A stretch of 64,000 bases of DNA from Citrobacter gillenii. Lineage in GTDB: Bacteria; Pseudomonadota; Gammaproteobacteria; Enterobacterales; Enterobacteriaceae. The DNA is taken from positions 434,001 through 498,000 of the forward strand of contig NZ_SUQN01000002.1 of NCBI RefSeq assembly GCF_013337685.1, given 5' to 3'. How positions within the stretch are numbered: position 1 is the first letter of the stretch; the number at the start of each line of letters is the position of its first letter. Below the pieces are notes generated by a model. It was not told where the DNA came from and made no database searches. It saw nothing but the letters and a program-made list of their open reading frames with translations. Below, one piece after another: positions 1 through 64,000 of this stretch. Made by a program: the position numbers and the translations under genes.

Positions 1-1518
<1,518 letters not shown>

Positions 1519-2397
1519 TTATTCGTCCAGTTTTGGCTGGGGTGAGTCGTCCGGAATTCTGACATGAACCTGAATAATACGACGGCTGTCGGCCATGGCA
1601 ACTTTGAACTGGTAGCCATCAATGTCGATAGTCTCTCCACGTGCGGGCAGATGACCAAAGGCCTGCATCACCAAACCGCCAATAGTATCGACTTCTTCGT
1701 CGCTAAAGTGGGTGCCGAAGGCTTCGTTGAAGTCTTCGATCGGGGCCAGCGCACGAATGGTCCAGGTGTGGCGACTGAGCTGACGGAAATCGATATCGTC
1801 TTCTTCGTCGTATTCATCTTCGATTTCACCGACGATCAGTTCAAGAATGTCCTCAATGGTCACCAGACCCGAGACACCGCCGAACTCGTCGATAACGATA
1901 GCCATATGGTACCGCTGAGAGCGGAACTCTTTCAGCATGCGGTCAACACGCTTGCTCTCAGGTACGACAACCGCCGGGCGTAACACTTTTTCCATGCTGA
2001 AAGCTTCGGCATCACTGCGCATAAACGGCAGCAAGTCTTTCGCCATCAGAATCCCTTCAATGTGATCTTTGTCTTCGCTGATCACCGGGAAACGCGAGTG
2101 GGCGGACTCGATGATGACATCAAGACACTCATCCAGAGTCTGGTTGCGTTTCAGTGTGATCATCTGGGACCGGGGGATCATGATGTCGCGAACACGTTGG
2201 TCCGCAATGTCCATCACCCCTTCGAGCATATCGCGCGTATCTTCATCGATAAGGTCGTTTTGCCCGGAATCACGGATCAGCTCCAACAGTTCGTCGCGGT
2301 TTTTTGGTTCACCGTGGAAAAGTTGGCTCAGTAACAGGGAAAAGAATCCCTTTTTGCTGTGTAAGGTGTCACTACTGTGTGAATTGTCGTCGCTCAT
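1519..2397 (-). CDS. ybeX: CorC/HlyC-family CBS-domain protein YbeX
   Basis: A 292-residue cytosolic protein with two CBS domains (about residues 70-190, including [11 protein letters not shown] and [28 protein letters not shown] in separate blocks) and a C-terminal CorC_HlyC domain (about 205-285). The family is linked to magnesium/cobalt efflux (CorC) and, in E. coli, to ribosome homeostasis; which activity matters here cannot be read from sequence. It lies 24 bp upstream of lnt and follows ybeY after about 98 bp, in the conserved heat-shock linked order. The start is an ATG encoding MSDDNSHSS. Length matches the E. coli protein. Confidence 0.95.
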
Positions 2398-2495
2398 GGC
2401 GTCGTATGGGTTCTCATGTTAGTTAATAGATTGCTCAAGGCACGTAAACTCAGTGCCCGGCGTGGTGACCTGTCACCGGCTTGACCGGTAGCAGG

Positions 2496-2963
2496 TTATT
2501 CCTTCTCGGCAATGTACGGATCCTCATAGCCCAGAGCAAGCATAATCTCTGTTTCGAGGGATTCCATTTCTTCCGCTTCGTCGTCTTCGATATGGTCGTA
2601 GCCTAAGAGATGCAGGCTACCGTGTATAACCATGTGTGCCCAGTGGGCTTCAAGAGGCTTACCTTGCTCCTGCGCTTCTTTTTCGACCACCTGACGACAG
2701 ATGACCAGATCGCCCAGCAGCGGCAGTTCGATGCCCGGTGGGGCCTCAAACGGGAAGGACAGCACATTGGTTGACTTGTCTTTCCCGCGATAGGTCAGAT
2801 TCAGTTCGTGGCTTTCAGCGTCATCGACCAGGCGAATGGTGACCTCTGACTCTTCCTGAAACTGCGGGATCACCGCATCCAGCCATGCCTGAAACTGGCG
2901 CTCATCCGGTAAACCGGCGTTATCTTCACATGCCAGCTGTAAATCGAGAATAACCTGACTCAT
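2496..2963 (-). CDS. ybeY: Endoribonuclease YbeY
   Basis: A single-strand-specific metallo-endoribonuclease needed for 16S rRNA 3' maturation and ribosome quality control. The 155-residue frame carries the UPF0054 zinc site [11 protein letters not shown] (three His near residues 114-124) and the conserved acidic patch. The start overlaps the ybeZ stop by 4 bp, so the two are probably translationally coupled. Length and sequence match E. coli YbeY. Confidence 0.97.
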
Positions 2964-4006
2964 TTTTGTTCCTGTTCCTGGGCTTCACGCTTGCGTTCCG
3001 CTGCCTGTTCGGCTTTACGTTTTTGTTCTGCTTCTTCCCAGGCTTCATACGCCGTCACGATACGGGCAACCACCGGGTGGCGTACCACGTCTTCGCTATG
3101 GAAGAAATTAAAGCTAATCTCATCGACCTCAGCCAACACTTCGATGGCATGACGCAGACCGGATTTGGTGCTGCGCGGCAGGTCAATTTGGGTAATGTCG
3201 CCGGTGATCACCGCTTTGGAGTTGAAGCCAATACGGGTCAGGAACATTTTCATCTGTTCGATAGTCGTGTTCTGGCTCTCATCAAGGATAATGAACGCAT
3301 CGTTCAGCGTACGGCCGCGCATATAAGCCAGCGGGGCGACTTCAATGACGTTACGCTCGATAAGCTTCTCCACCTTCTCAAAACCGAGCATTTCGAACAG
3401 CGCATCATACAGCGGACGTAAATAAGGATCGACTTTCTGGCTGAGATCGCCCGGCAGGAAGCCCAGTTTTTCACCGGCTTCAACCGCCGGACGGGTCAGC
3501 AGAATACGGCGAATTTCCTGACGCTCGAGCGCATCGACCGCGGCGGCTACCGCCAGGTAGGTTTTACCCGTCCCTGCAGGACCGACGCCGAAGGTGATGT
3601 CGTGGTCGAGAATATTGGCGATGTACTGCGCCTGATTCGGCGTACGCGGTTTGATCACGCCACGCTTGGTTTTGATATTCACCGCTTTGCCAAACTCCGG
3701 CACGCTGTCTGCGCTCTGCTCAAGGACACGCGCTTCTTTGATTGCCAGGTGAATTTGTTCCGGCTCGATGTCCTGCGTCTTGCCGCGCATTGGCGCGGTA
3801 TCGACGTACAGGCTGTGTAAAATATCTGCCGCAGCGGTAACGCAAATCGGGCGACCGGTCAGCTTAAAGTGGTTGTCGCGGCGGTTAATTTCGATACCAA
3901 GGCGACGTTCAAGCTGTTTGATGTTGTCATCAAAAGGACCGCACAGGCTCAACAGACGGGCATTGTCTGCGGGCTCAAGGGTAATTTCGCGAGTGTCTAT
4001 GTTCAA
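2960..4006 (-). CDS. ybeZ: PhoH-like ATPase YbeZ
   Basis: A cytosolic PhoH-family P-loop ATPase, partner of YbeY. The Walker A is [10 protein letters not shown] and the Walker B region reads [10 protein letters not shown]. The chosen start is TTG at 4006 ([12 protein letters not shown]), preceded by AGGA at good spacing; this gives 348 residues, close to the E. coli protein. An upstream ATG at 4045 in frame would add 13 residues but lacks support from the family. The C-terminus is a charged Glu/Lys/Gln tail. It heads the ybeZ-ybeY-ybeX-lnt transcription unit. Confidence 0.94.
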
Positions 4007-4260
4007 ACCGTTCCTCTTATGCAGATATCGCCGGACGTCGAACATTTACCGGCATGTAGGGAAATTATTCACGCCACAGGGAAAAGGCGCAAGCATTGCA
4101 ATGAAGATGGGGGCGTAGAGAGGAAATACAAGACCCTCCCCGTCATACTTCAAGCCGCAGAGGCGTTGCCTGCACTCGCGCACCCCAGTCACATAGTTAT
4201 CTATGCTCCTGGGGATTTGCTCGTTTGTCGCTTTAGGGGATAGAGGAGGGGTTATGGTAA
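4007..4260. other. ybeZ-miaB intergenic region
   Basis: This 254-bp gap holds the ybeZ leader and a degraded ERIC element (listed separately). In E. coli a heat-shock promoter precedes ybeZ; no unambiguous sigma-32 or sigma-70 hexamer pair is called here. Confidence 0.5.
4140..4225. repeat. ERIC element, degraded on one side
   Basis: The block CGTCATACTTCAAG followed by CACCCCAGTCACATAG and CTATGCTCCTGGGGATT has the ERIC terminal motif and central palindrome. The right end after 4210 no longer matches the consensus. It sits between ybeZ and miaB. ERIC elements are about 127-bp non-autonomous imperfect palindromes of enterics. Confidence 0.8.
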
Positions 4261-5691
4261 TTACGGCTGATAAATGCCGACACCCAGATCGTTTTCTTTG
4301 CGGGTACGCGCAATGACCGACTCCGGACTTTCTGCGATGCGCAGGCCCATTTCGTCCTCGGTACGCACGACTTTACCGCGCAGGGAGTTAGTCCAGACGT
4401 CGGTAATTTCAACATCCACAAACTTACCGACCATATCCGGGGTGCCTTCAAAATTCACCACACGGTTATTTTCGGTACGACCCGACAGCTCCATTACGCT
4501 TTTACGCGACGTGCCTTCGACCAGAATACGCTGGGTGGTGCCGAGCATACGGCGGCTCCAGGCCATGGCCTGCTGGTTGATGCGATCCTGCAGGATATAC
4601 AGACGTTGCTTTTTCTCTTCTTCCGGGACGTCGTCAACCATATCGGCGGCAGGCGTGCCAGGACGAGCTGAGAAGATAAAGCTGTAGCTCATGTCGAAGT
4701 TAACGTCGGCAATCAGCTTCATGGTCTGCTCGAAATCTTGTGTGGTTTCGCCAGGGAAGCCCACGATGAAGTCGGAGCTAATCTGAATATCCGGGCGTGC
4801 AGCGCGCAGTTTGCGGATGATCGCCTTGTATTCCAGCGCGGTATGGGTACGTCCCATCAGGTTTAGTACGCGATCTGAGCCACTCTGTACCGGCAGGTGC
4901 AGGAAGCTTACCAGCTCCGGGGTGTCGCGATAGACTTCAACGATATCGTCGGTGAACTCAATTGGATGACTGGTAGTGAAACGGATACGGTCAATGCCGT
5001 CGATCGCCGCCACCAGACGCAGTAAATCTGCGAATGAGCCGGTCGTGCCGTCGTAGTTCTCACCGCGCCAGGCGTTAACGTTTTGCCCCAGCAGGTTGAC
5101 TTCACGTACGCCCTGCGCCGCAAGTTGGGCAATTTCAAGCAGGATATCGTCCGCCGGACGGCTGACTTCCTCACCGCGGGTGTAGGGCACCACGCAGTAA
5201 GTGCAGTATTTGTTACAGCCTTCCATGATGGACACAAACGCGCTTGGACCTTCAGCACGCGGTTCCGGCAGGCGGTCGAACTTTTCGATTTCCGGGAAAC
5301 TGATATCCACCACTGGGCTACGGCTGGTGCTACCGCGCACTTTGTTGATCATTTCCGGCAGGCGGTGCAGGGTTTGTGGCCCAAAAATAATGTCGACGTA
5401 GTGTGCACGTTGACGAATATGGTCGCCTTCCTGGGAGGCGACACAGCCACCCACGCCGATAATCAGATTCGGGTTTTTCTCTTTTAAGAGTTTCCAGCGA
5501 CCTAACTGATGGAAAACTTTTTCCTGAGCCTTCTCGCGAATTGAGCAGGTATTCAGCAGCAGCACATCCGCTTCTTCCGCCACGTCGGTCAGTTGATACC
5601 CGTGAGTGGCATCCAGCAGATCGGCCATCTTCGATGAATCGTATTCGTTCATCTGACAGCCCCAGGTTTTAATATGGAGTTTTTTAGTCAT
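4261..5691 (-). CDS. miaB: tRNA-2-methylthio-N6-dimethylallyladenosine synthase MiaB
   Basis: A radical-SAM methylthiotransferase that adds the 2-methylthio group to i6A37 of tRNAs reading UNN codons. N-terminal UPF0004 cysteines are seen in [20 protein letters not shown] and VGGCVAS (auxiliary 4Fe-4S cluster); the radical-SAM triad is CNKYCTYC near residues 157-164; the C-terminus is a TRAM domain. The start [12 protein letters not shown] is chosen by homology and gives 476 residues (E. coli 474). The in-frame upstream extension (to 5784) is not conserved. It diverges from ubiF across about 145 bp. Confidence 0.97.
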
Positions 5692-5836
5692 CGACTTGCT
5701 CTTGCGAAATTGTGGCTGAAATGCAGGGCGCATAGTGTACTGCGTTGGCGCGGTTGTGACCAGTATGACGGATGTCAGCCTCAAGGGGTAAAAAATCCTG
5801 TAAACTTACACAATACATGTAACAGGATGATTGACC

Positions 5837-7012
5837 ATGACAAATCAACCAACGGAAATTGCCATTGTCGGCGGGGGGATGGTCGGCGGCGCGCTGGCGC
5901 TGGGACTGGCGCAGCATGGATTCAGGGTGACGGTAATAGAGCACGCCGCGCCCGTGCCGTTTGTGGCTGACAGTCAGCCCGATATCCGTATTTCAGCCAT
6001 TAGCTCCGCGTCTGCATCGTTGCTGAAAGGGTTGGGTGTCTGGGATGCGGTGCAGGGCATGCGCACTCATCCATATCGTCGTCTGGAAACCTGGGAGTGG
6101 GAGAATGCCCATGTGGTGTTTGATGCGGCAGAGCTAAAACTCCCATTGCTGGGCTATATGGTCGAAAACAACGTCCTGCAACAGGCGTTGTGGCAGGCGA
6201 TGGAGGCGCATCCCAACGTGACCCTGCGCGTGCCGGCATCACTGATTTCTCTGCATCAACATAACGATCGGCATGAGCTTGAACTGACTGGCGGTGAAAA
6301 GATAACGGCAAAACTGGTGATTGGTGCCGATGGCGCGAATTCTCAGGTACGTCAAATGGCCGGGATTGGCATCCATGCCTGGCAGTACGCGCAATCCTGC
6401 ATGCTGATTACCGTGCAATGTGAGAATTCACCGGGAGACAGTACCTGGCAGCAGTTTACCCCTGACGGACCGCGGGCGTTTTTACCGCTGTTCGATAACT
6501 GGGCTTCGCTGGTGTGGTATGACTCTCCGGCCCGCATCCGCCAGTTGCAGAGTCTCGATATGGCGCAGCTCCAGGCGGAAATCGCAAAATATTTCCCTTC
6601 ACGTCTGGGTGACGTTACGCCTGTTGCCGCAGGGGCGTTTCCACTTACTCGTCGCCACGCGTTGCAGTATGTACAGCCAGGACTGGCGCTGGTGGGCGAT
6701 GCTGCGCACACCATTCATCCGCTTGCCGGGCAGGGGGTGAATCTGGGGTACCGTGATGTCGATGCGTTAATTGATGTGCTGGTGAACGCCCGTAGCTATG
6801 GTGAGCAGTGGGCCAGTCAGCGGGTACTGAAGCGCTACCAAACGCGTCGTATGACCGATAACTTCATCATGCAAAGTGGTATGGATCTGTTTTACGCCGG
6901 ATTCAGCAACAACCTGCAGCCGCTGCGTATTATGCGCAATCTTGGTCTAATGGCCGCCGAGCGTGCAGGCGTGTTAAAACGTCAGGCGCTGAAGTATGCG
7001 TTAGGGTTGTAG
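5837..7012 (+). CDS. ubiF: 3-demethoxyubiquinol 3-hydroxylase UbiF
   Basis: An FAD monooxygenase of the UbiH/UbiF/COQ6 family that performs a late ring hydroxylation in ubiquinone synthesis. The N-terminal dinucleotide-binding motif AIVGGGMVGGALALG, the second FAD motif GADGANSQVRQMAG and the GDAAHTIHPLAGQG motif are all visible. The start is ATG 5837 (MTNQPTEIA), giving 391 residues as in E. coli; a TTG six bases upstream is in frame but unnecessary. It is monocistronic, followed by a BIME and the tRNA terminator on the opposite strand. Confidence 0.97.
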   Translation: MTNQPTEIAIVGGGMVGGALALGLAQHGFRVTVIEHAAPVPFVADSQPDIRISAISSASASLLKGLGVWDAVQGMRTHPYRRLETWEWENAHVVFDAAELKLPLLGYMVENNVLQQALWQAMEAHPNVTLRVPASLISLHQHNDRHELELTGGEKITAKLVIGADGANSQVRQMAGIGIHAWQYAQSCMLITVQCENSPGDSTWQQFTPDGPRAFLPLFDNWASLVWYDSPARIRQLQSLDMAQLQAEIAKYFPSRLGDVTPVAAGAFPLTRRHALQYVQPGLALVGDAAHTIHPLAGQGVNLGYRDVDALIDVLVNARSYGEQWASQRVLKRYQTRRMTDNFIMQSGMDLFYAGFSNNLQPLRIMRNLGLMAAERAGVLKRQALKYALGL

Positions 7013-7022
7013 CTCAAGTGGT

Positions 7023-7090
7023 GCCTGATGGCGCTGCGCTTATCAGGCCTACGCGTCATGTAGGCCGGGTAAGGCTTGCCGTCACCCGGC
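7023..7090. repeat. REP/BIME pair after ubiF
   Basis: Two inverted REP-like units: GCCTGATGGCGCTGCGCTTA with TCAGGCCTACG, and GTAGGCCGGGTAAGGCTTGC with CACCCGGC. They lie between the convergent ubiF and tRNA transcripts, where BIMEs commonly protect RNA 3' ends. Confidence 0.85.
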
Positions 7091-7101
7091 GTTAGAAAAG
7101 C

Positions 7102-7127
7102 AAAAAGCTCGCCGAAGCGAGCTTTTC
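7102..7127 (-). terminator. Rho-independent terminator of the tRNA operon
   Basis: The stem AGCTCGC/GCGAGCT has a CGAA loop and is followed on the minus strand by a T run (A run at 7102-7106), directly after the last tRNA. The opposite flank also has a short T run, so it could work in both directions. Confidence 0.85.
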
Positions 7128-7132
7128 TAAAA

Positions 7133-7207
7133 TGGCTGGGGTACGAGGATTCGAACCTCGGAATGCTGGTATCAGAAACCAGAGCCTTACCGCTTGGCGA
7201 TACCCCA
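7133..7207 (-). tRNA. glnX: tRNA-Gln (CTG)
   Basis: A 75-nt tRNA with CCA encoded, acceptor TGGGGTA paired with TACCCCA, anticodon CTG in TTTCTGATA, and T-loop TTCGAAT. It is the last gene of the operon and appears identical to the next copy. Confidence 0.97.
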
Positions 7208-7243
7208 ACGGGTGCACCCACAAAGTGGACGACTTTTTGAAAT

Positions 7244-7318
7244 TGGCTGGGGTACGAGGATTCGAACCTCGGAATGCTGGTATCAGAAACCAGAGCCTTA
7301 CCGCTTGGCGATACCCCA
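7244..7318 (-). tRNA. glnV: tRNA-Gln (CTG)
   Basis: The second CTG glutamine tRNA, 75 nt with encoded CCA, apparently identical to the neighbouring copy; a 36-nt spacer separates them. Allele of the classic amber-suppressor locus supE in E. coli. Confidence 0.97.
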
Positions 7319-7362
7319 ACAATTTTTTGGATTTACCGAATTAAATCGATACGCCCTTAATA

Positions 7363-7439
7363 TGGTGGCTACGACGGGATTCGAACCTGTGACCCCATCA
7401 TTATGAGTGATGTGCTCTAACCAGCTGAGCTACGTAGCC
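7363..7439 (-). tRNA. metU: Elongator tRNA-Met (CAT)
   Basis: A 77-nt tRNA starting GGCTACGTAGCTCAG, anticodon CAT in ACTCATAAT, with encoded CCA. Its body is the same as that of the first gene of the operon. Confidence 0.97.
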
Positions 7440-7460
7440 AAATACTATCATATTCTTCGA

Positions 7461-7535
7461 TGGCTGGGGTACCTGGATTCGAACCAGGGAATGCCGGTAT
7501 CAAAAACCGGTGCCTTACCGCTTGGCGATACCCCA
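7461..7535 (-). tRNA. glnW: tRNA-Gln (TTG)
   Basis: A 75-nt tRNA with anticodon TTG in GTTTTTGATAC and encoded CCA. It differs from the CTG pair in the anticodon and T stems. Confidence 0.97.
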
Positions 7536-7571
7536 ATGACCGTTGCGGTGAACCGCTATATCGAAGAAAAG

Positions 7572-7646
7572 TGGCTGGGGTACCTGGATTCGAACCAGGG
7601 AATGCCGGTATCAAAAACCGGTGCCTTACCGCTTGGCGATACCCCA
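7572..7646 (-). tRNA. glnU: tRNA-Gln (TTG)
   Basis: The second TTG glutamine tRNA, 75 nt with encoded CCA, apparently identical to the other TTG copy and separated from it by 36 nt. Confidence 0.97.
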
Positions 7647-7669
7647 TCCGTGCAACGCTTACGGGTGAA

Positions 7670-7754
7670 TGGTGCGGGAGGCGAGACTTGAACTCGCACA
7701 CCTTGCGGCGCCAGAACCTAAATCTGGTGCGTCTACCAATTTCGCCACTCCCGC
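7670..7754 (-). tRNA. leuW: tRNA-Leu (TAG)
   Basis: An 85-nt class II tRNA with acceptor GCGGGAG, a long variable arm, anticodon TAG in ATTTAGGTT, and encoded CCA. Confidence 0.97.
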
Positions 7755-7762
7755 AAAAAAGA

Positions 7763-7839
7763 TGGTGGCTACGACGGGATTCGAACCTGTGACCCCATCA
7801 TTATGAGTGATGTGCTCTAACCAGCTGAGCTACGTAGCC
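7763..7839 (-). tRNA. metT: Elongator tRNA-Met (CAT)
   Basis: First gene of the seven-tRNA operon; a 77-nt tRNA with anticodon CAT and encoded CCA, eight bases upstream of leuW in the transcript. Confidence 0.97.
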
Positions 7840-7878
7840 ATCTTTTTTTCGCGTTACCTTATCGGCGTTGCGGGGCGC

Positions 7879-7907
7879 ATTATGCGTATTGAGCCTTGAA
7901 GCGTCAA
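7879..7907 (-). promoter_or_regulatory. Sigma-70 promoter of the tRNA operon
   Basis: On the minus strand TTGACG and CATAAT are separated by exactly 17 bp and followed by a GC-rich discriminator (GCGCCCCGC), the hallmark of stringently controlled stable-RNA promoters. The first tRNA begins about 40 bp downstream. Confidence 0.85.
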
Positions 7908-8023
7908 CCCCTTTTTCATTGAAAATAGCTGGAATGTGACTGTTTGGTTAGGTTGCGAACAGCGTGACGCAATATTCGGCAATTATTCGTTATTAATTGT
8001 TTTTCCGCACGTAAAACCGACAT

Positions 8024-8048
8024 AAAAAAAGAGCCCCTCAGGGCTCTT
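8024..8048 (-). terminator. Terminator of asnB
   Basis: A GAGCCC-CTCA-GGGCTC hairpin followed on the minus strand by seven T residues, 15 bp after the asnB stop. Confidence 0.9.
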
Positions 8049-8062
8049 AGTGGATGATGGGC

Positions 8063-9727
8063 TTACTTATAAGCCGACTGGTGCACGCCAACCGCACGGC
8101 CTGATGGATCGTTCATGGTTTTGAACGCTTCGTCCCATTCGATGGCTTTGGCAGAAGAACAGGCGACGGACGGGCCACCCGGCACACACTCGGCGGCGCT
8201 GGCTACCGGGAACAGCTCTTCAAAAATCTCACGGTACAAATACGCTTCTTTAGACGATGGTGTGTTGTACGGGAAGCGGAAGCTGGCGGTTTCCAGTTGT
8301 TGATCGGAAACGTGCTCTGCCGCCACTTCTTTCAGCGTGTCAATCCAGCTATAACCGACGCCGTCAGAGAACTGCTCCTTCTGACGCCATGCAATGCTGG
8401 CTGGCAGGTAGGATTCAAAACATTCACGCAGGACATGTTTTTCCATCTTTCCGTTACCGCACATTTTATCCTGTGGGTTGATGCGCATCGCGACATCGAG
8501 GAATTTCTTGTCGAGGAACGGTACGCGGGCTTCAACGCCCCAGGCCGACATGGCTTTGTTGGCTCGGGCGCAGTCGAACATATGCAGTGCCTGCAGTTTA
8601 CGTACTGTTTCTTCGTGCAGTTCTTTTGCGTCCGGCGCTTTGTGAAAATAAAGATAACCGCCAAATACTTCATCAGAACCTTCGCCTGACAGCACCATTT
8701 TAATGCCCATCGCTTTGATTTTTCTTGACATTAAGTACATCGGTGTTGAGGCGCGAATGGTGGTGACGTCATAGGTTTCAATGTGATAAATCACATCGCG
8801 GATGGCATCCAGGCCTTCCTGTACGGTGAAATGGATCTCGTGGTGTACGGTCCCCAGGTGGTTGGCGACTTCCTGAGCGGCTTTCAGATCCGGTGCGCCT
8901 TTCAGGCCCACGGCGAAGGAGTGCAGTTGCGGCCACCAGGCTTCACTGCGCTCTTGATCTTCAACACGGCGCGCTGCATATTTTTTGGTGATAGCGGAAA
9001 TCACGGACGAATCCAGGCCACCAGACAGCAGCACACCATAAGGCACATCTGACATCAGATGGCTTTTAACCGCATCTTCCAGCGCCTGACGCAGTTCGTC
9101 TTTATCCGTCACATTGTCTTTTACGGCATCGTATTCGAACCAGTCGCGCTGATAGTACTGACGGATTTCCCCGTCTTTGCTCCACAGGTAGCTACCGGCC
9201 GGGAATTCTTTAATGGTGCGGCAAACAGGAACCAGCGCTTTCATCTCAGACGCCACGTACAAGTTGCCGTGTTCATCATGACCCATGTACAGAGGGATAA
9301 TCCCAATGTGATCGCGGCCGATCAGATACGCATCCTGCTCGCTGTCGTAGAGTGCGAAGGCGAACATGCCCTGCAGGTCGTCAAGGAATTCAGGCCCTTT
9401 TTCCTGGTACAGCGCAAGGATAACTTCGCAGTCGGAACCGGTCTGGAACTGATAGCGATCGCCGTATTCAGCACGTAACGCCTGATGGTTATAAATCTCG
9501 CCGTTTACCGCCAGGATATGCGTCTTTTTCACGTTGTATAGCGGTTGAGCACCGGCGTTAACGTCGACAATGGACAGACGTTCATGTGCCAGGATCGCGT
9601 TATCACTGGCGTAAATACCCGACCAGTCCGGGCCGCGGTGGCGCATCAGACGAGACAGCTCGAGGGCTTTTTTACGCAGCTCAACTGCGTCGGTTTTAAT
9701 ATCAAATACGCCAAAAATAGAACACAT
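8063..9727 (-). CDS. asnB: Asparagine synthetase B, glutamine-hydrolysing
   Basis: Makes asparagine from aspartate, ATP and glutamine. The N-terminal class II glutamine amidotransferase domain begins with the nucleophile Cys after the initiator Met (MCSIFGVFD); the synthetase domain carries the PP-loop LLSGGLDSS. The 554 residues match E. coli throughout. It is monocistronic, with its own terminator and a 250-bp upstream gap to nagD. Confidence 0.98.
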   Translation of the reverse strand: MCSIFGVFDIKTDAVELRKKALELSRLMRHRGPDWSGIYASDNAILAHERLSIVDVNAGAQPLYNVKKTHILAVNGEIYNHQALRAEYGDRYQFQTGSDCEVILALYQEKGPEFLDDLQGMFAFALYDSEQDAYLIGRDHIGIIPLYMGHDEHGNLYVASEMKALVPVCRTIKEFPAGSYLWSKDGEIRQYYQRDWFEYDAVKDNVTDKDELRQALEDAVKSHLMSDVPYGVLLSGGLDSSVISAITKKYAARRVEDQERSEAWWPQLHSFAVGLKGAPDLKAAQEVANHLGTVHHEIHFTVQEGLDAIRDVIYHIETYDVTTIRASTPMYLMSRKIKAMGIKMVLSGEGSDEVFGGYLYFHKAPDAKELHEETVRKLQALHMFDCARANKAMSAWGVEARVPFLDKKFLDVAMRINPQDKMCGNGKMEKHVLRECFESYLPASIAWRQKEQFSDGVGYSWIDTLKEVAAEHVSDQQLETASFRFPYNTPSSKEAYLYREIFEELFPVASAAECVPGGPSVACSSAKAIEWDEAFKTMNDPSGRAVGVHQSAYK

Positions 9728-9936
9728 AACCTTCTCCGTTAACCCGTTGCGTGATGCTTTTTATGTTTGCTTAATAAAGAAAATGCCGTAAAGCCGCAGA
9801 GGGCGCAAGGAGTTTGGTGAGGAGAAAAGAAAAAACTCAATGATGATTGTTGAATAGTGAAAAAAGAGTATGTAATGAGCGTATTTATTGATGAATCGCC
9901 AGAAAAATGGCGGTTTTATTAGATGGGGTTATTTAG

Positions 9937-9973
9937 TGTGCCGGTTAACGTGTTCTTAGGGTTATCCGGCACA
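9937..9973. repeat. Inverted repeat downstream of nagD
   Basis: TGTGCCGG (9937-9944) and CCGGCACA (9966-9973) form a perfect 8-bp stem just after the nagD stop. No T run follows, so it is more likely a 3' end stabiliser or REP remnant than an intrinsic terminator. Confidence 0.5.
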
Positions 9974-9980
9974 GCGTTGC

Positions 9981-10733
9981 TTAAATAACATCTATCTCGG
10001 CAACGGACGGGTAGATCCAGCTTGGTCGGAACGGCATGCTGTCGATATCATCAAGGGTGGAAATGCCAGACAGCACCAGGATAGTTTCAAGACCGGCCTG
10101 GAAGCCAGCCAGAATATCGGTACGCAGGTTGTCGCCAACAATGACGGTCTCTTCCGAGTGCGCCTGCATTTTGTTGAGTGCCGCGCGGATAATCCACGGG
10201 CTGGGTTTACCTACGTAGAAGGGCTCACGGCCTGAAATCTTCTCAATACCGGCGCACAGCGCACCACAGGCAGGATAAAAACCGCGACCGTGCGTATCCG
10301 GGTTGGTGGCAATGAAACGTGCGCCATTGGCCACAAAGTATGCCGCTTTATGCATCATGTCCCAGTTGTAGGAACGCGTCTCGCCGACGATCACAAAATC
10401 GGGGTTAACGTCGGTAATGGTGAAGCCCGCTTTGTACAGTTCGTGGATCAGTGCGCCTTCACCGACAACATAGGCTTTTTTTCCTTCCTGGCGACGCAGG
10501 AAATCGGCGGTAGCCATGGCGGAGGTATAAAACACGCTGTCAGGAACATTGACACCTGCGGTGGCAAAGCGGTTTGCCAGATCCTGTCCGGTCTGCGAAG
10601 GGTAGTTAGTCAACAGGACTAACGGCAAGCCTTTCTCCATCACGCCGGTCAAAAATTCTGCCGCACCCGGTACGGCAACATTGTCGTGCATCAGCACGCC
10701 GTCGATATCACAAATTACATTCTTAATGGCCAT
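9981..10733 (-). CDS. nagD: Ribonucleotide monophosphatase NagD
   Basis: A HAD-superfamily (subclass IIA) phosphatase that dephosphorylates UMP, GMP and other nucleotides in vitro. Motif I is CDIDGVLMHD with Asp nucleophile near residue 9; motif III/IV is VGDNLRTDILAG. The start MAIKNVICD gives 250 residues as in E. coli; an ATG two codons earlier (10739) is possible. It is the last gene of nagBACD, and its role in amino sugar metabolism is unclear. Confidence 0.96.
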   Translation of the reverse strand: MAIKNVICDIDGVLMHDNVAVPGAAEFLTGVMEKGLPLVLLTNYPSQTGQDLANRFATAGVNVPDSVFYTSAMATADFLRRQEGKKAYVVGEGALIHELYKAGFTITDVNPDFVIVGETRSYNWDMMHKAAYFVANGARFIATNPDTHGRGFYPACGALCAGIEKISGREPFYVGKPSPWIIRAALNKMQAHSEETVIVGDNLRTDILAGFQAGLETILVLSGISTLDDIDSMPFRPSWIYPSVAEIDVI

Positions 10734-10778
10734 GGACAATCCGACATCAAAATAAGAAGGCGTTACTATACATAAAAT

Positions 10779-10830
10779 ACACTCAATTATTCGAGTTGCC
10801 TCAGCGATACAGAGGCAGCTTGAAGAGTGA
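10779..10830. repeat. Collapsed ERIC element between nagC and nagD
   Basis: Both ERIC termini are present (AATTATTCGAGTTGC and GCAGCTTGAAG) but the central core is gone, leaving a 52-bp hairpin with stem GTTGCCTC/GAGGCAGC. It lies inside the nagBACD transcript. Confidence 0.7.
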
Positions 10831-10836
10831 GGTGTA

Positions 10837-12057
10837 TTAGCTTTCCAGCAAACGTTGTAGCAACGTTCCGTTGAGCATGGCGCGTTTCACCAGCGCAAAT
10901 GCGCCAATGGCGGAACGGTGGTCCAGCGTGGAGCGAACCACGGGTAAATTGTGGCGAAATGCCTTCAACGCTTGGGCATTAATGCAGCTTTCGATCGCTG
11001 GCAGCAGGACCTTATCTGCCTCTGTAATCTCACCAGCAATAACGATTTTTTGTGGGTTAAACAGGTTGATGGCTATAGCGATAGTTTTACCCAGGTGGCG
11101 GCCCACGTGCTCAATCACTTCCGATGCCAGGTTATCGCCTTTGTTGGCAGCCTTACAGATAGATTTGATACTGCAATCATCAAGCGTTAGCCGACTTGGA
11201 TAACCTTGCTTGAGTAAGTTTTGCACGCGATGCTCGATGGACGCGTTGGCCGCGATAGTTTCCAGACAACCAAAGTTACCGCAGTGACAGCGCTCGCCCA
11301 ACGGCTCTACCTGAATATGGCCAATCTCGCCAACGTTGCCGTTACGGCCAATAAAAATGCGGCCATTGGAGATGATCCCGGCACCGGTTCCGCGATGCAC
11401 TCGCACCAGAATGGAGTCTTCGCAGTCCTGACTTGCCCCGAAATAGTGCTCGGCAAGTGCCAGACTACGGATATCGTGACCAACAAAGCAGGTCACCTGG
11501 AACCGTTTTTCCAGCGCCTCGACCAGCCCCCAGTTTTCAACCTGAATATGCGGCATATAGCGAATGACGCCACTTTCTGGGTCAACCAGGCCTGGCAGAA
11601 TAACGGAGATGGCAATTAGCTCACGGACTTTCCGTTGGCAGCTGTCCATAAAGGTGGCAATGGTATTGAGTAGCGCATGTTCCAGCGTTTCCTGGGTGCG
11701 CTCGGGTAAGGGGTAGTGCTCCTCAGCGACGGCTTTGCTGCTCATATCGTACAGCGTTAGCGTAGTGTCATGACGGCCAAGACGCACGCCAATGGCGTGG
11801 AAGTTGCGTGTTTCAGTGACGATAGAGATAGCGCGGCGGCCCCCGGTGGAGGCCTGCTGATCCACTTCTTTGATCAGCCCGCGTTCAATAAGCTGGCGCG
11901 TAATTTTAGTTACGCTGGCGGGAGCAAGCTGGCTCTGTTCGGCAATCTGGATGCGCGAGATTGGCCCATGCTGGTCAATCAGGCGATAAACTGCCGCGCT
12001 GTTAAGCTGTTTTACGAGATCAACATTACCTATTTGAGCTTGTCCGCCTGGTGTCAT
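10837..12057 (-). CDS. nagC: N-acetylglucosamine repressor NagC
   Basis: A ROK-family repressor of nag and chi genes, induced by GlcNAc-6-P. An N-terminal winged HTH (about residues 15-70, SRIQIAEQSQLAPASVTKITRQL split over helices) precedes the ROK domain, with the zinc motif CHCGNFGCLE near residue 245. The 406 residues equal the E. coli length. It is transcribed with nagB and nagA (9 bp from nagA). Likely operators are annotated at 14174, 14270 and 18552. Confidence 0.98.
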   Translation of the reverse strand: MTPGGQAQIGNVDLVKQLNSAAVYRLIDQHGPISRIQIAEQSQLAPASVTKITRQLIERGLIKEVDQQASTGGRRAISIVTETRNFHAIGVRLGRHDTTLTLYDMSSKAVAEEHYPLPERTQETLEHALLNTIATFMDSCQRKVRELIAISVILPGLVDPESGVIRYMPHIQVENWGLVEALEKRFQVTCFVGHDIRSLALAEHYFGASQDCEDSILVRVHRGTGAGIISNGRIFIGRNGNVGEIGHIQVEPLGERCHCGNFGCLETIAANASIEHRVQNLLKQGYPSRLTLDDCSIKSICKAANKGDNLASEVIEHVGRHLGKTIAIAINLFNPQKIVIAGEITEADKVLLPAIESCINAQALKAFRHNLPVVRSTLDHRSAIGAFALVKRAMLNGTLLQRLLES

Positions 12058-12065
12058 TCTTTCTC

Positions 12066-14076
<2,011 letters not shown>

Positions 14077-14173
14077 TCTTCACCTCAGTAGTCAATGTAA
14101 GCAGTTGGCGGATTGAGTCGCTGTGCAGTATTAAGCGTAACCTGGTTTTGCATCGGTAAGGATCAATCCGTTT

Positions 14174-14196
14174 CGATTTTTTGAATGATAAAATAA
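14174..14196. promoter_or_regulatory. NagC operator, nagB side (candidate)
   Basis: An AT-rich imperfect palindrome, TTTTTTGAATGATAAAATAA at its core, at the expected box B position near nagB. It fits the NagC consensus less well than the nagE-side box. Confidence 0.5.
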
Positions 14197-14241
14197 GTTT
14201 TCGTAGTTAGCCAGTGGAAGGGAGGGTTAATAACGATATTT

Positions 14242-14257
14242 GGTGACTGTAATCACA
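14242..14257. promoter_or_regulatory. CRP-cAMP site (candidate)
   Basis: GGTGACTGTAATCACA matches TGTGA-N6-TCACA with one mismatch. It lies between the two NagC boxes, as in E. coli nagE-nagB. Confidence 0.7.
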
Positions 14258-14269
14258 AAAAACACGCTT

Positions 14270-14290
14270 TTAATTTGCGATACGAATTAA
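14270..14290. promoter_or_regulatory. NagC operator, nagE side (box E)
   Basis: A 21-bp near-palindrome: arms TTAATT and AATTAA flank the core TGCGATACG. It closely matches what I recall of high-affinity NagC sites. Confidence 0.7.
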
Positions 14291-14420
14291 TTTTCCACAC
14301 ACTCTGAATGTAGATGAATGGTTAATATCGTTGTTCCAGAATATCTTGCTGTCAGAATTGGTCGCACAATAAAAATATGGCTTCAAAGGAGCCTAATCGG
14401 GGTCTCGTAGGGGGAATAAA

Positions 14421-16367
14421 ATGAATATTTTAGGTTTTTTCCAGCGGCTGGGTAGGGCGTTACAGCTCCCCATCGCTGTGCTGCCTGTCGCGGCACTGTT
14501 GCTGCGATTTGGCCAACCAGATTTGCTTAACGTCGCCTTCATCGCGCAAGCGGGTGGGGCCATCTTTGATAACCTCGCGTTAATATTTGCCATCGGTGTG
14601 GCATCCAGCTGGTCTAAAGACAGTGCGGGTGCGGCAGCGTTGGCAGGTGCCGTTGGTTATTTCATATTGACCAAAGCAATGGTTACCATTAACCCGGCGA
14701 TCAATATGGGTGTGCTGGCAGGTATCATTACCGGTCTGGTCGGCGGTGCCGTGTATAACCGCTGGTCTGGCATCAAACTGCCTGACTTCCTGAGCTTCTT
14801 CGGCGGTAAACGCTTTGTGCCAATCGCCACCGGTTTCTTCTGTTTGGTTCTGGCGGCTATCTTCGGCTACGTATGGCCGCCGGTACAAAATGCCATCCAT
14901 GCGGGTGGTGAGTGGATCGTGGGCGCTGGTGCGCTGGGTTCCGGTATTTTTGGTTTCATCAACCGTCTGCTGATCCCAACCGGTCTGCATCAGGTTCTGA
15001 ACACCATCGCCTGGTTCCAGATTGGTGAATTCACCAACGCGGCAGGTGCGGTCTTCCACGGTGACATCAACCGCTTCTACGCGGGTGACGGCACTGCAGG
15101 TATGTTCATGTCCGGCTTCTTCCCGATCATGATGTTTGGTCTGCCGGGTGCGGCACTGGCAATGTACTTTGCCGCTCCGAAAGCGCGTCGTCCGATGGTT
15201 GGCGGTATGCTGTTGTCCGTGGCCATCACCGCGTTCCTGACCGGTGTGACCGAGCCGCTGGAATTCCTGTTCATGTTCCTGGCACCATTGCTGTATCTCC
15301 TGCACGCATTGTTAACGGGTATCAGCCTGTTCGTTGCGACATTACTGGGGATCCACGCGGGCTTCTCCTTCTCAGCAGGTGCTATCGACTACGTGTTGAT
15401 GTACAACTTGCCGGCTGCAAGTAAGAACGTCTGGATGCTGGTTGCGATGGGGCTGGTGTTCTTCGTCATCTATTTTGTGTTGTTCAGCGCGGTTATTCGT
15501 ATGTTTAACCTGAAAACGCCGGGCCGCGAAGATAAAGACGATGAAATTGTTACTGACGAAGCCAACAGCAACACTGAAGAAGGTTTAGCCCAACTGGCCA
15601 CCAGCTACATTGCTGCGGTTGGCGGTACCGATAACCTGAAAGCCATTGATGCCTGTATCACTCGCCTGCGTCTGACCGTTGTCGACTCCGCGAAAGTGAG
15701 CGATGCAATGTGTAAACGCCTGGGTGCTTCCGGTGTGGTTAAGCTGAACAAGCAGACTATTCAGGTCATCGTCGGCGCGAAAGCGGAATCTATTGGCGAC
15801 GAAATGAAGAAAGTTGTCGCACGTGGTCCAGTTGCCGCAGCGTCTGCTGACAGCGCGCCTGCAGCAGCCCCGGCTGCAAAACCGCAGGCTGTGGCGAATG
15901 CTGTCACCGTTGAAGCGCTGGTTTCTCCGATTACCGGTGACGTGGTTGCGCTGGAGCAGGTGCCTGATGAAGCCTTCGCCAGCAAAGCGGTCGGCGACGG
16001 CGTGGCGGTGAAACCAACCGACAAAATCGTGGTTTCTCCGGCAGCGGGTACCATTGTGAAAATCTTCAATACCAACCATGCGTTCTGCCTGGAAACGCTG
16101 AAAGGCGCGGAGATCGTGGTCCACATGGGTATCGATACCGTGGCGCTGGAAGGTAAAGGCTTTACGCGTCTGGTGGAAGAAGGTGCGGAAGTCAAAGCAG
16201 GTCAGCCAATCCTGGAAATGGATCTGGAATACCTGAACGCCAATGCTCGTTCAATGATTAGCCCGGTTGTCTGCAGCAACAGCGATGACTTCGGTGGCCT
16301 GGTGATTAAAGCCGAAGGCCATGTGGTTGCCGGTCAAACGCCACTGTACGAGATTAAAAGTAAGTAA
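14421..16367 (+). CDS. nagE: PTS N-acetylglucosamine transporter, EIICBA
   Basis: Takes up GlcNAc and phosphorylates it to GlcNAc-6-P. The 648 residues comprise an EIIC membrane domain (about 1-370), an EIIB domain with phosphocysteine Cys412 (AIDACITRLRLTV), an Ala/Pro-rich linker near 475-495 and an EIIA domain with phosphohistidine His568 (EIVVHMGIDT). All glucose-family domains are intact. It is monocistronic, divergent from nagBACD and followed by a REP and a strong terminator. Confidence 0.98.
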   Translation: MNILGFFQRLGRALQLPIAVLPVAALLLRFGQPDLLNVAFIAQAGGAIFDNLALIFAIGVASSWSKDSAGAAALAGAVGYFILTKAMVTINPAINMGVLAGIITGLVGGAVYNRWSGIKLPDFLSFFGGKRFVPIATGFFCLVLAAIFGYVWPPVQNAIHAGGEWIVGAGALGSGIFGFINRLLIPTGLHQVLNTIAWFQIGEFTNAAGAVFHGDINRFYAGDGTAGMFMSGFFPIMMFGLPGAALAMYFAAPKARRPMVGGMLLSVAITAFLTGVTEPLEFLFMFLAPLLYLLHALLTGISLFVATLLGIHAGFSFSAGAIDYVLMYNLPAASKNVWMLVAMGLVFFVIYFVLFSAVIRMFNLKTPGREDKDDEIVTDEANSNTEEGLAQLATSYIAAVGGTDNLKAIDACITRLRLTVVDSAKVSDAMCKRLGASGVVKLNKQTIQVIVGAKAESIGDEMKKVVARGPVAAASADSAPAAAPAAKPQAVANAVTVEALVSPITGDVVALEQVPDEAFASKAVGDGVAVKPTDKIVVSPAAGTIVKIFNTNHAFCLETLKGAEIVVHMGIDTVALEGKGFTRLVEEGAEVKAGQPILEMDLEYLNANARSMISPVVCSNSDDFGGLVIKAEGHVVAGQTPLYEIKSK

Positions 16368-16372
16368 TCGCG

Positions 16373-16410
16373 CGTAGGCCGGAGAAGGCGTAAGCGCTGC
16401 CATCCGGCAA
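16373..16410. repeat. REP element after nagE
   Basis: GTAGGCCGGAGAAGGCGT with GCGCTGCCATCCGGCAA, a single REP unit just upstream of the nagE terminator. Confidence 0.85.
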
Positions 16411-16426
16411 CATGAAATGCGTCACC

Positions 16427-16459
16427 AGCGGCGGGGAGCAATCTCCGCCGCTTTTTTTT
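16427..16459 (+). terminator. Terminator of nagE
   Basis: A 10-bp stem GCGGCGGGGA/TCTCCGCCGC with loop GCAA (one G-T pair), followed by eight T residues. Confidence 0.93.
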
Positions 16460-16512
16460 GCAGCAAATGCCCGCATAATGACTGTCTGATACGTATTTTG
16501 CGTAACTAAAGG

Positions 16513-16541
16513 TTGTCAGTCAGTCCTGCTTATAAGATCAT
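16513..16541 (+). promoter_or_regulatory. glnS promoter (candidate)
   Basis: TTGTCA and GATCAT are separated by 17 bp, at the position of the E. coli glnS promoter. The -10 is weak, as in E. coli. Confidence 0.5.
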
Positions 16542-16579
16542 ACGCCGTTATACGTTGTTTACGCTTTGAGGAATCCACG

Positions 16580-18247
16580 ATGAGTGAGGCTGAAGCCCGC
16601 CCGAGTAACTTTATTCGTCAGATCATCGATGAAGATCTGGCCAGTGGTAAGCACACCACTATCCATACCCGTTTTCCGCCGGAGCCAAATGGCTATCTGC
16701 ACATTGGCCACGCGAAATCCATTTGTCTGAACTTTGGTATTGCGCAAGATTACCAGGGCCAGTGCAACCTGCGTTTTGATGATACGAACCCGGTTAAAGA
16801 AGACATCGAGTACGTTGAATCCATCAAAAATGACGTTGAATGGTTAGGTTTCCACTGGACTGGCGATATTCGCTACTCGTCGGATTACTTCGACCAGCTG
16901 CATGCCTATGCGGTAGAGCTTATCAACAAAGGCCTGGCGTACGTCGACGAACTGTCAGCTGACGAGATCCGTGAATACCGTGGCACCTTGACGCAGCCTG
17001 GTAAAAACAGCCCGTACCGCGATCGTAGCGTTGAAGAGAACCTCGCGCTGTTCGAAAAAATGCGTACCGGTGGTTTTGAAGAAGGGAAAGCCTGCCTGCG
17101 CGCGAAAATCGATATGGCCTCTCCGTTTATCGTCATGCGCGACCCGGTGCTGTACCGCATTAAATTTGCCGAGCACCACCAGACCGGTAATAAGTGGTGC
17201 ATCTACCCGATGTACGACTTTACCCACTGCATCAGCGATGCGCTGGAAGGCATCACGCATTCCCTGTGTACGCTGGAGTTCCAGGACAACCGTCGTCTGT
17301 ACGATTGGGTACTGGACAACATCACCATTCCGGTTCACCCGCGCCAGTACGAATTCTCGCGCCTGAATCTGGAATATACCGTGATGTCCAAGCGTAAGCT
17401 GAACCTGCTGGTCACCGACAAGCACGTTGAAGGCTGGGACGATCCGCGTATGCCGACTATCTCTGGCCTGCGTCGCCGTGGTTATACTGCTGCCGCTATC
17501 CGTGAGTTCTGTAAACGTATTGGCGTGACCAAGCAGGATAACACTATTGAGATCGCCTCTCTGGAATCCTGTATTCGTGAAGATCTCAACGAAAACGCAC
17601 CGCGCGCGATGGCGGTTATCGATCCAGTGAAACTGGTTATCGAAAACTATCCGCAGGGTGAAAGCGAACTGGTTACTATGCCGAACCATCCGAATAAACC
17701 GGAAATGGGCAGCCGTGAAGTGCCGTTTAGCGGTGAGATTTGGATCGATCGCGCAGATTTCCGCGAAGAAGCCAACAAGCAGTACAAGCGTCTGGTGATG
17801 GGCAAAGAAGTGCGTCTGCGCAACGCGTATGTTGTTAAAGCCGAGCGTGTTGAGAAAGACGCAGAAGGCAATATCACCACTATTTTCTGCACCTATGACG
17901 CTGACACGCTGAGCAAAGATCCGGCCGATGGGCGTAAAGTCAAAGGCGTTATTCATTGGGTCAGTGCGGCACATGCACTGCCAATTGAAATCCGTCTGTA
18001 CGATCGTCTGTTCAGCGTGCCGAACCCAGGGGCGGCGGATGACTTCCTGTCCGTTATTAACCCGGATTCACTGGTTATCAAACAGGGCTATGGCGAACCA
18101 TCGCTGCAGGCTGCCGTTGCGGGTAAAGCCTTCCAGTTTGAACGTGAAGGGTACTTCTGCCTCGATAGCCGCTATACAACGGCGGATAAGCTGGTGTTTA
18201 ACCGTACTGTGGGTCTGCGTGATACGTGGGCTAAAGTGGGCGAGTAA
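16580..18247 (+). CDS. glnS: Glutaminyl-tRNA synthetase
   Basis: A class I aminoacyl-tRNA synthetase that charges tRNA-Gln; its substrates are the four glutamine tRNAs in this window. The ATP motifs are HIGH ([15 protein letters not shown]) and the KMSKS variant VMSKRKL; the C-terminal half is the anticodon-binding beta-barrel. The 555 residues match the family. The start [11 protein letters not shown] follows a GAGGAATCC Shine-Dalgarno. Confidence 0.99.
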
Positions 18248-18265
18248 GCTGCAATACCCCCTGTC

Positions 18266-18293
18266 AAACGCCGCGCTCTGCGGCGTTTTTTTT
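18266..18293 (+). terminator. Terminator of glnS
   Basis: AACGCCGC/GCGGCGTT stem around a short loop, followed by a run of T residues. Confidence 0.92.
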
Positions 18294-18551
18294 ATCTCGA
18301 CATCCTGCATTACTGGCTCTGTTTGCAGAGCGAATTAATTATTATTACGTCGTGTCCTGAGAATTAGTTAATTACCTATCAAAACCTTATGCCCGAGGAC
18401 GACTCTGACTGTAACTGCTTTCATCCATATGGAAAACAAGCATTTTTTTCATTTTTCAACGTTTTTATATCTGCACATGAAAATGTAACAGAAAGCAATC
18501 AAATATGTGCGGTTGCTCATATTCTTACATACTGGTTACAAAAAGAGATTG

Positions 18552-18572
18552 ATAATTCGCGTCGCGAAAAAT
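18552..18572. promoter_or_regulatory. NagC-like operator upstream of chiP
   Basis: The perfect 13-bp palindrome TTCGCGTCGCGAA sits in AT-rich flanks (ATAA / AAAAT), aligning with the nagE-side NagC box of this window. NagC is known to repress chiP in enterics. The operator call is an inference. Confidence 0.5.
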
Positions 18573-18660
18573 AGTCTATTCATTGTAGTCAATGAGGTTT
18601 TCTCAGCGCTACTTTTTTTACTTTTTGTTTTTTCGCTGACCGCTTTTACCGGCAGCATTT

Positions 18661-18788
18661 TATACCCAATGGATTTCGAGTTGCATCAAGGCGGCGACGC
18701 AGCGAATTCCCAAGAGCGTACATCAGTACGTGACTGGGATGAGCGAGGAACGCCAACGCAGATGCGGCTTGAAAGACGAAGGGTTATA
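18661..18788. repeat. Complete ERIC element in the chiP leader
   Basis: About 128 bp with inverted ends TATACCC / GGGTTATA and the characteristic core ACGTGACTGGGATGAGCG. It ends exactly where the chiP translation-initiation region begins, so any promoter near the NagC palindrome would transcribe it. Confidence 0.93.
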
Positions 18789-18800
18789 CGTCAAAGAGGA
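18789..18800 (+). promoter_or_regulatory. chiP Shine-Dalgarno and ChiX sRNA pairing site
   Basis: CGTCAAAGAGGA, seven bases before the chiP ATG, contains the ribosome-binding AGAGGA and is the complement of the ChiX seed (UCCUCUUUGACG). In E. coli and Salmonella ChiX represses chiPQ by this pairing. The chiX gene is not in the window. Confidence 0.8.
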
Positions 18801-18807
18801 TTAACAT

Positions 18808-20214
18808 ATGCGTACGTTTAGTGGCAAACGTAGTACGCTGGCGCTGGCTATCGCCGGTATCACAGCAATGTCGGGTTTTGTTGTCGCTCCCCAGGTACAT
18901 GCCGAAGGATTTATTGATGACTCAACCTTAACCGGCGGCATCTATTACTGGCAGCGTGAGCGTGACCGTAAAGATGTGACCGATCATGACAAATACAAAA
19001 CCAACCTTTCGCACTCCACCTGGAACGCCAACCTCGACTTCCAGTCCGGTTACGCGGCTGATATGTTTGGTATTGATATCGCTGCATTTACCGCTATTGA
19101 AATGAACGAAAGTAGCGAAAGCGGTCATCCAAACGAAATCGCATTCTCTTCCAAAAATAAAGGCTATGACGAAGATTACTCCGGCGATAAGAGCGGGATT
19201 AGCCTTTATAAAGCAGCAGCTAAATTCAAATACGGCCCAACCTGGGCGCGCGCTGGTTATATTCAACCCACCGGGCAGACGTTGCTGGCTCCGCACTGGA
19301 GCTTTATGCCGGGTACTTATCAGGGTGCTGAAGCCGGTGCTAACTTTGACTATGGTGATGCCGGTGCGCTGAGCTTCTCCTACATGTGGGCCAACGAATA
19401 TAAAGCACCGTGGCACATCGAAGTCGATAAATTCTATCAGGCCGATAAAAAGACCAAGGTAGATTACCTTCATTCGGTCGGCGCGAAATATGACTTCAAA
19501 AACAACCTGTTGCTGGAAGCGGCATTTGGTCAGTCCGAAGGCTATGTCGATCAATACTTCGCGAAAGCCAGTTACAAATTTGATTTAGGCGGCAATCCAT
19601 TCACCACCAGCTATCAGTTCTACGGCGCACGCGATAAGGTTGATGACCGTACCGTTAACAATATTTATGACGGTACCGCCTGGCTGCAGGCGCTGACCTT
19701 TGGCTACAAAGTGGCAGAAGTGGTTGATCTGCGTCTGGAAGGTACCTGGGTGAAAGCGGACGGACAGCAGGGCTATTTCCTGCAGCGTATGACGCCAACC
19801 TATGCCTCCTCAAACGGTCGTCTGGACGTGTGGTGGGATAACCGCTCTGACTTCAACGCCAACGGCGAAAAAGCGGTTTTCTTTGGCGCAATGTATGACC
19901 TGAAAAACTGGAACCTGCCGGGTTGGGCTGTGGGTGCCTCCTATGTTTACGCCTGGGACGCGAAGCCATCGACCTGGCAGACTAACCCGGATGCATACTA
20001 CGACAAAAATCGTACCATCGAAGAATCGTCTTACAGCCTGGATGCGGTCTACACCCTGCAGGACGGTCGTGCGAAAGGCACGATGTTTAAACTGCACTTC
20101 ACCCAATACGACAACCATTCAGACATCCCAAGCTGGAGTGGTGGTTACGGCAACATGTTCCAGGATGAGCGCGACGTGAAGTTCATCGTGATTGCACCAT
20201 TCACCATCTTCTAA
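18808..20214 (+). CDS. chiP: Chitoporin ChiP (OprD-family outer-membrane channel)
   Basis: An outer-membrane porin for chito-oligosaccharides. The 468 residues start with a signal peptide ([18 protein letters not shown]..., cleavage likely after VHA) and continue as an OprD-family beta-barrel ending in the aromatic residue F (VIAPFTIF), typical for barrel insertion. Followed after 49 bp by chiQ, with a hairpin between. Upstream signals suggest control by NagC and ChiX. Confidence 0.97.
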
Positions 20215-20222
20215 TGCCAACC

Positions 20223-20245
20223 GCGGCAGGCCAGGTGCCTGCCGC
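20223..20245 (+). other. chiP-chiQ intercistronic hairpin
   Basis: GCGGCAGG and CCTGCCGC form a GC-rich stem-loop 8 bp after the chiP stop, with no T run. It may act as an RNA stability element or a partial polarity site. Confidence 0.6.
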
Positions 20246-20263
20246 AACGTTGAGGACTGTTCT

Positions 20264-20596
20264 ATGAAAAAACTGATACTCATCGCCGTCATGGCATCTG
20301 GGCTGGTGGCCTGCGCACAATCTCCGGCGCCAAAAGAAGACAGCCGTTTGAAAGAAGCCTACAGCGCCTGCATCAACACCGCACAGGGATCGCCAGAGAA
20401 AATCGAGGCCTGCCAAAGCGTGTTAAACGTGCTGAAGAAAGAAAAGCAGCACCAGCAGTTTGCCAATGAAGAAAGTGTTCGCGTACTGGATTATCAGCAG
20501 TGTATCCAGGCGACGCGTACGGGCAACGATCAGGCCGTTTCGGCTGATTGCGACAAGGTATGGCGGGAAATCCGCAGCAAGAACACAGCGCAGTAA
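20264..20596 (+). CDS. chiQ: ChiQ lipoprotein
   Basis: A 110-residue predicted lipoprotein cotranscribed with chitoporin. The start MKKLILIAVMASGLVAC contains the lipobox LVAC, with the lipidated Cys near residue 17; the mature part has a Cys/Lys-rich helical character. An upstream in-frame ATG at 20192 overlaps chiP and lacks a signal sequence, so it is rejected. Molecular role unknown; conserved as the partner of chiP. Confidence 0.93.
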   Translation: MKKLILIAVMASGLVACAQSPAPKEDSRLKEAYSACINTAQGSPEKIEACQSVLNVLKKEKQHQQFANEESVRVLDYQQCIQATRTGNDQAVSADCDKVWREIRSKNTAQ

Positions 20597-20604
20597 AATG
20601 ACAG

Positions 20605-20645
20605 GTAAAAAACGGGCGGATAGTCTCCGCCCGTTGCTGTTTTTG
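20605..20645. terminator. Bidirectional terminator between chiPQ and the PTS operon
   Basis: Perfect stem AACGGGCGGA (20611-20620) / TCCGCCCGTT (20626-20635). A T-rich run follows on the plus strand and an A run precedes it, so it can serve both convergent operons. Confidence 0.88.
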
Positions 20646-21464
20646 TTAACCCAGAATATTCAAATAGGCACCCAGTATTGATACGACAACGATGCCAATA
20701 AGAATGCGGGAAATTTGGATGTTCTTCCCTAACAGATAATACATTACGCCAAATGCCCCCATCGGTAACAGACACGGCATAATATCGTTTAAAATCTTTT
20801 GTAACGGCACGGCATAAGCACCTTCGCCAATCACAAAGGGAACGTTCAATGAGACCATGGTGGCGGTCATTCCTCCTATGACCATCAGCCCCAATATTGC
20901 CGCACCGTAGGTGATTTTCTGCATCATTCCCGACTCCTCCATTTTTTTGAAGAAATCAGCACCCAGTCGGTAACCGCCCATCAAACAGAAGTAGCGGATA
21001 AAGTAGTGGGGAATGTTAAACACCAGCAGGAACAGTAGCGGTCCCAGAATATTGCCGGATGATGCTAATGAAATCCCCAACCCCGCGGCGATAATACGCA
21101 GCGTTCCCCAGAAGAATGAATCACCAATACCCGCTAATGGACCCATCAGCGATGCCTTCACGGCGTTGATTGAGCTGGCGTCGAAGTCATCGTCGAGCAT
21201 CCGGCGCTCTTCCATGGCTGACGTAATCCCCAGCGGCAGCGTCGACAAGTGAGGCGTGGTATTAAAAAACTCCAAATGCCGGACCAGCGCGTCGGAGATT
21301 TCCTGGTCGGTTTTACACGTTTTACGGATAATGGGCACCATCGAAAAGGTATAACCCATATGCATCATACGCTCATAGTTCCACGACGATTCCATGGTCA
21401 ATGAGCGGAAATAGACGCTCCAGAGATCGCGTTTGGTAATTTTGACATCAGAATTCGTTGTCAT
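20646..21464 (-). CDS. PTS mannose-family transporter EIID
   Basis: Mannose-fructose-sorbose (Man) family membrane subunit EIID, 272 residues. Family features are the N-terminal KITKRDLWSVYFRSLTMESSWNYERM and the GPLAGIGDSFFWGT loop near the middle, plus C-terminal membrane segments. The start MTTNSDVKI follows a GAGG sequence; its 5' end overlaps the EIIC gene by 17 bp, implying translational coupling. It is the last gene of the accessory operon. Substrate unknown. Confidence 0.92.
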   Translation of the reverse strand: MTTNSDVKITKRDLWSVYFRSLTMESSWNYERMMHMGYTFSMVPIIRKTCKTDQEISDALVRHLEFFNTTPHLSTLPLGITSAMEERRMLDDDFDASSINAVKASLMGPLAGIGDSFFWGTLRIIAAGLGISLASSGNILGPLLFLLVFNIPHYFIRYFCLMGGYRLGADFFKKMEESGMMQKITYGAAILGLMVIGGMTATMVSLNVPFVIGEGAYAVPLQKILNDIMPCLLPMGAFGVMYYLLGKNIQISRILIGIVVVSILGAYLNILG

Positions 21465-22209
21465 CGATGACCTCTTGTTTTTTTGCTTCGTTATTAACGA
21501 GTACGATTGCGAGGAACAGGCCAAACAGGGCGATCCCGACCAGCGGTAGTTTTAAATATGCCGCTAGTAGAAAACCAAAGAAGAAATAGGGGAATACTTT
21601 TTTGTTGATGATCATTCTCGCCAGCATGGCAAAACCGAGCGCCGGTAAGATGCCCGTGGCGATAGTCATTCCCGTCATAATATCTTTGGGGATCGATTCG
21701 AGAATGGCATTAACCACCGGCGTCCCAACATAAAAAGCAAAACCAACCAGAATCGCAAACGGCACGGAACAGGCGAGGGTAGAGTAAATATGCATGCGGA
21801 CCACGCCGCTGATATTGGCATTTAACGCATGTTTGTCTGCGCGACGGCAAAATATCGGCAAGACAAAGATATACACGGCGTTTTGTAATACCAATACCAA
21901 CGTAGCAATAGGTACCGCAAGAGCTACGGCAGTGGCCACGTTTTGCCCAGAGGCAATGGCAAAGGCGGTGCCTAAAATACCGCCAGACGTCACATCAGGG
22001 GGATTAGATGCGCCAATCTGGAATGCGCCTAACAGCACAAGTTCAATGGCCGAACCAATAATGATGCCATTGGTGAGATCGCCCATAATTAGCCCCACCA
22101 ACGGCCCCATTACGATCGGACGTCGGAGCATGGCGGTACCGAAGATGGAGTCCAGGTAACCGACACAGGATAAACCACCCAATAAAAAGGATTGCATTAG
22201 TAAGCTCAT
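21448..22209 (-). CDS. PTS mannose-family transporter EIIC
   Basis: Polytopic EIIC of the Man family, 253 residues, with GLIMGDLTNGIIIGSAIEL and many hydrophobic segments typical of the transport domain. The ATG at 22209 is preferred because GAGG lies eight bases upstream; a GTG six bases earlier (22215) is too close to it. Forms the channel with EIID. Confidence 0.92.
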   Translation of the reverse strand: MSLLMQSFLLGGLSCVGYLDSIFGTAMLRRPIVMGPLVGLIMGDLTNGIIIGSAIELVLLGAFQIGASNPPDVTSGGILGTAFAIASGQNVATAVALAVPIATLVLVLQNAVYIFVLPIFCRRADKHALNANISGVVRMHIYSTLACSVPFAILVGFAFYVGTPVVNAILESIPKDIMTGMTIATGILPALGFAMLARMIINKKVFPYFFFGFLLAAYLKLPLVGIALFGLFLAIVLVNNEAKKQEVIDDNEF

Positions 22210-22219
22210 ATCCACTACC

Positions 22220-22693
22220 TCATCCCAGTAAGGCGATAGCTTTCAGTCGGGTATCGTTCGGTACTTGCCTGATCTCAAGTTCGACACCTTTGTTATCCAG
22301 TTCTTTTAATTGTGTAACGTCGTGGTCGGTAATAAATATGGCTTTTGATATTTGACGCGTGCCCGGTGCAGATTTAATCCCACCCAGATTGATACTGACA
22401 ATTTTTTCGTATTCCATTGCCAACGCGTGTGCATCATTAATCGATGCAACAACAATAAAGAGGTTATATTTTTCTGTCGCGCCGCTTTGTAAGGCTTTGA
22501 TCGAATCTGCAATATTTTTAATAACCAATTTAACGTTATTCGGTCGCGCCAGGCGCATGGCCGTCATTTTTAACTCATCATTGATGATGTCATCATTGGC
22601 AATAAGAATGCAATCGGCCTGCAGCGCCGCAGTCCAGGCAAAAGCTACCTGGCCATGTAATAAGCGATGGTCTACACGTAATAATTTAATCAT
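22220..22693 (-). CDS. PTS mannose-family EIIB
   Basis: A cytosolic phosphocarrier of 157 residues. The Man-family phospho-His is His13 in VDHRLLHGQVAFAW. It receives phosphate from EIIA His9 and donates it to the sugar bound by EIIC/EIID. Its start overlaps the btpA-like stop by 8 bp. Confidence 0.94.
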   Translation of the reverse strand: MIKLLRVDHRLLHGQVAFAWTAALQADCILIANDDIINDELKMTAMRLARPNNVKLVIKNIADSIKALQSGATEKYNLFIVVASINDAHALAMEYEKIVSINLGGIKSAPGTRQISKAIFITDHDVTQLKELDNKGVELEIRQVPNDTRLKAIALLG

Positions 22694-23417
22694 TTTGTTT
22701 AACCTTTTGCATTAGCTGTGAAACGTGTTCGGCACAGACATCGCCGGTGTCTTTATAGGTATCTTTGAAATAACTTCCTACCACTGCACCTGAACCCATG
22801 GTCAACTGATGCTGACAATTGTCGAGGGTGATCCCGGCACCAATAATTAATGGAAAGTCACCAATGATGGCCCTGAATTCGCGGATTTTATCTTCATCTG
22901 TTTCCTGTCCGGTGGCATCACCGGTGACGACAATGGCGTCACAGCGTTGCATCCCTAGCGTCAGGTCTTCCTGCAAGCTGCGTCCAGATTTGTAGGGTTG
23001 ATACTTGAAACGTACACCACCGAATACGGCAAAAGAAGCATTGCGACGATTTTCCTCAATAAATTGGGCAAATGAGAGGTCTTCATCGAGAGGCAAATGT
23101 CCGGCAACAGAATCTAACTGGATAAAGCTGGCGTGATATTTTTTGGCTAACTCAAACCCTTTCTTATCATCGTCTAACAGATTGACGCCGTAGGTAATAC
23201 CCGGTTGAGTGCTGTCGAGGTAATGCAGCACGCTTTCAACTTGTGCAGGGGTGCCAAAATAGTTTTCAACAATCACCGCATCTACGCCATTTTGTTGATA
23301 GATAGCGATCTCTTTTTTTGCATTTTCGAGGACATCACGGTCGTTTTCACCTTTCAAATGCAGCATGGCAAGAATGAATTTATTGTCACCAAATAACGTT
23401 TCAACTTTATTTTTCAT
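22686..23417 (-). CDS. BtpA/SgcQ-family TIM-barrel protein
   Basis: A 243-residue soluble protein of the BtpA (photosystem I biogenesis) / SgcQ family. Visible are repeats of beta-alpha units: FILAMLHLKGENDRDVLENA, GVDAVIVENYFG, DAIVVTGDATGQETDEDK and FPLIIGAGITLDNC, the last resembling a phosphate-binding end of a barrel. The start at 23417 is chosen because AGGAG precedes it by 6 nt; an ATG at 23432 overlaps the EIIA stop. It sits inside the PTS operon between EIIA and EIIB and is the only non-PTS protein there. Substrate and activity are unknown. Confidence 0.85.
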   Translation of the reverse strand: MKNKVETLFGDNKFILAMLHLKGENDRDVLENAKKEIAIYQQNGVDAVIVENYFGTPAQVESVLHYLDSTQPGITYGVNLLDDDKKGFELAKKYHASFIQLDSVAGHLPLDEDLSFAQFIEENRRNASFAVFGGVRFKYQPYKSGRSLQEDLTLGMQRCDAIVVTGDATGQETDEDKIREFRAIIGDFPLIIGAGITLDNCQHQLTMGSGAVVGSYFKDTYKDTGDVCAEHVSQLMQKVKQND

Positions 23418-23431
23418 GTTCGCTCCTGGCA

Positions 23432-23854
23432 TTAAAAATCATCTGATTTTGGGGTGCTGTTGAATAACACATCATTGCAGTACTGGATGGTTTCTTTGGA
23501 TTCCAGAACGGCGGTTCTAATTAGCGCTTGGGTGTCGTCGGTATCGGGGTTTTCCAGAATCAATGCAATCAGTAACGGTAAATTGAGTCCGGTGATTAAA
23601 TGCAGGCGCGGATCGTCAAGATGAGTAATAAACTCGTTAGTCACGCTTCCCTTAGAGATATCGGTGATCACAATGGCTTCATCTTGGCTGCCCAACGTGC
23701 TCATGAATTTTTGTACGCTGAGTTTGATATCAGGCACATCCTCGGTGTAGGCACACAGCGTGGAAATATCTTCATTTTTACCCACGACCATTTCCAGTGA
23801 ATCCCTGATTCCATCAGCAAATCTGCCATGACTGGCGAACAAAAACTTACGCAT
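23432..23854 (-). CDS. PTS mannose-family EIIA
   Basis: A cytosolic EIIA of 140 residues with the phospho-acceptor His9 in LFASHGRFADG and the family strand AIVITDISKGSVTNEF. It is the first gene of the operon, about 60 nt downstream of the predicted sigma-54 start point. The order EIIA-BtpA-EIIB-EIIC-EIID is unlike E. coli manXYZ, where EIIA and EIIB are fused. Confidence 0.93.
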   Translation of the reverse strand: MRKFLFASHGRFADGIRDSLEMVVGKNEDISTLCAYTEDVPDIKLSVQKFMSTLGSQDEAIVITDISKGSVTNEFITHLDDPRLHLITGLNLPLLIALILENPDTDDTQALIRTAVLESKETIQYCNDVLFNSTPKSDDF

Positions 23855-23880
23855 ACCGCTCCATGCTCCACAATGAGTGA

Positions 23881-23897
23881 CGACACTACAGGTGTCG
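23881..23897 (-). other. Leader hairpin of the PTS operon
   Basis: The near-perfect palindrome CGACACTACAGGTGTCG lies between the -12/-24 promoter and the EIIA start, so it would be in the 5' leader RNA. It could be an RNA hairpin or a protein-binding site. Confidence 0.5.
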
Positions 23898-23924
23898 CCA
23901 TAAATGATGAGACTGAATTGAGAT

Positions 23925-23940
23925 AGCAGGAATCATGCCA
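23925..23940 (-). promoter_or_regulatory. Sigma-54 (RpoN) promoter of the PTS operon
   Basis: On the minus strand TGGCATGATTCCTGCT has GG and GC at the -24/-12 spacing of sigma-54 promoters (consensus TGGCAC-N5-TTGCA). The adjacent upstream gene encodes a sigma-54 activator, which strengthens the call. Confidence 0.85.
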
Positions 23941-23968
23941 GCTAATGTCAAAGCGGAAGGAGGTGAGA

Positions 23969-23978
23969 GGGGGGGGGG
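23969..23978. repeat. Ten-G homopolymer
   Basis: An uninterrupted run of ten G between the activator gene and the -24 element. Such tracts are prone to slippage; see findings. Confidence 0.9.
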
Positions 23979-24005
23979 TTAATCCATCATTATGATTTTA
24001 AAGGA

Positions 24006-26732
24006 TTAATTTGATTTTATGATATCGTAAATATAGCCAATTTCGCTGAACGGAATGGTGACACTATAGGTATCTTCTATGACACTAAAGGCATCCTGAA
24101 TCATGCACAGTGTTTCTTTATCACTTTGACTAAGCGTCTGCTGTGCCGGGTAGTTCTCAAGAGGAATCTGACGAATCAAACGTTCCAGCATGCAGCTGGC
24201 ATGGACATACAGGTTAATCTTCGTCTCATTGGCTAAGCGTTTTTTGAGTAATCTTTCGAGAGTACTGATACAGATATCAAGGTGCTCAAGGATTTTTCCG
24301 GTATCCAGAATCGTCAACTGAGCGATGACCCGCTTGAGCGAAAAGTTATGTACCAATCTGTCGTTGATGGTCTGAATCATATCGGTATCAGCAATGCCCT
24401 GGAAAACCGTTTCCAGGCGAACATCACCCCGGCCGCTGATCAGGTCATCCAATGAAATATAGGGAATAAAGGGGATATCCGGATTAGCTGTTCCGACAAC
24501 AGCAATAATGTCATAGAACTGAGACAGTGACTGGCGGGAGGACTCTGAAAGCAGTAGCTGGTGGTCATAGGCGATAACATCCACCCCTGCTTCTTTCGGA
24601 ATACTGTCTTCCAGCAATGTCTGTATTCGCTGCGCCGTACCCATTCCGGTATAGCAGCTGGTAATGATTACTGGACGTTTGACCTGCTCTGAATAGATGA
24701 TTTTACTGTCATTCTTTTGGTAAGAGGTGACGTTCTCAACAATGCTTTCCAGCGGAGCGTTATCTAATAATAACTCACCGACGTGTAGCGCCATTGCCGT
24801 GGAGACATTATTAATAATGGCGACAGGGAAATGGATGCTTTTATTGAACTCAGAGTAAATATCCGTTAACGACCCCATATCTACCAGAATGACCAGCCCA
24901 TTGGACATATCATTATCATTAATGTACTGCAGTATATTACTGGCGATATCTTTGATGGCCGTGTCGATAGGCATATCGAAGGAGGCAAAAAGGGTTTCAC
25001 CCAACATGCGGTTCACGACATTGGCAATACTGCTGGCCGTTGCATAGCCATGTGCCAGAATGACCGCTTTGGTTCGTGGTGCAACGGTCACCATCTTCAT
25101 ACTTTTCAAATATAGCGTGAAGAAAACGTCATCTTCCTGGGTAATCTTGAGATCAAATCGCTGGGCGATCTGTGTTGATAACATACTCGCAATCAGGTTC
25201 TCTTCTGCCAAATGTTGGCTAATATACTGATGTAAATTTTTGAGCGTTTTTTTATGCGCCAGGATGCCGTCATTACCCTGCTTATTTTTAGTAAATAAAT
25301 ACCATGCTAAGCCGTACAGTCGATTACCGTTAAATTGGACCGAATGTTTGCTTTCTATCTGCTGAACAATATCCTGGATAGTATTGAGATGTGAATAAAT
25401 GGCCGGGTGATCGTTTTGTGCCGTTGGGTTAAATATGATCTTATCGAACAGCGTATCGATTTCACGAGAGACTTCTGGGAGCAGTACATTTTCGCTATTT
25501 TGCTGAAACAGGCTGAAGATCTTATCCCAGAATTCACTAATAAAATGGTTCAACGGTACTACAGGGAGAACCAATTGCTGTAGCGTCATCGAAGGGGTAA
25601 ATACGACAGCGGTTCCTACAACCTGGTGATTAATTTGCACACCATGCGGCATAAAGCTGTCTGGTAGATCGTCTAAGTGTAAAGAGAGGCACTGATCTGC
25701 TTGAGACTTTGCAAAACGCGTGGCACTCAGGCAGGTGATGGTATTTTTTAATTCACCGATATTTCCGCTGTAGATGTGTCGTTTTAAGACGTTCAGCACC
25801 TGTGGGGACAGTTTGATATTGCGCTTGAGCAGTTTCGACTCATGCAGGAAAAAGGCATAAATAAACTGGATTTTTTCCGCTTCACCGCGCTGTTCCAACG
25901 AAGGAATGGCAATATTCAGCGGGATACGACGTATAAACGTTTCCAGAAAATACTCTTTGGGCGAGACGGTTGTGGCGAAAACCAGTCTGACCTGAGCGCT
26001 GATTTCTTTTTCGCTTTCCCCCATGCGACGAAAACGCCCGGTATCCATAAAGGTGAATAACTTTTCCTGACCCTCCGGATGTAAGCGGTGGATCTCATCC
26101 AGAAATAGCACCCCTCCATCGGCTTTTTGCAGAAGTCCTTCGCTGGTTTTATCTGCCCCTGTAAATGCACCTTTGATATAGCCAAAGAGGTGACTCGAAA
26201 GTAATTCAGGGTTGTTGGCATATTGAGCACAATTGAACGCAATAAATGGCGCGGTGGGGGGCAGGATTTTCTTCTCCACAGCTCGCTGCCAGGATAATTG
26301 TGCCAGCATGCTCTTACCGCTGCCGGTCGGGCCATACAGCATTACTGACAGACCGTGAGGGGGATAACAGATCGCGGTATTCAATTTTTCTATAACGGGG
26401 ACTAAACTTCCCTGGGAACCGATCAATCCGGCAAACGTGTCTTGTTGTTTATATTGATGCTTTTTTAGCTCAGCGGCGCCTGAGAAGACGGACTGACTGA
26501 CACGAAAAAACTGTTCTTCAAAAACGGCTTTGTGCAGAAAATAGACGGGCCGGGTATTCAGTTTTATGACCAGATTATCGTCAATGAGCTGATTCAGATA
26601 GTGGCTGATGGTATTACGCTTCACATTGAAGTGTTCTGCCATCGTTTGGGCCGTATGAAAGTCGTCCAGCGAGTCAAAAGAAAAATGACGGGTCTCTTCT
26701 GCCAAAAATGCAAAGATCTCTTCTTTTAACAC
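24006..26732 (-). CDS. LevR-type sigma-54 activator with PRD and PTS domains
   Basis: A 908-residue transcription activator. N-terminal winged HTH (about 1-65); AAA+ domain with Walker A GPTGSGKS (134-141), the sigma-54 contact motif GAFTGA (188-193) and Walker B VLFLDEI (208-214); then PRD1 (about 395-500), an EIIA-Man-like domain with His561 (ILAHGYATASS), an EIIB-like domain with Cys693 (TSCYTGMG) and PRD2 with His844 (LYVHASCMLERL). PTS phosphorylation of these sites usually signals sugar availability. It is directly upstream of, and codirectional with, the PTS operon it presumably controls. Related to LevR/DgaR/GfrR regulators; the inducer is unknown. Confidence 0.93.
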   Translation of the reverse strand: MLKEEIFAFLAEETRHFSFDSLDDFHTAQTMAEHFNVKRNTISHYLNQLIDDNLVIKLNTRPVYFLHKAVFEEQFFRVSQSVFSGAAELKKHQYKQQDTFAGLIGSQGSLVPVIEKLNTAICYPPHGLSVMLYGPTGSGKSMLAQLSWQRAVEKKILPPTAPFIAFNCAQYANNPELLSSHLFGYIKGAFTGADKTSEGLLQKADGGVLFLDEIHRLHPEGQEKLFTFMDTGRFRRMGESEKEISAQVRLVFATTVSPKEYFLETFIRRIPLNIAIPSLEQRGEAEKIQFIYAFFLHESKLLKRNIKLSPQVLNVLKRHIYSGNIGELKNTITCLSATRFAKSQADQCLSLHLDDLPDSFMPHGVQINHQVVGTAVVFTPSMTLQQLVLPVVPLNHFISEFWDKIFSLFQQNSENVLLPEVSREIDTLFDKIIFNPTAQNDHPAIYSHLNTIQDIVQQIESKHSVQFNGNRLYGLAWYLFTKNKQGNDGILAHKKTLKNLHQYISQHLAEENLIASMLSTQIAQRFDLKITQEDDVFFTLYLKSMKMVTVAPRTKAVILAHGYATASSIANVVNRMLGETLFASFDMPIDTAIKDIASNILQYINDNDMSNGLVILVDMGSLTDIYSEFNKSIHFPVAIINNVSTAMALHVGELLLDNAPLESIVENVTSYQKNDSKIIYSEQVKRPVIITSCYTGMGTAQRIQTLLEDSIPKEAGVDVIAYDHQLLLSESSRQSLSQFYDIIAVVGTANPDIPFIPYISLDDLISGRGDVRLETVFQGIADTDMIQTINDRLVHNFSLKRVIAQLTILDTGKILEHLDICISTLERLLKKRLANETKINLYVHASCMLERLIRQIPLENYPAQQTLSQSDKETLCMIQDAFSVIEDTYSVTIPFSEIGYIYDIIKSN

Positions 26733-26966
26733 CGTGAGCCTCTTAACTGTTCCATGCGGGTTCTAACGTCTGGTGCGCATATAAAAGTAACAAAAATAAA
26801 ATGTTGTGGGACATAATGGCTCATTTGGAGTTTTTGAGTCATCACGTTTTCTACGCGTGTTATTTTGATTTAGCCGCGGGGGAGGTTATCACATTTTGCG
26901 GATAGTCGGCGGATGGTTGGCGGTGATTGTGACTATTTCGTACTTAAATTTTACTGATACGTTAAT

Positions 26967-26990
26967 CCCCGGCTCAACGTTGAGCGGGGG
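26967..26990. terminator. Hairpin downstream of fur (possible terminator)
   Basis: CCCC and GGGG arms surround the palindrome GCTCAACGTTGAGC, about 20 bp after the fur stop. No T run follows, so intrinsic termination is uncertain. Confidence 0.45.
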
Positions 26991-27008
26991 ACTGACGTGA
27001 TTCAAAAC

Positions 27009-27461
27009 TTATTTTGCAACACCGTCGTGCGCATGCTCATCTTCGCGGCAATCGCCTTCAGCGCAGTGGCCGTAAAGATAGAGGCTATGATTCGTTAAAC
27101 GAATACCATGTTTAGTGGCAATCTCACGCTGGCGCGCTTCGATAGAGTCATCGCTGAATTCGACCACTTTGCCACAGTCGAGGCAAATCAGGTGATCGTG
27201 ATGATGCTGTTGAGTCAGTTCGAAGACGGATTTGCCCCCTTCGAAATTATGTCGGGTCACGATACCGGCATCATCAAACTGGTTCAGTACGCGATACACG
27301 GTCGCCAGACCAATCTCTTCACCCATATCGATCAGGCGTTTGTATAAGTCTTCCGCACTGACGTGATGGTTATCCGGTTCCTGAAGAACTTCCAGAATTT
27401 TTAAACGAGGAAGCGTTACTTTCAGGCCAGCCTTCTTTAATGCGGTATTGTTGTCAGTCAT
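27009..27461 (-). CDS. fur: Ferric uptake regulator Fur
   Basis: An iron-sensing repressor of iron-acquisition genes. The 150 residues comprise an N-terminal winged helix and a C-terminal dimerisation domain with the metal ligands HHHDHLICLDCGKV and CAEGDCREDEH (zinc Cys pair). Two residues longer than E. coli at the C-terminus. A Fur box and the uof upstream ORF precede it, indicating autoregulation and RyhB control. Confidence 0.98.
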   Translation of the reverse strand: MTDNNTALKKAGLKVTLPRLKILEVLQEPDNHHVSAEDLYKRLIDMGEEIGLATVYRVLNQFDDAGIVTRHNFEGGKSVFELTQQHHHDHLICLDCGKVVEFSDDSIEARQREIATKHGIRLTNHSLYLYGHCAEGDCREDEHAHDGVAK

Positions 27462-27540
27462 GCGGAATCTGTCCTGTAGCTAAACGGTTCACTTCATTAA
27501 AAGAAGTGACAGAAATTGCACTTGAGATAATGCGTATCAT
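27454..27540 (-). CDS. uof: Upstream-of-fur leader peptide Uof
   Basis: A 28-codon ORF (MIRIISSAISVTSFNEVNRL...) whose stop overlaps the fur start by 8 bp. E. coli uof has the same length and position: its translation is coupled to fur and the sRNA RyhB represses uof to control fur. Its ATG lies inside the Fur box, so that box overlaps the start of the message or just precedes it. Confidence 0.8.
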   Translation of the reverse strand: MIRIISSAISVTSFNEVNRLATGQIPHD

Positions 27541-27544
27541 TATA
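27526..27544. promoter_or_regulatory. Fur box upstream of fur
   Basis: GATAATGCGTATCATTATA matches the 19-bp Fur consensus GATAATGATAATCATTATC at 15 positions, consistent with autoregulation. Confidence 0.75.
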
Positions 27545-27750
27545 GAACTGCCACGCCTAAATGAAAACTGCAAGCCTCTGGCAAATATTGTTAATCAAAA
27601 CGTGGTATCGCCAACAAACACACTGTGCAATACCCGATTGGCATCCAGCCATTGTACAGGGTCAGGCGAGAAAGTTACAAATTTGTAGCAATTATTTTGA
27701 TTGGTTTTATCTATTGATGCGGCACAGATGAAGATCTGCGCCGCACGAAA

Positions 27751-28281
27751 TTAGGCGTTAATAATCTCGTCGAGATGCAGTTCCGCTGAAATCTGCTTAA
27801 CCCATTTTTCAACGCGTTCTGCGGTCAGTTCAGGCTGGCGATCTTCATCGATAGCCAGGCCGACAAAGTGGTCGTCGTCAGCCAAACCTTTGGATGCTTC
27901 AAAGTGGTAACCCGCCGTTGGCCAGTGACCGACGATGGTTGCGCCGCGCGGTTCGATGATGTCGCGAATCGTGCCTAACGCATCGCAGAAATATTCTGCG
28001 TAATCTTCCTGATCGCCACAGCCAAACAAAGCAACCAGTTTGCCGTTAAAATCAATGTCTTCGAGGGTCGGGAAGAAGTCGTCCCAGTCACACTGCGCTT
28101 CACCGTAGTACCAGGTCGGGATGCCGAGCAGCAGAATGTCATACCCTTCCAGGTCTTCTTTGCTGCTTTTTGCAATGTCATGTACATCGGCAACGTCTTT
28201 ACCAAGCTGTTTTTGAATCATTTTTGCGATGTTTTCGGTATTACCGGTGTCGCTGCCGAAAAAGATGCCAGTGATTGCCAT
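27751..28281 (-). CDS. fldA: Flavodoxin 1
   Basis: An FMN electron carrier for methionine synthase, pyruvate formate-lyase activation and MEP-pathway enzymes. The phosphate loop [11 protein letters not shown] and FMN-binding aromatic segments ([32 protein letters not shown]) are intact. The start MAITGIFFG gives 176 residues as in E. coli; the 15-residue upstream in-frame stretch is rejected. In E. coli fldA can be cotranscribed into fur. Confidence 0.98.
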
Positions 28282-28419
28282 GAGTAAAATAACCTCTTGA
28301 AACTTATTGAAATGGTGGTGGCGCATTGCCCACGGATAAGGGCAATCATAGCAGAACAGTCAGGCATGCGGAAACAGCAAACACGCTGGACTGCACTCTG
28401 TGCTACACGATTTATGATT

Positions 28420-28537
<118 letters not shown>

Positions 28538-28551
28538 AGCAGAATTTCAGA

Positions 28552-28839
28552 CTATGCCTGACCACGCAATGTGGCGAGTTGGATCATCAGCATTTCTTCA
28601 ATGAGTTCACTGCGGCTCATATTACGCGCATCAGCCAGCTCATTCAGCGCGTCAACGGCGTCGGCGTTCAGTTTCAGTTCGACACGCTTAAGCCCACGAA
28701 CTTTGTCGCGTTTAAGCTGATTACGTTTGTTAATACGTAACTGTTCATCACGCGAAAGCGGATTGGTTTTGGGTCGTCCCGGGCGACGCTCCTGCGCGAA
28801 CAGATCTAATGTCGTACGGTCCGTTTGTTCTTTGGCCAT
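28552..28839 (-). CDS. ybfE: LexA-regulated protein YbfE
   Basis: A small basic 95-residue protein with a ribbon-helix-helix-like C-terminal half (LKRVELKLNADAVDALNELADARNM... split in the helices) and a charged N-terminus. E. coli YbfE (97 aa) is SOS-induced; no clear LexA box is visible here. Probably DNA-binding; exact function unknown. Confidence 0.9.
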   Translation of the reverse strand: MAKEQTDRTTLDLFAQERRPGRPKTNPLSRDEQLRINKRNQLKRDKVRGLKRVELKLNADAVDALNELADARNMSRSELIEEMLMIQLATLRGQA

Positions 28840-28967
28840 GATCTTGGTGACTTCGGGGAAACAATCAGCCAGGCGTCTGCCCGGATGGATAGCGCGCCAT
28901 CATACATCAGCAGGGGAGGCGCGCCAACGCCCACGCACGTAATCGCGCGCGGACGCTGAGTTTTTAA

Positions 28968-29741
28968 TCAGTTAGCCTGTTCTGTCAGATAACGACGGAT
29001 GGCGCGCAGCACGGCTTCGGGTTTTTCTGCATGCACCCAATGGCCCGCGCCGGCAATGACATGTGCCCGTGCCTGGGGAAATTGCGCCAGCAATGGGGCT
29101 CGATACGCTTCAGTAACGTACGGTGAGTTCCCCCCAGGGATGAACAGCGCCGGGTGATCCCAGGCCGGAATGGTTTCCCAGCCGACAATATGCGGATACT
29201 GATCCCACAATACCGGGACGTTAAAGCGCCATTCACCGTCTATAAATGATTTCAGCAGAAACTGGATCACGCCTTCTTCTTTAAGATGTTGGCGCATCAC
29301 GCTAGCCGCCTGCTGGCGCGACGCGGCTTCTGCATCCGTCACCGCATTAATCGCCGCAAATATCTCATCGTGACGGCGGACCTGGTAATCAACCGGGGCA
29401 ATATCGATAGCCACCAGCTTATCGATACGTTCCGGTGCCAGGGCGGTTAGCGCCATCACGGCTTTGCCCCCCATTGAATGGCCAATAAAGGTGGCTTTTT
29501 CTATCTGTTGGGCATCCAACGTATCCAGCAGATCTTGCGCCATCGCCGGGTAGTTCATCTCCGGAGAACGGGGTGAGAGGCCATGATTTCGCATATCAAC
29601 CTGGATGATATTGTGATCGACAACCAGAGAGCGGGCCAGTATGCCCAGATTGTCCAGGCTGCCAAACAGCCCGTGCACCAGGACGATGGGAGAATTATTG
29701 TGCAGGTTTTGTGCAGATTGCGCTCGGATATTCAATTTCAT
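28968..29741 (-). CDS. ybfF: Alpha/beta-hydrolase esterase YbfF
   Basis: A cytosolic esterase of 257 residues, active in E. coli on acyl-CoA and short-chain esters. The nucleophile elbow GHSMGGKAV holds the catalytic Ser near residue 89; the C-terminal catalytic His is in GAGHWVHAEKP. Divergent from seqA. Confidence 0.94.
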   Translation of the reverse strand: MKLNIRAQSAQNLHNNSPIVLVHGLFGSLDNLGILARSLVVDHNIIQVDMRNHGLSPRSPEMNYPAMAQDLLDTLDAQQIEKATFIGHSMGGKAVMALTALAPERIDKLVAIDIAPVDYQVRRHDEIFAAINAVTDAEAASRQQAASVMRQHLKEEGVIQFLLKSFIDGEWRFNVPVLWDQYPHIVGWETIPAWDHPALFIPGGNSPYVTEAYRAPLLAQFPQARAHVIAGAGHWVHAEKPEAVLRAIRRYLTEQAN

Positions 29742-29936
29742 GGCAAAGTTCTTTTTTTCACGCTAGCGGGTTAGGGTATCATGTTGACCATTCTGCCACA
29801 CGGCTGCAACAACTACGGTTACTCCGAGTTTTTCCGGCCATCGGGCTTGACGCTATCCGCTGTTGGGATTTGCCTTTACACTACGCGTGTACAGTCCCAA
29901 CAACTTGTATTCAGCTAAACACCGCACTGGATTAAG

Positions 29937-30479
29937 ATGAAAACGATTGAAGTTGATGATGAACTCTATAGCTATATTGCCAGCCATACCAAGCATATCG
30001 GCGAGAGCGCATCCGACATTTTACGGCGTATGTTGAAGTTTTCCGCTGCATCACAGCCTGCCACGCCGGTGGTGAAAGACGTCCGCGCCGTGCAACCTGT
30101 CGTGGAAGCCAAGCCGGTTAACCCTGTAAAAGACAAAGTGCGCGCCATGCGTGAACTGCTGCTTTCCGATGAATATGCGGAACAGAAAAAAGCAGTGAAT
30201 CGCTTTATGCTGGTGCTGTCTACACTCTATTCACTGGATCAACACGCGTTTGCCGAGGCAACAGAATCGTTGCATGGTCGCACGCGCGTCTATTTTGCAG
30301 CGGATGAACAGACGCTGCTGAAAAATGGTAATCAAACCAAGCCGAAACACGTGCCAGGCACGCCGTATTGGGTGATCACCAACACGAATACCGGCCGTAA
30401 ATGCAGCATGGTTGAACACATCATGCAGTCAATGCAATTCCCTGCGGAATTGATTGAAAAGGTTTGCGGAACAATTTAA
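29937..30479 (+). CDS. seqA: Replication-initiation negative modulator SeqA
   Basis: Binds hemimethylated GATC and sequesters oriC and the dnaA promoter. The 180 residues comprise an N-terminal oligomerisation helix pair (MKTIEVDDELYSYIASHTKH), a flexible Pro/Val-rich linker (about 40-65) and the C-terminal DNA-binding domain with TRVYFA and NTNTGRK. It lies 24 bp upstream of pgm, the conserved pair. Confidence 0.98.
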   Translation: MKTIEVDDELYSYIASHTKHIGESASDILRRMLKFSAASQPATPVVKDVRAVQPVVEAKPVNPVKDKVRAMRELLLSDEYAEQKKAVNRFMLVLSTLYSLDQHAFAEATESLHGRTRVYFAADEQTLLKNGNQTKPKHVPGTPYWVITNTNTGRKCSMVEHIMQSMQFPAELIEKVCGTI

Positions 30480-30503
30480 TCCTTGCATTAGAAGGACCAG
30501 GCA

Positions 30504-32144
30504 ATGGCAATCCACAATCGTGCAGGTCAACCTGCACAACAGAGTGATTTGATTAACGTCGCCCAACTGACGGCACAGTACTATGTACTGAAACCAGAAG
30601 CAGGGAATGCAGAGCACGCCGTTAAGTTCGGTACGTCCGGGCATCGCGGCAGTGCAGGTCGTCACAGTTTTAACGAACCGCATATTCTGGCTATCGCTCA
30701 AGCGATTGCTGAAGAACGTGCGAAAAACGGAATTACTGGCCCTTGTTATGTGGGCAAGGACACTCACGCGCTGTCTGAACCGGCATTTATCTCTGTACTG
30801 GAAGTGCTGGCGGCAAACGGCGTTGATGTCATCGTGCAGGAAAATAACGGCTATACGCCAACGCCCGCCGTGTCTAACGCTATCCTGGTCCACAACAAGA
30901 AAGGCGGCCCGTTGGCTGACGGTATTGTGATCACACCGTCCCATAACCCGCCGGAAGATGGCGGGATTAAATACAACCCGCCAAACGGTGGTCCGGCAGA
31001 TACTAACGTCACTAAAGTGGTGGAAGACAGGGCCAATGCACTACTGGCCGATGGCCTTAACGGCGTGAAACGTATTTCACTGGATGCGGCGCTGGCGTCG
31101 GGTCACGTGAAAGAACAGGATCTGGTGCAACCGTTCGTTGAAGGATTGGCAGACATCGTCGATATGGCCGCGATCCAGAAAGCGGGCCTGACGCTGGGTG
31201 TTGATCCGCTGGGTGGCTCCGGTATCGAATACTGGAAGCGTATTGCTGAGCACTACAAACTGAATCTGACCATCGTTAACGATCAGGTTGATCAGACCTT
31301 CCGCTTTATGCATCTCGACAAAGATGGCGCCATCCGTATGGACTGCTCCTCTGAGTGTGCCATGGCGGGTCTGTTGGCGCTGCGTGATAAGTTCGATCTG
31401 GCGTTTGCCAACGATCCGGACTACGACCGTCACGGCATTGTTACCCCGGCTGGGTTGATGAACCCGAACCATTATCTGGCGGTGGCAATCAACTACCTGT
31501 TCCAGCATCGTCCGCAGTGGGGCAAAGAGGTTGCTGTCGGTAAAACGCTGGTGTCCTCCGCGATGATTGACCGCGTGGTGAATGACCTGGGTCGCAAGCT
31601 GGTGGAAGTGCCGGTTGGCTTTAAATGGTTCGTTGACGGTCTGTTTGACGGCAGCTTTGGCTTTGGCGGTGAAGAGAGCGCGGGCGCGTCATTCCTGCGT
31701 TTCGACGGTACGCCATGGTCGACGGACAAAGACGGGATCATCATGTGCCTGCTGGCGGCGGAAATTACCGCGGTTACCGGTAAAAATCCGCAGGAACACT
31801 ATAATGAACTGGCCGCGCGCTTTGGTGCGCCAAGCTACAACCGTTTACAGGCTCCCGCGACGTCTGCGCAGAAAGCAGCGCTGTCTAAACTGTCTCCGGA
31901 AATGGTTAGCGCCAGTACGCTTGCCGGTGACCCGATCACTGCACGTCTGACCGCTGCACCAGGTAACGGTGCCTCCATTGGCGGTCTGAAGGTGATGACC
32001 GACAACGGCTGGTTTGCCGCACGCCCGTCCGGCACCGAGGACGCCTACAAAATTTACTGTGAAAGCTTCCTCGGCGCTGAGCATCGCCAGCAGATTGAGA
32101 AAGAAGCGGTTGAGATTGTCAGCGAAGTGCTGAAAAACGCATAA
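30504..32144 (+). CDS. pgm: Phosphoglucomutase, alpha-D-glucose specific
   Basis: Interconverts glucose-1-P and glucose-6-P for glycogen, trehalose and UDP-glucose metabolism. The 546 residues carry the phosphoserine loop [11 protein letters not shown], the metal loop NDPDYDRHG, the sugar loop GEESAGASF and the phosphate-binding [10 protein letters not shown]. Cotranscribed with seqA. Confidence 0.98.
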
Positions 32145-32146
32145 GG

Positions 32147-32184
32147 CGTAGACCGGATGACGATGCTCGCGTCGCCATCCGGCA
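32147..32184. repeat. REP element after pgm
   Basis: GTAGACCGGATGACGATGC with GCGTCGCCATCCGGCATG, one REP unit just ahead of the pgm terminator. Confidence 0.8.
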
Positions 32185-32192
32185 TGAATTAT

Positions 32193-32229
32193 AAAAGCCG
32201 GATAGCTTATATGCTGATCCGGCTTTTTT
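32193..32229. terminator. Terminator between pgm and kdpE
   Basis: AAAAGCCGGAT / ATCCGGCTTTTTT stem-loop followed by T residues on the plus strand; the A run on the other side lets it serve kdpE too. Confidence 0.85.
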
Positions 32230-32242
32230 ATTCAGCATCTGT

Positions 32243-32920
32243 TCACGGCATAAACCGATAGCCGATCCCGGTTTCGGTAATAAAGTGACGTGGACGGGCC
32301 GGATCCAGCTCGAGCTTCTGGCGCAAGTGCCCCATATAGATTCGCAGGTAGTGGCTGTGCTCGACGGCATTGGGTCCCCATACCTGGTTTAACAACTGGC
32401 GTTGGGTGAGCACTTTACCCGCGTTGTTCAGCAGGACCGCAAGCAGGCGAAACTCAATCGGCGTCAGATGTATTTCCTCTTCACCACGGTGTACCAGCCG
32501 CGCGGCAATATCCACTTTAATGTTTGAGAATTGAACCACCGGTTCGGGCGTTTGCCCGGTTGCGTGGCGGCGTAAGGCCACGCGTAAACGCGCCTGCAGC
32601 TCGCCAATACCAAACGGTTTGCTGAGATAATCATCGGCACCGGCGTCCAGCGCGGCGATTTTGTCGCTCTCCTCACTGCGGGCAGAAAGCACAATCACCG
32701 GGATGGCACTCCATTGTCGCAGGTCGCGAATAAAATCGATGCCGTCACCGTCCGGCAGGCCGAGATCGAGAATGATGAGATCGGGTTTTCGCGTGGCCGC
32801 TTCCAGCAGGCCACGTTGCAGCGTTTCTGCTTCGTAAACGCGCAGGCCATCGGCTTCCAGCGCGGTGCGCAGAAAGCGGCGAATGGCCTGTTCATCTTCA
32901 ACAATCAGTACGTTTGTCAC
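32243..32920 (-). CDS. kdpE: Response regulator KdpE
   Basis: An OmpR-family activator of kdpFABC under potassium limitation. The receiver domain has the phospho-Asp in LIILDLGLPDGDG (Asp52) and the switch Lys in YLSKPFG; the C-terminal winged helix includes LTPIEFRLLAVLLNN. 225 residues as in E. coli. Overlaps kdpD by 4 bp. Confidence 0.98.
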   Translation of the reverse strand: MTNVLIVEDEQAIRRFLRTALEADGLRVYEAETLQRGLLEAATRKPDLIILDLGLPDGDGIDFIRDLRQWSAIPVIVLSARSEESDKIAALDAGADDYLSKPFGIGELQARLRVALRRHATGQTPEPVVQFSNIKVDIAARLVHRGEEEIHLTPIEFRLLAVLLNNAGKVLTQRQLLNQVWGPNAVEHSHYLRIYMGHLRQKLELDPARPRHFITETGIGYRFMP

Positions 32921-35601
32921 ATATCCTCATGAAAATCTTCAAGTTCAGGGGGCGTTTCCTGCGGGAGTGTAACACGGAAGCATGCGCCACCCTGCGGTCG
33001 ATTGTGGGCGGTAATCGTCCCGCCGTGTACGTTCACAATCGCCTGACAAATAGCCAGTCCCAGCCCTACGCCCGGTACAGAGGATTCTTTGTTTCCCCGG
33101 GAGAACTTGTCGAAAATAGCGTGCTCCTGGCCCGCTGGAATGCCGGGGCCATTATCCCATACATCCAGAAACAGATGCTCACCTTCTACCTGCGCATCAA
33201 TGCCGATTTGCGCCTGTGGACCTGCGTACTTAATGGCGTTTTCCAGCAGGTTAATCAGCACCCGTTCAAACAGTGGACCGTCAACGTGAATCAGCGTCAA
33301 CGGCGCCGGAAGCGACAGATTAATCGGCGCGGCTAAGCCAGGTTCCAGCATTTGCAGGGCGCTACCTACTACTTCTTCCAGCGTTAACCACTCCTTCTTA
33401 AGATTAAAGCCGCCAGATTGGATCCGCGCCATATCCAGCAAATTATTGACCAGCCGGGTGGTATTGAGCACGTGCTGGCGAATTTCGCTGGCCTGGCGGG
33501 CGTGGGGAGAACCTTCGCTGGCGAGATCCAGCGTTAAAATCTCCGCCTGACCGAACAGCACCGTGAGTGGTGTGCGTAAATCATGGGAGAGGGCCGCCAG
33601 CAGGGCATTGCGGATGCTCTCTCGTTCGCTGGCCAATCGCGCCAGTTCTTCGCTGGCGGTCAGCGTCAGGCGTTCGAGCGCACTGGCAACCAGCAGGGTA
33701 AAGGTTTCCAGCAGACGCTGCTGTTCCGGGATCATCAACTGACGCAGGTTTCCCGGCTCCACTACCAGCAGCCCGTGCGTTTTGTCAGCGCTTTTCAGCG
33801 GCAAGATTTGATACGGCACGCCGGGGAGGGTATCGGTGCCGGCACCTGCCGGTTGTCCTTTATCAAAACTCCATTGGGCAATGGCGTCATCCCACGGCGT
33901 CATGCCCTGCTGCTCTGTCAGCGGTGCCAGTTTTCCGTGCTCATCCGGCAATAACACCTGGCTGCGGGCCTGAAAGGTGGAGGCGATAAACTGTTCGCTG
34001 GTGGTGGCGATATCTTTCTGGCTACGTCCCACGGCCAGCGCTTTGGACATCTCATACAGATGACGCGTTCGCTGCTCCCGATAACGCGCGACCCGCGCCT
34101 GATAGCGCACGCCTGCGGTCAGATTCCCAATAACCAGACCAACCGTTAACATGACCGCAAAAGTGAGCAGATACTGGACGTCTGAGACGGCAAGCGTCCC
34201 GCGTGGCGCAATAAAGAACAGATCGAAGCTGGCGACGTTGATCATGGTCGCCACTACCGAGGGCCAACGACCATAAAACAGGGCGATAACCACCACGCCT
34301 AACAGATAGAGCATCACCAGATTGGCGGCATCAAAAGTAACCAGCCATTGCATGGCAATCAGCGTGGTGATGGCGCACAGCGTGGCGGCCACCACACAGC
34401 CCTGAATTTGTACCCGCCATTTATCCTTAAAGGTGCGGGTATCCATGGTTTGGGCTGCTGCGCGTGGTGGAGGCTCGTCCAACGCGACAATCATCAGATC
34501 GAGATCCGGGGCACGATGAGCCAGCTTGTCGGCAAAGGAATCGCTGCGCCACCAGCGGCGCGTGGTTGGCCGTCCCAGCACAATTTTTCCCAGGTTATGC
34601 TCCCGGGCGTAGCGAATCACCGCCTTGTCTTCGGCGGGATCGGAAAGGGTGGCGGTTTCCGCACCCAGTTCCTGTGCCAGCCGTAGCGCGCTTAAGATCG
34701 CACGGCGCTGTTTTTCCGGGAGCTGATGCAGCGCCGGGGTTTCGACATACACCGCGTGCCACACGCTGCCAAGGCGAGCAGCCAGACGTGCGGCGGCGCG
34801 TACCAGCTTTTCACTGCCGGTATTGTGTCCAATACACAGCAAAATAGCGTCGCGGGTGTGCCAGACTTTTTCCTCTCCCGGTCGTCCTCGCCAGGCGCGC
34901 ATTTGATCGTCTACTCGATCGGCGGTACGGCGTAGGGCCAGTTCGCGCAGGGCGATTAAATTACCTTTGCGAAAGAAATGTTCGATTGCCCGTTCCGCCT
35001 GACCGGCGATGTAGACCTTGCCTTCGTTGAGGCGCTGGCGTAAGTCGTCAGGCGGCAGATCGACCAGCACCACATCATCGGCAGCATCGAAAAAGGGATC
35101 GGGGACGGTTTCACGCACCTGAATACCGGTCACGCCGCTGACCACGTCGTTCAGGCTTTCCAGATGCTGCACGTTAACGGTAGTAAAGACATCAATGCCC
35201 GCTTCCAGCAGCTCTTCAATGTCCTGCCAGCGGCGGGGATGGCGCGAGCCTGGCGCATTACTGTGCGCCAGTTCGTCCATTAATATCAGCGCCGGGCGGC
35301 GGGCGAGGGCCGCATCAAGATCGAACTCGCTGATGCGTCGCCCGCGGTGAGTCTGACGTTTTAACGGCAGCACGGCGAGACCGTCCAGCAGCGCGGCGGT
35401 CTCTTTGCGTCCGTGGGTTTCCACCACACCGATCAACACATCCAGGCCTTGCGCCCGCAGCCGCTGGGCCTCTGCCAGCATGGCCCAGGTTTTACCCACG
35501 CCGGCACAGGCACCGAAGAAAATTTTCAGTTTTCCACGATGCGGGGCGGTCGTTTGTTCCAGTAAACGGTCCGGATCGGGGCGTAAGGGTTCGCTATGCA
35601 T
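32917..35601 (-). CDS. kdpD: Sensor histidine kinase KdpD
   Basis: An inner-membrane sensor for potassium and turgor. 894 residues: N-terminal KdpD domain with a P-loop (GACAGVGKTWAML), a universal-stress-like domain, four close membrane helices (about 400-500), a GAF-like region, and the kinase core with phospho-His in ALSHDLRTPLTV, then the ATPase NLLENAIKYAG and DNGPGIP boxes. The start MHSEPLRPDPDRLL matches the family. It follows kdpC after 10 bp. Confidence 0.98.
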   Translation of the reverse strand: MHSEPLRPDPDRLLEQTTAPHRGKLKIFFGACAGVGKTWAMLAEAQRLRAQGLDVLIGVVETHGRKETAALLDGLAVLPLKRQTHRGRRISEFDLDAALARRPALILMDELAHSNAPGSRHPRRWQDIEELLEAGIDVFTTVNVQHLESLNDVVSGVTGIQVRETVPDPFFDAADDVVLVDLPPDDLRQRLNEGKVYIAGQAERAIEHFFRKGNLIALRELALRRTADRVDDQMRAWRGRPGEEKVWHTRDAILLCIGHNTGSEKLVRAAARLAARLGSVWHAVYVETPALHQLPEKQRRAILSALRLAQELGAETATLSDPAEDKAVIRYAREHNLGKIVLGRPTTRRWWRSDSFADKLAHRAPDLDLMIVALDEPPPRAAAQTMDTRTFKDKWRVQIQGCVVAATLCAITTLIAMQWLVTFDAANLVMLYLLGVVVIALFYGRWPSVVATMINVASFDLFFIAPRGTLAVSDVQYLLTFAVMLTVGLVIGNLTAGVRYQARVARYREQRTRHLYEMSKALAVGRSQKDIATTSEQFIASTFQARSQVLLPDEHGKLAPLTEQQGMTPWDDAIAQWSFDKGQPAGAGTDTLPGVPYQILPLKSADKTHGLLVVEPGNLRQLMIPEQQRLLETFTLLVASALERLTLTASEELARLASERESIRNALLAALSHDLRTPLTVLFGQAEILTLDLASEGSPHARQASEIRQHVLNTTRLVNNLLDMARIQSGGFNLKKEWLTLEEVVGSALQMLEPGLAAPINLSLPAPLTLIHVDGPLFERVLINLLENAIKYAGPQAQIGIDAQVEGEHLFLDVWDNGPGIPAGQEHAIFDKFSRGNKESSVPGVGLGLAICQAIVNVHGGTITAHNRPQGGACFRVTLPQETPPELEDFHEDM

Positions 35602-35611
35602 GTCCTTTGTC

Positions 35612-36178
35612 TCAGTGCTTATCCAGCGCTAAATTAAGTTCCACCAGATTCACCACCGGTTGACCGATAAAACTGACCAGCGGCTTTTGCGTGTATTGTG
35701 CAACCAACTGCGTAACCTCTTCAACGCTGAGGTTGCGCGCATGTGCCACGCGTGGAATCTGCCAGGCAACGGCCTCTGGCGTCAGGTTATTATCCAGCCC
35801 GCTGGCGGATGCGGTTACTAACTCCACAGGAACGACAGGGCTGGCCTGCGGGTTGGCGGCACGCAGCGCGGCGATCCGGCTTTGTAGTTGCTTATCCAGC
35901 TCCGGGTTGCTGGCGGCCAGATTACTGCCACCCGAACCCATTGGATTATAGGGTATTTCCGCCGTTGCTGACGGGCGTCCCTGAAAATATCCGGCGGCGG
36001 TGAAGTGTTGCCCGATGCGTTCAGAACCGCGGATCGTCTGACCTTCGCGGATGAGCGACCCGTTGGCCTGATGGGGAAACCACCACTGCCCCAGTGCGGT
36101 GGTCAACAGCGGGTAGACCCCGCCGGTAATAAGCATCAGGAAAAATAATGTTGATAATGCAGGACGTAATCCACTCAT
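35612..36178 (-). CDS. kdpC: Potassium-transporting ATPase subunit KdpC
   Basis: A single-pass membrane subunit that stabilises the KdpFABC pump. One N-terminal helix (about 8-30) is followed by a periplasmic domain with [19 protein letters not shown]. The ATG at 36178 has GAGG six bases upstream and gives 188 residues; a GTG at 36190 is possible but less likely. Confidence 0.96.
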
Positions 36179-36186
36179 CTGAAACC

Positions 36187-38235
36187 TCACACCAGACCCA
36201 GCAGGGTCAGCAGTAAATCAATCACTTTAATGCCGATAAATGGCACGACCAGGCCGCCGAGGCCGTAAATCCACAGATTGCGGCGTAACATGGCGGAGGC
36301 GGACAACGGTTTGTAGCTCACCCCTTTCAGTGCCAGCGGGATCAGAAAGACAATTACCAGCGCATTGAAGATAACCGCGCTGAGGATTGCCGAATCCGGC
36401 GAATGCAGGCGCATCACGTTAAGCGCGTTGAGCTGCGGATAGGTGGCGGCAAACGCCGCCGGAATAATGGCAAAATATTTGGCGACGTCGTTGGCAATAC
36501 TGAAGGTGGTCAGTGAACCGCGCGTCATCAGCATCTGTTTGCCAATGTGGACCACTTCGATAAGCTTGGTGGGGTTAGAATCAAGGTCCACCATGTTGCC
36601 CGCTTCTTTAGCCGCCTGGGTCCCGGAGTTCATGGCGACCGCAACGTCTGCCTGCGCCAGTGCGGGGGCGTCGTTCGTGCCGTCACCGGTCATTGCCACC
36701 AGACGGCCTTCCGCCTGGTACTGACGAATCAGCGCCAGCTTAGCTTCCGGTGTGGCTTCGGCTAAAAAGTCGTCAACCCCGGCCTCCGCTGCAATCGCGG
36801 CGGCAGTCAGACGGTTATCGCCGGTAATCATCACCGTTTTGATACCCATTTTGCGTAGCTGGGCAAACCGTTCTTTGATCCCGCCTTTGACGATATCTTT
36901 CAGGGCAATGACGCCCAGAACGCGCGAACCTTCGACAACCACCAGCGGCGTCGCGCCAAGACGGGCAACGTTTTCCACTTTCTGTTCGACATCTGCAGGG
37001 AAGTGTCCGCCGTTGGCCTCAACGTGACGACGAATGGCGTCGACCGAGCCTTTACGGATCATACGGTTGTCGATGTTAATGCCGCTCATCCGGCTTTGCG
37101 CGGTGAACGGCACAAACGTGGCGTGCAGCGATTGCACATCGCGTATGCGCAGATTAAAGCGCTGTTTTGCCAGAATCACGATGCTGCGACCTTCCGGCGT
37201 TTCATCCGCCAGTGATGAAAGCTGCGCCGCGTCGGCCAGCGTTTTTTCGTCGACACCGTGGGCGGGAATAAAATCTGATGCCTGACGGTTACCCAGCGTA
37301 ATGGTGCCGGTTTTATCCAGCAACAGTACGTCGACGTCACCTGCTGCTTCGACCGCCCGCCCGCTGGTGGCGATCACGTTCGCGCCGAGCATTCGGCTCA
37401 TACCGGCCACGCCAATCGCCGAGAGTAGCCCACCAATAGTTGTCGGGATCAGGCACACCAGCAGGGCAACCAGCACCGTGACGCTAACTGCACTGCCGCC
37501 CCAGGCCGAGAACGGCCACAGGGTGGCGGTTGCCAGTAAAAAGACGATGGTCAGGGCTATCAGCAGGATTGTCAGCGCGATTTCGTTGGGCGTCTTACGC
37601 CGCTGGGCGCCTTCAACCATGGCGATCATCCGGTCGAGGAAGGTTTCACCGGGGTTCACGCTGCATTCGATAACCAGCCAGTCGGAAAGAATGCGGGTCC
37701 CGCCGGTTACGGAAGCAAAATCACCGCCGGACTCACGGATAACCGGCGCAGATTCCCCGGTAATGGCGCTTTCGTCCACCGATGCGCCGCCTTCAATCAC
37801 CTCGCCGTCGCAGGGAATAATATCGCCTGCTTCCACCAGTACGATATCGCCTTTGCGTAGTGCCTCTGCGGGAACATGATCCATTTCTGCACCGTATTTC
37901 GGTTCACGCAATTTACGGGCAAACGCTGTCTTCTTAACGCCTTTCAGGCTGTTGGCCTGAGCTTTACTGCGTCCTTCCGCCAGCGCTTCGGCAAAATTGG
38001 CGAAAAGGACGGTGACCCACAGCCAGAGGCTTATCGCACCGGTAAACAGGGGATTGCCTGTCATGTGCCCGGTTGCCATTGCAACGGTTAACAAGGTTGT
38101 CAGCAGGCTGCCCAGCCAGACGATAAACATCACCGGGTTGCGCCACTGAGTATGTGGGCTTAACTTTTTGACTGCGTCCATCAGCGCGTGTGCGACCAGA
38201 GACGGTTCGAACAGTGCCAGTTGTTTGCGACTCAT
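36187..38235 (-). CDS. kdpB: Potassium-transporting P-type ATPase KdpB
   Basis: The ATP-hydrolysing subunit of the Kdp pump. The phosphorylation motif DKTGTIT contains the aspartyl-phosphate site; the TGES actuator motif (ITGESAPV) and the hinge [20 protein letters not shown] are intact. 682 residues from MSRKQLALF. The start ATG has GGAG upstream; the in-frame TTG at 38259 is not used in the family. Confidence 0.97.
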
Positions 38236-38255
38236 AACAATGTGCTCCGTATCGC

Positions 38256-39935
38256 TCAACGTAAAGAGAGGTATTCTGCGACCGGGCCAAGCGCCAGTGC
38301 AGGAATAAAGGTAAGGGCGCCAACCAGTAACACTGTACCGATCAACAACCCGACAAACAGTGGGCCGTGAGTGGGGAGCGTCCCCTGGCTTGCCGGTTGG
38401 CTCTTTTTAGCCACCAGCGAACCGGCAATGGCCATCACTGGAATAATGACCCCGAAGCGGCCGAAGAACATGCACAACGCCAGCAGGCAGTTCCAGAAGG
38501 GGTTGTTAGCGCTTAACCCGGCAAAGGCGCTGCCGTTGTTGTTGGCGGCAGATGACACGGCGTACAGTACTTCGCTGAAACCATGCGGGCCGGGGTTGAG
38601 CATGGCGCTGCGTCCGGCGTCGCTCATCATGGCTATCGCTGTACCGAGCAGCACCAGCGCAGGCGTCACCAGAATCGCCAGCGCGGTCATTTTCATTTCC
38701 CGCACGTCGATTTTCTTACCCAGATATTCCGGCGTGCGCCCGATCATCAGTCCGGCAATAAACACCGCCAGCAGGACGAACAGCAGCATGCCGTACAAAC
38801 CGGAGCCCACGCCGCCGAACACCACTTCGCCAATCTGCATCAACCACATCGGTACCATCCCGCCCAGTGCGGTGAAGGAGTCGTGCATCGCGATGACCGC
38901 CCCACAGGAGGCCGCCGTTGTGACGACCGCAAACAGACTGCTGACCAGTACGCCAAAGCGGCTCTCTTTCCCTTCCATATTGAGACTACTGTCTGCGCCA
39001 AATGCCAGCAGATGTGGGTTTCCTTGAACTTCCGCCCACATCACAATCGCCACGCAGATGACAAAAATCAGCGACATGGCCCACAGTAAGGTGCGTCCCT
39101 GACGGCGATCGCCCACGACATCGCCAAAGGCAAAGCACAGGGCGGCAGGAATGCAAAAGACAGCCAACATCTGCACCATATTGGTCAAGGCGGTTGGGTT
39201 TTCAAACGGATGCGATGAGTTAGCATTAAAGAAGCCGCCGCCGTTGGTACCGAGCATTTTAATGGCCTCCTGCGAGGCAACCGGTCCCATTGGTAACAGC
39301 TGTTTTACGCCTTCAAGGGTAGTAAATGACTGATAGGGCAGCAGGTTTTGCAGCGCGCCTTGCTGAATAAAGAACAGGGCGATAAGCAGAGAAAGAGGGA
39401 GCAGGATCCACAGCGTAATGCGCACCAGATCCACCCACGCATTGCCCAGGGTATTCATACTCTGGCGCGTAAAGGCGCGGATTAGGGCAAAAATCACCGC
39501 AATACCGGTCGCCGCAGACAGGAAATTCTGCACGGTTAAGCCAGCCATCTGACTAAAGTAGCTTAAGGTGGTTTCGCCACTGTAAGACTGCCAGTTGGTA
39601 TTGGTGACAAAGCTCACGGCGGTATTCAGCGCAAGATGCCATGACAGCCCCGGTAGCTGCTGAGGATTCAGTGGTAACAAGTTTTGCGCCATCAGCAGGG
39701 AAAACAGCACCAGCAGACCCAGGATATTGAGCATCAGGATCGCCAGCAGGTACTGTTTCCAGTTCATCTCATGTTGTGAAACGCCTAACCCGCGCCAGAG
39801 AATACGCTCAACACCGGTTACGCCCGGAAGGGGGATGTTGGTGATGAGTCGTGCCAGCACGGCACCCAGCGGTCTGGCGATGACAAATAACACCAGTAAG
39901 AAACTGGCGATGAGTAAAAATCCTTGTGCCGCCAT
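38256..39935 (-). CDS. kdpA: Potassium-transporting ATPase subunit KdpA
   Basis: The potassium-selective channel-like subunit with ten or so membrane segments. Four SKT-type pore loops are seen, for example [18 protein letters not shown] and [19 protein letters not shown]. 559 residues (E. coli 557). Its ATG overlaps the kdpF stop. Confidence 0.97.
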
Positions 39936-40024
39936 CAGAACGCCTCCGCCTTAATCAGGGCATACACCAGATAACCGAGTAATAAAAAAACCAGCACAAT
40001 GCCAGTTATCACGCCTGCACTCAC
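39935..40024 (-). CDS. kdpF: KdpF stabilising peptide
   Basis: A 29-residue single-helix peptide ([19 protein letters not shown]...) that stabilises the Kdp complex. The start is GTG with a strong AGGAGG-type Shine-Dalgarno a few bases upstream; the stop TGA overlaps the kdpA ATG by one base. First gene of the kdp operon. Confidence 0.93.
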
Positions 40025-40331
40025 GGTGCACCTCCTGTGACATCAATGTGATAACCAGAGCGTAGGTTTTTGGTTGCAAAGATTTCGCAAAAATTGGCGG
40101 GTGGGGTGTAAAAAAAGTATAAAAATGGCAAAGACCGTTATTTAACTAATGATTAGTATTAATTTAACTTTTATGTAACCTAATTACAGTTTCAGGCTAA
40201 ACGGAGCATCAATAGATAAAAATAAGTGGTCGGATGAGTAGCAAAATTACACACAAGGCGGTATTATTTTCATCAGTTAACCAAATTTATTTTCCGGTGC
40301 TATTCACCGAACAGATATAGGGGAGAGGATT
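40025..40331. promoter_or_regulatory. kdpF-ybfA divergent control region
   Basis: 307 bp between divergent kdpF and ybfA. The kdpF-proximal part includes the KdpE site; the rest is AT-rich with no gene seen. Confidence 0.7.
40107..40125 (-). promoter_or_regulatory. KdpE binding site (candidate)
   Basis: TTTATACTTTTTTTACA on the minus strand, followed by CCCC, matches the well-known KdpE operator upstream of E. coli kdpFABC and lies about 85 bp before the kdpF start. Confidence 0.75.
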
Positions 40332-40538
40332 ATGGACTTGTATAAAGAATATCCAGCGCACATTGTCTTATTACGCCGTACTTTCGCCGTCGTGGCGGGC
40401 GTGCTGGCGCTGCCGGTCATGCTGTTCTGGAAAGACCGTGCCCGTTTTTACAGCTACCTGCACCGCGTCTGGTCGAAAACCAGTGATAAACCGGTGTGGA
40501 TGGATCAGGCTGAAAAAGCGACCTGCGATTTCTATTAA
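40332..40538 (+). CDS. ybfA: Small inner-membrane-type protein YbfA
   Basis: A 68-residue protein with one N-terminal hydrophobic segment (residues 10-30, [21 protein letters not shown]) and a basic C-terminal half with Trp/Tyr. Conserved length with E. coli; function unknown. Followed by a strong terminator. Confidence 0.92.
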
Positions 40539-40553
40539 GTCATCGTAATTGCT

Positions 40554-40588
40554 AAAAAAACCGCCAACAGCAATGTGGCGGTTTTTTT
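40554..40588 (+). terminator. Terminator of ybfA
   Basis: AAACCGCCA / TGGCGGTTT stem with a 9-nt loop and T tract; symmetrical, possibly bidirectional. Confidence 0.92.
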
Positions 40589-40634
40589 ATGCACGGACGT
40601 CTACACTTACCCGAATAACGGATAAGGAGTCGTG

Positions 40635-41204
40635 ATGAGCAAGAGAATTCCTGTGGGTATCCACACCTGTGTTACGGCACCTGCGGTTGGTTGTTCTGCC
40701 AGAGAAGCCTGCCCGTTTGACGACAGTACCCTGGTGCGTATTTATGCATTGCATGAACTGTATAAGCTTCACCAGCGGGGGCTAACGCGCGGAGCGTTGA
40801 TTGACTATCACACCCGCTACAAACTGATCCTGCTGGCGCATTCCCAGCCAGAGTATCGTGAACTTGGCCCCTTCGTTGCGGCCATCCACGAATGGCAAAG
40901 TCTTGAGGCGTTTTTTAATGAGTACCGCTTACGACTGACGCATTTGCTGTTCAATAATGCAACCCGACGTAATCACACCAATGTCCTGATGCACGTTCAG
41001 GGTTATTTCCGCAATCAACTCGATCTGCATCAACGTCAGGAACTGACCTCGATAATCGATAGCTATCGACGTGAAGCGCAGCCACTGCTTGCACCGTTAA
41101 TGCTCATCAAACACTATATGGCCGAGCATCCGAACACCTGGCTGTCCGGGCAACGTTATTTTGAACTCTGGCCGGCAATTCTGGATTTGCGCGGCAAAAA
41201 TTAA
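40635..41204 (+). CDS. ybgA: DUF1722 protein YbgA
   Basis: A 189-residue protein. Residues about 35-185 form the DUF1722 domain (VRIYALHELYKLHQRGLTRG, MHVQGYFRNQLD). The first 30 residues (MSKRIPVGIHTC...) look like the start of a DUF523/TudS domain that is otherwise missing. The start ATG at 40635 has AAGGAG upstream; a GTG one codon earlier also exists. It lies 18 bp upstream of phrB, the conserved pair. Function unknown. Confidence 0.88.
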   Translation: MSKRIPVGIHTCVTAPAVGCSAREACPFDDSTLVRIYALHELYKLHQRGLTRGALIDYHTRYKLILLAHSQPEYRELGPFVAAIHEWQSLEAFFNEYRLRLTHLLFNNATRRNHTNVLMHVQGYFRNQLDLHQRQELTSIIDSYRREAQPLLAPLMLIKHYMAEHPNTWLSGQRYFELWPAILDLRGKN

Positions 41205-41222
41205 TTTATCTGCGGGAGTTTT

Positions 41223-42641
41223 ATGACCACGCATCTGGTCTGGTTTCGGCGTGATTTGCGCCTGCATGACAATCTTGCTCTTGCGGCGGCGTGTCGGGAT
41301 CGTTCAGCCCGGGTGCTGGCGCTATATATCGCCACCCCAGAACAATGGGCGGCGCATGATATGTCTGCGCGTCAGGCGGCGTTTATCAGCGTGCAGTTGA
41401 ATGCGCTACATGCGGCGTTGGCAGAAAAAGGGATCCCGCTGCTGTTTCATGAAGTTGCCGATTTTGCTGCCAGCGTGGAGACAGTAAATCGTGTTTGCGC
41501 GCAGCATGACGTCAGCCGACTGTTTTATAACTATCAGTATGAAATCAACGAACGGCAGCGTGATGCAAGGGTCGAGAAGCAGTTGCCTGACGTCGTGTGC
41601 GAAGGCTTTGACGACAGTGTGATCTTACCCCCGGGCGCGGTTATGACCGGCAATCATGAAATGTATAAAGTCTTTACGCCGTTTAAAAATGCCTGGCTGA
41701 AGCGAATTAAAGACGGCATTCCGGAATGTGTTAGCGCGCCAATGGTGCGGGATAGTGGGGCGCTCACCGCGCCGTTAACGCCACTCACGCTGAATTATCC
41801 GCAGCAGGATTTTGATGCAGCACTTTTCCCGGCGCAAGAAAAACGGGCTATCGCGCAGTTACGCCAGTTTTGTCAGCAGTCAGCGAGTGACTATGAGCAA
41901 CAGCGTGATTACCCGGCCATTGAAGGCACCAGTCGCTTGTCTGCGAGTCTGGCCACGGGCGGGTTGTCGCCGCGTCAATGCCTGAACCGTCTGTTAGTCG
42001 AACAGCCGAAGGCGCTAGAGGGCGGTGCCGGGAGCGTTTGGCTAAATGAACTTATCTGGCGTGAATTTTACCGACATTTAATGACCTGGTATCCGGCGCT
42101 GTGTCGGTATCAACCGTTTATTCGCTGGACTGACCGCGTGCAATGGCAGAACAACGCGGCGCATCTTCAGGCGTGGCAGACGGGAAATACGGGATACCCC
42201 ATTGTTGATGCTGCGATGCGCCAGCTTAACGCTACCGGCTGGATGCATAACCGTTTACGCATGATCACCGCCAGCTTCCTGGTAAAAGATCTGCTGATTG
42301 ACTGGCGTAAAGGGGAGCAGTACTTCATGTCGCAACTGATCGACGGCGACCTGGCGGCCAATAACGGTGGCTGGCAGTGGGCTGCGTCTACCGGAACCGA
42401 TGCTGCACCGTATTTCCGCATTTTTAACCCTACAACTCAGGGGGAGAAATTCGACCGCGACGGTGAGTTTATCCGCCGGTGGGTTCCCGAGTTGCACGAG
42501 GTACCTGGTAAAGCAATCCACGACCCGTGGACGTGGGCAGAAAAAGTGCAGGTTACCCTCGATTATCCCCGTCCGATTGTAGATCATAAACAGGCCAGGC
42601 TAGCGACGCTGGCGGCCTACGAGGCGGCACGCAAGGGGTGA
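41223..42641 (+). CDS. phrB: Deoxyribodipyrimidine photolyase
   Basis: Repairs cyclobutane pyrimidine dimers with blue light, using FAD and methenyltetrahydrofolate. The 472 residues contain the N-terminal antenna domain (HLVWFRRDLRLHDN) and the C-terminal FAD domain (WLNELIWREFYRH, NNGGWQWAASTGTDAAPYFRIFNP). Same length as E. coli. Cotranscribed with ybgA. Confidence 0.97.
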   Translation: MTTHLVWFRRDLRLHDNLALAAACRDRSARVLALYIATPEQWAAHDMSARQAAFISVQLNALHAALAEKGIPLLFHEVADFAASVETVNRVCAQHDVSRLFYNYQYEINERQRDARVEKQLPDVVCEGFDDSVILPPGAVMTGNHEMYKVFTPFKNAWLKRIKDGIPECVSAPMVRDSGALTAPLTPLTLNYPQQDFDAALFPAQEKRAIAQLRQFCQQSASDYEQQRDYPAIEGTSRLSASLATGGLSPRQCLNRLLVEQPKALEGGAGSVWLNELIWREFYRHLMTWYPALCRYQPFIRWTDRVQWQNNAAHLQAWQTGNTGYPIVDAAMRQLNATGWMHNRLRMITASFLVKDLLIDWRKGEQYFMSQLIDGDLAANNGGWQWAASTGTDAAPYFRIFNPTTQGEKFDRDGEFIRRWVPELHEVPGKAIHDPWTWAEKVQVTLDYPRPIVDHKQARLATLAAYEAARKG

Positions 42642-42802
42642 GCGTGCGGTTTATTTCTGCGTACTACCATCCGGTAGCATGAATGCGTTGCTGCCGGGCG
42701 CATTTAGAATTGGAGCGTGTACGCAAGGCTGTGAATGCCTGGATGCACGCGTCACGCTCGGGCAGTAAAGTCCCGTCATCTTCTTTCAGGTGACGGAACA
42801 CG
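42642..42802. other. phrB to Rpn gene gap
   Basis: 161 bp with GC content of coding type but no convincing gene; short frames on both strands are open, suggesting the remnant of something older. It holds the Rpn gene Shine-Dalgarno (AGGTG). Confidence 0.4.
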
Positions 42803-43729
42803 ATGACAACGCCAGCGACGTCCACACCGCATGATGCGGTATTCAAAACATTTTTACGCCATCCCGAAACAGCGCGCGATTTCCTCGACATTCACCTTCC
42901 GGCTTCTCTGCGGACGCTTTGCGATTTATCCACGCTGAAACTGGAGTCAGAGAGCTTTATCGACGCTGATTTACGTTCCCGCTACTCCGATGTGCTCTGG
43001 TCTTTACACACACGCGAAGGCGATGGTTATGTTTATGTTGTTATAGAGCATCAGAGTTCAGCCGATCCGCATATGGCTTTTCGTCTGCTGCGTTATGCGA
43101 TGGCAGCTATGCAGCGCCATCTGGACGCCGGGTACAAGGAATTACCGCTGGTTATTCCGATGTTGTTTTATCATGGCTGTCGAAGCCCGTACCCGTATTC
43201 ACTATGCTGGCTGGATGCGTTCGCCGATCCCGTGGCGGCAAAGCAACTTTATGCCAGCGCATTTCCGCTGGTGGATATAACGGTTGTGCCAGATGACGAC
43301 ATCATGGCTCACAGGCGAATGGCGTTGCTGGAACTGATGCAAAAGCATATCCGTCAGCGGGATTTGATGGGGCTGGTAGAGCAACTGAGCACACTGCTAC
43401 TAACAGGTTGCACTAATGACACGCAGCTACAGGCGATGTTTAATTACATTCTGCAATCCGGCGATGAATCTCGTTTCACTGAATTTATGCAAGAGATGAC
43501 GCAACGGATCCCCCAACACAAGGAGAGGCTGATGACTATTGCGGAGCGGTTACGGTTAGATGGAGTACAGGAAGGACTGCAACAAGGGCTGCAACAAGGA
43601 CTACAGCAAGGTAAGCAAGAAGCCGCGTTGCGTATTGCGCTAACCATGCTGGCACAAGGAATAGATCGCGAAATGGTATTACTGATTACCGGTTTGGCTG
43701 AAGAGGATTTGGCAGCGAATAATGCGTAA
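42803..43729 (+). CDS. Rpn-family recombination-promoting nuclease / putative transposase
   Basis: A 308-residue PDDEXK nuclease of the Rpn (YhgA-like) family, known in E. coli to promote RecA-independent recombination. N-terminal [22 protein letters not shown] is the family signature; catalytic residues appear as Asp in RYSDVLW and Glu in VVIEHQS. Near the C-terminus a Gln-Gly repeat ([18 protein letters not shown]) is encoded by imperfect 12-bp repeats at about 43568-43616. It lies between phrB and dtpD and is accessory relative to E. coli K-12 here. Confidence 0.92.
43568..43616 (+). repeat. Short tandem coding repeat in the Rpn gene
   Basis: About four copies of a 12-bp unit of type GGACTGCAACAA / GGGCTGCAACAA encode LQQG repeats. 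Confidence 0.8.
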
Positions 43730-43735
43730 CCGTCT

Positions 43736-43778
43736 GATAAAAAACAGGCCCGACTCATATGACATCATCGGGCCTGTT
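43736..43778 (-). terminator. Terminator of dtpD
   Basis: AACAGGCCCGA / TCGGGCCTGTT perfect 11-bp stem with a T run on the minus strand, directly after dtpD and facing the Rpn gene. Confidence 0.85.
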
Positions 43779-43781
43779 AAC

Positions 43782-45263
43782 TCAGGACTCTAGCGCCAGC
43801 GCGCGTTTTTTAAATTTAAGTGACTGGTACAGCCAAATCAGCAGCACCAGCGCCACGCAGGCCAACGCACCCCAGGTAATTTCGCTAAAGACGTCAATAT
43901 ACGCGTTGATGGAATAGTTGATGGCCCTGGAGGCATCAAACGCGCCTTGTGACGTCTGGTCGGCAATCACCCCCGCCAGATAGTTGGCAATAGCGCCGGA
44001 CAGCAGCATATAGATTCCGGTTAACACGCCTGTGACGCCAGGGATCTCAATGCGCGTAATCTGCGACATGGCGACCGGGTCGATAAACAGTTCGGCAAAT
44101 CCCATTACCGCCAGCCCCAACACCATCAGCGGCATCGAGGAGTGGCCGTAAGCGGCGGACCAGCGGGCGCTTAAGGTCAGAATACAGAATCCGGCGCTCA
44201 TCAACCCCAGGCCGAGGGCAAATTTTCCCCAGATGCGCACGGTACGATTACCACTGACGCTTTCTTTGACTACCCAGGCCAGCACGATGCCGCACAGCAT
44301 CACGGCAAAGGCGTTAACCGACTGGAACATGGCGGTAGGAATGGAATATCCCAGAATATCGCGATTCACAAAGCGGTCGATATACAGGCTGATGGAGCTG
44401 CCGCCTTGCTGTGCAAAGGCCCAGAATAACAGACTGAAGAATGTTAACGTGACGATAAGCCCCAGTTCTTTGCGCTGCTTTTGCGTTTGTGCCTGACGGT
44501 AAATTTTAGCCAGAACGACCAGACCAATGACGGTGGCGACGATTAGCGCATATACGGACCACTCTTTCCAGAACAGAACGGTAATTAGCAGCGGTGCGGC
44601 GACCAGCAGCACTAACAGCCAGGCCCAGTTTGGCAGAACAAACGTTCTGGCACACAGGACCGTTTTGTTGACGCCGGTTGTATGGGCGAAATGCCGGTTG
44701 CCGCACAAGAAAATCACCAGTCCTGCCAGCATACCAATTGCGGCCAGCGCGAAGCCCATCGCCCAGCTGTATTCTTCCTGCACATAGCCACAGGCAATGG
44801 GGGCGATAATCGAACCGATATTTCCGGCGGCGTAGAGCAGTGAGAACCCGCCGTCGCGGCGCGGATCGTCGGTGTGATACAACTCACCCAGCAGGCAGCT
44901 AATGTTGGATTTAAACAGACCGTAGCCGCAGACAATGATCGCCAAAGATAAATATAGGAACGCTGGCGCCATTTCACTGGCACCCAGTACCAGGTGTCCA
45001 ACCGCCATTAACAATGCGCCAATCATCACCGCCATACGGTTACCAAGGACCTTATCCGCCAGGTATCCGCCAAGAATAGGCGTGACATACACCAGCGAAC
45101 AGTAAGCGCTGAACAACGCATACGCATGAGTATCGTTGTACTTGAGTTGGTTGGTGAGATACAGGATCAGCAGGGCGCGCATGCCGTAAAAACTGAAGTA
45201 TTCCCAAATTTGCAGCGCGACGACGTAATAAATTGCGCGTGGCTGAGATGCGTGTTTATTCAT
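43782..45263 (-). CDS. dtpD: Dipeptide permease D (POT family)
   Basis: A proton-coupled oligopeptide transporter in the inner membrane. 493 residues as in E. coli. The POT motif region [17 protein letters not shown], the cytoplasmic loop [12 protein letters not shown] and about 14 hydrophobic segments are visible. Monocistronic and divergent from ybgI. Confidence 0.96.
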
Positions 45264-45551
45264 TCTATTCTCGAAGTAAATGCCTCACGCCAGGATGAAC
45301 GTACTGCGTGAGCGTGTTTCCTTGAAGTTATAACTTTGATACAGATCTGATTATTTTTGCAATATGCTGTCTGATTGCATAAATATACATGAATAAAATC
45401 ACGTAGTGGTAAGCAATTTACGTTCAAACGGCGAGTGAGTGTTTCTTGATGTGTCAGTGAAATGGTTATCGACGAATGGAGGCGGGGACGCTATTTTACA
45501 TAAGCAGTATTGCTGATTGGACAGGCAGAAATTATGACAACGAGGGCGATG

Positions 45552-46295
45552 ATGAAAAACACCGAGCTGGAACAACTGATCAACGACAAACTGAACAGCG
45601 CCGCGATTAGCGACTATGCGCCGAATGGTTTGCAGGTTGAGGGCAAAGAGACGGTGCATAAAATCGTGACCGGCGTGACAGCAAGCCAGGCCTTGCTGGA
45701 TGAGGCTGTGCGCCTGGGCGCTGATGCGGTCATCGTTCATCACGGTTACTTCTGGAAAGGCGAATCTCCGGTAATTCGTGGCATGAAGCGCCATCGTCTG
45801 AAAACGCTGCTGGAAAATGACATCAACCTGTATGGCTGGCACCTGCCGTTGGATGCTCACCCGGAGCTGGGTAACAACGCACAGCTGGCGGCGCTGTTGG
45901 GCATTACCGTGATGGGTGAAATCGAGCCGTTGGTACCGTGGGGTGAACTTGCCATGCCGGTGCCGGGGCTAGAATTTGCCTCGTGGATTGAGGCGCGTTT
46001 AGGGCGTAAACCATTGTGGTGTGGCGATAGCGGGCCGGAAAAAATTCAGCGCGTTGCCTGGTGCACCGGGGGAGGGCAGAGCTTCATTGATAGCGCGGCC
46101 CGTTTTGGTGTTGATGCATTTATTACCGGCGAAGTCTCAGAGCAAACTATTCACTCAGCCCGTGAGCAGGGGCTGCATTTCTATGCCGCCGGACACCATG
46201 CCACCGAACGCGGCGGTATCCGGGCGTTAAGTGAATGGCTGAATGAAAATACCGAGCTGGATGTATCGTTTATCGATATTCCTAACCCCGCCTAA
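45552..46295 (+). CDS. ybgI: NIF3-like dinuclear metal-binding protein YbgI
   Basis: A NIF3-family protein, hexameric toroid with a two-metal centre in E. coli. Metal-ligand motifs [18 protein letters not shown] and GHHATERGG are all present. The start MKNTELEQL gives 247 residues; 14 residues upstream in frame are not conserved. Role unsettled (proposed cyclohydrolase-like or DNA repair). Its TAA overlaps an ATG for the next frame. Confidence 0.96.
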
Positions 46296-46324
46296 TGAAT
46301 CAGGTTGTAAAAAGAGGGACGAAA

Positions 46325-46981
46325 GTGCAGCGAGCGCGTTGTTATCTGTTAGGTGAAACTGCGGTGGTTCTGGAACTGGAACCCCCTATTACGCTGGCGA
46401 CCCAGAAACGTATTTGGGGTTTGGCTCAGCGCCTGGTTGATGCCCCGAATGTGCTTGAAGTGATCCCGGGTATGAACAATATCACGGTGACGCTGCGTAA
46501 TCCGCAAACCCTGGCGCTGGATGCCATTGAACGTCTGCAACGCTGGTGGGAGGAGAGTGAAGCACTGGAGCCAGATTCGCGCTTTATTGAAATTCCGGTG
46601 ACCTACGGCGGAAAGCAGGGACCGGATCTTGCCGATGTCGCACAACACAGTGGATTAAGCGAAAAGCAGGCCGTTGAATTGCATGCTTCTGTTGACTATG
46701 TGGTCTGGTTTTTAGGCTTTCAGCCAGGGTTCCCCTATCTCGGGAGCTTACCGGAACAACTGCATACCCCGCGACGTGCGGAACCGCGTCTGATTGTTCC
46801 GGCAGGTTCGGTCGGTATCGGCGGTTCACAAACCGGTATCTACCCGCTCGCCACGCCGGGGGGATGGCAGCTGATAGGGCATACCGCCATTAAGTTGTTT
46901 GATCCCCGCCGGGATGAACCCATCCTGTTACGACCAGGAGATACTGTGCGCTTTGTACCGCAGAAGGAGGGAGTATGTTAA
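46325..46981 (+). CDS. pxpB: 5-oxoprolinase subunit PxpB
   Basis: One of three subunits of the ATP-dependent prokaryotic 5-oxoprolinase. The 218 residues from GTG ([11 protein letters not shown]) match E. coli; GAGGG precedes the start. An ATG at 46295 in frame overlaps the ybgI stop and would add ten residues. KipI-type domain with [13 protein letters not shown] and GWQLIGHT. Overlaps pxpC by 7 bp. Confidence 0.96.
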
Positions 46982-47907
46982 CTATCATTCGTGCCGGTAT
47001 GTACACTTCCGTCCAGGACGGCGGTCGTCACGGTTTTCGCCAGTCAGGAATCAGCCACTGTGGGGCGCTGGATAAGCCCGCATTGAACGTTGCCAACCTG
47101 CTGGTGGGCAACGATGCAAATGCCGCCGCGCTGGAGATAACGCTCGGCCAGTTGGTTGTGGAGTTTGATGCAGATAGCTGGTTTGCTTTGACCGGCGCGG
47201 GGTGTGATGCACATTTAGACGGTAACCCGGTGTGGAGCGGATGGCGACTTCCGGTGAAGGCTGGGCAACGCCTGACGCTAAAACGTCCGCAACATGGCAT
47301 GCGCAGTTATTTGGCAATAGCGGGTGGCATTGATGTTCCCGAGGTCATGGGTTCGTGCAGCACCGACCTGAAAGTCGGCATCGGTGGTCTGGAAGGGCGT
47401 CTGTTACGCGATGGCGACAGGCTGGCGGTGGGCGTTTCCACGCGACGGTTCAGCGGACCGCAGGGGGTAAAACAGCTCATGTGGGGGAACCGCATTCGTG
47501 CGTTACCCGGACCTGAGTATCATGAGTTTGATGAAGCTTCGCAGGCGTCATTCTGGCGTTCGCCATGGCAACTCAGCCCGCAGAGTAACCGCATGGGGTA
47601 TCGCCTGCAGGGACAACCGCTAACGCGCACTACCGATCGAGAACTGTTGTCGCACGGTCTGCTTCCCGGCGTGGTGCAGGTGCCGCATAACGGCCAGCCT
47701 ATTGTGCTGATGAACGACGCCCAGACCACGGGGGGCTATCCACGCATCGCCTGTATCATTGAGGCGGATATGTACCATCTGGCACAAATTCCCCTCGGCC
47801 AGCCAATTCATTTTGTTCAGTGCTCGCTGGAGGAAGCGCTAAAGGCGCGTCACGACCAGCAGCGTTATCTGGAACAATTAACATGGCGACTTAACGATGA
47901 AAATTGA
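46975..47907 (+). CDS. pxpC: 5-oxoprolinase subunit PxpC
   Basis: KipA-type biotin-carboxylase-like partner of PxpB, 310 residues, with [14 protein letters not shown] and [10 protein letters not shown]. PxpBC phosphorylate or activate 5-oxoproline for hydrolysis with PxpA. Overlaps pxpA by 11 bp, so the three subunits are translationally coupled. Confidence 0.96.
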
Positions 47908-48631
47908 TCTGAATGCAGACCTCGGTGAAGGCTGCGCAAATGACGCCGCGCTGCTGCAACTGGTGTCTTCTGCCAACATTGCCTGCGGATTTCACGCCGG
48001 CGATGCGCAAACCATGCTGGCAAGCGTGCGTGAAGCGTTAAAAAATGACGTAGCAGTGGGGGCGCATCCCAGTTTTCCGGATCGGGAAAACTTCGGCCGT
48101 AGCGCCATGACCCTGCCCGTCGACACGGTTTACGCCCAGACGCTGTATCAAATCGGTGCGCTGGCGGCGATAACCCGGGCGGAAGGTGGCGTGATGCGCC
48201 ACGTCAAACCGCACGGCATGTTGTACAACCAGGCCGCCAGGGATCCACAGTTAGCCGATGCCATCGCCAGGGCGGTACATGCCTGCGATCCGTCGCTGGT
48301 GCTGGTGGGGCTGGCGGGTAGCGAACTGATTCGGGCCGGCGAGCATTATGGTCTGCAGACGCGTCAGGAGGTGTTTGCCGATCGCGGCTATCAGGCGGAT
48401 GGCAGTCTGGTTCCGCGTAGTCAGCCGGGGGCGCTGATTGAAGACGAAGAGCAGGCGTTGGCGCAAACCTTACAAATGGTGCGGTCCGGGAGAGTAAAAA
48501 GCCAAACCGGAGAATGGGCCAACGTCACGGCACAGACGGTCTGTATTCATGGTGATGGTGAGCACGCACTCGCTTTTGCCCGCCGTTTGCGCAGCGCGTT
48601 TAATGCATGCAATATTGAAATTAGCGCATAA
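47897..48631 (+). CDS. pxpA: 5-oxoprolinase subunit PxpA (LamB/YcsF)
   Basis: LamB/YcsF-family subunit, 244 residues, with the signature [14 protein letters not shown] and CGFHAGD, and VKPHGMLYN. With PxpBC it converts 5-oxo-L-proline plus ATP to glutamate. Followed by an ERIC element and the DUF969-DUF979-pcp genes. Confidence 0.97.
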
Positions 48632-48672
48632 GATTTACCATACAAAACAATAATATATTACACAACAACATA

Positions 48673-48793
48673 AACTCTAAATAATTCGAGTTGCAGGAAG
48701 ATGACCAGTGAGTGAGTTCCCAGGCGCTTACAGAAGTAAGTGACTGGGGTGAACGAACGCAGTCAACGCACCTGCAGCTTGAAGTATGACGAG
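48673..48793. repeat. ERIC element between pxpA and the DUF969 gene
   Basis: ACTCTAAATAATTCGAGTTGC, core AAGTAAGTGACTGGGGTGAA, and CTTGAAGTATGACGAG at the end. It ends 18 bp before the DUF969 ATG, including the Shine-Dalgarno region AGGAATGAAT. Confidence 0.93.
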
Positions 48794-48811
48794 TTTTAAC
48801 AGGAATGAATT

Positions 48812-49534
48812 ATGGAAGAGGTAATTTCTCTTTGGCCATTGACGGGGATCGCCGTCATCGTGGTCGGATTTCTTTTACGTTTTAACCCGGTATTGGTGGT
48901 TATCATTGCCGGGATCGTCACCGGGTTGGCGGCGCATATGCCGATCGCCACTATCCTCGAAAAACTGGGTGAAGGTTTTCTCAACACCCGCAACCTGCCG
49001 TTTATCTTATTGATTCCACTGGCGGTCATCGGCCTGCTGGAGCGCCATGGCCTGAAAGAACGCGCCCAGGCGTGGATCGCGAAAATCCGTAGCGCCACCA
49101 GCGGCCGTTTGCTGATTGTCTATCTGTTTATTCGTGAAGCGACCGCCGCGCTGGGACTAACCAGTCTGGGGGGGCATCCGCAAATGGTGCGTCCGCTGCT
49201 GGCGCCGATGGCAGAAGGGGCCGCTGAGAAAAATCACGGTGAACTGCCAGGCTCTGTACGCTATCGCCTGCGTGCGATGTCAGCGGCGACCGATAACGTT
49301 GGGCTGTTTTTCGGCGAAGATATCTTTGTTGCCTTTGGGGCAATCATCTTCATGCACAACTTTATGCTGGAGTCCGGCGGGATCCAGACCGAGCCGTTGC
49401 ACATTGCCCTGTGGGGGATCCCAACGGCGATTTGTGCCTTCCTGATCCACGGTGCGCGCTTGTGGCGGCTGGATAGCTATCTGCAACGAGAAGTCGCGAA
49501 AGCGAATGCCGCAGCGAAAGGAGAAGCGAAATGA
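48812..49534 (+). CDS. DUF969 membrane protein
   Basis: A 240-residue polytopic membrane protein with about six hydrophobic segments, starting MEEVISLWPLTGIAVIVVGF. It overlaps the DUF979 gene by 4 bp. The pair recurs in genomes next to pcp. Predicted as half of a transporter, possibly for pyroglutamate or pyroglutamyl peptides, from context only. Confidence 0.88.
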   Translation: MEEVISLWPLTGIAVIVVGFLLRFNPVLVVIIAGIVTGLAAHMPIATILEKLGEGFLNTRNLPFILLIPLAVIGLLERHGLKERAQAWIAKIRSATSGRLLIVYLFIREATAALGLTSLGGHPQMVRPLLAPMAEGAAEKNHGELPGSVRYRLRAMSAATDNVGLFFGEDIFVAFGAIIFMHNFMLESGGIQTEPLHIALWGIPTAICAFLIHGARLWRLDSYLQREVAKANAAAKGEAK

Positions 49535-50526
49535 ATTTTCAGCAAAGCTATCTCTACTGGTTGGCGGGTGCGGTCTTGTTGATTGTGGCCGTGATGTCTT
49601 GGCAGGACAAAGCGAACCCCCGGCGTTTAACCACCGGTCTGTTCTGGGGCGTGTATGGTCTACTGTTTTTGCTGGGTGACTGGACCTATTCACTGTTTGG
49701 CGATAAACGTACGGTGCATATCGCGGTGGGTATCGCGGTGGTCGTACTGGCGCTGATCGCCGGTTTTGGCGGCGTGAAGCTCGGCAGCTACCATCAACGT
49801 ACGCAACAACAGCGTGAAGAAAGCGCCAGTCGACTGGGCAACCGGCTGTTTTTCCCGGCGCTGGCGATCCCGGTGGTCACTGTTGTCGGCGTGCTGATGT
49901 TCAATCATATTCCGGGTTTACAGAATGCGCTGTTTGGGCCGGGGAATCACGCCACGCTGGTGACGCTGTTTTCAATGACCGCCGGTTCGCTGATTGGTCT
50001 GGCAATGGCGGTTAAAATGACCCATGAGCGGGCACATCAGCCGATTCAGGAAGCGCGTCGTCTGCTGGACTCCATCGGCTGGGCGTTCATTCTGCCGCAA
50101 ATTCTTGCCACGCTCGGACTGCTGTTTACGGCGGCGGGCGTCGGCAGCGGCATTTCGTATCTGACGCAGGAATATCTGGCAGTGGACAGCCGCTTTATTG
50201 CGGTGGCGGTGTATACCATCGGTATGGCGTTGCTGACCATGATTATGGGTAACGCTTTCGCCGCCTTCCCGATTGTGACCGCCGGGATTGGGATTCCAAT
50301 CCTCGTCTTGCAGCACGGCGGCAATCCGGCGGTGATGGCGGCAATTGGTATGTTCTCCGGGTATTGCGGAACGCTGATGACGCCGATGGCGGCAAACTTT
50401 AACATCGTGCCAGCGGCGCTGCTGGAGCTGCCGGATAAAAACGCGGTGATTAAAGCGCAGGTGCCGACTGGCATCCTGCTGTTGCTGGTGAATGTGTTCC
50501 TGATGTATTTCCTGATGTTCCTGTAA
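49531..50526 (+). CDS. DUF979 membrane protein
   Basis: A 331-residue polytopic membrane protein with about nine hydrophobic segments (for example FPIVTAGIGIPILVLQHGG and YCGTLMTPMAANFNIVPAALLELP), the latter a conserved loop. Coupled to the DUF969 gene and 9 bp upstream of pcp. Function unknown; likely the second half of a permease. Confidence 0.88.
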   Translation: MNFQQSYLYWLAGAVLLIVAVMSWQDKANPRRLTTGLFWGVYGLLFLLGDWTYSLFGDKRTVHIAVGIAVVVLALIAGFGGVKLGSYHQRTQQQREESASRLGNRLFFPALAIPVVTVVGVLMFNHIPGLQNALFGPGNHATLVTLFSMTAGSLIGLAMAVKMTHERAHQPIQEARRLLDSIGWAFILPQILATLGLLFTAAGVGSGISYLTQEYLAVDSRFIAVAVYTIGMALLTMIMGNAFAAFPIVTAGIGIPILVLQHGGNPAVMAAIGMFSGYCGTLMTPMAANFNIVPAALLELPDKNAVIKAQVPTGILLLLVNVFLMYFLMFL

Positions 50527-50535
50527 GGAGGAAGG

Positions 50536-51180
50536 ATGAAAACGGTATTAATCACCGGATTTGAACCCTTTGGCGGCGAGTCAGTTAACCCTTCCTGGGA
50601 AGTGGTCTCGGGGCTCGACAATGCTATCATCGCTGGATGCCGCGTCGTGGCGCGCCAACTGCCGTGCGTATTTGGTGAATCTCTGGCAGTGCTCAATAGT
50701 GCGATTGATACGCTGTCACCGTCGCTGGTGCTGGCGGTCGGTCAGGCCGGAGGTCGTACAGACATCACCGTTGAACGCGTTGCTATCAACGTGGACGATG
50801 CGCGTATTGCGGATAACCGTGGCCAGCAACCGGTAGATGAACCGATTGTGGCCGATGGCCCGGCGGCGTGGTTCAGCACACTGCCGATCAAAGCCATGGT
50901 GGTGGCCATGCGCAGCGCTGGTATTCCGGCATCGGTTTCGCAAACCGCAGGTACCTTCGTCTGTAACCACGTGATGTATGGGCTGCTGCACAAACTGCGA
51001 GATACGCCGACGGTGAAGGGGGGATTCATTCATATCCCTTATCTTCCACAGCAGGCCGCAGCCCATCCCGGTGCGCCAAGTATGGCGAGTGATACGGTGC
51101 GTCGTGCGCTGGAAATCGCCATCGTCACGGCGTTACAGGTGGAGCGCGATATCGCCGTGACGGGCGGTGCAACACATTAA
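50536..51180 (+). CDS. pcp: Pyrrolidone-carboxylate peptidase (pyroglutamyl peptidase I)
   Basis: A cytosolic cysteine peptidase that removes N-terminal pyroglutamate. Catalytic triad Glu80 (ITVERVAIN), Cys143 ([11 protein letters not shown]) and His166 (GFIHIPYLP). 214 residues, typical of the family. GGAGGAAGG precedes the ATG. Followed by nei after 14 bp. Absent at this location in E. coli K-12. Confidence 0.96.
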
Positions 51181-51194
51181 CAAAGGACAGTATT

Positions 51195-51986
51195 ATGCCT
51201 GAAGGCCCGGAGATCCGCCGCGCGGCGGATACCCTGGAGGCGGCAGTCAAAGGCAAACCGTTGACGGATGTCTGGTTTGCCTTTGAGCAGTTAAAACCGT
51301 ATCAATCTCAACTGATTGGGCAGCGTATTACCCAGCTCGAAACGCGGGGTAAAGCCTTACTCACCCATTTTTCCAATGGTCTGACGTTATATAGCCATAA
51401 TCAACTGTACGGCGTCTGGCGGGTAGTGGACACGGGGAATATCCCGGAGACTACCCGCGTGTTGCGCGTCAGGTTGCAAACCGCCGATAAAACTATCCTG
51501 CTCTATAGCGCGTCGGATATCGAAATACTGACGCCAGAACAGCTCACTACCCACCCTTTCCTGCAGCGGGTAGGGCCGGACGTGCTGGATCTGCACTTAA
51601 CACCCGCTGAAGTCAAAACGCGTCTGCTGTCACCGCGTTTTCGCAATCGGCAGTTTTCCGGTCTGCTGCTGGATCAGGCGTTTCTCGCGGGATTGGGTAA
51701 CTACCTGCGGGTAGAGATCCTCTGGCAGGTTGGGCTGACGGGGCAACATAAAGCGTCGCAGCTGAGCGAACAACAGTTGGACGCGCTGGCGCAGGCGCTG
51801 CTCGATATTCCGCGTTTATCCTATAACACTCGTGGACTGGCTGATGAGAATAAGCATCACGGGGCGCTGTTTCGCTTTAAAGTCTTTCACCGCGACGGTG
51901 AAGCCTGCGAGCGATGCGGCGGGATTATTGAAAAAACGATGCTGTCGTCAAGACCATTTTACTGGTGTCCGGGTTGTCAGAAATAA
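51195..51986 (+). CDS. nei: Endonuclease VIII
   Basis: A base-excision DNA glycosylase/AP lyase for oxidised pyrimidines. The catalytic N-terminus PEGPEIRRA (Pro2, Glu3 after Met removal), Lys in [10 protein letters not shown], and the C-terminal zinc finger CERCGG...CPGCQ are intact. 263 residues as in E. coli. Probably cotranscribed with pcp. Confidence 0.97.
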
Positions 51987-52072
51987 CATAACATGACGCG
52001 GTCCCGGTGATGCAGAGGGATATGTCGAATAAGGTCACCTGAATCTCTCAAGGTGATGAGCAGGAGTGGAAT

Positions 52073-52489
52073 ATGGATGTTAATCGTTATTTTTGTACCG
52101 CCTTACTTATCGCAACAGCCGGTTTCTTTGCCGCGTCGGCCAGTGCTGCTGAATCGGTAGCCCCTCAATGTGAGTCCGGACCGCGGGATATGGAATATAT
52201 TTATGAACACGGAGCCCAGACTCGTTGTTTTTATCCTGCCATGACGCTGGAAGAAACGTATCAGGCACTGAGAAAAGCACGGTCGGACCGTCAAAACCTG
52301 ACACCCACGTTGACCCCAGGTAAGGATCGTAAAATAGAAAATCTTGGGGATACGGATCTCGTGGAATATGTCTGGAAAGGCAAAAACAATCTGCATATTA
52401 CGCAGAATTTTCCGGGTGGTATGACCGAGTTTATGTTTACCGTGGATAAATCCGGAACGACCGTGACGGAGATTGGGCACCCGGATTAA
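52073..52489 (+). CDS. Uncharacterised secreted/periplasmic protein
   Basis: I do not recognise this 138-residue protein. It has a Sec-type signal peptide (MDVNRYFCTALLIATAGFFA, cleavage likely after SASA), a mature part with two cysteines in PQCESG and TRCFYP that could form a disulfide, and a C-terminal strand-rich region (LVEYVWKGKNNLHITQNFPG). An AGGAGTGG Shine-Dalgarno supports the start. It stands alone between nei and the convergent abrB, whose stop is 9 bp away. Confidence 0.8.
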   Translation: MDVNRYFCTALLIATAGFFAASASAAESVAPQCESGPRDMEYIYEHGAQTRCFYPAMTLEETYQALRKARSDRQNLTPTLTPGKDRKIENLGDTDLVEYVWKGKNNLHITQNFPGGMTEFMFTVDKSGTTVTEIGHPD

Positions 52490-52502
52490 CGCCCCGCGTT
52501 AA
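52486..52502. other. Palindrome carrying both stop codons
   Basis: TTAACGC-CCC-GCGTTAA; its TAA on each strand ends the secreted protein gene and abrB respectively. It forms a 7-bp hairpin in both transcripts, without T runs. Confidence 0.7.
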
Positions 52503-53548
52503 GACGGCGGTTTTCTCAGCGCATGTGCCGAGATAAAGCGGGCGATGGCCGGCCCGGTGAGCAAAATGCTGAACAGTCGCAGGGTTTGCATCGCCATGAT
52601 CAGCGCCATATCGGCGTGGCTCCCTGCGGCAATTACCGCGACGGAGTCCACTCCGCCTGGGCTGGTCGCCAGATAGGCAGTGAGAAAATCTATCTGCATG
52701 TAATGCGCCAGTCCCCAGGCCATAGCGGCGCAAATCGCCATCAGTGAAAAAATGGACAACAGGATCTGTGGCAACGGGCGCAGCGCCATAAAAAAAATCT
52801 GCTTGTCAAAACCGAGACCAATTTGCCAACCGATGGCCATATAGGCTATCGCCAGCAGCCATTCCGGCAGTTCAATCACCATCACGCCGCCTGCGTTCAG
52901 CAGCGCGCCAGCCAGCATCGGCAGCAGCATCACGCCTGAAGGTATACGCAGTAAGCGTCCGGCAGTACCAGCCACCACGGCCAGCAACAGGGTGCTGAAC
53001 AAATTGCTGCTCAGCGGCGGAAACCAGACCATTTGCTCGCTGACCGCTTGCGCCCGATCGCCCATTACCAGTCGGGTGACCAGTGCCGCAGCGCCAACCA
53101 CCAATAGCACCCGCAGATACTGCATAAACGCCACCAGACGGATATCGGCGCCATATTCCTGGGCCATAGCAACCATTGCCGCCGCGCCGCCAGGTGAAGA
53201 TCCCCACGCGCCGGTATTGCCCGGCAGCTTACTGTAGCGAACCAACAGCCAGCCTATTGCGGTGCTGGAGATAAGGGTCGCCAGCAGGATGGCAATCACC
53301 ACCGGCCAGTGTGCCGCCAGCGTTGTAAAAATGGAGCCGGTGAGGTTTTGCGCAATCATGCAGCCGAGAATGGCCTGCGCAGCAAGAAAGGTACAGCGAG
53401 GCGGGTGCAGGGCAATGCCACGCAAACTGAACAATATGCCAACGATCATTGAACCGAGCAGTAGCGGTCCCGGGAGATGGATAAACAAAAAGAGCAGGGA
53501 AAGAAGTAATGACAGCACAAACAATGCGGCCCACTGCAAAACAGGCAT
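52499..53548 (-). CDS. abrB: AbrB-family membrane protein
   Basis: A 349-residue polytopic inner-membrane protein with the duplicated AbrB domain; the repeat is seen as NTGAWGSSPGGAAAMVAMAQ and ATSPGGVDSVAVIAAG. Named in E. coli as a regulator of aidB expression, but its features are those of a transporter. The start MPVLQWAALF is preferred by homology; an ATG ten codons upstream (53578) exists. Confidence 0.93.
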   Translation of the reverse strand: MPVLQWAALFVLSLLLSLLFLFIHLPGPLLLGSMIVGILFSLRGIALHPPRCTFLAAQAILGCMIAQNLTGSIFTTLAAHWPVVIAILLATLISSTAIGWLLVRYSKLPGNTGAWGSSPGGAAAMVAMAQEYGADIRLVAFMQYLRVLLVVGAAALVTRLVMGDRAQAVSEQMVWFPPLSSNLFSTLLLAVVAGTAGRLLRIPSGVMLLPMLAGALLNAGGVMVIELPEWLLAIAYMAIGWQIGLGFDKQIFFMALRPLPQILLSIFSLMAICAAMAWGLAHYMQIDFLTAYLATSPGGVDSVAVIAAGSHADMALIMAMQTLRLFSILLTGPAIARFISAHALRKPPS

Positions 53549-53637
53549 CCCATGCTCCTGAGTATCATTAAGTAACACTCAGTAAATCATAGAGAAAGCT
53601 GGATGAAAACAACGGGAGTCAAGAAAAAGAAAGAATG

Positions 53638-53717
53638 TGCCGGGCATAGCAAGATGCGGATTATCCGGCCTACGGAAATAAAAACGTAGGCCGGATAAGC
53701 GATAGCGCCATCCGGCA
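53638..53717. repeat. BIME (two inverted REPs) between abrB and gltA
   Basis: TGCCGGGCATAGCAAGATGC...TTATCCGGCCTACGG and the inverse GTAGGCCGGATAAGCGATAGC...CGCCATCCGGCA flank a short spacer. It lies just after the gltA stop. Confidence 0.92.
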
Positions 53718-53722
53718 GAGAA

Positions 53723-55006
53723 TTAGCGCTTAATATCAGCCTTAAAATCACGCTTGTCGTAGCCGGTGTACAGCTGACGAGGACGGGCGATTTTCATGCC
53801 GTCGGTGTGCATTTCGTTCCAGTGAGCAATCCAGCCAACGGTACGCGCCATGGCAAAGATTACGGTGAACATGGAAGACGGAATGCCCATCGCTTTCAGA
53901 ATGATACCGGAGTAGAAGTCGACGTTCGGGTACAGTTTCTTCTCGATGAAGTACGGGTCGTTCAGCGCGATGTGCTCAAGCTCCATCGCCACTTCCAGCA
54001 GATCATCTTTAGTGCCCAGTTCTTTCAGCACTTCATGGCAGGTTTCACGCATCACGGTGGCGCGTGGGTCATAGTTTTTGTAAACACGGTGACCAAAGCC
54101 CATCAGGCGGAAAGAGTCATTTTTGTCTTTCGCGCGGCGCACAAATTCTGGAATGTGTTTAACCGAGCTAATTTCTTCCAGCATCTTCAGTGCGGCTTCG
54201 TTTGCGCCGCCGTGTGCCGGTCCCCACAGGGAAGCAATACCGGCAGCGATACAGGCAAACGGGTTAGCGCCAGAAGAGCCCGCGGTACGTACGGTAGAGG
54301 TTGAGGCGTTCTGTTCGTGGTCGGCGTGCAGGATCAGAATACGGTCCATTGCGCGTTCCAGGATCGGATTCACTTCATATTTTTCGCACGGCGTGGAGAA
54401 CATCATGTTCAGGAAGTTACCGGCGTAAGACAGGTCATTGCGCGGGTAAACAAACGGCTGGCCGATGGAGTATTTGTAGCACATTGCGGCCATGGTCGGC
54501 ATTTTGGACAGCAGACGGAAGGCGGCAATTTCACGATGGCGCGGATTATTCACGTCCAGAGAATCGTGGTAGAACGCAGCCAGCGCCCCGGTGACACCGC
54601 ACATCACGGCCATCGGGTGGGAGTCGCGGCGGAAACCGTGGAACAGACGGGTGATCTGCTCGTGGATCATGGTATGGCGAGTGACCGTGGTTTTGAACTC
54701 GTCGTACTCTTCCTGCGTCGGTTTTTCACCGTACAGCAGGATATAACACACTTCCAGATAGTTAGATTCGGTAGCCAACTGGTCAATCGGGAAGCCGCGA
54801 TGCAGCAAAATACCTTCGTCACCGTCGATGAACGTAATTTTGGATTCGCAGGATGCGGTAGAGGTGAAACCTGGGTCAAAAGTAAACATGCCTTTTGAGC
54901 CAAGGCTACGAATATCAATAACGTCCTGACCGAGCGTGCCTTTTAGCACATCCAGTTCGATAGCAGTATCACCGTTTAGAGTGAGTTTTGCTTTAGTATC
55001 AGCCAT
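53723..55006 (-). CDS. gltA: Citrate synthase (type II)
   Basis: Condenses acetyl-CoA with oxaloacetate at the entry to the TCA cycle; hexameric NADH-sensitive form. 427 residues with an N-terminal beta domain ([20 protein letters not shown]) and catalytic motifs [27 protein letters not shown] and an Asp further on. Divergent from sdhCDAB with long shared control region. Confidence 0.98.
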
Positions 55007-55402
55007 TTACGGTCTCCTTAGCGCCTTATTGCTTAAGACTACTCAGGTGAGATCTGTTTCAACTCATCAATTAACCGTTACCACTTTGTTATTCGGCTCG
55101 CCGCTCTGCGAAGAGGAGAAAACCAGGGTACAGAGCAATGGGCGCTTGCAGGTAAATCAGTTAACTCATGGTGAATTAGCAACAAATCAACAACTTAGCA
55201 ATCCGAATTATTAAACCTGTCTACACTAATAACTGTCCTGAATTCATTGGTCAACCTTTCCACACTGTTACATAACTTACTCATCGGTGAAAGAGTGACC
55301 CCATAACTTTTACGCATTATATGCTTTTTCTGGTGTCGTTTGTAACAAGTTTGTTTAATGATTGTCAAATCAGATGATTAAAAATTAAAATAATGTTGTT
55401 AT

Positions 55403-55418
55403 CGTGACCTATGTCACT
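55403..55418. promoter_or_regulatory. CRP-cAMP site upstream of sdhC (candidate)
   Basis: CGTGACCTATGTCACT fits TGTGA-N6-TCACA with one mismatch per half, about 80 bp before the predicted sdh start, the position known in E. coli. Confidence 0.7.
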
Positions 55419-55455
55419 GTTCGGGATAAAACCCGACAAACTATATGTAGGTTAA

Positions 55456-55484
55456 TTGTAATGATTTTGTGAACGTCCTATACT
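55456..55484 (+). promoter_or_regulatory. sdhC sigma-70 promoter
   Basis: TTGTAA and TATACT separated by exactly 17 bp; the -10 and its flanks equal E. coli Psdh. Transcription should start near 55491. Confidence 0.85.
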
Positions 55485-55715
55485 GCCGCCAGGTCTCCGG
55501 AATACCCTGCAATCCCGAGCCAACCAGCGTTGTAACGTGTCGTTTTAGCAACTGGAAGCAGTGTTTTATATGACGCGTAGTTATAGTAAGGACGCTGTCT
55601 GACCCGCACGCAGACCGGAGGAAGGAAATCCCGTCGTCTTTCAGGCAACAGGAGTCTTCATCTTCTGTACCCGAAGTCTAAAGGGAATAATAAGAACAGC
55701 ATGTGGGCGTTATTC

Positions 55716-56105
55716 ATGATAAGAAATGTGAAAAAACAAAGACCTGTCAATCTGGATCTGCAAACGATTCGGTTCCCAATCACGGCGATAGCGTCCATTC
55801 TCCATCGCGTATCTGGAGTGATCACCTTCGTGGCGGTCGGGATACTGTTGTGGTTATTGGGTACCAGCCTTTCCTCCCCTGAAGGTTTCCTCGCGGCGTC
55901 TTCCATTATGAATAACTTCTTTGTGGAGTTAATTCTGTGGGGAATTCTGATAGCGCTGGCCTACCACGCCGTCATGGGCATTCGCCATCTGTTGATGGAT
56001 TTTGGCTACATCGAAGAAACCCTCGAAGCAGGGACGCGTTCTGCCAAAATTTCTTTTGTTATCATTGTCGTGCTTTCACTTCTCGCAGGAGTCCTCGTAT
56101 GGTAA
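55716..56105 (+). CDS. sdhC: Succinate dehydrogenase cytochrome b556 subunit
   Basis: A membrane anchor with three helices and a haem ligand His in [17 protein letters not shown] (or the SILHRVSG motif for quinone site). 129 residues from [10 protein letters not shown]; an ATG five codons earlier (55701) is also in frame but not used in the family. Its stop overlaps the sdhD start. Confidence 0.97.
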
Positions 56106-56446
56106 GCAACGCCTCCGCATTAGGACGCAACGGCGTACATGACTTCATTCTGGTCCGTGCTACCGCTATCGTTCTGACGTTATACATCATCTATATGGTC
56201 GGCTTCTTCGCCACCAGTGGCACGCTGACCTGGGAAATCTGGACCGGTTTCTTCTCATCGGCATTCACCAAAGTCTTCACCCTGCTGGCACTGTTTTCTA
56301 TCTTGATTCATGCCTGGATTGGCATGTGGCAGGTGTTGACCGACTACGTTAAACCACTGGCTGTGCGCCTGATTCTGCAACTGGCGATTGTCGTTGCACT
56401 GGTGGTTTACGTCATTTATGGATTCGTTGTGGTGTGGGGTGTGTAA
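56099..56446 (+). CDS. sdhD: Succinate dehydrogenase membrane anchor SdhD
   Basis: The second membrane anchor, 115 residues with three helices, starting [16 protein letters not shown]. Haem ligand His in [12 protein letters not shown], followed by the quinone-site Tyr/Asp in TDYVK. Overlaps sdhC by 7 bp and sdhA by 1 bp. Confidence 0.97.
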
Positions 56447-58212
56447 TGAAACTGCCAGTCAGAGAATTTGATGCTGTTGTGATTGGTGCCGGTGGCGCAG
56501 GTATGCGCGCGGCGCTGCAAATTTCCCAGAGCGGCCAGACCTGTGCGCTGCTCTCCAAAGTGTTCCCAACCCGTTCCCATACCGTTTCCGCGCAGGGTGG
56601 CATCACCGTTGCGCTCGGTAATACCCATGAAGATAACTGGGAATGGCACATGTACGACACCGTTAAAGGGTCGGATTACATTGGTGATCAGGACGCGATT
56701 GAATATATGTGTAAGACCGGCCCGGAAGCGATTCTGGAACTGGACCATATGGGCCTGCCGTTCTCGCGTCTTGACGATGGCACTATCTATCAACGTCCGT
56801 TTGGTGGCCAGTCGAAAAACTTCGGCGGCGAGCAGGCGGCACGTACTGCAGCAGCAGCTGACCGTACCGGTCATGCGCTGTTGCACACGCTGTATCAGCA
56901 GAACCTGAAAAACCATACCACCATTTTCTCTGAGTGGTACGCGCTGGATCTGGTGAAAAACGCCGATGGCGCAGTGGTCGGCTGTACCGCCCTGTGTATC
57001 GAAACCGGTGAAGTGGTTTACTTCAAAGCCCGCGCCACCGTGCTGGCAACCGGCGGCGCAGGCCGTATTTACCAGTCCACCACCAACGCGCATATCAATA
57101 CCGGTGACGGCGTTGGCATGGCAATCCGTGCCGGTGTACCGGTGCAGGATATGGAAATGTGGCAGTTCCACCCAACCGGTATCGCCGGGGCAGGGGTTCT
57201 GGTCACTGAAGGTTGCCGTGGTGAAGGCGGTTACCTGCTGAACAAACACGGTGAGCGCTTTATGGAGCGTTATGCCCCGAATGCGAAAGACCTGGCGGGT
57301 CGTGACGTGGTGGCGCGTTCTATCATGATCGAAATCCGTGAAGGTCGTGGCTGTGACGGTCCATGGGGCCCACACGCCAAGCTGAAACTCGACCATCTGG
57401 GTAAAGAGGTTCTTGAGTCCCGTCTGCCGGGCATCCTTGAACTCTCCCGTACCTTTGCTCACGTTGACCCGGTGAAAGAACCTATCCCGGTTATCCCAAC
57501 CTGCCACTACATGATGGGCGGCGTGCCGACCAAAGTGACCGGCCAGGCGCTGACCGTGAACGAGCAGGGCGAAGACGTGGTGATTCCTGGGCTGTTTGCG
57601 GTGGGCGAAATCGCCTGCGTATCGGTTCACGGCGCCAACCGTCTGGGCGGCAACTCGCTGCTGGATCTGGTGGTGTTCGGTCGTGCGGTGGGTCTGCATC
57701 TGCAGGAATCTATCGCCGAGCAGGGTGACCTTCGCGATGCAACAGAAGACGAGATTGATGCTTCTCTGGAACGACTGAACCGCTGGAACGGCAACCGTGA
57801 CGGCGAAGATCCTGTGGTCATCCGTAAAGCGCTGCAGGAATGTATGCAGCATAACTTCTCGGTATTCCGTGAAGGTGACGCGATGGCGAAGGGTCTTGAA
57901 GAGCTGAAGGTGATTCGCGAGCGCCTGAAAAATGCCCGTCTGGATGATACCTCCAGCGAGTTCAACACCCAGCGCGTTGAGTGTCTGGAGTTGGATAACC
58001 TGATGGAAACTGCTTACGCCACGGCGGTGTCTGCAAACTTCCGTACCGAAAGCCGTGGCGCGCATAGCCGCTTCGACTTCCCGGAACGTGACGATGAAAA
58101 CTGGCTGTGCCATTCCCTGTACCTGCCAGAATCGGAATCCATGACACGACGTCAGGTCAACATGGAACCGAAACTGCGCCCGGCATTCCCGCCGAAAATT
58201 CGTACTTATTAA
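56446..58212 (+). CDS. sdhA: Succinate dehydrogenase flavoprotein subunit
   Basis: Oxidises succinate to fumarate with covalent FAD. His45 ([10 protein letters not shown]) is the flavinylation site; the N-terminal Rossmann motif is [10 protein letters not shown] and the active-site segment [11 protein letters not shown] is intact. 588 residues, as in E. coli. Confidence 0.98.
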
Positions 58213-58227
58213 TGCGGAGACAGGACA

Positions 58228-58944
58228 ATGAAACTCGAGTTTTCAGTTTATCGTTATAACCCGGACGTAGACGATGCTCCGCATATGCAGGATTACACCC
58301 TGGAAGCGGAAGAAGGTCGCGACATGATGCTGCTGGATGCGTTGATGCAGCTGAAGGAAAAAGACCCGTCACTGTCGTTCCGTCGCTCTTGCCGTGAAGG
58401 CGTTTGTGGCTCCGACGGCCTGAACATGAACGGCAAAAATGGTCTGGCCTGTATCACACCTATTTCTGCGCTGAATCAGCCGGGCAAAAAAATTGTCATC
58501 CGCCCGTTGCCGGGTTTACCGGTGGTGCGCGATTTGGTGGTAGACATGGGGCAATTCTACGCACAGTATGAGAAGATTAAACCTTACTTGTTGAATAATG
58601 GGAAAAATCCACCGGCTCGTGAGCATTTACAAATGCCTGAGCAGCGTGAGAAGCTCGATGGGCTGTATGAATGTATTTTATGTGCATGCTGCTCAACGTC
58701 CTGCCCGTCATTCTGGTGGAATCCGGACAAGTTTGTTGGCCCTGCAGGTCTGCTGGCTGCGTATCGCTTCCTGATTGACAGTCGCGATACCGAGACCGAC
58801 AGTCGCCTGGAAGGTTTAAGTGACGCTTTCAGCGTATTCCGCTGCCATAGCATCATGAACTGCGTCAGTGTATGTCCTAAGGGGCTGAACCCGACGCGCG
58901 CTATCGGCCATATTAAGTCGATGCTGCTGAAGCGTAGTGCATAA
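58228..58944 (+). CDS. sdhB: Succinate dehydrogenase iron-sulfur subunit
   Basis: Carries electrons through 2Fe-2S (CREGVCGSDG...C), 4Fe-4S (CILCACCSTSC) and 3Fe-4S (CHSIMNCVSVCP) clusters to quinone. 238 residues as in E. coli. Confidence 0.98.
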   Translation: MKLEFSVYRYNPDVDDAPHMQDYTLEAEEGRDMMLLDALMQLKEKDPSLSFRRSCREGVCGSDGLNMNGKNGLACITPISALNQPGKKIVIRPLPGLPVVRDLVVDMGQFYAQYEKIKPYLLNNGKNPPAREHLQMPEQREKLDGLYECILCACCSTSCPSFWWNPDKFVGPAGLLAAYRFLIDSRDTETDSRLEGLSDAFSVFRCHSIMNCVSVCPKGLNPTRAIGHIKSMLLKRSA

Positions 58945-58951
58945 GTCGTTG

Positions 58952-59032
58952 TTGCCGGATGGCGACGTAAACGTCTTATCAGGCCTACAGGTACAATCCC
59001 GTAGGCCTGATAAGTGAAGCGCCATCAGGCAA
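58952..59032. repeat. BIME between sdhB and sucA
   Basis: TTGCCGGATGGCGACGTAAACG...TTATCAGGCCTACAGG followed by the inverse GTAGGCCTGATAAGTGAAGC...GCCATCAGGCAA. Confidence 0.92.
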
Positions 59033-59044
59033 ATCGTTAATGCA

Positions 59045-59093
59045 GGAAACCTCTAAAAACTGCCTCTTATCTCTGACAGTTTTTAAAGGTTCC
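59045..59093. repeat. Long imperfect inverted repeat
   Basis: GGAAACCTCTAAAAACTG (59045-59062) pairs with CAGTTTTTAAAGGTTCC (59077-59093), a 17-bp stem with a 14-nt loop. Confidence 0.8.
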
Positions 59094-59123
59094 TTCGCGA
59101 GCCAAACAAAAAGAGCTCGCAAG
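59094..59123. repeat. Second hairpin
   Basis: GCGAGC (59097-59102) and GCTCGC (59115-59120) with a 12-nt A-rich loop, directly after the first hairpin. Confidence 0.65.
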
Positions 59124-59133
59124 TGAACCCCGG

Positions 59134-59153
59134 CACGCATACGCGTATGCGTG
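59134..59153. repeat. Perfect 20-bp palindrome
   Basis: CACGCATACGCGTATGCGTG, fully self-complementary, between the hairpins and the ERIC. Confidence 0.9.
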
Positions 59154-59170
59154 GTAGTATCCACGGCGAA

Positions 59171-59297
59171 ATACTCGTCATAGTTCAGGTTGCATGTCCG
59201 TTGGCTGCACTTGCTCACCCCGGTCACTTACTGGCTGTAAGCTCCCAGGGATTCGCAAGCTTGCCGCCTTCCTGAAACGTGAACTATTTAGAGTATT
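59171..59297. repeat. ERIC element upstream of sucA
   Basis: ATACTCGTCATAGTTCAGGT at one end, core CTCACCCCGGTCACTTACTG, and CGTGAACTATTTAGAGTAT at the other; 127 bp, full length. It ends 32 bp before the sucA ATG. Confidence 0.93.
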
Positions 59298-59329
59298 AAA
59301 TAAGCAGAAAAGATGCTTAAGGGATCACG

Positions 59330-62131
59330 ATGCAGAACAGCGCTTTGAAAGCCTGGTTGGACTCTTCTTACCTCTCTGGTTCGAACCAGAGTTGGATAGA
59401 ACAGCTCTATGAAGACTTCTTAACCGACCCTGACTCGGTAGATGCTAACTGGCGTTCGACGTTCCAGCAGTTACCTGGTACCGGAGTCAAACCGGATCAA
59501 CTCCATTCAAAAACGCGTGATTATTTCCGTCGTCAGGCGTTGGCTACCCCACGTTACTCTTCTTCTATTTCCGACCCTGATGCCAATGTGAAGCAGGTTA
59601 AAGTCCTGCAGCTCATCAACGCATACCGTTTCCGCGGCCATCAGCATGCGAATCTCGATCCGCTGGGACTGTGGCAGCAAGAAAACGTGGCCGATCTGGA
59701 TCCGTCTTTCCACGATCTGACCGAAGCCGATCTTCAGGAAAGCTTTAACGTCGGTTCTTTTGCCGGTGGCAAAGATACGATGAAGCTGGGCGAGTTACTG
59801 GAAGCACTGAAGCAAACTTACTGCGGCCCGATTGGCGCCGAGTACATGCACATCACCAGCACCGAAGAGAAACGCTGGCTTCAACAGCGTATCGAATCCG
59901 GTCGCGCGGCGTTCAGTGGCGAAGAGAAAAAACGTTTCCTCAGTGAACTGACCGCAGCTGAAGGTCTGGAGCGCTACCTGGGGGCCAAGTTCCCGGGTGC
60001 TAAACGCTTCTCGCTGGAAGGCGGCGATGCGTTAATTCCGATGCTCAAAGAGATGATTCGCCATGCCGGCAACAGCGGCACGCGTGAAGTGGTTCTGGGC
60101 ATGGCGCACCGTGGTCGTTTGAACGTGCTGGTGAACGTGCTGGGTAAACGTCCACAAGAACTGTTCGACGAATTTGCGGGCAAACATAAAGAACACCTCG
60201 GTACCGGTGACGTGAAGTACCACATGGGCTTCTCATCGGATATCGAAACCGAAGGCGGTCTGGTTCACCTGGCGCTGGCGTTTAACCCGTCGCACCTGGA
60301 AATCGTCAGCCCGGTGGTTATCGGTTCCGTTCGTGCGCGTCTGGACAGACTGGATGAGCCGAGCAGCAATAAAGTTCTGCCGATCACCATTCACGGTGAC
60401 GCAGCGGTAACCGGGCAGGGCGTGGTTCAGGAAACCCTGAACATGTCGAAAGCGCGCGGCTACGAAGTCGGCGGCACCGTTCGTATCGTTATCAACAACC
60501 AGGTCGGATTCACCACCTCTAACCCACTGGATGCGCGTTCCACGCCGTATTGCACCGACATTGGTAAGATGGTGATGGCGCCGATTTTCCACGTCAATGC
60601 GGATGACCCGGAAGCGGTCGCTTTCGTGACGCGTCTGGCGCTGGATTTCCGTAATACCTTTAAACGCGATGTGTTCATTGATCTGGTGTGCTACCGCCGT
60701 CACGGCCATAACGAAGCCGACGAGCCGAGCGCAACCCAGCCGCTGATGTATCAGAAAATCAAAAAACACCCGACGCCGCGCAAAATCTACGCTGACAAAC
60801 TGGAAACCGATAAAGTTGTTACGCTGGAAGACGCGACCGAAATGGTCAACCTGTATCGTGATGCGTTAGATGCGGGTGAATGCGTGGTGAAAGAGTGGCG
60901 TCCAATGAACATGCACTCCTTCACCTGGTCACCGTACCTCAACCACGATTGGGATGAGAACTACCCGAGCAAGGTTGAAATGAAGCGTTTGCAGGAACTG
61001 GCAAAACGCATCAGTACCGTACCTGAAGCGGTTGAAATGCAGTCGCGCGTCGCCAAGATTTACGGTGACCGTCAGTCAATGGCTGCCGGCGAGAAGCTGT
61101 TCGACTGGGGTGGCGCTGAGAATCTGGCCTACGCCACGCTGGTAGACGAAGGCATTCCGGTTCGTCTGTCGGGTGAAGACTCTGGTCGCGGGACCTTCTT
61201 CCACCGCCATGCGGTGATCCACAACCAGGCGAACGGTTCAACCTACACCCCATTGCAGCACGTGCATAACGGTCAGGGCACGTTCCGCGTATGGGACTCC
61301 GTTCTGTCTGAAGAAGCGGTGCTGGCATTTGAATACGGCTACGCCACGGCTGAGCCGCGCACGCTGACCATCTGGGAAGCACAGTTTGGCGACTTCGCCA
61401 ACGGCGCACAGGTGGTTATCGACCAGTTCATCTCCTCTGGCGAGCAGAAATGGGGCCGCATGTGTGGTCTGGTGATGCTGCTGCCGCACGGCTATGAAGG
61501 TCAGGGGCCGGAGCACTCCTCCGCGCGTCTGGAACGTTATCTGCAACTCTGCGCCGAGCAGAACATGCAGGTTTGCGTCCCGTCTACCCCGGCTCAGGTG
61601 TACCACATGCTGCGTCGTCAGGCGCTGCGCGGTATGCGCCGTCCACTGGTGGTGATGTCACCGAAGTCATTGCTGCGTCATCCGCTGGCAGTGTCCACGC
61701 TGGACGAACTGGCTAACGGTGCGTTCCTGCCAGCCATTGGCGAGATTGATGAACTGGATCCGAAAGGCGTGAAGCGCGTTGTAATGTGTTCTGGTAAGGT
61801 TTATTACGACCTGCTGGAGCAACGCCGCAAGAATGGTCAGAAAGATGTTGCCATTGTGCGCATCGAACAGCTTTATCCGTTCCCGCATAAAGCGATGCAG
61901 GACGTGTTGAAACAGTACGCTCACGTACATGATTTTGTCTGGTGCCAGGAAGAGCCGCTCAACCAGGGCGCATGGTACTGCAGCCAGCATCATTTCCGTG
62001 AAGTGATTCCATTTGGGTCTGCTCTGCGTTACGCAGGTCGCCCGGCCTCTGCCTCACCGGCAGTAGGGTATATGTCCGTTCACCAGAAGCAGCAACAAGA
62101 TCTGGTAAATGACGCGCTGAACGTCGATTAA
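59330..62131 (+). CDS. sucA: 2-oxoglutarate dehydrogenase E1
   Basis: The thiamine-diphosphate-dependent decarboxylase of the 2-oxoglutarate dehydrogenase complex. 933 residues with the ThDP motif region GDAAVTGQGVVQETLNM and the conserved His in AHRGRLNVL and RHGHNEADE. N-terminal E2-binding segment MQNSALKAWLDSSYLSG. Same length as E. coli. Confidence 0.98.
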   Translation: MQNSALKAWLDSSYLSGSNQSWIEQLYEDFLTDPDSVDANWRSTFQQLPGTGVKPDQLHSKTRDYFRRQALATPRYSSSISDPDANVKQVKVLQLINAYRFRGHQHANLDPLGLWQQENVADLDPSFHDLTEADLQESFNVGSFAGGKDTMKLGELLEALKQTYCGPIGAEYMHITSTEEKRWLQQRIESGRAAFSGEEKKRFLSELTAAEGLERYLGAKFPGAKRFSLEGGDALIPMLKEMIRHAGNSGTREVVLGMAHRGRLNVLVNVLGKRPQELFDEFAGKHKEHLGTGDVKYHMGFSSDIETEGGLVHLALAFNPSHLEIVSPVVIGSVRARLDRLDEPSSNKVLPITIHGDAAVTGQGVVQETLNMSKARGYEVGGTVRIVINNQVGFTTSNPLDARSTPYCTDIGKMVMAPIFHVNADDPEAVAFVTRLALDFRNTFKRDVFIDLVCYRRHGHNEADEPSATQPLMYQKIKKHPTPRKIYADKLETDKVVTLEDATEMVNLYRDALDAGECVVKEWRPMNMHSFTWSPYLNHDWDENYPSKVEMKRLQELAKRISTVPEAVEMQSRVAKIYGDRQSMAAGEKLFDWGGAENLAYATLVDEGIPVRLSGEDSGRGTFFHRHAVIHNQANGSTYTPLQHVHNGQGTFRVWDSVLSEEAVLAFEYGYATAEPRTLTIWEAQFGDFANGAQVVIDQFISSGEQKWGRMCGLVMLLPHGYEGQGPEHSSARLERYLQLCAEQNMQVCVPSTPAQVYHMLRRQALRGMRRPLVVMSPKSLLRHPLAVSTLDELANGAFLPAIGEIDELDPKGVKRVVMCSGKVYYDLLEQRRKNGQKDVAIVRIEQLYPFPHKAMQDVLKQYAHVHDFVWCQEEPLNQGAWYCSQHHFREVIPFGSALRYAGRPASASPAVGYMSVHQKQQQDLVNDALNVD

Positions 62132-62145
62132 ATAAAGGATAAATA

Positions 62146-63369
62146 ATGAGTAGCGTAGATATTCTTGTTCCCGACCTGCCTGAATCTGTGGCTGACGCAA
62201 CCGTAGCGACCTGGCATAAAAAACCGGGCGATAGCGTTAAGCGCGATGAAGTGCTGGTAGAAATCGAAACTGACAAAGTGGTACTGGAAGTACCGGCATC
62301 AGCGGACGGTATTCTTGATGCGGTTCTGGAAGATGAAGGGACAACCGTCACGTCTCGCCAGATCCTCGGTCGCCTGCGTGAAGGTAACAGCGCCGGGAAA
62401 GAGACCAGCGCCAAGTCTGAAGAAAAAGATTCTACTCCGGCGCAGCGCCAGCAGGCCTCGCTCTCCGAGCAGAATAACGATGCCCTGAGCCCGGCGATTC
62501 GTCGCCTGCTGGGTGAGCATAACCTCGAAGCCAGCGCCATTAATGGTACCGGTGTCGGCGGCCGCATCACTCGTGAAGATGTTGAAAAACATCTGGCTAA
62601 AGCTCCGGCAGCGAAAGCGGAAGCCAAAGCACCGGCAGCCGCACCTGCCGCTCAACCTGCACTGGGTGCGCGTGGTGAGAAACGTGTTCCGATGACCCGT
62701 CTGCGTAAACGCGTGGCCGAGCGTCTGCTGGAAGCGAAAAACTCCACCGCGATGCTGACGACCTTCAACGAAGTCAACATGAAGCCAATCATGGATCTGC
62801 GTAAGCAGTACGGTGATGCGTTTGAAAAACGTCACGGTATCCGTCTGGGCTTTATGTCGTTCTACGTGAAAGCCGTGGTTGAAGCGCTGAAACGCTTCCC
62901 TGAAGTCAACGCCTCTATCGATGGCGATGACGTGGTGTATCACAACTACTTTGATGTCAGCATGGCGGTCTCTACGCCGCGCGGCCTGGTGACTCCGGTT
63001 CTGCGCAATGTTGACCTGCTGGGTATGGCTGACATCGAGAAAAATATCAAAGAACTGGCAGTGAAAGGTCGCGACGGCAAGTTGACGGTCGAGGATCTGA
63101 CGGGCGGGAACTTCACTATCACTAACGGTGGTGTGTTCGGTTCCTTGATGTCTACGCCGATCATCAACCCGCCGCAGAGCGCCATCCTGGGTATGCATGC
63201 CATCAAAGACAGGCCGATGGCGGTAGACGGCAAGGTTGAAATCCTGCCGATGATGTATCTGGCGCTGTCTTATGACCACCGTCTGATCGATGGTCGTGAG
63301 TCAGTGGGCTTCCTGGTGACCATTAAAGAGTTGCTGGAAGATCCAACGCGTCTGCTGTTAGACGTGTAA
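62146..63369 (+). CDS. sucB: 2-oxoglutarate dehydrogenase E2 (dihydrolipoyl succinyltransferase)
   Basis: Forms the core of the complex. Lipoyl domain with Lys44 ([11 protein letters not shown]), a peripheral-subunit-binding domain ([16 protein letters not shown]) after an Ala/Pro linker, and the catalytic domain with [11 protein letters not shown]. 407 residues (E. coli 405). Follows sucA by 14 bp. Confidence 0.98.
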
Positions 63370-63388
63370 CTATAAAGAGTATCACCTG

Positions 63389-63422
63389 CCCCGTAGGTCT
63401 GCGGCCTTATCAGGCCTACGGG
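63389..63422. repeat. REP element between sucB and sucC
   Basis: CCCCGTAGGTCTGCGGCC then TTATCAGGCCTACGGG; a small palindromic unit in the sucABCD message. Confidence 0.75.
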
Positions 63423-63460
63423 TTATAAGATAACGATTACCTGAAGGATGGACAGAACAC

Positions 63461-64000
63461 ATGAACTTACATGAATATCAGGCAAAACAACTTTTTGCCC
63501 GCTATGGCTTACCGGCACCGGTGGGTTATGCCTGTACTACTCCGCGTGAAGCCGAAGAAGCTGCCTCTAAAATCGGCGCAGGTCCATGGGTAGTAAAATG
63601 TCAGGTTCACGCTGGTGGCCGCGGTAAAGCGGGCGGTGTGAAGGTCGTTAACAGCAAAGAAGACATTCGCGCTTTTGCTGAACACTGGCTGGGTAAACGT
63701 CTGGTCACTTACCAGACGGACGCCAATGGCCAACCGGTAAATCAGATTCTGGTTGAAGCTGCGACCGATATTGGTAAAGAACTTTACCTCGGCGCAGTGG
63801 TTGACCGTAGCTCCCGTCGCGTGGTCTTTATGGCCTCTACCGAAGGCGGCGTGGAAATCGAAAAAGTCGCGGAAGAAACCCCGCACCTGATCCACAAAGT
63901 CGCACTGGATCCGCTGGCGGGCCCAATGCCGTATCAGGGACGTGAGCTGGCATTCAAACTGGGTCTGGAAGGTAAACAGGTTCAGCAGTTCACCAAAATC
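63461..64000 (+). CDS. sucC: Succinyl-CoA synthetase beta subunit (3' end outside window)
   Basis: The ADP-forming beta subunit, interconverting succinyl-CoA and succinate with ATP formation. 180 codons are present, starting [18 protein letters not shown] with the ATP-grasp residues in [17 protein letters not shown]. The gene continues past the right edge (E. coli 388 residues); sucD should follow. Confidence 0.97.

Follow-up and report, generated by a model that had tools for sequence, protein, structure and literature searches.

Gene content and control region of the operon

The window, a 64,000-nucleotide stretch of the Citrobacter gillenii genome, contains five close-packed genes on the minus strand that encode a mannose-family phosphotransferase system (PTS) together with a BtpA/SgcQ-family protein, in the order EIIA-BtpA-EIIB-EIIC-EIID (Table 1). 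All five proteins exceed the curated Pfam cut-offs, and the occurrence of EIIA, EIIB, EIIC and EIID together in one operon places the transporter in the mannose family. The BtpA reading frame opens 15 bases before the ATG at 23417, which follows the ribosome site AGGAG, and the EIID frame is open from 21524, upstream of its ATG; given that EIID start, EIIC and EIID overlap by 17 bases, and BtpA and EIIB overlap by 8 (22686-22693). The gene order, the span of BtpA and both overlaps, as given in a first-pass annotation of the locus, were confirmed by Pfam and by this check of start sites. Judged by profile score, the EII proteins are a divergent set inside the Pfam mannose-family PTS families. 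They miss the NCBIfam cut-offs for the mannose/fructose/sorbose subfamily (score/cut-off: EIIA 50/98, EIIB 115/164, EIIC 164/340, EIID 257/293) and the equivalog cut-offs for the galactosamine (aga) PTS (EIIB 98/180, EIIC 187/300, EIID 185/400). EIIA contains an SHG motif, which we take to carry the probable phosphorylated histidine.

Table 1. Features of the operon and its flanks, in window coordinates
Feature	Position	Strand	Basis
LevR-like sigma-54-dependent activator, GTG start	24006..26732	-	Sigma54_activat 136, PRD 53, EIIA-man 30 bits
Sigma-54-type -24/-12 element TGGCATGATTCCTGCT, upstream of EIIA	23940-23925	-	Pattern search and comparison
EIIA, mannose-family PTS	23432..23854	-	PF03610 EIIA-man 52.8 bits
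BtpA/SgcQ-family protein, own subfamily, candidate enzyme	22686..23417	-	PF03437 86.5 bits
EIIB, mannose-family PTS	22220..22693	-	PF03830 PTSIIB_sorb 159.7 bits
EIIC, mannose-family PTS	21448..22215	-	PF03609 EII-Sor 243.7 bits
EIID, mannose-family PTS	20646..21464	-	PF03613 EIID-AGA 337.1 bits; ATG at 21464
Inverted repeat with T run, terminator-like on both strands	20611-20635		Just beyond EIID

The earlier description of the operon holds for these five genes but overlooked a LevR-like activator gene and a -24/-12 element. The activator carries PF00158, PF03610 and PF00874 in that order, the LevR-like arrangement, and scores 538 bits on the DagR equivalog (NF047795), below the cut-off of 1400. 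Pfam recognises one PRD in it; according to an excerpt of PMC4987338, two are expected in LevR-like activators. A relaxed pattern, written to fit TGGCATGATTCCTGCT, occurs once in the window against 0.22 expected, and a stricter -24/-12 consensus with two mismatches is not enriched there (41 found, 43.8 expected). Since the pattern was fitted to the element and the consensus showed no enrichment, the support for the element is comparative: the identical 16 bases lie upstream of EIIA in a Buttiauxella locus (L005), and TGGCAC-N5-ATGCG elements lie upstream of EIIA in L008 and L010, the comparison covering these three of the four LevR loci, L090 being the other. Sigma-70 promoters show no excess over shuffled sequence. 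The window holds four terminator-like sites against 6.4 expected, and position alone favours the one that follows EIID.

The same six genes are found in Buttiauxella at 72-93% identity (72% for the activator), so the arrangement is not due to chance. In gene content, rather than by direct comparison of EII sequences, the operon resembles gfrABCDEF/GfrR of Salmonella, which likewise combines a mannose-family EIIA-B-C-D with a LevR-like sigma-54 activator. That operon has a pair of genes, gfrE and gfrF, for deglycases of the SIS fold, whereas the only companion of the PTS in the window is BtpA, encoded between EIIA and EIIB. With no gene for an SIS-fold deglycase in the cluster, the operon was not filed as an frl or gfr system. 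Excerpts of PMC12675984 and PMC4987338 describe gfr as a fructoselysine/glucoselysine PTS with sigma-54-dependent transcription.

Family and predicted fold of the BtpA protein

The protein clears the PF03437 cut-off of 30 bits and falls short of both TIGR00259, the BtpA/SgcQ subfamily model (83.8 bits, cut-off 153.4), and NF045918, the equivalog for the cyanobacterial BtpA of photosystem I biogenesis (58 bits, cut-off 400). On these scores, it belongs to a PF03437 subfamily of its own, outside TIGR00259. The sgcABCEQX operon of E. coli also encodes a PF03437 protein, SgcQ, with a PTS, and the parallel drawn in the first-pass annotation survives as shared family membership; the sgc PTS, however, is of another family, and SgcQ belongs to another subfamily. 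The two proteins are 26% identical, and in the alignment the window's subfamily differs from SgcQ in the residues that end strands 2, 4 and 5. On these grounds, together with the TIGR00259 score, orthology to SgcQ was rejected. A point of likeness is the hhalign probability of 98.6% against SgcQ. The function of sgc is given as unknown in an excerpt of PMC13343008. The role in photosystem I previously quoted for the family is outdated, as cyanobacterial BtpA has been redefined as a protein that stabilises glutamyl-tRNA reductase and supports tetrapyrrole synthesis (PMC11449065, in excerpt). Among the matches listed from the open-licence literature, this cyanobacterial role in tetrapyrrole synthesis is the only one ascribed to BtpA/SgcQ proteins; none describes an enzymatic reaction.

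The structure model of BtpA is a TIM barrel (pLDDT 90.4), and its neighbours among solved folds are TIM barrels that bind phosphate, the closest being KDPG aldolase, 3-hexulose-6-phosphate synthase, HisF, TrpA and ribulose-phosphate epimerase. HisF acts on an Amadori-type phosphoribulosyl compound. A search by sequence for solved relatives found none (best E 0.49), and profile comparison with HisF, HisA and UlaD, made to locate the phosphate site, gave no significant match; the non-significant HisF alignment spans only residues 169-234 and keeps the loops that follow strands 7 and 8 in register. Throughout the subfamily, including its members linked to ABC, ECF and FrlA-like systems, many polar residues never vary. 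The comparison was made with 15 'other' rows, 13 of them distinct once the subfamily protein of L018 itself and an L018/L047 duplicate are subtracted.

Gene neighbourhoods of the subfamily

To the window were added 45 fetched loci, comprising 16 initial ones, five plasmid records and 24 further places not among the 16, with L001-L004 left out, as was any locus that duplicated a place already covered. The plasmid records were five of at least 14 at 46% identity or more among the best 20 of 127 rows. Mannose-family PTS operons make up 26 of the 46 subfamily loci examined; the remaining 20 have an FrlA-like permease, an amino-acid-type ABC importer, an ECF importer or no recognised transporter. 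BtpA adjoins EIIB in all 25 fetched PTS loci, for which the search for EIIA used two queries (L093 begins 342 bases from a contig end). In a Pfam tally of the ORFs flanking the PTS operons (133 families, every family with at least two members inspected), no enzyme family recurs. The tallies skip ORFs shorter than 160 or longer than 900 residues, at contig edges, with masked letters, or with an identity assigned beforehand (transporter, regulator, sigma factor, BtpA); the PTS loci L008 and L093 had no ORF left. From the non-PTS tally 12 ORFs were dropped by hand (11 antisense-looking or mis-called in plasmid loci and L096, and L007:934-2100), and five annotated plasmid-locus genes were added to it (three AllA-like, two kinases), so that any bias toward this set amounts to at most five. 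A search of 5426 E. coli genomes found no copy; matches in 224 of them cover 4% of the query, and the sole one opened is another PTS, beside sorE. The first-pass annotation had tied BtpA to the PTS and named two outcomes that would speak against a role in substrate metabolism, namely a separate catabolic cluster in most homologous operons, to which BtpA is not fixed, or a pocket lacking conserved polar residues. Neither occurred, because BtpA is fixed to the PTS, no enzyme recurs and the polar residues are invariant.

Locus-specific PfkB kinases lie within 8 kb in 19 of the 20 non-PTS loci and in none of the 26 PTS loci, the flanks of the operon in the window included, and in the Pfam tally PfkB accounts for 22 of 96 ORFs from 20 non-PTS loci versus at most one of 101 from 23 PTS loci. 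Fisher's test gives p = 4.8e-12 for this contrast if kinship is ignored; the tree provides two (starred branches) or three independent PTS/non-PTS pairs, so that with kinship allowed for, the contrast cannot reach significance. L018 is a non-PTS locus without a recognised transporter or kinase. The PfkBy kinase resembles ribokinase more closely than FrlD. Judged by gene content only, phosphorylation by a PTS or a PfkB kinase, as in frl and gfr systems, is provided for. The best reading is that BtpA acts, as an enzyme, on the phosphorylated product of uptake, and the alternation of PTS and kinase strengthens the earlier suggestion of such a role.

Loci of BtpA relatives resemble E. coli frlABCDR in having an FrlA-like permease, a PfkB kinase, an FrlR-like GntR regulator (matched in 31 of 45 loci; GntR regulators are common in general) and an isomerase-fold protein, but have BtpA instead of FrlB. 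The permeases, present in five loci, are 53-56% identical to E. coli FrlA, the fructoselysine transporter. That of L011 scores 572 bits on NF008466, below the cut-off of 800, and in the tree the permeases linked to BtpA group on a separate branch (support 100/99), so their substrate may differ from fructoselysine. Among 13 FrlA-type loci examined, eight have FrlB without BtpA and five have BtpA without FrlB; the two never occur together. FrlB has no match in the 45 fetched loci or the window flanks, nor, at 1e-10, in the window's own genome, and SIS_2 is absent from the families with at least two members in the PTS tally. A search of 41 more genomes or records found distant SIS-type matches (21-31%) somewhere in 24. 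In L095, three SIS_2 ORFs lying 1.4-3.6 kb beyond BtpA, the only SIS_2 ORFs counted in the non-PTS tally, were weighed as reserve deglycases and set aside.

The isomerase-fold protein, which shares its fold class with FrlC, is encoded next to BtpA in six loci and in L006 forms one ORF with it; Pfam gives it no match, and an FrlC query does not find it. Each of the five plasmid loci opened has an amino-acid-type ABC importer, whose binding protein is closest to glutamine-type binders, with deoxyfructosyl-amino-acid binders far lower in the ranking; these nearest matches do not decide the substrate. AllA-like cupins, of the ureidoglycolate lyase family, are found in 11 of the 20 non-PTS loci, and specifically in all five ABC loci opened and four of the five FrlA-like loci. 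No AllA-like match lies within 8 kb in the 25 fetched PTS loci or the window, which places an AllA-like step outside the common core. M24 peptidase-like proteins are encoded in five of the seven ECF loci; the glycated-amino-acid reading set out below accounts for neither these nor the cupins.

A proposed reaction and its alternatives

The convergence of FrlA-like permeases, amino-acid-type ABC importers and a gfr-like PTS on one subfamily favours a glycated amino acid as the substrate. We give roughly even odds, a probability of about 0.5, to the reading that the LevR/sigma-54 PTS imports a glycated (Amadori-type) amino acid, the phosphorylated form of which is cleaved by BtpA. In such a pathway the compound that the PTS imports and phosphorylates under LevR/sigma-54 control would be an unusual one, most likely a sugar-amino acid conjugate, and BtpA would be the committed enzyme, a TIM barrel that would bind the substrate phosphate with the loops following strands 7 and 8 (GAG 198-200, GS 219-220). 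The conserved, putative acid-base residues H25, E56, D107, H112, R141 and K143, at the ends of strands 1, 2, 4 and 5, would break the sugar-nitrogen link, releasing the amino acid and leaving a hexose phosphate to enter glycolysis; BtpA would replace the deglycases FrlB and GfrE/GfrF of the frl and gfr pathways. For a mutant in another deglycase, fraB, PMC4941530 reports that a phosphorylated intermediate is toxic. Catalysis by BtpA, the substrate class, the reaction and the residue roles are what we infer from these data, and the substrate may be other than fructoselysine itself. The first-pass annotation had BtpA as the best candidate for handling the imported phospho-sugar or regulating flux, but did not reach a glycated amino acid, though Amadori compounds were on its proposed growth panel.

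A broader view, less likely than not, is that phospho-Amadori (phosphofructosamine) deglycases have a second class with a TIM barrel, namely this subfamily, which would have no kinship with the SIS deglycases and would replace them in PTS, permease, ABC and ECF pathways of several phyla; the wider BtpA/SgcQ family, sgc included, might use related chemistry on phosphorylated nitrogen-linked sugars. Cleavage of glycated phospho-compounds has so far been credited to a different protein family; should BtpA be such a cleaving enzyme, this would add a second protein fold for the breakdown of glycated amino acids and make such pathways recognisable in gut Firmicutes, Collinsella, rhizobia and enterobacteria, where present annotation offers merely 'BtpA/SgcQ family protein' and 'ureidoglycolate lyase'. 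The gene sets point to a reaction class and candidate substrates for a small protein predicted to fold well.

The foremost alternative, which we consider unlikely, retains BtpA as an enzyme on a phosphorylated import but replaces the glycated amino acid by another substrate, so that BtpA would act on, say, a phosphorylated sugar acid or amino sugar as its aldolase, decarboxylase or epimerase. Its closest folds and the ribokinase-like PfkBy agree with this, as does the use of a mannose-family PTS with a LevR-type activator for D-glucosaminate (dga; PMC4987338, in excerpt); the FrlA-type permeases and amino-acid-type ABC importers of the relatives, however, and the alternation of FrlB and BtpA, would go unexplained. 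Considerably less probable is that BtpA cleaves a sugar bound to nitrogen in some other way, as in a glycosylamine or a ureido or nucleoside-like conjugate, and that a carbinolamine-type intermediate is opened by the AllA-like cupin: the frequency of AllA-like genes in the ABC and FrlA-like loci, PfkBy and the separate branch of the permeases suit this chemistry, but the cupin is missing near the PTS operons. Least likely is that BtpA is a regulator or chaperone of the PTS instead of an enzyme, a role that would fit its constant place beside EIIB, the stabilising action of cyanobacterial BtpA (PMC11449065) and the PTS-chaperone-like features ascribed to SgcQ in an excerpt of PMC13343008, but not the absence of any other recurrent enzyme family beside the PTS operons, the fusion with an isomerase-fold protein in L006, or the association of this subfamily, its invariant polar residues unchanged, with ABC, ECF and FrlA-like systems that have no PTS parts.

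Gene order and probable sigma-54 control

Six genes on the minus strand run in the order LevR-like activator, EIIA, BtpA, EIIB, EIIC and EIID. The tight packing of EIIA through EIID claimed in the first-pass annotation was borne out by ORF positions and Pfam matches, BtpA and EIIB overlapping by 8 bases and EIIC and EIID by 17. By its sequence the operon is placed in PF03437 (BtpA) and, by Pfam, in the mannose-family PTS, its PTS proteins scoring below the stricter NCBIfam subfamily cut-offs though above those of Pfam. It is not filed with gfr (the Salmonella fructoselysine/glucoselysine PTS) or frl (the E. coli fructoselysine pathway) because the SIS deglycase is missing. The flanking genes we take, from the E. 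coli order, to be chiP/chiQ-like and fur/fldA-like.

Genes of the BtpA-PTS operon in the window
Feature	Position	Strand	Evidence
LevR-like activator, 908 aa	24006-26732	-	Pfam over cut-off
EIIA	23432-23854	-	Pfam over cut-off
BtpA-family gene, AGGAG then ATG	22686-23417	-	Pfam over cut-off
EIIB	22220-22693	-	Pfam over cut-off
EIIC	21448-22215	-	Pfam over cut-off
EIID	ATG 21464, end 20646	-	Pfam over cut-off

Between the activator and EIIA lies a −24/−12 element of the sigma-54 kind, TGGCATGATTCCTGCT, which is identical in the Buttiauxella copy (L005) and has similar counterparts at the same position in L008 and L010. These two and L090 are Firmicutes loci in which rpoN adjoins the operon, and all three, together with L005 and the window, carry a LevR-like regulator. 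A GntR regulator is found in 19 of the 25 fetched PTS loci, among which no regulator was seen in L085 and L093.

A sugar kinase where the PTS is missing

Gene sets were read in 45 fetched loci and the window, giving 26 PTS loci (25 fetched plus the window) and 20 non-PTS loci. The view that BtpA is fixed to the PTS held when neighbors were compared, with BtpA at most 40 bases from EIIB in all 25 of the fetched PTS loci. EIIA adjoins the cluster in 12 of these and was not found there in the other 13 (L088, L092 and L100, for example), whose EIIA gene may lie elsewhere in the genome. L008 runs up to a contig edge and gave no EIID. Within 8 kb, the PTS loci showed no relative of PfkBx or PfkBy (the two locus-specific PfkB sugar kinase types), AllA, the isomerase-fold protein or FrlA; generic PfkB matches on the other strand in L101 and L102 (24-26% identity) were left out of the count. 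A Pfam tally of 101 flanking ORFs from 23 PTS loci likewise agrees with the earlier statement that no enzyme set accompanies the PTS: no family exceeds four ORFs, and PfkB is absent from the families with at least two members. The BtpA-PTS operon is a real, conserved operon type.

The transporters of the 20 non-PTS loci comprise FrlA-like permeases (5), ECF importers (7) and amino-acid-type ABC importers (5), with none recognized in L012 and L080, which lie on short or cut contigs, or in L018, whose contig is neither. All but L018 carry a locus-specific PfkB kinase (19/20; at least 36% identity, two types). AllA-like genes occur in 11 of the 20 (in L015 just a 48-residue piece), the L014-type protein being 52% identical to that of L011, and the isomerase-fold protein gene in six. 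Directly after BtpA, five of the seven ECF loci (L095-L099) have an M24 peptidase-like gene. In the corresponding tally of 96 flanking ORFs from the 20 loci, PfkB accounts for 22, ureidoglycolate lyase for 8, M24 for 5 (one being L018's) and SIS_2 for 3.

Several arrangements stand out individually. The M24 protein of L018 (13695-14402) is encoded about 3 kb from BtpA on the other strand. At L095:11163-13828, downstream of an ECF/BtpA cluster, there are one EIIA-like ORF of the mannose type and three ORFs with SIS_2 domains, and in a Bacteroidales bin (L007:934-2100) an ADP-ribosyltransferase-like ORF separates BtpA from the FrlA-like permease. A gene annotated as ureidoglycolate lyase sits between BtpA and the PfkB kinase in L021-L025, in whose annotated stretches no other allantoin gene was found; solved ureidoglycolate hydrolases are weak matches to the protein of L021 (E 4e-6), and the functional name is doubtful.

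In the kinase contrast (INTERPRETING), PfkB is present in 0/26 PTS versus 19/20 non-PTS loci (Fisher p 4.8e-12, kinship ignored). The PTS phosphorylates its cargo on entry, unlike permeases and ABC or ECF importers. The presence of a kinase where the PTS is missing therefore suggests that BtpA acts on the phosphorylated compound or immediately downstream of it. The operon is of the PTS- or kinase-dependent catabolic kind, with BtpA as the candidate enzyme. In a tree of 46 proteins, the window and Buttiauxella copies group with L006, an FrlA-like-plus-kinase locus (support 94/88), and fall outside the main Firmicutes PTS clade (98/95), so more than one change of transporter took place. Since the tree holds just two independent PTS/non-PTS pairs on starred branches, or three on all, the contrast cannot be significant once kinship is considered.

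Proposed substrate class and the alternation of FrlB and BtpA

Glycated amino acids are known cargo of FrlA and Gfr and, among ABC systems, of the Agrobacterium deoxyfructosyl-glutamine importer. The BtpA-linked permease shares 53-56% identity with FrlA of E. coli, that of L011 scoring 572 bits against the FrlA model, below its cut-off of 800. In the records from Shinella, Ensifer, Antarctobacter and Roseateles, annotation gives amino acids as the cargo of the ABC importers, whose genes adjoin GntR, BtpA, 'ureidoglycolate lyase' and 'carbohydrate kinase'; the Agrobacterium binding protein is just a distant match to the ABC binding protein of BtpA loci. According to two papers, a mannose-family PTS with a LevR-type sigma-54 activator is the architecture both of gfr, which imports fructoselysine and glucoselysine (PMC12675984, PMC4987338), and of dga (PMC4987338), so that the window's combination resembles gfr but also dga. 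By analogy, the three transporter kinds (FrlA-like permease, ABC and LevR-type PTS) would point the same way, to glycated amino acids.

The isomerase-fold protein (380 aa, no Pfam family) is predicted to be a TIM barrel (pLDDT 81.9, on the basis of 4 sequences). Its closest folds are the 3-epimerase UlaE, endonuclease IV and xylose isomerases, the class to which FrlC of the frl pathway belongs (PF01261); in L006 it forms one ORF with BtpA.

None of the 45 fetched BtpA loci gave a match to the deglycase FrlB. FrlA control searches returned seven further loci and E. coli K-12, all with FrlB beside FrlA and no match to BtpA within the fetched stretch of 11-18 kb. Exactly one of FrlB and BtpA is therefore present in 13 of 13 FrlA-type loci (8 FrlB, 5 BtpA); because the five were found through BtpA, their count says nothing of frequency, and what counts is the mutual exclusion. 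A search of 42 genomes or records for FrlB gave 25 matches at 1e-10, 24 of them at 21-31% identity and one, G390, at 52%; G390 has FrlA and FrlB, the phylum search gave no hit to BtpA there, and the window's genome has no FrlB match at 1e-10. FrlB-linked and BtpA-linked FrlA permeases fall on distinct branches (100/99), so the latter may well have a different, though related, substrate.

The TIM-barrel class predicted for BtpA is capable of Amadori-type chemistry on phosphosugars, as HisA, TrpF and HisF illustrate. In the proposed reaction, BtpA would bind the substrate phosphate at strands 7 and 8, its conserved acid-base set would enolize the 1-amino-1-deoxyketose or form its imine, and hydrolysis would release the amino acid, leaving a hexose phosphate. 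Among the open-licence papers searched, none treats both BtpA and Amadori compounds (other literature may differ), and none of those listed for BtpA with the phosphotransferase system or a carbohydrate kinase was on the subject, judged by title and abstract. A 2024 review has cyanobacterial BtpA supporting glutamyl-tRNA reductase (PMC11449065), and a paper of 2026 assigns no substrate to the sgc operon, whose mutants are reported to show no growth defect on 190 carbon sources (PMC13343008).

Distribution and the chiQ-fur site

The subfamily is sharply bounded, members scoring at least 287 bits versus at most 66 for other BtpA proteins (17 genomes or records). Public genomes yielded 16 loci. 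Positive genomes number 2/398 in the phylum of L006 and 5/65 in the family of L016, centers included, and 21/244 in the family of L010, three already known. Plasmids gave 127 matching records; among the matches listed, identity is 46-52% for the first 14 and drops to about 27% with the next. On a Haloferax plasmid (L028:6992-8734), a wider-family BtpA gene and a carbohydrate kinase gene are neighbors on opposite strands.

In the window's order (295 genomes) a close relative was found only in the window's own genome; two others gave matches of 27-28% identity, as is usual for the remainder of the family. Of the genus, too, 17 genomes were covered, and only the window's has the gene. In a same-species genome, a DDE_Tnp_1 transposase gene (L146:4928-6103), presumably IS5-like, occupies the place of the tail of EIIA, of BtpA and EIIB, and of the opening codons of EIIC, the LevR gene, remaining EIIC and EIID being nearly identical to the window copies. 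The chiQ-fur interval (20597-27008 in the window, where the BtpA-PTS operon occupies it) is a variable site in the genus: of six other genomes opened, two (L148, L149) have about 110 bases there and four (L147, L150, L151, L152) about 5 kb of other DNA. The one insert read, that of L147, encodes a LysR regulator, an FAD-dependent oxidoreductase, a Pfam-less protein and an MFS transporter, which we take to resemble tricarballylate genes.
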